Positions 1 through 34,489 of a stretch of 34,489 nt of DNA are shown piece after piece. Source of the stretch: Actinomycetota bacterium (GTDB lineage Bacteria; Actinomycetota; CADDZG01; WHSQ01); the NCBI GenBank assembly GCA_013694625.1, contig JACDCD010000147.1:1-34489 (forward strand), written 5' to 3'. The notes below the pieces were generated by a model. The model was not told the DNA's origin. It did not search any database and worked only from the letters and a program-made list of their open reading frames with translations. A program made the position numbers and the translations under genes. Position 1 is the first letter of the stretch. The number at the start of each line of letters is the position of its first letter.

Positions 1-457
1 CTAGCTCGTCGCCGGTGTCGTTCTCTGATCGACGTCCGTACTGATCGGGGATCGATCCCCACCCCCAAATCGGGACCGGCAGTCTAGGGGCTTCTCCGCA
101 GAGGTCCTCGGGGTCGACGTCCACGTCCTCGACCCGGCAATGATGCTCCCAGTGATCCCCGAAGTCGAAAACGAACACGAACACGTCTTCCTTTGCGAGG
201 GTGGACGAAACGCTGATCCGATTCTGATCGAGGGTACCCGGAGAGTCTGGATCGGGGAAGCCGATCTCTCGTCCGTCCGCGAGCCTGAAGTCGTGCAGAT
301 GAGAAAGATCCCAGCGTGCGAAGTGGAGGTTGATCGCAGCAGCCAAGTCCCCGAAGGTGTGACTGGGCCCCACTAAAAGGACGCGACCGGGTCCCGGATC
401 GAAGTCCATGCCGCCGCCGCTTACCAGCTCTACGCGGATCGTCACCCAGCCGTTCAT
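1..457 (-). CDS. pRiA4b ORF-3-like / IS1096-passenger-like protein (3' end outside window)
   Basis: Reading leftwards from ATG at 457, the frame stays open through base 1, so about 152 codons are present and the C-terminus is missing. The middle carries the family hallmark around residues 93-108, FVFVFDFGDHWEHHCR (the YDFGDxWxH motif of PF07929), preceded by the usual AAINLHFARWDLSHLHDF segment at about 40-57. Further on is PVPIWGWGSIPDQYGR at about 128-142, which I recall from short actinobacterial members of the family. The family was named from a plasmid ORF and an IS1096 passenger gene; no biochemical role is established. No transposase is visible here, so mobility cannot be claimed. A 16-codon ORF from ATG 504 ends in TGA that overlaps this start (ATGA), and GGGACG lies directly before the ATG. 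Family confidence is good; the start is less certain. Confidence 0.78.
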   Translation of the reverse strand, partial: MNGWVTIRVELVSGGGMDFDPGPGRVLLVGPSHTFGDLAAAINLHFARWDLSHLHDFRLADGREIGFPDPDSPGTLDQNRISVSSTLAKEDVFVFVFDFGDHWEHHCRVEDVDVDPEDLCGEAPRLPVPIWGWGSIPDQYGRRSENDTGDEL

Positions 458-515
458 CGTCCCGAGAGCAGTTCGACTTCTTCGAAGTGGAGACCAGTGC
501 TCATGATCCTAAGGA

Positions 516-944
516 TCATCTCTCAGCATCCGGCCGGTCAAGCCCGTCTATGCAGCGGGCTAGATAGTAGGCGAACCGCTCGCGCTCAGCTACCTCGAGT
601 CGGGACAACATCTGGTCTTCGATTGCATGCACTGCTTTGTGGCAGCGCCGGACGATGGAGGCGCCGATCGAAGTGAGGCGTGTCTCGAGAATTCGTCCAT
701 GCGATGCGTGGGGTCGGCGCTCAACGAGCCCTCGACTTTCCAACGTTTCGAGAATCTTGTTCATCGTTTGAGGCGTGATGAAAGAGCGTCGCGCGAGCTC
801 CGCGTTTGATAGGGCAACGCCCTCCTCGAGGATGGCGAGAACGGCGTATTGAGACGTTGTAAGGCCGATCGGCCGCAGAGCATCGTCCATGCTGGCCCGA
901 AGCTTGCTCTGCGCTCTTTTCAGCAGGTATCCCGGCCCCTGCAT
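516..944 (-). CDS. MarR-family transcriptional regulator
   Basis: A 142-residue winged-helix regulator when started at ATG 944. The frame is open further upstream to 1094, but that extension runs through the palindromic operator at 964-996 and has no family similarity, so the inner start is preferred; a GTG lies one codon upstream. Visible parts are a helical N-terminus (YLLKRAQSKLRASMDDAL), a recognition region LTTSQYAVLAILEEG then AELARRSFITPQTMNKILETL (helix-turn-helix, about residues 48-68), the wing SRGLVERRPHASHGRILETRLT, and a C-terminal dimerisation helix. This is the normal MarR length and order. No clear Shine-Dalgarno precedes the start, so the mRNA may be leaderless. The adjacent repeats suggest autorepression. 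The ligand is unknown. Confidence 0.88.
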   Translation of the reverse strand: MQGPGYLLKRAQSKLRASMDDALRPIGLTTSQYAVLAILEEGVALSNAELARRSFITPQTMNKILETLESRGLVERRPHASHGRILETRLTSIGASIVRRCHKAVHAIEDQMLSRLEVAERERFAYYLARCIDGLDRPDAER

Positions 945-963
945 CACGGATGGTGGGGCATTG

Positions 964-996
964 TCAGTATCCTGATATAATATCAGCATCCTGATA
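964..996. promoter_or_regulatory. Compound palindromic operator, probable MarR-family site
   Basis: The core is a perfect inverted repeat, CTGATAT-A-ATATCAG, at 972-986. It lies inside two near-identical 14-base direct repeats, TCAGTATCCTGATA (964-977) and TCAGCATCCTGATA (983-996), offset by 19 bases, i.e. about two helical turns. Each repeat is itself an inverted repeat with arms TCAG/CTGA and a four-base spacer. The site lies 20 bases upstream of the MarR start. It also contains a consensus TATAAT (976-981) reading rightwards, towards a strong Shine-Dalgarno at 1011-1017. Binding by the neighbouring MarR protein is inferred from position and symmetry. Confidence 0.65.
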
Positions 997-1031
997 AGGC
1001 TAGCAGATGAGGAGGGGACGATGCCGATCAC

Positions 1032-1124
1032 ATGGGCCGCGCGACGAAGGTGGCCAGCGCCGAGCCCAATCTGTATCACGTGGTTTCGGTCCACGAGCAG
1101 CAGCAGCTCCTCAACCGGGTATGA
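1032..1124 (+). CDS. Possible small or truncated ORF facing the MarR gene
   Basis: Thirty codons starting MGRATKVASAEPNLYHVVSV and ending LLNRV. They lie almost wholly in the gap between the MarR and YjbQ genes and overlap the YjbQ 3' end by 14 bases. The composition looks protein-like. TATAAT at 976-981 and the purine-rich GAGGAGGGG at 1009-1017 lie upstream. That Shine-Dalgarno is best spaced for ATG 1021, which is in a different frame, whereas ATG 1032 is about 15 bases away. This could be a small gene, the start of a gene destroyed by deletion or frameshift, or chance. I do not recognise the peptide. Confidence 0.2.
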   Translation: MGRATKVASAEPNLYHVVSVHEQQQLLNRV

Positions 1125-1515
1125 ACGAAAACCTCACCTTGCGCCGAGGATTATCGCGGTTCAGGTCGATCAGCACGATGCTCTGCCACGTTCCCAGGGC
1201 GAGTGAGCCGTCCACCACCGGGAGCACAACCGACGGCGACAGAAAAGCCGGCAGCACGTGATCTGCGCCGTGCCCTGGGGAACCGTGCCGATGGACGTAC
1301 CGGGTATCGCGCGGCAGGACTCTGTCCAGTGCTGCGGCCAGGTCCTCCTCCGAACCCGATCCCGTTTCGATCAGCGCGAGGCCCGCTGTTGCGTGCGGAA
1401 CGAAAACGTTGACCAAGCCGTCACCCTCTTGCTCGGCCACAAACGCGCCGATGTCACCGGTGAGATCGGTGAAGGGGTTCGACGATGTATCCACCGACTG
1501 AACCTTCGAATTCAT
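1111..1515 (-). CDS. YjbQ-family (UPF0047) protein, secondary thiamine-phosphate synthase-like
   Basis: 134 residues, the normal length for this small trimeric family. Diagnostic segments are VNVFVPHATAGLALIE at about 36-51 (family pattern HxTAGxxxxE), a His/Gly segment HRHGSPGHGADHVLPAFLSP at about 75-94, and VDGSLALGTWQSIVLIDL followed by NPRRKV near the C-terminus (DGxLxLGTWQ...PR). Family members replace ThiE weakly in E. coli, but the physiological role is unsettled. The start ATG has AAAGGA five to six bases upstream. The gene is codirectional with the downstream MarR gene, 166 bases away, with the operator between them. Confidence 0.85.
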   Translation of the reverse strand: MNSKVQSVDTSSNPFTDLTGDIGAFVAEQEGDGLVNVFVPHATAGLALIETGSGSEEDLAAALDRVLPRDTRYVHRHGSPGHGADHVLPAFLSPSVVLPVVDGSLALGTWQSIVLIDLNRDNPRRKVRFSFIPG

Positions 1516-1589
1516 GCGAGTCCTTTCTTAGAAGGGCCGGGTGGGTGAGAGATGCAAATAGTGCACAACTGCCATCAACTCGGCGCAGG

Positions 1590-3152
1590 TTATCGGGGCG
1601 GCCGTCTCAGAGCGCGACCCTTGATCCGCTCCCACACATAACGCTCCTCCGCATCGAGCCCCATCACACGGAGGGCCAACAGGTACACGGCGGCCGCGAG
1701 CGCGATGCCCGGGAGATCGATGAGCACGCCTCCTCCCGGGACCAACCGCCACGCAAGTGAGACGCCCATCGCAAGAAGGGTGGCGCCCACAGGCTTCAGG
1801 AACGAGCGCCCGAAGGGTTGGACTCCTACGAGCAGCTTTGCTTCGATGACGCGCACCGAGTTGATTAGCGCCGTAACCGTTGCATCTACCACGGCCATCC
1901 CAATTGCGCCGTAACGCGGCACGATGAGGAAGGCGAGTCCGACATACAGGCCGACGGCGACAATGGAGTTGATGAAGTTGACTCCGGGCCGCCCCGTCAT
2001 GGAGATCACGTAGCCGGTGGGTCCTGTGCCGGTGTAGAAGACGTTGCCGATTGCGAGAATCACCACCAGGGGCGCAGCCTCGAGCGCGCTCGAGTTGAAG
2101 ATGCGCACAAATAAATCCGGATAGAGCATCAGGAGGCCGAACACAGGGAAAGAGAATGTCGCAACCCATCTGGTGATCGTCTGATAGAGGGATTCGAGGC
2201 GCTCGATCTCGCCCCTTGCGTAAAGATCGGAAACAACCGGCGCCCAGATATTCACTATCCCGCTCAGGAAGACACCGCCAGGCCCTTGCAGAGCCAGTGC
2301 AATCGCAAAAAGCCCCACGGGCACATTGCTCTCGGTGAAAAGCTTCAGTACGACGATGCCGAGTCCAAGTGCCTGAACGTTGAACAACGACGCTCCCAGC
2401 TGAGGGAGAGCGAATCTGATCATCGGCCGGGCGATGGGCCGGCGATCCGCAGCTCGCTCTTCGGCACTGAGCATCCGCCGGTAGTAGTAGGCACCGGCCA
2501 GCACTCCGATTCCCATAGAGAGACTGAGGGTCACGACGGCGCCGGTGACGGCGAATCCTGCGAGCAGAACACCGACACCAATCAGAAAACGGGCCGTGGG
2601 CTGGATGATGTTGCCAACGATCACCGATGGCACCATTGTCTTGTAACCCTGTGTGCAGTAACGGAGCACCTGCAGGAGGGCAAACAGAGGTACGTACGCC
2701 GCACCGACGCGAAGGAGATAGGCGAGCTGTTCGCGTTTCGCCGGCGAGGCGGAAAAGGGCGTCGCCAGAAAGTCTGCGCCCAGGATCAGGACGACGACGA
2801 CTATGGCGGAGGCGACCGTGGCGCCCCACAAACCGGCGCGCCCCGCACTGCGCGCTCCGCTGGGATCTTTGACGGCGCGCGCCGCAGAGATGAAGTGCAT
2901 CGAGGAGTAGTTGAAGCCGCCCAGTCCCACAATGCCTGCTATCGCCAGAACCTGGGTGACGAACCTGTAGAGGCCGAAGCCCCCGATGCCCAGGAAGCCG
3001 GGGCGGGTAGCCACCACGCTGAACAGAAATGCCAATCCGCGCTGGGAGATCTGCCCGACGATCTGGACCGCTCCCCCGCGGGCGACGGTCGCCACATCGG
3101 CTGCCGCTTCGGACGACAGGCTCGCTCCGTCGAGCGGGTCGTCGGCCTGAGT
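1590..3152 (-). CDS. Oligosaccharide/lipid flippase, MATE/Wzx-like polysaccharide exporter
   Basis: A 520-residue polytopic membrane protein with about 12-14 hydrophobic segments. It starts with the typical ATVARGGAVQIVGQISQRG stretch and contains LYRFVTQVLAIAGIVGLGG, as in the MVF/Wzx/RfbX superfamily. Such proteins move lipid-linked sugars or lipids across the cytoplasmic membrane. The frame is open to 3287, but that part overlaps the upstream gene and is low-complexity Arg/Pro, so GTG 3152, about 20 residues before the conserved N-terminal motif and 49 bases after the upstream stop, is preferred; no good Shine-Dalgarno marks it. It is the last gene of a codirectional run that includes a GT-C-like protein and two extracytoplasmic phosphatase-superfamily proteins, which fits export of an envelope glycan or glycolipid. 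Confidence 0.85.
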   Translation of the reverse strand, partial: TQADDPLDGASLSSEAAADVATVARGGAVQIVGQISQRGLAFLFSVVATRPGFLGIGGFGLYRFVTQVLAIAGIVGLGGFNYSSMHFISAARAVKDPSGARSAGRAGLWGATVASAIVVVVLILGADFLATPFSASPAKREQLAYLLRVGAAYVPLFALLQVLRYCTQGYKTMVPSVIVGNIIQPTARFLIGVGVLLAGFAVTGAVVTLSLSMGIGVLAGAYYYRRMLSAEERAADRRPIARPMIRFALPQLGASLFNVQALGLGIVVLKLFTESNVPVGLFAIALALQGPGGVFLSGIVNIWAPVVSDLYARGEIERLESLYQTITRWVATFSFPVFGLLMLYPDLFVRIFNSSALEAAPLVVILAIGNVFYTGTGPTGYVISMTGRPGVNFINSIVAVGLYVGLAFLIVPRYGAIGMAVVDATVTALINSVRVIEAKLLVGVQPFGRSFLKPVGATLLAMGVSLAWRLVPGGGVLIDLPGIALAAAVYLLALRVMGLDAEERYVWERIKGRALRRPPR

Positions 3153-3201
3153 CACACCGAGGGTGAGGAGCGGCCGCCCCGGCCGGCGGGGCTCGAGAGA
3201 C

Positions 3202-5220
3202 TCATGGGCGTGCCGACGCCCTGCCTGCGGCCACAGTTCCGAGCACGGCGGCAAGCACAATCGCACCGGCAAGCGACACCGCCGCAACCGTACCCGAGAA
3301 GGGCCCGCGCACGACCGCGAGCGCCGCGATCCCGGCCAGCGTCACCAGGGAGAGCCCGAGCGCCGGGGCGATTGCGATCCCTTCGGGCCACGAGGCCCCC
3401 GGCCAGCACCACCGCAGCAGGAAGACCCCGGGGAGGATCAGGAGGGCGAGCCCGCCGAGGACGCGAAGCAGGTGCAGCACACCGGCCACAGAGCCCTCGC
3501 CGGCCCGAGGGAGAGAGCTCCCAGGGAACGTCTCTGAACCATTGAGGCTGCCATCGTGGAGGTACCAGACCTCGGTGTCCCCGGTATCCGGGCCTTCCGC
3601 CTCCCCCGACGCCACCTCGGCGTTGGCCCCGGCCGGATTGAAGGCGCTCGCGACGACGACGACCGGGTCCTTGCCGGAGCTCCGGATGCCCTCCCGGGCG
3701 TCGTCCAGCAGGGCCGGTGACACGCGATCGTAGGTGGCGTCCCCCGTGGTCGTGGGCTTGCCCGCCAGGTAGTTCTCGAGGGAGCCGAGATAGAGGTAGC
3801 CCTGGTCGATCTGCCCCGGTGGGAGGCCGTAACGCGACGTGTTCCCCGACAGCTTCGTATGTCCCCAGATCTGCGGCGACGGCTCATCGTCGATCACGAA
3901 CACCACCGGGCGGTCCTCGTTCACCTCCGCCAACCCCGCCCGGAGCGCATCCAGGTCGGAGCGCTCGTCGGCCGAGAGCCATCCCCCCTCCGGCTTGTTC
4001 CACCCCGAGACCTCGAACCCGGTCTTGAAATTGTAGGCAATGACCGCAATGACCAACCCCATCCCGGCGACGGCGATCAGGCGACCGGCGCCTCCACCGT
4101 CCCCGGCGGAAAGGGCCGCTCGAGCAACGAAGTACGCGCCGATCCCCATCAGGAGCACCCAGGACAACGTCGTGTTGAAGAAGCGGTAGTAGGGATAGGT
4201 CAAACCGGCGAGGAAACCAAACACACCGACGAGCGGAGCGAGCCACACGATCGAGATGCGCGCGAGGTCCCCCCGGGCGGCCCTTCGCGCCGTCACAACC
4301 AATCCGACGACGCCAATGAGGAACAGGGGTCCGTTGAGCACGGGATTCATCGCCGCAACCCAGCCATTCAGGCGTTCGACGAAGAAGGCACTGTCATAGG
4401 GGGGCGGCAGGGCTGCATCGGCCAGTGAAGCCGATTGCCCCCAGATGCCGGCGATCCAGATGCCCAGGGTCAGCACGGCCGACACGAACGCCGCCATGAG
4501 CATCGGCCCATCGTCCCTGATCACCGCCCGCAGATTGCCGCGTCCGAGAACGAGGCGCACCACGGCCATGGCGCCCAGAACGAGGCAGAAGATCACCAGC
4601 GTGGTGGGATGGGTGAAGCCGGCGAGCACGAGCAACCCGCACAACGTGATCCCCGCCGCCCAGGAGCGGCGTGCCAAGGTCAACAACGGCAGTGCCGCGG
4701 CCAAGAAGAACAGGGTCAGAAGGTTGTCGAGATAACCGACGAAGGGCGGAGTCAACAGGAGCGCTCCGGTGGCGAAGGCGACCAGGTGCCAGGCCAGAGG
4801 ATCCCGAAAATGCTGGTAGGCGAACGCCGCCAGCAGCAGCGAGGTCAGCACGGGCAGCCCGACCATGAGCAGAACCGTCATCTGGAGCGACGCCACCCCC
4901 GCAACCTGTCGCAGGAACGCCCCCATTACCGCGGCGGATACCCGGTAGCCGCCGGCGAACATGTCGAAGGCGCCCTCTATCTGGATGAGCTTGACAGGCT
5001 CTTCTGACAGCAGCACCTCCGTTCGCCACGTGTAGTAGGCGGGGTCCTTGGTCGGCGCCACGCGACCCGAGTCGGCGACGAAGGTCCAGCCATACAGAGC
5101 CAGCAGGATGGCGATGGTGGCCAGGTACGCAAGCGGATGCCCCAGCACACGATCGAGGATGGGGGGACGGGTGAAGAAGGTGTCGTTGCGGGCGCGATTG
5201 GTCAAGGTTGTGGCGGTCAT
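3202..5220 (-). CDS. Large polytopic membrane protein, glycosyltransferase-C-like
   Basis: 672 residues. One membrane helix near 30-50 is followed by an outward loop with an acidic motif (TKDPAYYTWRTEVLLSEEP, about 57-75), placed like the catalytic Asp of GT-C glycosyltransferases. A long set of membrane segments follows to about 410, then a soluble domain (about 420-570; NKPEGGWLSADERSDLDALR, PVVFVIDDEPSPQIWGH), then three or four further helices to the C-terminus. No named family was recognised; the GT-C assignment is structural inference. The start ATG overlaps the stop of a nine-codon ORF that carries the strong ribosome binding site, so translation is probably coupled. It lies between hydrolase 1 and the flippase and is presumably cotranscribed with both. 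Confidence 0.7.
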   Translation of the reverse strand: MTATTLTNRARNDTFFTRPPILDRVLGHPLAYLATIAILLALYGWTFVADSGRVAPTKDPAYYTWRTEVLLSEEPVKLIQIEGAFDMFAGGYRVSAAVMGAFLRQVAGVASLQMTVLLMVGLPVLTSLLLAAFAYQHFRDPLAWHLVAFATGALLLTPPFVGYLDNLLTLFFLAAALPLLTLARRSWAAGITLCGLLVLAGFTHPTTLVIFCLVLGAMAVVRLVLGRGNLRAVIRDDGPMLMAAFVSAVLTLGIWIAGIWGQSASLADAALPPPYDSAFFVERLNGWVAAMNPVLNGPLFLIGVVGLVVTARRAARGDLARISIVWLAPLVGVFGFLAGLTYPYYRFFNTTLSWVLLMGIGAYFVARAALSAGDGGGAGRLIAVAGMGLVIAVIAYNFKTGFEVSGWNKPEGGWLSADERSDLDALRAGLAEVNEDRPVVFVIDDEPSPQIWGHTKLSGNTSRYGLPPGQIDQGYLYLGSLENYLAGKPTTTGDATYDRVSPALLDDAREGIRSSGKDPVVVVASAFNPAGANAEVASGEAEGPDTGDTEVWYLHDGSLNGSETFPGSSLPRAGEGSVAGVLHLLRVLGGLALLILPGVFLLRWCWPGASWPEGIAIAPALGLSLVTLAGIAALAVVRGPFSGTVAAVSLAGAIVLAAVLGTVAAGRASARP

Positions 5221-5246
5221 CCGACGGTGATCTTACCTGTGGACAT
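5217..5246 (-). CDS. Nine-codon leader ORF (MSTGKITVG) overlapping the next start
   Basis: AGGAGG, overlapping the TAG stop of the upstream hydrolase gene, is followed five bases later by ATG 5246. The nine codons end in TGA, which overlaps the ATG of the membrane protein gene at 5220 as ATGA. The large gene has no other good Shine-Dalgarno of its own. The peptide has no recognisable function, so this looks like a translational-coupling leader. Translation is not proven. Confidence 0.4.
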   Translation of the reverse strand: MSTGKITVG

Positions 5247-5255
5247 AACGGCCTC

Positions 5256-6911
5256 CTAGGTTTTGCACCTGAGCCCGGGCAGCAGGCGCGACGGAATCGA
5301 CATGGCGAACAGATTGTCGTCCGGCTCGAACTCGCCGGCGCCCAGGAGCTTCGTGTCGGGGCGAACGGTGTTGTCGGTCACCCGGTAGGTCGCTAGGAAG
5401 TCTGCGACCTCGCCCACGGTGACGTCGCGCTCTTCCATGACGTCCTCGAACAGAAACACCTCGGTCGGCCACACCGCCCGCGTGATGGGACCAAAGCGCT
5501 CGTCGATGTCCGCGGCGACTTCCCCGGGGTCTATTCCGTAGCCGCCGATGTCGGATGCGTCGGGTTGCTGGCCGTGGTCGGCGGTCATCACCACCACCCA
5601 ATTGCCCCTCCCGACGACCCTGTCGAGTGCTGCGAGGATGACACCGAGCTGGCGGTCGGTGGCGGCGACTGAATCGTGGACCTCCTCCGATGCCATGTTG
5701 AAGTAGTGGCCCACCCGGTCTATCTGCTTGTAGTTGGTGAACAGCAGGTCGGTGACCCGGTCGGCCCCGTAGCCCTCCTGCCGGATGAGGTTCATCATCG
5801 CCCGGGTGTGGTACGCGATGAAGGCCGGAGTCTCCTCCCAGTGCTCCCGGTTGTCCTCGTCCAACCAGGCGTGTTCGCCCCACGCGCCGTCCTTCGCCCC
5901 GTCGGCCGCATCGAGGCGATCGAGGTCGGCCTGCAATCCCGGCGTGTCCACCAGCGCAGCCGGAAGACGGTAATGGTCTTCGTTGGTGATCCAATCGTTG
6001 GTTTCGATGTCGAGCCACACCGCGTCGTCCTTGTCCCCGCCGGGTTTCTCGGCGCCCTTGCCGATCATGCCGAGATGCCATGGTTCGTATCCCACCATCC
6101 CGACAAGCGGCCGGTTGTCGTGGGCCTCGTCCCAGCGTTCGGCGAGGGTGGGCACCTCCAGAAAACGGGACGACTCGCCCTTCAGGAACGCGTCGACCAC
6201 CGTGCCCTCTTCATCGCGCACGGGGATGCCGGTGATGCCGTGCTTGTCCGGGAAGTCGCCGGTGCCCAGCGTCGTGTGGATCGCGGGGGTGACAGAGGGA
6301 GAGGAACCCACGGTCGCGTTGGCGTACAGGGCCCCCTCCTCCATCATCGTCTTGAGCACCGGCCAGTCCTCCGGCCACTGATCGAGCACGTTCCAACCCC
6401 CGCCGTCGTACACGATGCTGAGGATGAGCCGCGGCCGGTCGTCCGGGAGAACCGCCCCTGGCGGCGCCACCTCACGCATCGGCTTGCCGTCCGAGCGAAT
6501 CAACCCGCCCATTAGCCGGGCGAGTGTCGGCGCTATGTCTGCGGTGGTCACCGGCCGGTCGATGGGCTCGCGGGCCGGAAGCACGCCGGGCCCGTAGAAG
6601 ACGATCGGAATGCGCTGCAGGTAGGGCCAGGGGCCCGAGTGACTCCAGCCCCCGGCGCCGCTCGCGAGATAGGCGGGCTTCACCGGGAGCACCGCGATCT
6701 GGCCCGAGCGCTCCGGATGGTAGCCACGGACGGTCCGGGTGAGCCATGAGCGAGGCAGCGCGCACGCCTGGCGAACGGCCGAGGGCGCCTCTTCTTGGCT
6801 CACGAACCAGGTCGAGCCCGCCACCGCCGCAGTGGTCAGGGCCACGAGTGCGACGATCAGAAACACTGCGATCCGGCGAGGACGTCCCGTCGCGCCGAAA
6901 CGCGATGTCAA
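5256..6911 (-). CDS. Alkaline-phosphatase-superfamily hydrolase 1, apparently circularly permuted
   Basis: 551 residues. A hydrophobic segment at about 14-36 should act as a signal anchor, placing the enzyme outside the membrane. Superfamily (type I phosphodiesterase/nucleotide pyrophosphatase) metal and nucleophile residues are recognisable: D169 (IVYDGGGWNVL), Thr208 nucleophile (SVTPAIHTTLGTG, then FPDKHGITG), D398 and H402 (DRVGH), D445 and H446 (TADHGQQ). The block that normally closes such proteins, with the final His and the VPxxFYGPG...DIAPTLA motif, is instead at residues 69-135 (H91 in GGWSHSGPWPYLQRIPIVFY). The substrate is unknown; a phosphomonoester or phosphodiester in envelope lipids or glycans is a guess. 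The start ATG overlaps the stop of the MFS gene (ATGA). Paralogue of the gene at 8209-9927. Confidence 0.85.
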   Translation of the reverse strand: MTSRFGATGRPRRIAVFLIVALVALTTAAVAGSTWFVSQEEAPSAVRQACALPRSWLTRTVRGYHPERSGQIAVLPVKPAYLASGAGGWSHSGPWPYLQRIPIVFYGPGVLPAREPIDRPVTTADIAPTLARLMGGLIRSDGKPMREVAPPGAVLPDDRPRLILSIVYDGGGWNVLDQWPEDWPVLKTMMEEGALYANATVGSSPSVTPAIHTTLGTGDFPDKHGITGIPVRDEEGTVVDAFLKGESSRFLEVPTLAERWDEAHDNRPLVGMVGYEPWHLGMIGKGAEKPGGDKDDAVWLDIETNDWITNEDHYRLPAALVDTPGLQADLDRLDAADGAKDGAWGEHAWLDEDNREHWEETPAFIAYHTRAMMNLIRQEGYGADRVTDLLFTNYKQIDRVGHYFNMASEEVHDSVAATDRQLGVILAALDRVVGRGNWVVVMTADHGQQPDASDIGGYGIDPGEVAADIDERFGPITRAVWPTEVFLFEDVMEERDVTVGEVADFLATYRVTDNTVRPDTKLLGAGEFEPDDNLFAMSIPSRLLPGLRCKT

Positions 6912-8203
6912 AGCTGCGACCCGCCCCCGGACTCAGCGGTGAGGGGTGCGCCCAGCAGACCGGCGCGCCGAAACCACACTCCAATCGCGCCGACCCCGAT
7001 CAGGAAGGCGACCCCCATGGCGGATATGAGCACCGGCCCGAGACCGTCCCACAAGAGCTTCATGATCGCGGCAGCCACCACCCATGCGAGGTTGTAGGCG
7101 ATGTCGTAGAGGGAAAAAGCGCGGCCTCTGAAATTGTCCCCTAGCGCCTCCTGCACCATTGTGTCGAGCGAGATCTTTCCCAGGAAGAAGCCGAAGCCGA
7201 GGCAGAAGGTCAACAGCCCGAGTGTGAGCGGCAGCTCGAGGGCGCCGAGGACCGCAACCGCGACTCCTGCGATCGCACTTGCAGCGAGCACCAGTTGTGC
7301 GGTGGTTGATACTCGCTCGCTGAGCCGGTTGGCCATCATGAAACCGAGTGCGGCGCCGGCTGCACCTGCGCCCCCGGTAATCAGCAGCACCCCAAGGTCA
7401 TCGTTGGCGAGAAGGTCGCGCGAGACAAAGCCAATCCCCACGATGGAGAAGCTCCACAACAGGCGCAGCCAGAAGTAGGTCGTTATCGATGCAGCGGCCT
7501 TCGGCGTCCGCGCAACCTCTTGCACGCCATCGAGGATGTTTCGGGCGACACGCGCAACCTCCAGCATGAAGGTGGACTTGACGCGCGGCTCTCCGGCGCG
7601 GCGGATGCCGAGAGCGAAGAACGCGCCCGCACCGTAAACCAAAGCACCGGCGAGCACTATGGGCTCTGCATCGAGCACGGTTGCGGCGACGATGGCAACA
7701 CCAGCGCCCCCGAGCTGAAAGATGGCGCCGCCGAACTGCGAGAGGGCGTTGGCCTCGACGAGCGCTGTGCGGTCGACGGTCTCGGGAAGCGCAGCCGACT
7801 TCGTTGCGAGCACAACCCGTGTGGAGGCGAGCGTCAACAAGAACGCCAGGAACAACGCCAGATCCCCAACCGAAGTGGTCCCCACCAGCCCGATGAGAGC
7901 GATGACAACCGCGCGCAGACCGTTTGCAACGAACAGAAGTCTTCTTCGATCCCAGCGGTCGATAACCACTCCCAGGAACGGGCTGATGATCGTATAGGGG
8001 ATGAAGATGTAGAGCACGATACGCAGAAGCTCGTCCGGCGAACGGGCACCCTCGACGTCAAAGCCCTTCTGTCCGCCGAAGACGATGAGCTTTGCAAGGG
8101 CCCCCTGGACCAAACCGTCGCCCGCCTGCGCCAGGAACTGCGCGCCCATCAGGAAGCTGAAGTCCCGCTGCTTGACGAGCAGAGACGCGCCCTGCTTGAG
8201 CAT
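6908..8203 (-). CDS. Major facilitator superfamily transporter
   Basis: 431 residues from ATG 8203, with twelve or so hydrophobic segments. Typical MFS pieces are the first-half loop GVVIDRWDRRRLLFVANGLR (G-x-x-x-D-R-x-x-R-R, motif A), LATKSAALPETVDRTALVEA, and the second-half FRGRAFSLYDIAYNLAW. It resembles the MFS_3 group of drug or siderophore-type exporters, but the cargo is not predictable. The frame is open to 8752, but that part overlaps hydrolase 2 and is Arg-rich noise. The start is five bases after the upstream stop, with GTGGGG just before it. The stop overlaps the next start. Its place between two paralogous extracytoplasmic hydrolases suggests transport of their substrate or product. 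Confidence 0.87.
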   Translation of the reverse strand: MLKQGASLLVKQRDFSFLMGAQFLAQAGDGLVQGALAKLIVFGGQKGFDVEGARSPDELLRIVLYIFIPYTIISPFLGVVIDRWDRRRLLFVANGLRAVVIALIGLVGTTSVGDLALFLAFLLTLASTRVVLATKSAALPETVDRTALVEANALSQFGGAIFQLGGAGVAIVAATVLDAEPIVLAGALVYGAGAFFALGIRRAGEPRVKSTFMLEVARVARNILDGVQEVARTPKAAASITTYFWLRLLWSFSIVGIGFVSRDLLANDDLGVLLITGGAGAAGAALGFMMANRLSERVSTTAQLVLAASAIAGVAVAVLGALELPLTLGLLTFCLGFGFFLGKISLDTMVQEALGDNFRGRAFSLYDIAYNLAWVVAAAIMKLLWDGLGPVLISAMGVAFLIGVGAIGVWFRRAGLLGAPLTAESGGGSQL

Positions 8204-8208
8204 CCCCA

Positions 8209-9927
8209 CTAACTGTCTCCTACGGTCAGGTCGCCCTCGAGATAGTCGCCCGGCCCGAAGGAGTCGATCTTCTCCGGCGTCAAGTTCTGCAGGTAGTCGG
8301 TGGAGAACGCGCCGGCGAACAGCGTTTCGTCCAGACGCCCCTCCGGAACCAGGTCCGATCCCGGCGCGCCTTCGGGGATGTTCTCGCCGATCGTGTAGGT
8401 GCCGATGTACGATGCGATGTCGTCCATGCTCACACCTTCCGACTGGAGGGCGTCTTCGTCGATGAAGATGTCGACGGTCGTTATCTTCTCGACCACGTCT
8501 CCGAACCTGGACTGGATGTCGCGCTCGAACTCGCCCGTGTTGATGCGCCAGCCACCGTACGTTTCGGGGATGGGCTGCTGCCCGTGGTCGGCGCTGACGG
8601 CGAGGACGTAGTTGCCCCTGCCCACCTTGGCGTCGAGCGTCGCCTTGAAGCGGGCAAGCTGGCGGTCGGTCTCGTAAAGAACGTCGCCGACCTCCGGATT
8701 CTCCATGTTCCAGGCATGCCCAGCATAGTCGGGGGCCTTCATCTCGACCCACATGAAGTCGGTGATGTCGTCGGTGCCGATGGTCTCGTCTCGCAGCATG
8801 TCCACCGCTGCATCGCCGGTGAACCTAACAAAGGCAGGGGTTCCCGGCCGCACGGTGTCTTCCTGAAGCTCCTCCAGCGTGTTGCCGAACCAGAGGCCGT
8901 CGGGCACACCGTCGCGCTCGTCCAGCTCTTCCTCGTAGGACTCGAGCGTGGCGAGGTCGGTGGCCGCCAGCGACTCCGGCAGCGTGTAGTAGTCCTCGTT
9001 GGTCCACCACTTGTTCTCCTCCGCTTCCCACAGCGCGACGAGATCCTTGTCGCCACCCTCGCGCTGGGCGCCGTGGCCGATCATGCCGAGGTGCCAGCCC
9101 TCGTAGGACACGGTGGCGACGGTGGCCCGGTTGTCGTTGGCCTCGTCCCACAGCTCGGACACGGTGGGTATCTCGAGGTAGCGCGGGTCGGCGTTCTGCA
9201 GCCAGACGTCTTCGATCGGGCCCTCCGGGGTGCGCATCTGATTGCCCGGCACACCGTGGGTGACCGGATAGCTGCCGGTCCCGAAGGTCGCATGGAGGGC
9301 GCCCGTGATCGACGGGGCCGAACCGATGGTGCCGTTGAGATAGGTCGTGCCGTCCCCGCGCAGGCGGGCGAGCGCCGGCCACGAGTCCGGGAACCTCTGG
9401 AGGACGTTCCAGCCACCCCCGTCGATGACCAGGGTGAAGATTACCTTCGGTGGCTTGGCTTTGGCGCCGTCGACTATCTCGGGATACGGCTCGCCGTCAG
9501 CCTCGAAACCGTCAAGTCCCACAAGGGATGCATAGGTGGGGGCCAGGCCCGTGATGTCGGCGGCGCGCGTTACCTCCCGACCTTGCGGCACGTACCCGGG
9601 TCCGTAGAGGACGATGGGGACGCGCGCCAGATAGGCCCACGGGTTCGGGTGCGACGACGCAAGCCACGGCTCCGACGTGCCGAGGGTGGTGAGGTCCCAC
9701 TCGCCGATGAGGTAGCGGTAGGGCTTTGGCACCGTCATGATCTCGCCGGACCGCCCCGGCACATGGCCTCTCTCGATGTTCTCCATGAGCGGCGCCCCCA
9801 CAGCGCTCGCCATCGAATCGAGCGACGGCGCGCCGGCCGGCGCGCCGGTTTCGGGGCGCAGCACGTAGGCGGCCAGAATTGCGATGATCAACGCCGCCGA
9901 CGCGACGAGCAGGACGCGCTTTGACAC
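8209..9927 (-). CDS. Alkaline-phosphatase-superfamily hydrolase 2, apparently circularly permuted
   Basis: 572 residues from GTG 9927 (purine-rich GGAAGGGGGGAGG directly upstream). A signal anchor at about 4-22 (LLVASAALIIAILAAYVL) implies an extracytoplasmic enzyme. Active-site residues by alignment to the superfamily are D169 (LVIDGGGWNVL), Thr208 nucleophile (SITGALHATFGTG), D400 and H404 (DYAGH), D447 and H448 (SADHGQQ). The segment normally at the C-terminus lies at about 58-138: GRSGEIMTVPKP, then H93 in SSHPNPWAYLARVPIVLYGP, then ITGLAPTYASLVGL. D169 and T208 fall at identical positions in hydrolase 1, so the two are clear paralogues with the same rearrangement. Substrate unknown. The gene starts 41 bases after the TIGR03943-like gene and probably shares its transcript. 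Confidence 0.86.
   Translation of the reverse strand: MSKRVLLVASAALIIAILAAYVLRPETGAPAGAPSLDSMASAVGAPLMENIERGHVPGRSGEIMTVPKPYRYLIGEWDLTTLGTSEPWLASSHPNPWAYLARVPIVLYGPGYVPQGREVTRAADITGLAPTYASLVGLDGFEADGEPYPEIVDGAKAKPPKVIFTLVIDGGGWNVLQRFPDSWPALARLRGDGTTYLNGTIGSAPSITGALHATFGTGSYPVTHGVPGNQMRTPEGPIEDVWLQNADPRYLEIPTVSELWDEANDNRATVATVSYEGWHLGMIGHGAQREGGDKDLVALWEAEENKWWTNEDYYTLPESLAATDLATLESYEEELDERDGVPDGLWFGNTLEELQEDTVRPGTPAFVRFTGDAAVDMLRDETIGTDDITDFMWVEMKAPDYAGHAWNMENPEVGDVLYETDRQLARFKATLDAKVGRGNYVLAVSADHGQQPIPETYGGWRINTGEFERDIQSRFGDVVEKITTVDIFIDEDALQSEGVSMDDIASYIGTYTIGENIPEGAPGSDLVPEGRLDETLFAGAFSTDYLQNLTPEKIDSFGPGDYLEGDLTVGDS
9826..9847. repeat. 22-base perfect palindrome with two GGCGCGCC octamers
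   Basis: Bases 9826-9847 equal their own reverse complement. The arms are CGGCGCGCCGG and its complement. It lies inside the coding sequence for the low-complexity linker after the signal anchor of hydrolase 2 (TGAPAGAPS), so it could simply be a result of Gly/Ala/Pro codon use. It contains two of the 24 GGCGCGCC copies counted in the window. Confidence 0.5.
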
Positions 9928-9968
9928 CCTCCCCCCTTCCGAGGATTGCTTCCGGGACGGGCCAAACC

Positions 9969-10718
9969 CTAGTACAGATAGGGGTCGTCGGGCGCTTTTG
10001 CAGGCTTTATGGAGTGCGGGAACAGCATGAATCCGGCGTCGGATTGCCCCAGCTGCCCTCCGATCTCGAGCCACCGGTCATCGGGATAGGCACTCGGGAC
10101 GACGGGTCCAGGCGGGCGCACGACGACCGAGTAAGGGATGGCGTCGGCCGCGCAACACGACACGTAGAACCGGGTCAAGGCGAAAAAGCCCTCCGGGATA
10201 CCCGGCGGATGCGTGATGAAGCCCGTCAGGTTCACACCCATCCCGTCGCTTAACCCGCGCTCCAGCGCGTACCTCTCGGACTGCCCCGCGTAGTAGATGT
10301 CCCGGAAGCCGATCGGCCCGCTCCCCGGCGCACCGGGCGCCGCCGCGGCCGCTCCGACGAGGATCCCCGACGGCGCCTTATTGGCCGCCGCCTGCGAGCC
10401 GAGCTGCGCACCAGGGACCGCCAACATGGCCACCAGCGGAAGCAGGAGTACGCCGAACCGGGCCCCGTCGCCCGCCGACAGCTCGTCGCGGTCTGAGGAG
10501 CGCCGGGCGCCTGCCGCCGTCACGGCCGCCGCGCCCCCCAGCGCCACAGCTCCAAACGGGGCCACCCAGAAGGTGCGCGGGCCGAGGTAACGCGTCATCT
10601 CGCCGCTCAACCACAGCCAGGCGAAGACCAGGCTCCACAACCCCAGTGCCCCGGCCCGGGCTGAGTGCTTGTCAAAGCCGTGCCGGTGCGACGACGCCCT
10701 GACGGCCCCGGGCCTCAC
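9969..10718 (-). CDS. TIGR03943-family (YcgQ/DUF1980-like) permease partner
   Basis: 249 residues from GTG 10718, which overlaps the permease TGA as GTGA. It has an N-terminal membrane pair (LGLWSLVFAWLWLSG; TFWVAPFGAVALGGAAAV), a third helix (VLLLPLVAMLAVPGAQ), and a C-terminal extracytoplasmic domain with the family signature FYVSCCAADAIPYSVVVRPP (adjacent cysteines followed by ADA). The open frame extends to 11417, but that part overlaps the permease and is Arg-rich noise. Genes of this family almost always sit directly after a PF03773 permease, as here. The transported species is not established; the paired Cys suggest metal or redox chemistry. Confidence 0.85.
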   Translation of the reverse strand: MRPGAVRASSHRHGFDKHSARAGALGLWSLVFAWLWLSGEMTRYLGPRTFWVAPFGAVALGGAAAVTAAGARRSSDRDELSAGDGARFGVLLLPLVAMLAVPGAQLGSQAAANKAPSGILVGAAAAAPGAPGSGPIGFRDIYYAGQSERYALERGLSDGMGVNLTGFITHPPGIPEGFFALTRFYVSCCAADAIPYSVVVRPPGPVVPSAYPDDRWLEIGGQLGQSDAGFMLFPHSIKPAKAPDDPYLY

Positions 10719-11737
10719 CGGACCAGAGCCTCGAACCACAGCGATCCGGCCAGGACCACCGGGACGGCGACGATCAGCAGCCGGCCGACGAAGCGCCTCC
10801 GGAAGCTTGCGCTGTAGAGCAGGGCCAGCTTGGCGTCGACCGCCGGGCCGAACACCAGGAACGCCAGTTGCGCTCCGATGGGGAACTGGGTGAGGGAGAC
10901 CGCGACGAAGGCGTCCGCCTCGGAGCAGAGCGACAGGACGAAGGCGATCCCCATGAGCGCCAGCGACCCGACAACCGGGGTACGCGCCAGGCCCGCGACC
11001 AAGCTCTGCGGGATCACCGTCTGGAGGGCGGCGGCCAGCGCCGCTCCTGCGACCACGAAGCTGCCCATGAAGAAGAAGTCCGAGGCGAGGTGGTCGGCAA
11101 AGCTCACCGATCGTGCGGGAGGGGCCATCACGGGGACCGCCCGCGCCGGCGTGGGCTCGCCGGGTCTCGATTTGAGAAGCTCGGCGGCGGACTCGCCCCC
11201 CAGCGCCCAGCCCGCGACCACGGCCAGCACCAGCCCGAGCACCACCCGTCCGGCGGCCATCTGAAGGGATAGGCCGAGGCCCCGGTAGGCGATCACGGTC
11301 GAGGCAAGCACGATCGGATTGAGGATCGGGGCCGCGAGCATGAACGCCAGCCCCGAGGCGGGGTGCATGCCCTTGGCGATCAGCCTGCGGGCGACGGGCA
11401 CCGAACCGCACTCGCACACCGGGAAGGCAAACCCGCCGACCGCTGCAGCCGGAAGTTGGAGCCCCAGGGGCAGCCGGGCCACCCGGTCGAACGCGCTCTG
11501 GGGAACGAAGACCTCGATCGCCGCGGCGACGAGCGCGCCCAACAGGATGAAGGGGAGTGCCTCCACGACTATGGAAGTGAAGATGACGACGAAGCTCTGA
11601 ACGAGGGGATGCCCCCCTATGCCCGCCATCCGCACGCCCACGATCGCCGCCGCAACGAGCGACCCAGCCACTGCGACGGCAGAGGGAGCGGCCGGACGGC
11701 CCAGGGCGGGGAATTCGGTGGTTGCCACTCCGCTCAC
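10715..11737 (-). CDS. Permease, PF03773/ArsP_1-like
   Basis: 340 residues, with about eight to ten membrane helices split by a polar loop around 185-215. Family markers are FPVCECGSVPVARRLIAKGM in the first half (conserved Cys plus VPxxR), AFMLAAPILNPIVLASTV, and SLCSEADAFVAVSLTQFP in the second half. ArsP members export methylarsenicals; members paired with a TIGR03943 protein, as here, have unclear substrates. The start is GTG 11737, with a second GTG three codons later. A TCACG-N4-CGTGA inverted repeat overlaps the start. It appears to be the first gene of the run extending to 1590. Confidence 0.87.
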   Translation of the reverse strand: MSGVATTEFPALGRPAAPSAVAVAGSLVAAAIVGVRMAGIGGHPLVQSFVVIFTSIVVEALPFILLGALVAAAIEVFVPQSAFDRVARLPLGLQLPAAAVGGFAFPVCECGSVPVARRLIAKGMHPASGLAFMLAAPILNPIVLASTVIAYRGLGLSLQMAAGRVVLGLVLAVVAGWALGGESAAELLKSRPGEPTPARAVPVMAPPARSVSFADHLASDFFFMGSFVVAGAALAAALQTVIPQSLVAGLARTPVVGSLALMGIAFVLSLCSEADAFVAVSLTQFPIGAQLAFLVFGPAVDAKLALLYSASFRRRFVGRLLIVAVPVVLAGSLWFEALVR

Positions 11738-11747
11738 GTTAGCGTGA
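11734..11747. promoter_or_regulatory. Inverted repeat at the permease start
   Basis: TCACG-TTAG-CGTGA has perfect five-base arms and overlaps the GTG start codon of the permease gene (11735-11737). Its place at the head of a long operon makes a regulator site possible, but a 5+5 repeat is expected by chance fairly often and no regulator family is indicated. Confidence 0.25.
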
Positions 11748-11833
11748 AGACCATGCGCTCATGGGCCTGGCGTTCCTGCCGTCGTTGTGCTCCGACTCCG
11801 ACGGCGCGCCCCTGCCTCAATCCCTGACAGTCG

Positions 11834-11853
11834 AAGCGCGGATTTGGCGCTTT
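11834..11853 (-). terminator. Weak hairpin at the methyltransferase stop
   Basis: Read on the minus strand, AAGCGC-CAAATCC-GCGCTT forms a six-base-pair stem with a seven-base loop that overlaps the TAA of the methyltransferase gene (11852-11854). There is no U-tract, so intrinsic termination would be inefficient. It separates the methyltransferase gene from the permease operon 115 bases downstream. Confidence 0.3.
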
Positions 11854-12586
11854 ACGGGCGCCCGTAGACCGAGACGTGCGCCTCGCTCGACGAAGTGAAC
11901 GGTTGTCCCCGCCATCCCGACCATCGCTCCTTCAGCACCAGACCGGCGAGCTCGGCCATGAGGTCCAGCTCGGACGGCCACGCGTAGCGAATCTGGACGG
12001 GAAAGAGACGTGTGCCGTGCTCGGTGATGACTATGTGGTTTGCGAACGTGCGCTGACTCACGGGATCGTGGCGAGAGGCGTCGATGACGACCTCACCCGG
12101 CTCGACTCGGCCCGCATCAACCCTTTGCCCCCGGTCGAAGCGGGTGGGGTCCGGAACGAACGCTTCAATGACGAACACGCCGTCGTCATCCAGGTGCTCG
12201 GCCACATTGCGGTAGCAGGTGACCTGATCCCTCTGGCTGGTCAGCGCGAAGAATGTGTTGAACACCACGTAGACAAGCGAGAATTTTCCCTCGACGCCGA
12301 CGTCGGTGAAGTCGCCGATAGTGAGGGGGATGTCGCCTCCGCCCGGTTTGGCGCGCAGCTTGGCAACCATCGCCTCGGATGCGTCGATACCGTGGACCTC
12401 GACGCCCGCACCCGTCAGAGGAACAGCAACCCGGCCGGTGCCAATCGCAAGCTCGAGTGCACGTCCCCCGCCCGCCAGGCGGGCGAGAAGATCAACTGCG
12501 CCCTCGGTGTCGAAGAGCTCGTCGTACCAATCGTCGTAGACGTCGGCAATCCGATCGCCATACGTCGCCGCGTTGTATTCATCCAT
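11852..12586 (-). CDS. Class I SAM-dependent methyltransferase
   Basis: 244 residues with the Rossmann-fold methyltransferase order: a start typical of small actinobacterial members (YGDRIADVYDDWYDELFD), motif I ALELAIGTGRVAVPL at about 43-57, motif II VHGIDASEAMVAKLRAK at about 64-80, an acidic motif PLTIGDFTDVGVEGKFSLVY at about 86-105, then LDDDGVFVIEAFVPDP. The C-terminal half (EVVIDASRHDPVSQRTFANH, IRYAWPSELDLMAELAGL) is a beta-rich substrate domain. The substrate cannot be named. The gene lies 39 bases after typA and may be read through from it. Confidence 0.88.
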   Translation of the reverse strand: MDEYNAATYGDRIADVYDDWYDELFDTEGAVDLLARLAGGGRALELAIGTGRVAVPLTGAGVEVHGIDASEAMVAKLRAKPGGGDIPLTIGDFTDVGVEGKFSLVYVVFNTFFALTSQRDQVTCYRNVAEHLDDDGVFVIEAFVPDPTRFDRGQRVDAGRVEPGEVVIDASRHDPVSQRTFANHIVITEHGTRLFPVQIRYAWPSELDLMAELAGLVLKERWSGWRGQPFTSSSEAHVSVYGRP

Positions 12587-12625
12587 GGACGACAGTCAAC
12601 CACGCGGGCGGGGCGCGCCGACGCG

Positions 12626-14482
12626 CTACCCGCGACGTCTGTAGGCCCGGGCGCGCCCGGCGGCCTCGAGGATCACCTTTCGTAGCCTGATCGAATGAGG
12701 CGTCACCTCTACACACTCGTCCTCGCGTATGAACTCGAGCGCCTGCTCCAGAGACATGACTTTGTGGGGGATCAGCCGCACGAGCACCTCACTGGTAGCG
12801 GAGCGCATGTTCGTAAGCTTCTTCTCCTTCGTGGGATTGACGTCCATATCGTCGGCGCGAGCGTTCTCACCCACGATCATCCCCTCGTAGACCTCGACGC
12901 CGGGAGCTACGAACATCGACCCTCGCTCCTGCAGATTCAACAAAGCATGTGACGTCGTCAGCCCGCGTCGGTCGGACACCAGGCTGCCCGTGGGCCGGGT
13001 GCGTAACTCGCCGTGCCAGGGTTCGTAGCGGTCGAAGACGTGATGCAGGAGCCCCGTCCCGCGCGTCTCGGTCATGAACTCGGTGCGAAAACCGATGAGG
13101 GCGCGCGCCGGGACAAGGTACTCCATTCGCACCCAGCCGGTGCCGTGGTTGACCATGTTCTCGAGGCGCCCTTTACGCAGCGCCAGCAACTGGGTGACGA
13201 CTCCCATGAAATCTTCGGGTGTATCGATCGTCACCCGCTCCACGGGCTCACAGAGCCGCCCGTCGATCTCCTTGGTGACCACCTGAGGCTTTCCCACGGT
13301 GAGCTCGAATCCCTCACGTCGCATCAGCTCGACCAGGACGGCGAGCTGCAGCTCGCCCCGGCCCTGCACCTCCCAGGCGTCCGGCCTGTCGGTGTCGAGC
13401 ACTCGAATCGAGACATTGCCCACCAGCTCGGCCCTGAGCCTGTTGTTCACCAACCTGGCGGTCATCTTGCCGCCGTCCTGTCCCGAGAGTGGAGAGGTGT
13501 TGATCCCGACCGTCATCGAGAGACTAGGGTCATCGAAGTGGCTGACCGGGAGGGGGCGCGGGTCCTCGGGGTCGGCCAGGGTCTCTCCGATCGTCACCTC
13601 GGGGAGCCCGGCAATCGCAAAGATCTCGCCGGGCCCGGCGGACACCGCGTCCACCCGATCCAGGGCCTCGGTCACGTAAAGCTCCGTGATCTTGACCTTC
13701 TCGATCGTTTCATCGGCGCGGCACCAGGCAACCTGCTCGCCTCGCCTGATCGTGCCGTGGAACATGCGGCAGAGAGCCAGCCGGCCGACATAGGGCGACG
13801 CATCGAGGTTGGTGACGAGCGCCTGCATGGGATGGCTCTCGTCGTAGGAGGGAGGCGGAATGTGATCGAGCAACAGCTCGAACAATGGCTTGAGGTCACT
13901 CCCCTCCTGGTCGTCATGCAGCGACGCCCAACCGGCCCTTGCATTGCAGTAGACGATGGGGAACTCGATCTGTTCTTCGTCTGCATCGAGATCAAGGAAC
14001 AGCTCGTACAGCTCGTTGACGACTTCGGTGATGCGGGCATCGGGACGGTCTACCTTGTTGACGACGAGGATCACCGGGAGGCGCGCCTCGAGCGCCTTGC
14101 GCAGCACGAAGCGGGTCTGTGGCAATGGCCCTTCGCTCGCGTCGACGAGCAGCAGCACTCCATCGACCATTGTCAGGCCTCGTTCGACCTCCCCCCCGAA
14201 GTCGGCGTGACCGGGTGTGTCGATGATGTTGATCTTGACGCCCCCGTAGCGGACGGCGGTGTTCTTAGCGAGGATCGTGATGCCCTTTTCCCGCTCGAGG
14301 TCCATCGAGTCCATCACTCTTTCAGCGACATCCTGATTGGAGCGGAACGCGCCCGACTGCCACAGCATGGCGTCGACAAGCGTGGTCTTGCCGTGATCGA
14401 CGTGGGCGACGATCGCTACATTGCGCAGCTCGTGGCGCGCCCGCCGAGTGGGTGAGGGACGTGATTTATTCACAGTCACCAC
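12626..14482 (-). CDS. typA: Ribosome-associated GTPase TypA/BipA
   Basis: 618 residues from GTG 14482 (E. coli BipA has 607). All GTPase motifs are present near the N-terminus: G1 [10 protein letters not shown]2 region [14 protein letters not shown]3 [17 protein letters not shown]4 [10 protein letters not shown]5 CNARAGWA. Domain II, two EF-G-like alpha/beta domains and the BipA C-terminal domain follow ([38 protein letters not shown], near-terminal SIRLRKVIL). BipA binds the 70S ribosome in the EF-G site and helps assembly and stress or cold adaptation. Open frame continues to 14833 but overlaps the NYN gene. GGAG lies eight bases before GTG 14482; GTG 14473 is an alternative start. Confidence 0.96.
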
Positions 14483-14510
14483 CCACTCGGCTCCAGTGGG
14501 TGGGTGGGTT

Positions 14511-15551
14511 TCATCGCGCCACCGTCGACAGGTAATAGTCTTCGCCCTCGTCGTTCCACTCGAGGTCGACATGTCCCTTGGCGCTTGCGGCCTTTGCGAA
14601 CTGCAGGAAGCCGGAGTAGCCGTAGTTCTTCTCGCTGAATCCGTTCTGTCTCTTGCGGATCTCGTTCTTGAGCCCCGACAAAGGGGGGGCGCCGGAGCGC
14701 TTCTCGAGATCGCCGACCACATCGCGCAGGAGCCCGAAGGCTTTTTCCTCACCGCCCCCGCTGGTGGGAAAGTCGGCCGCCGGATCGCCCTCGGCGCTGC
14801 CCGGATGAAGCTCAACCACCTGCTTGGATTCAAGATGGCGCAACAGCTCGCCCCAGGTTCGAAAGCCGTAATCGCCTTCGGAGAAGGTTGGGTCTTTGCG
14901 AAGAATGGCTCGCTTGATCATCGACGAAATGACCGGTCCGTCCGTCGATCGTTTGAGGCCCCGGAGAGTCTGGGTCACCAGACGGGAGACCTCCGCGAGA
15001 TCACCGGTATTGCCGTCGGCTGCCGCCGGGGCGCCGGCACTCCTGCGAGCGCGCGAGCGGGGGGTCTTGGGTGGCTCGCCCGCACCGACGAGCCGCTCAT
15101 AGAACAAGAACTCGTCGCAGGCGCCCGGCAATAGCTCAGATGTCGAACCCTCGACCCCGATGCCGATCACGCGTCGGTTCAGCTCACGGAGCTTCGACAC
15201 CAATGGCGTGAAGTCCGAATCTCCGGATGCAACCACGAACGTGGTTATGAAATCGCGCTGGAAGGCAAGCTCGATCGCATCCACCGCCATCTTGATGTCG
15301 GCCGCATTCTTTTTGTTCATTCCCAGTCGTTGGGTAATTTCGATCATCTCGATGCGTTGGCCGACAACACCCTGACGGTGGCTCGCAAATAATGTCCAGT
15401 CTGCATAGGCGCGCCGGACCACGACGCGGCCACGCTCGGAGAGCGCATCCATAACGATCGACATATCGAGGTCGCCGCCGCGATCACGCGCTCCGATCGC
15501 CAGGTTCTCGAAATCAACGAACAACGCTATTCGCTCTTCTTCGTCTGCCAC
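14511..15551 (-). CDS. NYN-domain (LabA/DUF88) ribonuclease with two C-terminal LOTUS/OST-HTH domains
   Basis: 346 residues. The N-terminal PIN-like NYN domain spans about 8-155 and has the metal-binding acidic set: D13 and N16 (FVDFEN), D85 and D91 (ADIKMAVD), D111 and D113 (ASGDSDF). A basic, Ala-rich linker (about 157-182) leads to two LOTUS-type winged-helix repeats at about 185-248 ([24 protein letters not shown]) and 268-343 ([22 protein letters not shown]). LOTUS domains bind RNA or helicases in eukaryotes; bacterial NYN-LOTUS proteins are thought to act in RNA processing. The start is GTG with AGAGGTG five bases upstream. It is codirectional with RNase D (14 bases upstream) and typA (28 bases downstream), a context fitting RNA or ribosome metabolism. 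Confidence 0.9.
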
Positions 15552-15565
15552 TTCTTCACCTCTGC

Positions 15566-16771
15566 TTAAGAGTCGCTTCCATCCAGGAGTACCTCTTCTA
15601 CGTACGGGGGGTGACCGATCACCTTCAGGGCAATCCGGCCGCGAGCCAGATCCACTATTGCATCACCGGCAAGTGCCTTCCGCCACCCTTGCTGCAAACG
15701 CTGCCCGGCCAGATCGCCCCCGTTGGATATCACCGCCGCCAGAAGCGCTTCGACCTGGGCTCTGGTCGCCACAAGCTCACTCGCCACCTGTCCGGCCTCA
15801 CAGCGCGCCCTCAGGAGCGCGTCGGCGATGCCCGCAAGCATCCTGGCGCGCATTTGCACGTTCTTGGAGGGCGTGGGGGCAAGCTCGATCGGAGGTGCCG
15901 ACCGGCCGCGCGCCACCGCGGCGACTATCTCGCCTCCCGAACGCTCCACCTCCTTCGGGTTCATGCCGCGAACTCCCATGAGATCCTTCTTGCTCGATGG
16001 TCCGCGACGCGCTATCTCGGTAAGCGTTACGTCCTTGATCACCCAACCGCGTGGTACATCTCGGCGCGCCGCACTCTGTTCTCGCCACCATGCGAGCTCG
16101 CGAAGCACGGTGTTCTGGGTGCGCGAGAGGCTGCCCCGGCTGCCCACCTTCCGCCAGGCGGAATCGGCATCGACATCGCGCCCGGCCGTTGCTTCGATGA
16201 CTCTCATCTCCTCGGCGACCCACTCGGTGCGCTCCAGCACGGCCAGCTTTTCCTTGAGGTGATCTCCAATAGCCGGGAGGTAGCGAACGTCGTCTGCTGC
16301 ATAGGTCAACTGCTCTTCGGTGAGGGGGCGGCGGCACCAGTCCGTGTAGGACTCGCCCTTCGTGAGCGATACGCCGAGAACCGCATTGACGAGATTGCCG
16401 TATGCGAGCGAGGCGCCGTAGCCTGCAAAACCGGCGGCCCGCTGAACGTCGAAGATCCTCTGTGGGACTACACCCCAGTGCTCGTGGAACAACTCGAGGT
16501 CCTGCCCCCCAGAGTGAAGGATGATCTCGACCGCCGGATCGGCGACCAGGGCCGCCACCCCGGTCATGTCCAGGTCCGCCATGGGGTCGACAAGAAAGAT
16601 GGTATCCCCCACCGCCAGCTGAGCCAGGCAGAGGCGGGACCGGTAGGTGCGCTCGCGCCAGAATTCCGTGTCGAGACCCGCCCGCCCGGCCGCGCGACAG
16701 CGTTCCAGTAAGTTCTCGAGGTCGTCCTGTTCGGTCACAGACTCGACCTTCGCCGTCCCCGCCCGGTTCAA
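15566..16771 (-). CDS. rnd: Ribonuclease D (3'-5' exoribonuclease)
   Basis: 401 residues. The DEDD exonuclease domain shows Exo I D34 and E36 (LDTEFWRERTY), Exo II around D91 (ILHSGGQDLELF), LVNAVLGVSLTKGESYTDW, and Exo III Y157 and D161 (YAADDVRYLP), the DEDDy signature. The HRDC helical domain follows (about 220-295; ELAWWREQSAARRDVPRGWV, KKDLMGVRGM), with a second helical region to the C-terminus. RNase D trims 3' ends of tRNA and other stable RNA precursors. The start is taken as TTG 16771, whose TG bases are also the start of the upstream gene's TGA (TTGA); GTG 16738, giving VTEQDD..., is a plausible alternative. Confidence 0.92.
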   Translation of the reverse strand: MNRAGTAKVESVTEQDDLENLLERCRAAGRAGLDTEFWRERTYRSRLCLAQLAVGDTIFLVDPMADLDMTGVAALVADPAVEIILHSGGQDLELFHEHWGVVPQRIFDVQRAAGFAGYGASLAYGNLVNAVLGVSLTKGESYTDWCRRPLTEEQLTYAADDVRYLPAIGDHLKEKLAVLERTEWVAEEMRVIEATAGRDVDADSAWRKVGSRGSLSRTQNTVLRELAWWREQSAARRDVPRGWVIKDVTLTEIARRGPSSKKDLMGVRGMNPKEVERSGGEIVAAVARGRSAPPIELAPTPSKNVQMRARMLAGIADALLRARCEAGQVASELVATRAQVEALLAAVISNGGDLAGQRLQQGWRKALAGDAIVDLARGRIALKVIGHPPYVEEVLLDGSDS

Positions 16772-17922
16772 GTTGACGGCAACTTCAGCTCGCGCGCGAT
16801 CAGCATTCGCATTATCTCGGACGTCCCTTCGCCGATCTCAAGGATCTTGGAGTCGCGAAAGTGCCGGCACACCGGGAATTCCTCGATGTAGCCGTATCCA
16901 CCGTGCACCTGCACCGCATCGCGCGCCACCTCGACTGCAGTCTCCGACGCGAAGAGCTTGGCCATGGCCGCCTGTTTGGTATAGGGACGGCCTTTGCTCT
17001 TGAGCCACGCGGCCTTCTGGTAGGCGGTGCGGGCAAGCTCCGTCTTGGTTGCCATGTCCGCGATCTTGAAGCTGATTGCCTGGTAGCCGCCGATAACACG
17101 GCCAAAGGCCCGGCGCTCCCCGGCGTAGGAGAGGCATTCATCGAGGCATCCCTGTGCAAGTCCCACAGCCAGAGCCGCGATGGCAATCCTGCCGTCGTCG
17201 AGAATCGACAGGAAATTGCGCAACCCGTCACCGCGCCGCCCCAGAAGGTTTGCCTGCGGAACACGGCAATCGCCGAACGCCAGCTCGTGGGTATCGGAGT
17301 GGTGCCAGCCCATCTTCCGGTAGGCAGGCCCGACCTCGAAGCCCGGGGTGCCGGCCGGGACGATGATGGCGGAGATCTCCTTTGCGTCCCCCCCCTTGTC
17401 CGTGATTGCAGTGATCGTGACGAGAGAGGTTATGGGGGTCCCCGAGTTGGTGATGAACGATTTCGATCCGTTGATCAGCCACTCGTCGCCTTCGAGGATC
17501 GCAGTGGTCCGCGTCGCCCCGGCGTCCGAGCCTCCTCCCGGTTCGGTCAAGCCGTAGCCCGCGAGCGCATTGCCGGACACCAGGGAGGGAAGCCAGGTGT
17601 TCTTCTGCTCCTCCGTCCCGAAGCGGTAGATGGGCATGGCGCCGAGACCGACCGCGGCCTCGAGGGTTATCGCAAGCGAGGAGTCGACCCGTGCGATCTC
17701 CTCGATCGCAAGGCACAGCGTGACGAGATCGGCGCCGGCGCCCCCGTACCTCTCCGGAAAGGGCAGGCCGAAGAGGCCGAGGTCCGCCATCTGCTTTACC
17801 GCGTCCAGGGGGAGCTCCTCCTCGAGGTCCCAGCGCTCGGCGTTGGGGCGGATGGCGTCGTCGACGAACGATCTGACGATGGAGACGAAGCTCTGCTGCT
17901 CCTCGGAGAGGTCGAAATCCAT
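16768..17922 (-). CDS. Acyl-CoA dehydrogenase
   Basis: 384 residues, the family's normal length. It has an N-terminal helical domain (MDFDLSEEQQSFVSIVRSFV), FAD/substrate loops GYGLTEPGGGSDAGA and WLINGSKSFITN in the beta domain, and a C-terminal helical domain with RRAFGRVIGGYQAISFKIAD, VQVHGGYGYIEEF and the catalytic base E365 in GEGTSEIMRMLIAR. It catalyses the first, FAD-dependent oxidation of acyl-CoA thioesters and passes electrons to ETF. The sequence looks closest to short/branched-chain or generic AcdA-type enzymes; chain-length specificity is not decided. It may lead the operon into rnd. The carboxylase, hydratase and mutase genes nearby fit branched-chain or odd-chain catabolism. 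Confidence 0.95.
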   Translation of the reverse strand: MDFDLSEEQQSFVSIVRSFVDDAIRPNAERWDLEEELPLDAVKQMADLGLFGLPFPERYGGAGADLVTLCLAIEEIARVDSSLAITLEAAVGLGAMPIYRFGTEEQKNTWLPSLVSGNALAGYGLTEPGGGSDAGATRTTAILEGDEWLINGSKSFITNSGTPITSLVTITAITDKGGDAKEISAIIVPAGTPGFEVGPAYRKMGWHHSDTHELAFGDCRVPQANLLGRRGDGLRNFLSILDDGRIAIAALAVGLAQGCLDECLSYAGERRAFGRVIGGYQAISFKIADMATKTELARTAYQKAAWLKSKGRPYTKQAAMAKLFASETAVEVARDAVQVHGGYGYIEEFPVCRHFRDSKILEIGEGTSEIMRMLIARELKLPST

Positions 17923-18012
17923 GGCGCCGATCAGCCTATGTCGGACGGCGACGGACTGCAGGGGAGCCGACCCGCCCCGTCGGCCCCCTCTCGTGCCCTT
18001 GTGGACGGCCCT

Positions 18013-18522
18013 CTATTCGTCCCCGTCCTTGAGGACCCACCGGGTCGGGGAGCCCTCGAAGTCGTCTCCAACCAGTCCGAACGCCCAATGGAGGCGGACC
18101 CGGAAGGTCGTGTTGACCCCCGGATCCATCAACTCCATGGAGTAGTCGGTCGAGTATTTGCCGTTGATGAGGGCAAGCACCTCGGCAAGGGGGTCGACTT
18201 CTTTGAACACTTCGGCGTATCCCTCCATGATCAACGGGTCCGTGGCATTCTCGACGGCCACGACGCAGCGTGGATCGGCGACGAGGTTCCGGGTCTTGCG
18301 CGACCGACCGCCGCTGCTGAACCAGAGGTAGCGGCGATCCCACACTCCCCAGACCGGCATGGCGTGGGGCCGCCCGTCCGGCCACAGGCTGATCACCCAG
18401 TAGTTGCGCGAGGCTGTCAGCCGCTCCTCGGCCCATCCCCATGGCAGCAGCCCCGTTCCTTCATTGCTCCCCTGCACTCCGTAGCCCGGCATGAAGGGCC
18501 GGCTCGCGTGCGGCTCGTTCAT
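18013..18522 (-). CDS. Pyridoxamine-5'-phosphate-oxidase-fold flavin/F420-binding protein
   Basis: 169 residues forming one split beta-barrel. Recognisable parts are the first strands (SRNYWVISLWPDGRPHAMPV, WGVWDRRYLWFSS), the cofactor-phosphate loop SRKTRNLVADPRCVVAVEN, and EGYAEVFKE. The pattern SRKxRNLxxDPR is typical of actinobacterial FDOR-type proteins that bind F420 or FMN. True PNPOx activity is unlikely, so a reductase or cofactor-binding role is inferred. AAGGAGGGGG lies eight bases before ATG 18522, a strong ribosome binding site; a GTG lies directly before that ATG. The npdG-like gene at 29781-30455 shows that the organism probably makes F420. Confidence 0.85.
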   Translation of the reverse strand: MNEPHASRPFMPGYGVQGSNEGTGLLPWGWAEERLTASRNYWVISLWPDGRPHAMPVWGVWDRRYLWFSSGGRSRKTRNLVADPRCVVAVENATDPLIMEGYAEVFKEVDPLAEVLALINGKYSTDYSMELMDPGVNTTFRVRLHWAFGLVGDDFEGSPTRWVLKDGDE

Positions 18523-18613
18523 CACACCCCCTCCTTCGGCGTCAACGGCTCAATGTCCCACGACTACGAAGGGGCCGCCACGTGCGCCACGCGACATGCC
18601 TCGGCATCGGTTC

Positions 18614-20488
18614 TCAACTCATCAGTACCCATGGTCGTCCCCCGAAAGTTCCCTCCTCGAGGATCCTCCGCCCGTCACCGATGGGCTCGTCCGCGGGGAG
18701 CACAACGTAGTCCGGCCTGAAGCCTCCCGCGGCCATGCGTCGGTCCCACGCCCGCGCCAACTCAGAGAAGCGCACCCGCAGGTCGTTACCTTCCAGCGTC
18801 GGGTCGTCGTAGTCGGCGAGCCTCACCCCTGAGAACTGCCACAGGGCCCACGCGAGCCCGTCCGACCCTCGTACCGTCACGATGTCGTCCGGGCCGAGGT
18901 GGGCGGCGGCGCGCCGGAGGAACGACCCGGCGGCCAGATCCGGGGAAGCGTAGACCCATCCGGCCCCAGCTCCTCTAATGATCTCCGTCATCTGGAGGGA
19001 AGCGAGTGCGGGGGACACCGCCCCCAGTCCCAGCACCAGGCCGCATCCTGCCGCCGCCAGGGCCTGGGATCGTCTCGAGATCACCCGGTAAAGGGCCAGC
19101 AGCGCCACCCCGGCAAAGGCGGCCCCGAGAAGGTGCGCCACCGGCCACACCCGCCCCTGGTGGAGAAGGGTTCCGTTGCCTGCGAGGCCACCACGGGCTC
19201 CGCGCGCCAGCACTGTGACGCCCAGCCACGCCGCCGTCGAGGCGGTCCAGCCCAGGAGAACGGCCGCCTCGGAGCGGCCCCCATCCGCAGAGCGGAGGAT
19301 CCGCAGGGCGGCCAGGGCGACACCGGCCGCCGCCAGTGGGAGCAGGAGCCCCCACGACGCCAGCGCCGTGGTCAAGGGCCACTCCATGCCCAACACCGAG
19401 ATGTCGACGAACCCGCCGAACCGGAGATAGGCCGCCGCCACGGGCCCGGCCCAGAGCCCGAAGACGATCGCCGCAGTCCCCCCCATGGCGAGGCAGACTC
19501 CGGCGCTGCGCTTCCGCCCGATGAGGGTCGCGGCGAGGGTCGCCCACACCGCCGATGTCACCAGGAGGGGGGCGCTCAGAAGGCCCACCGCACCCATCAC
19601 GGCGCCGCACAGTGCGGCCGTACCCCGGGAGGGAACCTTCACCGCGCTGAGGGCCAGCACCCCTGCGAGGGCGACCAGAACCAGAGCGAGCTCACGCGGT
19701 AGAGCAGGTGGGAGCAGCGAATACAGGGCGTTCGGGGAGGTCACCACCAGGTCCGCGCTCCCAATCGCCTCCGAGGGACTGGTGACGAGCTCGGGATGAT
19801 CGGTGAGCAGCCAGCCCAGGCCACCGACAAGCCCTGCAACGGCCGCCGCCGGCGCGCCGGCGCGCCGGTCGATCCGGCGCGCCAGACACGCCACGGCCAG
19901 GGGCACCGCCGCGACGACCACCACATGGAGGGTCTCGTGAGCCACCAGGGGGGTCGAGCCCGGCACCAGGCGCACGAGCGTGGCCAGGAGCGCGTGCCAA
20001 CCCCACGGGTAGGCGTTGCGTGCGAACTCCGGCGCCGGCCCGACCGGGACCGGTTCGCCCCCGAGGAGCTGCTCGGCCCACCCGAGATGCCAGGGTGGAT
20101 CGCCGCTTCGGACGCCCGAGCCGCCGATGATCACCGGGAGCACGAACAGACACAGTAGCGCAACCGCGGCCACCCCCACGAGGCTCCACCGGGGGGCGGA
20201 GATGGGCCGGAACGAGCCGCGTCCCGCCCACAGCGCCGCAGCGCCCAGCGCCGGAACGACACCGGGGAGCCCAAACACCGCTCCCCCCGTGACGATGTGG
20301 GCGACCATGCACGCCACCGAGAACAGGACGAAGCCTCCCACCGCATTGAGCGCCCTCTCCGGCCCCGCCAGCCCCCCGGGGACGCTCCCCCGCCCGGCAC
20401 GCCGGAGCAGCCCATCGCCCACGGCCCACCCGATCGCACCGGTAAGCAGCAGCTGCGTCAGCAGCCCGGCCAACGTCCCAAAGGTCAC
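18614..20488 (-). CDS. Large polytopic membrane protein, possible GT-C glycosyltransferase
   Basis: 624 residues from GTG 20488. More than ten hydrophobic helices run from the N-terminus to about 500, ending in a soluble C-terminal domain of about 120 residues (GWVYASPDLAAGSFLRRAAA, DDIVTVRGSDGLAWALWQFS, RPDYVVLPADEPIG). The first large outward loop has SGDPPWHLGWAEQLLGGEPV, an acidic/His motif where GT-C enzymes carry their catalytic Asp, followed by YPWGWHALL. The architecture parallels the protein at 3202-5220, but I see no strong sequence match. No named family was recognised. The open frame continues upstream to 20827 inside the carboxylase gene and is noise. It follows the carboxylase operon by 83 bases. 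Confidence 0.72.
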   Translation of the reverse strand: MTFGTLAGLLTQLLLTGAIGWAVGDGLLRRAGRGSVPGGLAGPERALNAVGGFVLFSVACMVAHIVTGGAVFGLPGVVPALGAAALWAGRGSFRPISAPRWSLVGVAAVALLCLFVLPVIIGGSGVRSGDPPWHLGWAEQLLGGEPVPVGPAPEFARNAYPWGWHALLATLVRLVPGSTPLVAHETLHVVVVAAVPLAVACLARRIDRRAGAPAAAVAGLVGGLGWLLTDHPELVTSPSEAIGSADLVVTSPNALYSLLPPALPRELALVLVALAGVLALSAVKVPSRGTAALCGAVMGAVGLLSAPLLVTSAVWATLAATLIGRKRSAGVCLAMGGTAAIVFGLWAGPVAAAYLRFGGFVDISVLGMEWPLTTALASWGLLLPLAAAGVALAALRILRSADGGRSEAAVLLGWTASTAAWLGVTVLARGARGGLAGNGTLLHQGRVWPVAHLLGAAFAGVALLALYRVISRRSQALAAAGCGLVLGLGAVSPALASLQMTEIIRGAGAGWVYASPDLAAGSFLRRAAAHLGPDDIVTVRGSDGLAWALWQFSGVRLADYDDPTLEGNDLRVRFSELARAWDRRMAAGGFRPDYVVLPADEPIGDGRRILEEGTFGGRPWVLMS

Positions 20489-20571
20489 CGGCCTGCGGGA
20501 ACAGGGGGCCGGGCCCGCTCGGGTGCGCCCTGGGGCACACCCGAGCGCACCAGGCGGCGGGAGGGGGACAT

Positions 20572-22248
20572 CTACTCGATCACCGCGAGGATCTGCGCAG
20601 CGGCTACGGCCTCCCCGGGGCGCACCGGCACGGCCGTCACCGTCCCTCCCCCGGCGGCGCGAATCGTCGTGACCATCTTCATGGCCTCCAGCACCACCAG
20701 CGCCTGGCCCGGCTCGACCCGATCGCCGGGCCGGACCACGACCTCGAGCACGGTGGCCTGCATCGGCGCCACGATCCCCTCCTCCGCAGTCCGCCCCGAG
20801 GTCGCTCCCGCCATGGCGGGGTGCCACAGCGGCGCGGGGACGCCGTCCACGTGCACGAATCGCGGGCTCCCTGCGTCCGGCCCGCCGGTTGCCTCGAGCA
20901 GTCCCAGGATGCCTTCCTCGGCGAGCGTGGCGGTCGTGTGCCTGCCCGAGGTGAAGGCCTCGTGTGCCACCAGGGCACGCAGGGCTCCCATGTTGGTCGT
21001 GATGCCCTCAATGACGAAATCCTCGAGGGCGCGCAGCATTCGGGATCGGGCCTCCGGGCGGTCGGCGCCCCACACGATCACCTTGGCCACCATCGAGTCG
21101 TAGGCGTCGGGCACGGTGTCGCCGGCCCCGTAACCGGAGTCGATTCGCACGCCGGGACCGGCCGGCTCTCTGTACACCGTGATGACCCCGGGGCTCGGCA
21201 TGAACCCTTTGGCCGGGTCCTCCGCGTTGACGCGGCACTCGATCGCATGCCCGCGGGCTTCAACGTCTCCCGGGAATCCGAGTGGCTCGCCCGAGGCGAT
21301 GCGCAACTGGCAGGCGACGAGATCGATTCCGTTGACCTCCTCGGTGACGGTGTGCTCCACCTGAAGCCGCGCGTTCACCTCGAGGAAGTACGGCCGCCCG
21401 TCATCGTCGACCAGGAACTCAACCGTTCCCGCGTTGACGTAACCGCACGCCCTGGACAGCGCGACCCCGGCCGCGCTCATCTCTGGTGCGCGGTCGGCCC
21501 AGCGGGGAGGCGGTGACTCCTCGATCAGCTTCTGATATCCGCGCTGCAGCGAGCAGTCCCTGACGCCCAGCGCCATGGGCTCGTCCGGCCCGGGTGCAAG
21601 GATCTGCACCTCCATGTGCTTGGGGCCGTCCAGGTAGCGCTCGACATAGACGGTTTCGGCGCCGAAGTAGCTCCTCCCCTCCCGGCGCGCCGCCGCAAAG
21701 GCCGCATCGGCGTCGTGGGGTGCATGCACAACCTTGAGCCCCCGCCCGCCGCCGCCGCCCGCAGCCTTGACCGCCACCGGGTAGCCGTGCTCGGCGCCGA
21801 AGGCCAGGATGTCTGCCGATGATGTCGCAGGGCCCAGCATGCCCGGAACCGATGGGACGCCCGCGGCCTGAGCCAGCCGGCGCGCCGAGAGCTTGTCGGC
21901 GACGGACTCCATCGCCTCCGGAGGAGGGCCCACCCAGACGAGTCCCGAGGCGTTCACCGCGCGAGCAAAGTCCGCGTCCTCGGCCAGAAAGCCGTAACCG
22001 GGATGCACGGCCTCTGCGCCCGATGCATGGGCTGCGCAGATGATCGCGGCCCCGTCGAGATAGGTATCGCCCGGCGTCCTGCCCGGCAGACGAACCGCGT
22101 CGTCGGCGCACGCAACGTGGCGCGCCCCGGAGTCGGGGTCCGAGTAGACCGCGACGGCCTGGACGCCCAGCTCCCTGCAGGTGCGTGCTACGCGAACCGC
22201 TATCTCACCGCGATTGGCGATCAGAACCCTCGAGAACATCGGTGTCAC
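20572..22248 (-). CDS. Acyl-CoA carboxylase alpha subunit 1 (biotin carboxylase plus biotin carrier domain)
   Basis: 558 residues. The biotin carboxylase part (1 to about 445) has FSRVLIANRGEIAVRVARTC, HPGYGFLAEDADFA, the glycine-rich ATP loop KAAGGGGGRGLKVV, the lid and active-site stretch RDCSLQRGYQKLIEESPPP, and FLEVNARLQVEHTVTEE. The C-terminal carrier domain has the biotinylation site EAMKM with Lys524, 34 residues from the end, the usual spacing. It carboxylates biotin with bicarbonate and ATP for the carboxyltransferase encoded two genes upstream. The start is GTG 22248 or ATG 22239; neither has a strong Shine-Dalgarno. Relative to the paralogue at 27120-28847, the region between the two domains is short. 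With methylmalonyl-CoA mutase nearby, propionyl-CoA is a likely substrate, but this is inferred. Confidence 0.93.
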   Translation of the reverse strand: MTPMFSRVLIANRGEIAVRVARTCRELGVQAVAVYSDPDSGARHVACADDAVRLPGRTPGDTYLDGAAIICAAHASGAEAVHPGYGFLAEDADFARAVNASGLVWVGPPPEAMESVADKLSARRLAQAAGVPSVPGMLGPATSSADILAFGAEHGYPVAVKAAGGGGGRGLKVVHAPHDADAAFAAARREGRSYFGAETVYVERYLDGPKHMEVQILAPGPDEPMALGVRDCSLQRGYQKLIEESPPPRWADRAPEMSAAGVALSRACGYVNAGTVEFLVDDDGRPYFLEVNARLQVEHTVTEEVNGIDLVACQLRIASGEPLGFPGDVEARGHAIECRVNAEDPAKGFMPSPGVITVYREPAGPGVRIDSGYGAGDTVPDAYDSMVAKVIVWGADRPEARSRMLRALEDFVIEGITTNMGALRALVAHEAFTSGRHTTATLAEEGILGLLEATGGPDAGSPRFVHVDGVPAPLWHPAMAGATSGRTAEEGIVAPMQATVLEVVVRPGDRVEPGQALVVLEAMKMVTTIRAAGGGTVTAVPVRPGEAVAAAQILAVIE

Positions 22249-22309
22249 CCGGCCGGGTGCCCAGCAGACGTGGGTATTTGCACCTTGGTGCGCACCTCAG
22301 CTTCGGCGA

Positions 22310-23098
22310 TCAGCGGTTGCGCCAACGCGGCTCTCTCTCCTCGTTGAACGCCGCGATCCCTTCGGCGCGGTCGTCACTCTGAACGGTCCGCCGCCAGGCG
22401 TCGTTCTCGAGCTCGAGGCCGTCGCCGAGCGGCGCTCCCATGGCTGCGTCGATGGCGCTCTTTGCCTCACGTACGGCAACCGGCGAAGACCCACAGACCT
22501 CGTTCGCCAAAGCTATGGCCGCGCTTGGGAGATCCGCTCGCCCAACGACCTCGACGACGAGGCCGATCTCTTTGGCGCGCTGCGCGTCGAAACGCCGCCC
22601 GGTGAAGATCATCTCCTTGGCGATACGCGGCCCGGCCGCTCGTGTCAGCAGTTGGGTGGCGCCGCCCGCCGGGACCAATCCGACACGTGCCTCCGGAAGT
22701 CCGAAGACCGTGTCGTCGGCCGCAAGCGTCAGATCACACGACAACGCGAGCTCGAAGCCTCCCCCCAGAGTGAAGCCGAAGATCGAAGCGATGCTGGGCT
22801 GGGGAAGCTCTCGCAGGGCGGCGAACATCGACCGCATCGAGATGCGGTTCAGGTGGAAGTCCTCGAGGCTGAACGCCCGTCTCTCCTTGAGGTCGGCCCC
22901 CGCGCAGAAGGCCCTTTCGCCCGCGGCCGTGAGCACGACGGCCCATGTATTCGAATCGCGAGCAACGGCACGCAGCTTCGCGGTCAATTGATCTGCGAGC
23001 ACTCCGCTGATGGCATTCATCTGGTCGGGTCGGTTCAAGGTCACCACTGCGACGCGGCCCTCGGTGCGTGCGCGCACCAACTCTTCTGAATGGGTCAT
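22310..23098 (-). CDS. Enoyl-CoA hydratase (crotonase superfamily)
   Basis: 262 residues from ATG 23098, which shares its A with the TGA of the carboxyltransferase gene; GTG 23101 is an alternative. Crotonase features are VAVVTLNRPDQMNAIS, the CoA/oxyanion segment FCAGADLKER, and IFGFTLGGGFELALSCDL, followed by VFGLPEARVGLVPAGGATQL. Both hydratase glutamates are present (about E116 in GGGFEL and E136 in GLPEA), so hydratase activity rather than a specialised isomerase role is expected. The position between the carboxyltransferase and biotin carboxylase genes resembles leucine/methylcrotonyl-type clusters, in which a methylglutaconyl-CoA hydratase is encoded with the carboxylase. The substrate is therefore open between that and general beta-oxidation. 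Confidence 0.92.
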   Translation of the reverse strand: MTHSEELVRARTEGRVAVVTLNRPDQMNAISGVLADQLTAKLRAVARDSNTWAVVLTAAGERAFCAGADLKERRAFSLEDFHLNRISMRSMFAALRELPQPSIASIFGFTLGGGFELALSCDLTLAADDTVFGLPEARVGLVPAGGATQLLTRAAGPRIAKEMIFTGRRFDAQRAKEIGLVVEVVGRADLPSAAIALANEVCGSSPVAVREAKSAIDAAMGAPLGDGLELENDAWRRTVQSDDRAEGIAAFNEEREPRWRNR

Positions 23099-24633
23099 CA
23101 CACCGGTGGGACTCCGTGGTGACGTACGGCAGGGCTCCGTTCTCGGGAGGAGAATAGTTGCAGCCGGCGCGCTATCTCTGAGCGCAGGTCGTCCGGCTGC
23201 ACCACCGCGTCGACGACATTCTCCGATGCCAGGTTGGCTATGTCGATATCGGCCTCGTAGGCAGAGCGACGTTCGGCGATGAAGCGGGCGCGTTCTTTGG
23301 GGTCATCGATGCCGGCAATGGCGTTGAAGTAGACGGCGTTGATGGCCGGCTCCGGTCCCATGACGGCAATGCGGGCGGTCGGAAGCGCAATGGTCGCTTC
23401 AGGATCGAAACCGGGGCCCGCCATCGCGTAGAGCCCCGCGCCGTAGGCTTTGCGGACAACGATGCACAACTTCGGCACCGTTGCTTCGGATACCGCGGTG
23501 ATCATCTTGGCGCCGTGGCGGATGATGCCCTGACGCTCGACCTGCGTTCCGATCATGAATCCCGGAACGTCGGCGAAGAACACGAGCGGAATGTTGAACG
23601 CGTCACACAACCAGATGAAGCGGGCGGCCTTGTCCGCGGAGTCGACGAATAGGACTCCACCCTTTTGCGAGGGCTGGTTGGCCACTATTCCCACAACGCG
23701 CCCTTCGATGCGGGCAAGGCCGGTGATCAACTCGGGGGCAAAGGTGGGTTTCAGCTCGAACATCGATGCGGCATCGACCACACCCGCAAGGAGACCGTAC
23801 ATGTCAAAGGCGGCTCCTTCGTCCTCGGGGACAAGAGATGACAGCGATCCCCCGAACCCGGGAGCGCATGCGTCGACAGGCCCCGGCGGGCTCCGCCAGT
23901 TGGACGGGAAATACGACAGATACGCCCGTGCAGCCTCGATCGCCGCCTCGTCATCGGGCAGGGCAAGATCGCCGGAGCCGGAGATGTCGCAGTGCAACCG
24001 TGCACCACCCATTTCCTCGAGCGTGACCTTTTCCCCGATAACCGCTTCCGCCATGCGCGGGGAGCCGAGATACATGGACGCATTGCCTTCGACCATGAAC
24101 ACGACGTCGCAGAACGCGGGCACGTATGCTCCTCCCGCAGCAGAAGGGCCGAACAAGCAACAGATCTGGGGCACCTGGCCGGAGGCCTGCACCTGGTTGT
24201 AGAAGATCTTTCCCGCTCCGCGCCTCCCGGGAAAGAGGTCCACCTGATCGGTGATGCGGGCTCCGGCGGAGTCCACGAGATAGACGATGGGATGCTCGTG
24301 ACGGCGGGCAAGCTCGATAATCCGGATGATCTTCTCGACCGTGCGCGCTCCCCATGAACCCGCCTTGACGGTGGAGTCGTTCGCCATGACCGCCACAGGT
24401 CGTCCCTCGATGCGTCCGACGCCGGTAATCACACCATCGGCGGGAAGGTCGCCCGCAAGCGCGTTCACCAACAGCCCGTCTTCGGCAAATCCCTCGGCCG
24501 AGTCCAACAGCAGGGCCAGGCGGTCCCGGGCAAACAGCTTGCCCTGGTCGGCGGCACGGGCGTGATATTTGGGCGCTCCGCCGGCTTTGGCCCGCTTGAT
24601 TGCGTCCGAAATCGCGTCTTTCCTTTCACCCAT
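23098..24633 (-). CDS. Acyl-CoA carboxylase beta subunit (carboxyltransferase)
   Basis: 511 residues covering both crotonase-like halves of the carboxyltransferase. The N-terminal half has KLFARDRLALLLD, GVGRIEGRPVAVMANDSTVK, VYLVDSAGARITDQVDLFPG and FGPSAAGGAYVPAFCDVVFM. The C-terminal half has GIVANQPSQKGGVLFVDSAD, FADVPGFMIGTQVERQGIIR and RKAYGAGLYAMAGPGFDPEA. It transfers the carboxyl group from biotin to an acyl-CoA. The family spans propionyl-, methylcrotonyl- and related carboxylases. EEMGGARLHCDISGSGDLAL and the hydratase neighbour lean towards a methylcrotonyl-like enzyme, the mutase in the window towards propionyl-CoA, so specificity is unresolved. It is first in its operon, with AGGA nine bases before the ATG. 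Confidence 0.93.
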   Translation of the reverse strand: MGERKDAISDAIKRAKAGGAPKYHARAADQGKLFARDRLALLLDSAEGFAEDGLLVNALAGDLPADGVITGVGRIEGRPVAVMANDSTVKAGSWGARTVEKIIRIIELARRHEHPIVYLVDSAGARITDQVDLFPGRRGAGKIFYNQVQASGQVPQICCLFGPSAAGGAYVPAFCDVVFMVEGNASMYLGSPRMAEAVIGEKVTLEEMGGARLHCDISGSGDLALPDDEAAIEAARAYLSYFPSNWRSPPGPVDACAPGFGGSLSSLVPEDEGAAFDMYGLLAGVVDAASMFELKPTFAPELITGLARIEGRVVGIVANQPSQKGGVLFVDSADKAARFIWLCDAFNIPLVFFADVPGFMIGTQVERQGIIRHGAKMITAVSEATVPKLCIVVRKAYGAGLYAMAGPGFDPEATIALPTARIAVMGPEPAINAVYFNAIAGIDDPKERARFIAERRSAYEADIDIANLASENVVDAVVQPDDLRSEIARRLQLFSSRERSPAVRHHGVPPV

Positions 24634-24753
24634 GACCGGTGATCCTAATGGTCGAGTCCCGACTGGGCCCGGCAGCGAACCAGGAGGTCGTTGGATGGGT
24701 CCGGCTCAGAATGGTGTCCTGGCGGGGGGCCGGGCTGGTGGGGCCGATCGGGA

Positions 24754-25668
24754 TCACCCCAGGAGGGGTGGTAAGACGCTGCCCCTGCCGAACAGCAGCA
24801 GGAGGCCCAGAGCGAGACTCAGGGTGCCCGTGACCAGGGCAACGGCCGCGTAGACAAGGAAGTTTCGCCCGGCTCTCAAAAACCCGAAGGTGGAAGCAAG
24901 GGCGATCAAGCTATTGGAGACGAACAGCCCGATCAAGAAGGTGCTTAACAGGATCGCTCCTGCGGCGCGGCCGCCCGCCCCTACTGCGCTCAGGAATAAA
25001 AGCACCTGCGTGGGAGTCTCTGCGCCGATGCCGTGCAGCATGCCTACGCCCACGCAGGTCATCGTTCCGTACTCCATGAAAGGGTCGGCCGGCAGAGCAC
25101 CGGAATGACCATGACGGTGGCGATGGGCCCGGACTTTGGTCTCCAAGGCCACTCCACCGGACTGCTCCCCCATGGGGACGTCCGAGTGGTCATGCGAAGC
25201 GTGCAGAGCCTGCTCGTGGTTGTGATCGTGGTTGTGCTCGATCACGCCGTAGCGATCGCCCGAGCATCGCCAATCACGCAAGAATCGAATCGCGCGTCGC
25301 GCCCCGGAGAAAATCAGCATCCACCGGCTGCGCATTCGGAAGTCGCGCCGGTGCCGAATCAGGGCGTAGAAGACGTATGCGCCTAGCGCCAGGAGGGTGA
25401 TTCCGACGAAACGCTCAAGGACGCGATCTACGCCGCCCGGCAATCGGGCTCCTAGCTCGATGGCGAGCAGACCCAGGACCAGCACTGCGCCAGCGTGACC
25501 CGCCGCATAGAGAGTGGCGAACCGCATCGAGGCCCGGGGATGCGTCTGCGAACTGGTGATGTCCGTGATCGCCGCGATGTGATCCCAGTCCACGCCGTGG
25601 CGAAGCCCGAACAGAAAAGTGGTGGAGATCAGCGCAAGGCCAAAACCTTCCTGAGCAGCAGTCTCCAT
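24754..25668 (-). CDS. Nickel/cobalt permease, HoxN/NicO type
   Basis: 304 residues from ATG 25668 (GGAG five bases upstream; the longer frame to 25875 overlaps the fur-like gene). The first helix has TTFLFGLRHGVDWDHIAAIT, containing the HX4DH signature (H24, D29, H30) required in nickel/cobalt transporters. Further segments are LYAAGHAGAVLVLGLLAIE, GMLHGIGAETPTQVLLF and FLIGLFVSNSLIALAS. A cytoplasmic loop at about 150-200 is histidine-rich (HNHDHNHEQALHASHDH, then HRHRHGH), likely a metal buffer or sensor. Nickel versus cobalt cannot be decided from sequence. A Nur-like operator on its own promoter favours nickel. B12 need by the methylmalonyl-CoA mutase would suit cobalt. Confidence 0.9.
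   Translation of the reverse strand: METAAQEGFGLALISTTFLFGLRHGVDWDHIAAITDITSSQTHPRASMRFATLYAAGHAGAVLVLGLLAIELGARLPGGVDRVLERFVGITLLALGAYVFYALIRHRRDFRMRSRWMLIFSGARRAIRFLRDWRCSGDRYGVIEHNHDHNHEQALHASHDHSDVPMGEQSGGVALETKVRAHRHRHGHSGALPADPFMEYGTMTCVGVGMLHGIGAETPTQVLLFLSAVGAGGRAAGAILLSTFLIGLFVSNSLIALASTFGFLRAGRNFLVYAAVALVTGTLSLALGLLLLFGRGSVLPPLLG
24755..24770 (-). terminator. GC hairpin at the permease stop
   Basis: On the minus strand CACCCC-TCCT-GGGGTG forms a six-base-pair stem overlapping the TGA of the Ni/Co permease gene. No U-run follows, so it is a poor intrinsic terminator. The 120 bases between this stop and the carboxyltransferase start hold no other gene, and presumably contain the carboxylase promoter. 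Confidence 0.3.
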
Positions 25669-25707
25669 CTGGCTCCACCCTCGAGAGCGGTGCTTCGGGC
25701 TGCTCCG

Positions 25708-25736
25708 ATGATAGGAGTTGTTGCAACCATATGCAA
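25708..25736 (-). promoter_or_regulatory. Promoter with Nur-like operator upstream of the Ni/Co permease
   Basis: On the minus strand, TTGCAT (25736-25731), a 17-base spacer and TATCAT (25713-25708) form a good sigma-70-type promoter pointing to the permease start at 25668. An inverted repeat TTGCA-N6-TGCAA (25721-25736) covers the -35 box. Streptomyces Nur, a Fur-family nickel repressor, recognises TTGCAA half-sites in inverted orientation with a five-base spacer (my recollection of the consensus tTGCaa-N5-ttGCAA). Here the six-base half-sites are separated by four bases, one base short. The fur-family gene ends 27 bases upstream. Metal-dependent repression of permease transcription by that protein is the simplest reading. 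Confidence 0.65.
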
Positions 25737-25762
25737 TAGCGCGCACGTGCCCCATGGAGTGA

Positions 25763-26206
25763 TCAGAACGTCTCCCGACACTTCCCACACACTCCCGAGA
25801 TCGCAAAGTGAGTGAAGTCCGGCGTGAAGCCGTTCTGGCGCTCGATTGCCCCGGCAAGTGATCGGGTCTCGGCAATATCGAGGCTCAGGTCCCGTCCGCA
25901 GGCATTGCAGACGAGGTGCACGTGGTCAGCCCGCCCGGCCAGGTGGTAAGCGTATCCCTCTTCGCCATGGGAGTGGGACACGAAGCCTAGTTGCTCGAGC
26001 AATCCCAGCGTGCGATAGACGGTCGATGCGTTGACTCCGGGAAGACGCTGGGCTACCGCATGGGCGACTCCTCCCGGTGATATGTGCCCGCGGGTGCTCA
26101 GGGCTTCCCGGAGGATCGCCCGTCGTTGCGGCGTGACCCGGTGGCCCCTTTCCCGCAAGGTGCGAAGGACGTTCTCCAACTCGATGTTGTCTTTTCCCGG
26201 GCCCAT
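25763..26206 (-). CDS. Fur-family metalloregulator, Nur candidate
   Basis: 147 residues with the full Fur plan. An N-terminal winged helix (LRERGHRVTPQRRAILREAL; recognition helix NASTVYRTLGLLEQLG) is followed by a metal/dimer domain with H78, H80 and H88, H95 and H97 (DHVHLVC), and zinc cysteines C100/C103 (CNAC) and C140/C143 (CGKC). The structural zinc site is therefore complete. AAGGAG seven bases before the ATG is a strong ribosome binding site. Fur, Zur, PerR and Nur subtypes are not separable with certainty by eye. The adjacent HoxN-type permease and TTGCA/TGCAA operator argue for a nickel regulator. Confidence 0.9.
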   Translation of the reverse strand: MGPGKDNIELENVLRTLRERGHRVTPQRRAILREALSTRGHISPGGVAHAVAQRLPGVNASTVYRTLGLLEQLGFVSHSHGEEGYAYHLAGRADHVHLVCNACGRDLSLDIAETRSLAGAIERQNGFTPDFTHFAISGVCGKCRETF

Positions 26207-26266
26207 CCGCTTTCTCCTTGATCGGGTTGGGCTTCCGCCCCCGCGGCTCCAGGATAGCCTTCTGCC

Positions 26267-27097
26267 CTACCGTGGGCGGGGGACGGGCGCGGCGCGCAGC
26301 TGAGTTATCTCGGCCGAGTGAAGGGCCAGCCTCGCGCCCTTCACCTCGATCTCGAGGGCGCCCGAGGGGAGCAGGCCACGGGCGATTCCGCTCAGGGTCC
26401 GCCCGTCGGCCAGACGAGCGGCCACGGACATCCCGATCACCACCGAGCGCCGTTCGGCGCGCCGCAACAGCTCAGCCCGTCCGGCCGGATCCGTCAGGCG
26501 GCCGTAGGTGTGCTCGAACTCCGTCAGGATCGCCGCGAGCAGCCCCGCACGATCGACCGGCCGGCCGGGCTCGCTGCGCCCCAGGGCGTCCGAGATACTG
26601 GTTGCGCCGTCCACGACCTCCGCGGGCATCCCGGCGGGCAGGTGCATGTTCAGTCCGAAACCCACGACCGCAACCTCGACCCGGTCGCCGCGGGTGGCGG
26701 ATTCCACCAGCAGGCCCGCGAGCTTCCTGCCGCCGACCGTGACGTCATTGGGCCACTTGAGACCGGTCCGCACGCCGTAGACCGCCTCGACCGCCTCCGA
26801 GCAGGCCACGCCCGCCGCGGTGGTGAGGAGGCGCACGGCCTCGGCATCGGGTTGGGGACGCAGGATGAGCGAGAACATCAGGCTCGATCCGGGTCGGTCT
26901 ATCCAGTCTCTGTCCCACCGTCCCCGCCCCTGGGTCTGGTGGTCCGCCACGACCATGGCACCCTCCGGCGCGCCGTCCCGCGCCCACCCCCAGGCCTCGT
27001 CGTTGGTTGAGCCGATTGCGTCGAAGAACCGAACCGGGCGGCCCAGCCGACCGTGTACGGCGATCTCGATGGCTTCGGCACTCAGATCGTGAGGCAT
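26267..27097 (-). CDS. birA: Biotin--[acetyl-CoA-carboxylase] ligase, group I (no DNA-binding domain)
   Basis: 276 residues from ATG 27097 (MPHDLSAEAIEI...), a typical N-terminus for short ligases. Longer starts at 27121 (ATG) or 27127 (TTG) would overlap the divergent carboxylase start codon. Ligase motifs are FDAIGSTNDEAW (biotin pocket), VADHQTQGRGRWDRDW (GRGRxxRxW), LKWPNDVTVGGRKLAGLLVE (KWPND and catalytic Lys) and VGFGLNMH. A C-terminal SH3-like domain ends at ALEIEVKGARLALHSAEITQ. It forms biotinyl-AMP and transfers biotin to the EAMKM lysine of carrier domains such as those at 20572-22248 and 27120-28847. It lacks the repressor helix-turn-helix of E. coli BirA, so it should not autoregulate. 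Confidence 0.94.
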   Translation of the reverse strand: MPHDLSAEAIEIAVHGRLGRPVRFFDAIGSTNDEAWGWARDGAPEGAMVVADHQTQGRGRWDRDWIDRPGSSLMFSLILRPQPDAEAVRLLTTAAGVACSEAVEAVYGVRTGLKWPNDVTVGGRKLAGLLVESATRGDRVEVAVVGFGLNMHLPAGMPAEVVDGATSISDALGRSEPGRPVDRAGLLAAILTEFEHTYGRLTDPAGRAELLRRAERRSVVIGMSVAARLADGRTLSGIARGLLPSGALEIEVKGARLALHSAEITQLRAAPVPRPR

Positions 27098-27119
27098 GGC
27101 GAACGTAGGATAGGGCGCC
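27098..27119. promoter_or_regulatory. 22-base divergent start region between birA and the carboxylase gene
   Basis: Only 22 bases separate the preferred birA start (27097) from the carboxylase ATG (27120). TAGGAT (27106-27111) reads rightwards as a -10-like hexamer eight bases before the ATG, and TATCCT (27112-27107) reads leftwards ten bases before the birA ATG. Both mRNAs would then be leaderless or nearly so. The rightward gene also has AGGATAGGG close to its ATG, which could be a Shine-Dalgarno instead. No convincing -35 boxes were found, so this is tentative. Confidence 0.4.
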
Positions 27120-28847
27120 ATGGTCAAGAAAGTCCTGGTTGCGAACCGAGGAGAGATAGCGGTCAGGGTGATCCGGGGGTGTCATGACCTCGGAATCAGC
27201 TCGGTCGCGGTCTACTCCGAACTGGATGCCGACGCGGTCCACACGCGACTGGCCGATGAGGCCTACCTGATCGGGCCGGGGGCGGCGGCCCAGTCCTACC
27301 TGAGCATCCCGGCGATCCTGGATGCGGCCCGACGGTCAGGCGCCGAAGCCGTCCATCCCGGATACGGATTCCTCGCAGAAAACGCGGCCTTTGCGCAGGC
27401 GGTGATCGACGCCGGCCTCGTTTGGGTGGGCCCGTCTCCGGAAGTCATTGCGGCGATGGGGGACAAGACGGCTGCCCGCAGCGCCGCCTCCGACGCCGGA
27501 GTGGCCACTGTTCCGGGCACAGAGGAACCGGTCACGACGCCGGAGGCGGTCGTCCAGTTCACACGGCAGCACGGGACCCCGGTCGCCATAAAAGCCGCCG
27601 CCGGAGGCGGCGGCAAGGGCTTCCGCGTCGTCGAGCGCTCCGAGGATTTCGCCGATGCCCTTTCGGGCGCCGCCCGAGAGGCTCAGACCTATTTCGGGTC
27701 TCCGGATGTCTACCTCGAGCGCTACCTCCCCCGTCCCCGGCACGTCGAGGTCCAGGTGCTCGGCGACGTAACCGGCGCCATCGTGTCCTTTCCCGAGCGC
27801 GACTGCTCCCTGCAACGGCGCCACCAGAAGCTAATCGAGGAATCCCCGTCTCCGTCGCTGACCGCCGGCGTCCGGGAGGAGATCATGGCCGCCGCCGTCA
27901 AGGTCTCGAAGCAGGTGGGCTACCTCAACGCGGGGACCTGCGAGTTTCTGCTGGACGCGGACGGCGTCACCTTCTACTTCCTCGAGATGAACACCCGCCT
28001 CCAGGTGGAGCACCCGGTCACGGAGATGGTGACCGGCGTCGACCTCGTGCGCGCCCAACTCCTCATTGCGGCGGCGGAGGGACTCGAGTTCGCACAATCC
28101 GACATCGAGCTGAGGGGGCACGCGATCGAGTGCCGCGTCAACGCAGAGGATCCCGCCAGGAACTTCATGCCCGCGCCCGGCAGGATCACTGAATACGCGG
28201 AGCCCGGCGGTCCCGGTGTCAGGGTCGACTCGGGCGCCGGCACAGGCACGACCGTGCCCCAGGCCTACGACCCGTTGGTTGCCAAGGTCATCGTCCATGG
28301 TGCGTCGCGCGAAGGGGCGCGCCTCCGTATGCTCCGCGCTCTGGGCGAGTACACGGTTGCCGGCATTCAGACCTCCATCCCCTTCCATCAGGTGATGCTC
28401 GCAGATCGAAGGTTCAGGTCCGGTGACTACCACACCCGCACCGTGGAGGGCGAGATGAGCCTGACCCCGGGAGCCGGCCCCTCACCCACAGCCGATGAGG
28501 CGGGGGTGATCCAACGCCGGTGGACGGTCGAGGTGGACGGCAAACGGTTCGAGGTGAGTGCACGCGAGCGCATCGGAGGCCGGAGGACGACCAAGCCCAA
28601 ACCCCCCTCCTTCGGAAGTGTGGGCCGGGGTGGCTCCGAGGTGCTGAGCGCCCCCATGCAGGGGACCGTCCTCAAGCTGCTCGTCGAGCAGGGCGATGTG
28701 GTCGAAGCCGGTGACCCTGTATGTGTCCTCGAGGCGATGAAGATGGAAAACTCGATCCTCGCCCACACCGGCGGAAGCATCGAAGAGGTGGCCGTCGAGC
28801 CCGGGGCCAGCGTCGAGGCCGGGGCCACCATAGTCATCATTCGCTGA
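27120..28847 (+). CDS. Acyl-CoA carboxylase alpha subunit 2 (biotin carboxylase plus biotin carrier domain)
   Basis: 575 residues. Biotin carboxylase features are KKVLVANRGEIAVRVIRGCH, HPGYGFLAENAAFAQ, the ATP loop KAAAGGGGKGFRVVE, RDCSLQRRHQKLIEESPSPS and FLEMNTRLQVEHPVTEMVTG. The carrier domain has EAMKMENS with Lys541, 34 residues from the end, preceded by LSAPMQGTVLKLLVEQGD. The PMQGT motif and the spacer with a Lys/Pro-rich linker (GGRRTTKPKPPS) resemble AccA-type subunits of actinobacterial acetyl/propionyl-CoA carboxylases. No carboxyltransferase gene is next to it, so it probably serves partners encoded elsewhere. It is divergent from birA, whose product should biotinylate it. The window thus has two alpha subunits and one beta subunit. 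Confidence 0.95.
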   Translation: MVKKVLVANRGEIAVRVIRGCHDLGISSVAVYSELDADAVHTRLADEAYLIGPGAAAQSYLSIPAILDAARRSGAEAVHPGYGFLAENAAFAQAVIDAGLVWVGPSPEVIAAMGDKTAARSAASDAGVATVPGTEEPVTTPEAVVQFTRQHGTPVAIKAAAGGGGKGFRVVERSEDFADALSGAAREAQTYFGSPDVYLERYLPRPRHVEVQVLGDVTGAIVSFPERDCSLQRRHQKLIEESPSPSLTAGVREEIMAAAVKVSKQVGYLNAGTCEFLLDADGVTFYFLEMNTRLQVEHPVTEMVTGVDLVRAQLLIAAAEGLEFAQSDIELRGHAIECRVNAEDPARNFMPAPGRITEYAEPGGPGVRVDSGAGTGTTVPQAYDPLVAKVIVHGASREGARLRMLRALGEYTVAGIQTSIPFHQVMLADRRFRSGDYHTRTVEGEMSLTPGAGPSPTADEAGVIQRRWTVEVDGKRFEVSARERIGGRRTTKPKPPSFGSVGRGGSEVLSAPMQGTVLKLLVEQGDVVEAGDPVCVLEAMKMENSILAHTGGSIEEVAVEPGASVEAGATIVIIR

Positions 28848-28995
28848 CGCTAGATAGCCCTGACCGGCCTGTGGCGGCGCTAATTGTGCTTAAAGAAACG
28901 CTCGGTCACCGCCGATAACCGCGGGTAATTCACCTCTGCACGCCGGCCATACCGGGGAGGTCGCTGAGATCGATTCCATAATCATCATCATTGCC

Positions 28996-29595
28996 TTGCT
29001 CGCCGTCCTGGTGCCCCTCGGCCTGATCGAGATGCGCAGTTACATCGGGCGGCTGAAGCTGCAGCAGGAAGATCAACTCGAAGCGCTGTCCCATTCTGAT
29101 TCGGTTACCGGGGTGGCAAGCCGGCTCACGTGGGACGCAGAAGTTCCCCGTGAGCTGTCGAGGTCGGGCCGGGACGGGAGCCCCGTGTGCCTGGCCCTGG
29201 TCGAGATCGATGGCATGAAGGCCTACATCTCCGAGAACGGCGCCGAGGGGGCTCGCCGCTTCCTCAAGGCGGCAACGGCGAAATGGGTGGAATGTCTTCG
29301 GGCTTCGGACCTGCTCGCGCGCTACACCCGGGACGATTTCGGCATCCTGCTGCCCGGATGCGACATCACTGTGGCCAGCACGGTCATCAACCGGCTGTGC
29401 GCAGCGACGCCGGAGGGGCTCACCTGCTCCGCCGGGGTAACTCACTGGGACGAATCCGAGTCCGCCTCAAGTCTCGTGGAGCGTGCCGAGGGGGCGCTGA
29501 AGCAGGCGCAAGATGGAGGCCGCAACCGTGTGGTGATTCTGGAGGCGCCCCTCCCGGCTCCGACCGACGCCTCATCCCCGACGCACCACCAGTAG
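28996..29595 (+). CDS. Membrane-anchored degenerate GGDEF-domain protein
   Basis: 199 residues from TTG 28996. An N-terminal hydrophobic helix leads into a short coil (GRLKLQQEDQLEALSHSD) and a GGDEF-type domain: SVTGVASRLTWDAEVPREL (degenerate D-x-L-T-G-L-x-N-R), CLALVEIDGMKAYISENG, RASDLLARYTRDDFGILLPG and LTCSAGVTHWDESESASSLV, then AEGALKQAQDGGRNRVV. At the active site GG[DE]EF is replaced by TRDDF, so diguanylate cyclase activity is doubtful and a c-di-GMP or GTP sensor role is possible. TTG 28996 falls inside the membrane helix and has no Shine-Dalgarno. GGGGAGG (28954-28960) is followed eight bases later by ATC 28969 in frame, giving a complete helix (IDSIIIIIALLAVLVPLGLI). The gene may therefore start at 28969 with a non-canonical codon. 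Confidence 0.75.
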   Translation: MLAVLVPLGLIEMRSYIGRLKLQQEDQLEALSHSDSVTGVASRLTWDAEVPRELSRSGRDGSPVCLALVEIDGMKAYISENGAEGARRFLKAATAKWVECLRASDLLARYTRDDFGILLPGCDITVASTVINRLCAATPEGLTCSAGVTHWDESESASSLVERAEGALKQAQDGGRNRVVILEAPLPAPTDASSPTHHQ

Positions 29596-29780
29596 GGTCG
29601 TCCGGGAGACGGATGGCTCCGGTCGAGCCCGGAGATCGAAGCGACGGCCGGCAATAAACCGAGGCCATCCCGGGGAGCAGCATTCGTCGCCGGAGCCAAG
29701 CCAACTCGTAATCGCCGTCTGACCCAGACGCCGCTCTCCAGGAGAGCTCGAACGAAGGACTGGGTCCGGCGCACCGGGTT
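29596..29780. other. 185-base gap between convergent genes with hairpins
   Basis: No gene was found between the convergent GGDEF and NADP:F420 oxidoreductase genes. Three inverted repeats are visible: CTCCGG-N6-CCGGAG (29617-29634), CGTCTG-ACC-CAGACG (29716-29730) and GCTCTC-CAG-GAGAGC (29733-29747). The last two adjacent hairpins could stop transcription from either side or form an RNA structure, but none has a U-tract. No tRNA pattern or known riboswitch was recognised. Confidence 0.4.
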
Positions 29781-30455
29781 TTAGATGCCGGTGATGCGCA
29801 ACCCCGCCCCGTCGGTCTTGTAGCGCCGGTTGATTCCTATCAGCAGCGCCGTCAGCGGCTCCACATAGCGGGCGTTCTCGAGCGGGCCCGCGTTCACATA
29901 GCGCAGGTCGGGGATGGCTTCGACCAGTTCCCGGACCACGCCCTGGGCGGATCCCCTGGGACCGCAGACGAGCACATCGCCCTGGCACGGAGTCTCGACC
30001 TCCGCCAGCGCAGAGGCGGACAGGGAGTGGAACGCCGCGCACACCTTCACACCTTCGGGCAGCCGAGCCGCTCCCTGCTGCGCTGCGGATCCCTCCCACA
30101 CTCCTAGGACATGGGATGCCTTGCCTCCCACCGACGCCGCGAGCGGAACCGTGCAGTCGACCACGACAGCGTCACCGACATGCTCGGCAATGGACTTGTA
30201 GATGGCTGCTTGTCCGGCGTAGGGAACCGCCACCACGACCGCCGGCGCCGAGGCTGCTGCATCGGGGTTGGCCAACCCACGCGCCCGAGCATCCGGGAAG
30301 AGGGAGCGGAGCTGTGCGGCCGCCTCCTCGGCGCGCTCTGCGTCGCGCGAGCCGACGATCACCTCGATGCCGGCCGCCGCCCACCGGGCCGCCAATCCGA
30401 ACCCCGCCGCGCCGGTGCCTCCGATAACCGCAACGGCGTCCGGGGTCAGCGGCAC
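29781..30455 (-). CDS. npdG: NADPH-dependent F420 reductase (F420H2:NADP oxidoreductase)
   Basis: 224 residues from GTG 30455, one base after the upstream mutase stop, so translation is probably coupled; the longer frame to 30524 lies inside the mutase gene. It has an N-terminal Rossmann motif (DAVAVIGGTGAAGFGLAARW), the NADP-phosphate-binding IVGSRDAERAEEAA, VVAVPYAGQAAIYK, VVDCTVPLAASV, and the family C-terminus LLIGINRRYKTDGAGLRITG. It transfers hydride between NADP(H) and coenzyme F420, a deazaflavin common in Actinomycetota and methanogens. Its place in a mutase operon is unusual. The PPOX-fold protein at 18013-18522 is a possible F420 user. Confidence 0.93.
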   Translation of the reverse strand: MPLTPDAVAVIGGTGAAGFGLAARWAAAGIEVIVGSRDAERAEEAAAQLRSLFPDARARGLANPDAAASAPAVVVAVPYAGQAAIYKSIAEHVGDAVVVDCTVPLAASVGGKASHVLGVWEGSAAQQGAARLPEGVKVCAAFHSLSASALAEVETPCQGDVLVCGPRGSAQGVVRELVEAIPDLRYVNAGPLENARYVEPLTALLIGINRRYKTDGAGLRITGI

Positions 30456-30456
30456 C

Positions 30457-32052
30457 TCAGCCCGCCGGCTCGTACTCGCCGAAGACCCGTCGCAGCACCT
30501 GCGAAACCTCGCCCAAAGTGGCATAGGCGGCCAGCGACTTACGCATCGGATACAGGAGATTGCCGTCGCTCCGAGCCGCCTCCTCGAGCTCTTTGAGCGC
30601 GGTCTCGACGGCCGCTCCGTCCCTCTCGTCGCGCAACTCTTCGAGCCGTTCGATCTGACGGGCCTGGAGCTCAGGGTCCAGCTTGTGCAGCTCCATCGGC
30701 TCCTCGAGCGGCTGGACGAACTTGTTGACTCCGACGACCACCCGCTCGCCGGACTCCAGTCCCGTGTTGATCCGGTAGGCGGTGTCCTCGATCTCGTTCT
30801 TCATCCAGCCCGATTCGATGACCTCGACCGCCCCGCCCATGCCGTCGATACGCTCAATGTACTCGGCGGCGCGATCGTGGATCTCCTCGGTCAGCGACTC
30901 GACGAGCCACGACCCGCCGAGCGGGTCCGCGGCGTCGGCGACGCCCGATTCGTGGGCGATGATCTGCTGGGAGCGAAGGGCGATCCGGGCCGCCCTTTCG
31001 CTGGGGAGCTGTAGCGCTTCGTCGAATGAGTTCGTATGCAGCGACTGCGTGCCTCCGAGCACCGCAGCCAGCGCTTCAAGTGTTGTGCGGACGATGTTGT
31101 TCTCGGGCTGCTGGGCCGTCAGGGTGGCCCCGCCGGTCTGCGTGTGGAAGCGCAGCATGGCAGAGCGAGGGTTCTTGGCTTTGAAGCGGGTGGTCATGAT
31201 CTCGGCCCACAACCGCCGCGCCGCCCGAAACTTGGCCGCCTCTTCGAAGAAGTTCATGTGGCAGGCGAAGAAGAACGACAGCCTTGGCGCGAAGTCATCT
31301 ACCGCGAGTCCCGCTTCGAGAGCAGCTTCCACGTAGGCGATGCCGTCGGCGAGGGTGAAGGCAACCTCCTGGACCGCAGTGCTCCCCGCCTCCCGCATGT
31401 GGTAACCACTGATCGAGATCGTGTTCCAGCGCGGGAGCCGGTCGCCGCAGTAGGCGAACAGGTCGGTGACGACCCTCATGGATGGTTTGGGCGGGTATAT
31501 GTAGGTGCCGCGCGCCGTGTACTCCTTGAGGATGTCGTTCTGTGTAGTCCCCGTGATGTGCCTCGGGTCGACCCCCTGGTCCAGGGCCACCTGCTCGTAG
31601 AGGAGCAACATAATCGCCGCCGTGGCGTTGATGGTCATCGAAGTCGAGACCTTGTCCAGGGGAATGCCCTCGAGCAACAGCTCCATGTCCCTCAGGGAGT
31701 CGATGGCCACCCCAACCCGGCCCACCTCATCGGCGGCAAGGGGATGGTCCGAGTCGTAGCCCATCTGGGTGGGGAGGTCGAAGGCAACCGACAGACCGGT
31801 CTGGCCCGCCTCGAGGAGGTAGCGAAAGCGGCTGTTGGTCTCCTGCGCGCTCCCGAAACCCGCGTACTGGCGCATCGTCCATAGGCGCTCCCGGTACATC
31901 TCGGGGTAGATCCCGCGGGTGAACGGGTGGTGACCCGGCGCGCCGGTGTCTCCGGGGGGTGTTTCGACCTGCTCGGGCGTATAAACCGGGTGTATCTCGA
32001 TGCCTGAATCGGTTCCGCGACTTTGGACCACGACCACCATGCTAGACGACAC
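30457..32052 (-). CDS. mcmA1: Methylmalonyl-CoA mutase, large (catalytic) subunit without B12-binding domain
   Basis: 531 residues covering only the TIM-barrel catalytic part: [97 protein letters not shown] and [20 protein letters not shown]. The substrate-determining pair is Tyr63 (RQYAGFG) and Arg181 (EYTARGTY), 118 residues apart, as Tyr89/Arg207 in methylmalonyl-CoA mutase; isobutyryl-CoA mutase has Phe and Gln there. The cobalamin-binding domain must come from a separate small subunit not in this window. The enzyme isomerises methylmalonyl-CoA to succinyl-CoA. The start is GTG 32052, with GGAG six bases upstream; ATG 32040 is an alternative. Confidence 0.96.
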
Positions 32053-32252
32053 CTAGTGCTCCTGCGCGGAAGTAACGCCAGCGTCCAGGGGGGCACTGCG
32101 CGGCGAAGGCAAGGCGCGAGGAGTCGTGCGTACCCAGAGTGTACGTGCGCGACGAGCAACGCAGCCATCGTCGATGCAGGGCTGTCCTGGGGCGACGGAA
32201 CTTACGCAAAGGTGCACCAGTAGGGTGCCGAGGGGGCTAAATTCATCAGAGC
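32053..32252. other. 200-base divergent promoter region between the mutase and sdh genes
   Basis: No gene was found. The region must hold promoters for both the leftward mutase operon and the rightward sdh operon. An inverted repeat CGTAC-N7-GTACG (32129-32145), extended by flanking GTG/GTG, is the only clear symmetric site. TAAATT (32238-32243) is a -10-like hexamer nine bases before the sdhD ATG, which itself has no Shine-Dalgarno, suggesting a nearly leaderless sdh mRNA. No good -35 was found. sdhC, expected here, is absent. Confidence 0.4.
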
Positions 32253-32672
32253 ATGACAACCGTCGAGCAGGTTTACCAAAAGCACCGGCCCGAGGCTTTC
32301 GAGGCGAAGCGCAAACCCTCGTCCTTCGAGGTCTGGTCGTGGTTCTTCATGCGTATCAGCGGCGTCCTCTTGCTCTTCCTGGTCCTGATACACCTCTTCA
32401 TCATGCATCTCGTGGGCAGCGGGGTCGAGCGGGTCGACTTCGCGTTCGTCGCCCGGAGGTGGGACTCGGTGGGATGGAAGACCTTCGATTGGCTCATGCT
32501 GTTCCTGGCCCTGCTCCACGGCACGAACGGTCTGCGCATCGTCATCGATGACTACCTGCGCAAGCCGCCGCTGCGCACCGCGGTGAAGGCCCTCCTATAC
32601 ACGCTGACCGTAGTCCTCATGATCATGGGCACCGCGGTGATCGTGACCTTCGACCCCACGGTCGGAGCCTAG
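32253..32672 (+). CDS. sdhD: Succinate dehydrogenase membrane anchor subunit SdhD
   Basis: 139 residues with three membrane helices (about 30-52, 75-97, 110-132). FFMRISGVLLLFLVLIHLFI, RVDFAFVARRWDSVGWKTFD and LALLHGTNGLRIVIDDYL closely resemble mycobacterial SdhD, as does the C-terminus GTAVIVTFDP. In that family the R/S of the first helix lies near the quinone site and the conserved His residues near heme or quinone. It anchors SdhAB to the membrane and passes electrons to quinone. Actinobacterial operons normally begin with sdhC, which is missing here. Thirty-six bases separate it from sdhA. Confidence 0.9.
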   Translation: MTTVEQVYQKHRPEAFEAKRKPSSFEVWSWFFMRISGVLLLFLVLIHLFIMHLVGSGVERVDFAFVARRWDSVGWKTFDWLMLFLALLHGTNGLRIVIDDYLRKPPLRTAVKALLYTLTVVLMIMGTAVIVTFDPTVGA

Positions 32673-32708
32673 GTGCCCGGTCCGGCCACGATCTTGAGGG
32701 AGCGCTAG

Positions 32709-34445
32709 GTGGCCCACCTCCACACGTACGACGCGCTCATAGTCGGGGCAGGAGGGGCCGGCCTTCGCGCCGCGTTGGCCGCCGGCAAGAACGTCAAGAC
32801 CGCGGTCGTCTCCAAGCTCTACCCGACGCGCTCCCATACCGGCACGGCCCAGGGTGGAATGTGCGCGGCGCTGGCCAACGTCGAAGAGGACTCCTGGGAG
32901 TGGCATGCCTTCGATACGGTGAAGGGCTCGGACTTCCTCGCCGATCAAGATGCCGTCGACATCATGTGCCGGGAGGCCGTCACTTCGGTTCACGAGCTCG
33001 AGCGCATGGGCCTTCCGTTCAACCGCACACCGCAAGGGAAGATCGATCAGCGCCGTTTTGGCGGACACACACGAGACCACGGCGAGGCACCGGTCAGAAG
33101 AGCCTGCTACGCGGCCGATCGGACAGGACACATGATCTTGCAGACGCTGTATCAGCAGTGCAACAAGGAGGGCGTCGAATTCTTCAACGAGTTCTTCGTA
33201 CTCGACCTCATCATGGTCGATGGTGCGTGCGCGGGGATCGTCGCATACGAGATTGCGACAGGGCAGCTGCACATCTTCCACGCCAAGTCGGTTCTATTCG
33301 CCACCGGTGGCTTCGGAAAGATGTTCAAGATCACCTCGAATGCCCACACGCTGACCGGCGACGGCCCGGGTGTCGTGTACCGGAACGGGCTCCCGCTCGA
33401 GGACATGGAATTCTTTCAGTTCCATCCCACCGGTCTATACCGTCTGGGGATTCTGTTGTCGGAGGCGGCGCGCGGGGAAGGTGGCATTCTCCGCAACAAA
33501 GACGGCGAGCGGTTCATGGAGAACTACGCGCCGACGATCAAGGACCTGGCGCCTCGCGACATGGTGTCGCGTGCGATGTTCTCCGAAATGAAGGAGGGGC
33601 GCGGCGCAGGGGAGAACAACGATCATCTGCTCCTGGACCTGACCGATGTCGATCCCGAAGTCGTCGAAAAGAAGCTTCCCGACATCACCGAGTTCGCCCG
33701 CACCTATCTGGGTGTGGAGCCCCTGGAAGAGGGAGTTCCCGTCGTTCCCACGGCGCACTATGCAATGGGTGGGATCCCCACCAACGTCAAAGCCGAGGTC
33801 CACCGCAATGCCGCCGGTGACATCGTGCCCGGCTTCTATGCGGCCGGTGAGTGTGCCTGCGTGTCGGTGCACGGCGCAAACCGCTTGGGGACGAACTCGT
33901 TGCTCGACATCGTCGTCTTCGGGCGTCGCGGCGGAGTCGAGATGACCGAGTATGCATCGACGCATCCGCTGCTCGATATTCCCGACGACGTTCATCGGCG
34001 CGCCGAGGAGTGGATCGAAGCGCTCATGGAAGGAGACGGCGGCGAGCCGCTCGCCGACATCCGGGAGGTGCTGCAGAACGAGATGATGGACAAGGCGTCG
34101 GTAGTGCGAAGCGAAGACACTCTCACGGACGTTCACGAGACGATAGGCAAGCTGCGGGCACGCTACGAGCTCACCCGCGTGCGTGACCGGAGCAAGATCT
34201 TCAACACCGAGCTCGTCGAACACATCGAGTTCGGATTCCTGCTCGACATGGCCGAGGCGCTCGTGGTTTCGGCGCGCGCCAGGACCGAAAGCCGCGGCGG
34301 TCACTACCGCGACGATCATGAGCTGCGCGAGGATGAGCACTGGCTCAAACACACCTACGCTACGAAGAGAGACGACGGGGACCCCGAGCTCACCTACAGA
34401 GATGTGACCCTCGGCCGTTACACGCCGGTGGAAAGGAAGTACTGA
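32709..34445 (+). CDS. sdhA: Succinate dehydrogenase flavoprotein subunit
   Basis: 578 residues, the standard length. It has an N-terminal dinucleotide fold [17 protein letters not shown], the covalent FAD histidine H43 in [10 protein letters not shown], substrate-site stretches [20 protein letters not shown] and [41 protein letters not shown] and [19 protein letters not shown], followed by the helical C-terminal domain ([20 protein letters not shown]) and [10 protein letters not shown]. It oxidises succinate to fumarate, linking methylmalonyl-CoA-derived succinyl-CoA to the TCA cycle and respiration. The GTG start has GAGGGAG eight bases upstream. The C-terminus is intact, with sdhB starting three bases after the stop. 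Confidence 0.97.
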
Positions 34446-34448
34446 CGC

Positions 34449-34489
34449 GTGGATGTTCGCCTGCGGATCCAGCGGTTCAATCCGGAGCA
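34449..34489 (+). CDS. sdhB: Succinate dehydrogenase iron-sulfur subunit, first 13 codons (3' end outside window)
   Basis: From GTG 34449 the reading is MDVRLRIQRFNPE, matching the usual SdhB N-terminus (beta strand ending in RFNPE) that opens the plant-type ferredoxin domain. AAGGAAG lies nine bases upstream, inside the end of sdhA. The iron-sulfur cysteines lie beyond the window. The gene order sdhD-sdhA-sdhB supports the call. Confidence 0.85.
   Translation, partial: MDVRLRIQRFNPE

Follow-up and report, generated by a model that had tools for sequence, protein, structure and literature searches.

The results establish that P0001 and P0002, two paralogous genes of an uncultured actinobacterium, encode circular permutants of the alkaline phosphatase superfamily: that is, proteins in which every conserved PafA-like block is present once, in rotated order. 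We consider it very likely that both proteins are PafA/PhoK-like two-metal phosphohydrolases, membrane-anchored and extracytoplasmic, of an actinobacterial family, with metal-site geometry and activity being inferred. The genes lie in a window (the whole stretch of DNA that was analysed) of 34,489 nucleotides, in which both frames are real and open, and in which the features are as follows:

3202..5220, minus strand: polytopic membrane protein, 672 aa, downstream of P0001
5256..6911, minus strand: P0001, circularly permuted alkaline-phosphatase-superfamily enzyme, 551 aa, TTG start
5265..5267, minus strand: P0001 C549, at the new C-terminus, other half of the predicted disulfide
5397..5774, minus strand: P0001 residues 380-505, with D398-H402 and D445-H446 (PafA D305-H309 and D352-H353)
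6207..6440, minus strand: P0001 residues 158-235, the PafA N-terminal block, with D169 (D38) and nucleophile T208 (T79)
6468..6761, minus strand: P0001 residues 51-148, the PafA C-terminal block (chain 435-532), now first
6639..6641, minus strand: P0001 H91, aligned with PafA H486 (chain index 475) and present in 84/84 sequences
6762..6764, minus strand: P0001 C50, on the new N-terminal side, half of the predicted disulfide (co-occurs with C549)
6807..6881, minus strand: P0001 residues 11-35, predicted membrane anchor helix (AlphaFold2 model helix and hydrophobic sequence)
6908..8212, minus strand: MFS-type membrane protein (PF07690), between P0002 and P0001
8209..9927, minus strand: P0002, permuted paralogue, 572 aa, GTG start
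8398..8817, minus strand: P0002 residues 371-510, with D400-H404 and D447-H448
9235..9453, minus strand: P0002 residues 159-231, the nucleophile block, with D169 and T208
9469..9789, minus strand: P0002 residues 47-153, the former C-terminal block, including H93
9649..9651, minus strand: P0002 H93, counterpart of P0001 H91 and PafA H486

P0001 comprises an N-terminal membrane helix followed by an extracytoplasmic domain, and extracytoplasmic action is inferred from the helix. P0002 is 39% identical to P0001 and lacks its Cys pair. The two genes are not adjacent: the MFS-type gene separates them, and the gene order P0002-MFS-P0001 is kept in most related loci spanning the region. The 672-aa membrane protein, for which no Pfam family match was found, is kept downstream of P0001 in relatives whose record extends that far. 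Upstream of P0002, window positions 9969-11737 encode an ArsP-type permease and a DUF1980 C-terminal domain protein, conserved in several relatives.

A search of the PDB with P0001 as a single sequence (phmmer) yields three separate local matches to PafA (5tj3), in rotated order: residues 51-148 match chain positions 435-532 (i-E 8.8e-5), residues 158-235 match 16-95 (i-E 0.005), and residues 380-505 match 276-411 (i-E 1.2e-9). PhoK/SPAP (3q3q) is likewise matched in rotated order by phmmer, with P0001 residues 48-134 matching 442-532. The old termini are linked by a short linker, P0001 148 to 158 connecting PafA 532 to 16. Published PafA numbering equals the 5tj3 chain index plus 11, as judged from the mutant 5too (T79S, N100A), which differs at indices 68 and 89; therefore, H91 pairs with index 475, that is, H486, T208 pairs with T79, and D169 pairs with D38. 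With P0002 alone, the nucleophile and D/H pieces of PafA are matched and the first block is weak (i-E 280). A profile built from an alignment of 84 relatives (A1) matches PafA strongly in each of the three pieces (i-E 3e-8, 2e-26, and 9e-12), and the first block becomes clear (A1 positions 55-154 to PafA 435-534; i-E 8.6e-12).

The family profile also matches unpermuted proteins of Acidobacteria, Holophagaceae, and Elusimicrobia MAGs in exactly rotated pieces covering the conserved blocks; with an Acidobacteria MAG protein, profile positions 137-228, 346-444, and 33-138 match residues 22-112, 266-364, and 440-540, respectively. In the reverse test, an independent profile built from five canonical PafA-like proteins of other phyla places the H block ahead of the nucleophile block in 84/84 family members and gives the canonical order in 0/84. 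No canonical H block is detected by this profile after D445-H446 in any of the 84 members, and P0001 has zero His after H446. PF01663 exceeds its gathering score (23 bits) in both proteins (93.4 and 101.3 bits), and its alignment covers only profile positions 2-226 of 342, ending at 223-226 in both proteins, since what is C-terminal in the profile lies at the start of these chains. With PF01663 or PafA models, annotation reaches only part of each protein and hides the last ligand block. We conclude that the rotated order and the completeness of the block set are shown.

The preliminary description, made from the sequence alone, had identified H91/H93, D169, T208, D398-H402/D400-H404, and D445-H446/D447-H448 as the metal ligands and nucleophile, and all of these residue numbers are correct. 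Its claim that the C-terminal block has moved ahead of the nucleophile domain is supported by the rotated PafA matches and the alignment of H91 with H486. The profile search that it proposed for homologues of the same order returned the rotated order in 84/84, and, at the level of sequence, no canonical H block that could supply the last His follows D445/D447 in the 84 members. The rotated order is common to both paralogues and to all relatives found, and the permutation therefore predates the P0001/P0002 duplication, as had been claimed. The route that it proposed, tandem duplication and loss of the outer halves, is not shown: the P0001/P0002 family (hereafter cp1) contains no intermediate, and a two-domain form was found only for a second, apparently independent permuted family.

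H91, D169, D398, H402, D445, and H446 are invariant in 84/84 sequences, and the T208 column contains Thr in 82/84 and Ser in 2/84; conservation of the ligand set is thus shown. The pattern of cysteine pairing is also shown. P0001 contains two Cys in total: C50 follows closely on the membrane helix, and C549 lies close to the other end of the chain. In the family as a whole (n = 84), both are present in 67 sequences, neither in 17, and a single one in 0, and a tree built without those columns gives at least two changes of state of the pair, both concordant. The pair fits a predicted disulfide closing the cut, an inference from the fact that the equivalent points are chain neighbours in canonical PafA.

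The structure prediction that the preliminary description had called for gives one confident fold (AlphaFold2 on A1, P0001; mean pLDDT 93.5, pTM 0.91), in which the moved block is approximately as confident as the core (pLDDT 87-99). The nearest solved folds to the model are PafA and PhoK/SPAP (TM 0.38-0.56 with Foldseek, an order-dependent aligner); the TM of 0.49-0.56 to PafA is that expected of a sequence-order aligner, yet is not proof. Mean-field DCA shows no enrichment over expectation of contacts between moved block and core, with an alignment that is too shallow (84 sequences, Neff 54). The placement of H91 in the metal site, and of the two new termini side by side, is an inference that rests on homology, the confident fold prediction, and the concordant terminal Cys pair; no metal distances were measured.

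The distribution of the family is shown as follows. A search of 397 genomes of the phylum finds close relatives in four families; the permuted family is present in every genome of the bacterial family to which the window belongs, and none was found in the two other (sister) families of the class. Named records with relatives are mostly Actinomycetota MAGs, Bacterium HR12 among them. A contig search with an alignment-based query finds 33 loci; with a single protein as query, no loci were found. PafA (NF042991) exceeds its cut-off in 0 of 24 genomes of the class, and where pieces of the NCBIfam PafA model match within the bacterial family, they do so on permuted genes and with their order rotated. 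Searches of plasmids with tblastn give a few partial matches, and the annotated ones examined are canonical relatives.

Besides P0001, the genome containing the window encodes seven or more permuted paralogues, of which P0002 is one (approximately eight members in all), and also encodes canonical-order PF01663 proteins. A cluster of six of the latter occurs in the same genome (G000:C171), and most of the canonical PF01663 proteins examined have acidic C-terminal tails that resemble one another ('...EEE...LGYL/LGYV'). A divergent permuted paralogue of approximately 445 aa, without the nucleophile and ligand motifs, occurs upstream of P0002 in several genomes, together with the ArsP/DUF1980 permease; from the lost motifs we infer that it is catalytically dead. 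This paralogue (L120-L125; in the same genome as the window, G000:C178:22572-23492) has apparently kept the terminal Cys pair, and is often encoded divergently beside copies that we regard, by inference, as active.

According to the hypothesis that we propose for the origin of the family, a PafA/PhoK-like ancestor within the alkaline phosphatase superfamily would have undergone circular permutation: the chain would have opened just ahead of the old C-terminal block, and this block (strand, H486-type ligand, and 'DIAPT' helix) would have been joined to the old N-terminal strand through a linker of approximately ten residues. Folding would restore the ordinary active site, in which D169, D445, and H446 would bind one metal and D398, H402, and H91/H93 the second; the circle would be closed, in most members, by a disulfide linking the two new terminal segments. 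A two-metal hydrolytic mechanism with a covalent threonine intermediate is established for the alkaline phosphatase superfamily, and is predicted for these proteins because of their ligand set: Thr208 would attack phosphorus, a covalent phosphothreonine would form, and water would release it.

The proteins meet the definition of the superfamily in nucleophile and six Asp/His ligands and do not meet it in the order that places the last His near the C-terminus, 84/84 being rotated. Among solved structures, PafA (5tj3/5too; NF042991) is nearest both in sequence and in fold, and it shares the fold family, the nucleophilic Thr, and the full set of six metal ligands; it differs in that its residues 435-532 come first in the family chain and in that N100, K162, and R164 are mostly replaced. 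The columns of K162 and R164, located through the PhoK match, contain mostly E/V and W, and the N100 column contains mostly I/V/N/H, with N100 kept only in a minority that includes P0002; PafA-like monoesterase activity is therefore unlikely, an inference from residue replacement made without activity data. P0001 and P0002 score 107.8 and 122.9 bits with the PafA equivalog model NF042991, below its cut-off of 650 bits. PhoK/SPAP (3q3q, 5xwi), the second-best relative, has the same ligands, but has the canonical order and a 'GKDR' motif (containing the PhoK equivalents of PafA K162/R164) that is replaced in the family. NPPs (Xac NPP, ENPPs; PF01663) share the Thr nucleophile and the PF01663 match over cut-off, but PF01663 covers the family proteins only in part, their C-terminal part being N-terminal. 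Our best guess for the substrate, slightly more likely to be wrong than right in the absence of activity data, is a diester or another phosphoryl or sulfuryl substrate; the lost N100/K162/R164 contacts are taken, by inference, to point to such a non-monoester.

A second permuted family, cp2, is NPP-like; its nine proteins (L108-L116), each of approximately 500 aa, come from other families of actinobacteria. In cp2, the H block (GEHGS...) precedes the DG, T..NHT, D..H, and ADHG motifs, no obvious signal peptide is seen, and canonical proteins match the profile in rotated order; the structural model is moderate (pLDDT 79.2, pTM 0.77). The closest relatives of cp2 are the outer halves of proteins of approximately 1,200-1,400 aa. 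In trees of rotated sequences, cp1 groups with canonical PafA-like proteins and cp2 groups with canonical NPP-like proteins (bootstrap 100%). Monophyly of the permuted proteins is rejected both in the first tree, in which the halves of the tandem proteins were paired (C1,N1) and (C2,N2) (p-AU 6e-5), and in the redone tree, in which they were paired C1+N2 and more canonical rows were included (p-AU 0.0013). The break points differ, the approximately 100 residues before the cp2 H block being C-terminal in cp1, and the nearest solved folds are PafA for cp1 and NPPs for cp2. Two permutation events are therefore more probable than a single one, although the long branches call for caution.

Candidate sources of the apparent order that were rejected are chance motif matches, an assembly artefact (the order recurs across many genomes), a C-terminal block that was simply lost, and a fused accessory domain. 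In its full form, the last of these holds that the N-terminal block is a separate domain, derived from a C-terminal fragment by duplication or fusion, that leaves the catalytic domain incomplete, and that the true last His is elsewhere or missing. In its favour, H91 is placed by sequence homology only and the first block of P0002 is divergent. Against it, no canonical H block follows D445-H446 in the 84 members, and P0001 has no His past H446, and the site would therefore be incomplete without H91; in addition, H91 is invariant, the block is modelled with high confidence within the single fold, and Cys50 and Cys549 co-occur without exception. We consider this explanation very unlikely.

We consider it comparably improbable that the permuted order is ancestral, for the superfamily or for a branch of it, and that canonical PafA is derived. 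Unrooted trees cannot formally exclude this; however, the PafA-like, NPP-like, and own-genome PF01663 proteins that were compared, from several phyla, have the H block last, the permuted families are limited to Actinomycetota within the data searched, and trees uniting all permuted proteins in one clade are rejected (p-AU 6e-5 and 0.0013). That cp1 and cp2 share one permutation event is less remote, but still unlikely: the profile-profile match between them is collinear (hhalign prob 99.5, E 3e-23) and both occur in Actinomycetota, but each groups with different canonical proteins at 100% bootstrap, one clade is rejected (long branches being present), and break points and nearest solved folds differ. 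Derivation of cp1 by permutation of a canonical PafA/PhoK-like enzyme remains the reading that we prefer.

The preliminary description knew of no account of such proteins, and this held in the open-access literature searched, where no report was found of alkaline-phosphatase-superfamily proteins being circularly permuted in nature, subscription papers being outside the scope. An engineered circular permutant of E. coli alkaline phosphatase (Kojima et al. 2005, cited in PMC2395249) indicates, judging by its title alone, that permutation can leave a member of the superfamily active, but is a laboratory PhoA construct, not a natural gene family. The AlgX/DHHW families of SGNH hydrolases (PMC9487903) show natural permutation of catalytic motif order, but in another hydrolase superfamily with unlike chemistry. 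The superfamily to which these proteins belong serves as a standard model of the evolution of enzyme specificity, and a natural rotated form, retained through many duplications, indicates that the fold and bimetal site tolerate relocated chain ends. Rotated and canonical proteins, together with the second, apparently independent case, provide a natural comparison for folding, disulfide closure, and catalysis.

The large proteins related to cp2 may be a snapshot of a permutation arising. Open frames in three genomes (G002, G032, and G289) encode proteins of 1181, 1276, and 1389 aa with the order C1-N1-C2-N2. Scores against cp2 are much higher for C1 (69-103 bits) and N2 (153-174 bits) than for C2 (9-18 bits) and N1 (27-54 bits), and the inner N1-C2 therefore reads as a canonical-order domain inside permuted halves. 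A bolder reading, which we favour by a narrow margin, is that Actinomycetota contain at least two natural permutations of the superfamily: one PafA-like, with approximately eight copies per genome, a disulfide staple, and a dead paralogue, and one NPP-like, with extant Ca-[Nb-Cb]-Na proteins. The order Ca-[Nb-Cb]-Na is the one expected if a fused two-domain enzyme were permuted as a whole, and deletion of the inner domain would then give the single-domain permuted form. The loci of the nested proteins are L196/L190 (G002:C27), L198/L194 (G032:C37), and L195/L192 (G289:C20), and an apparent Ig-like tail follows the alkaline phosphatase halves.
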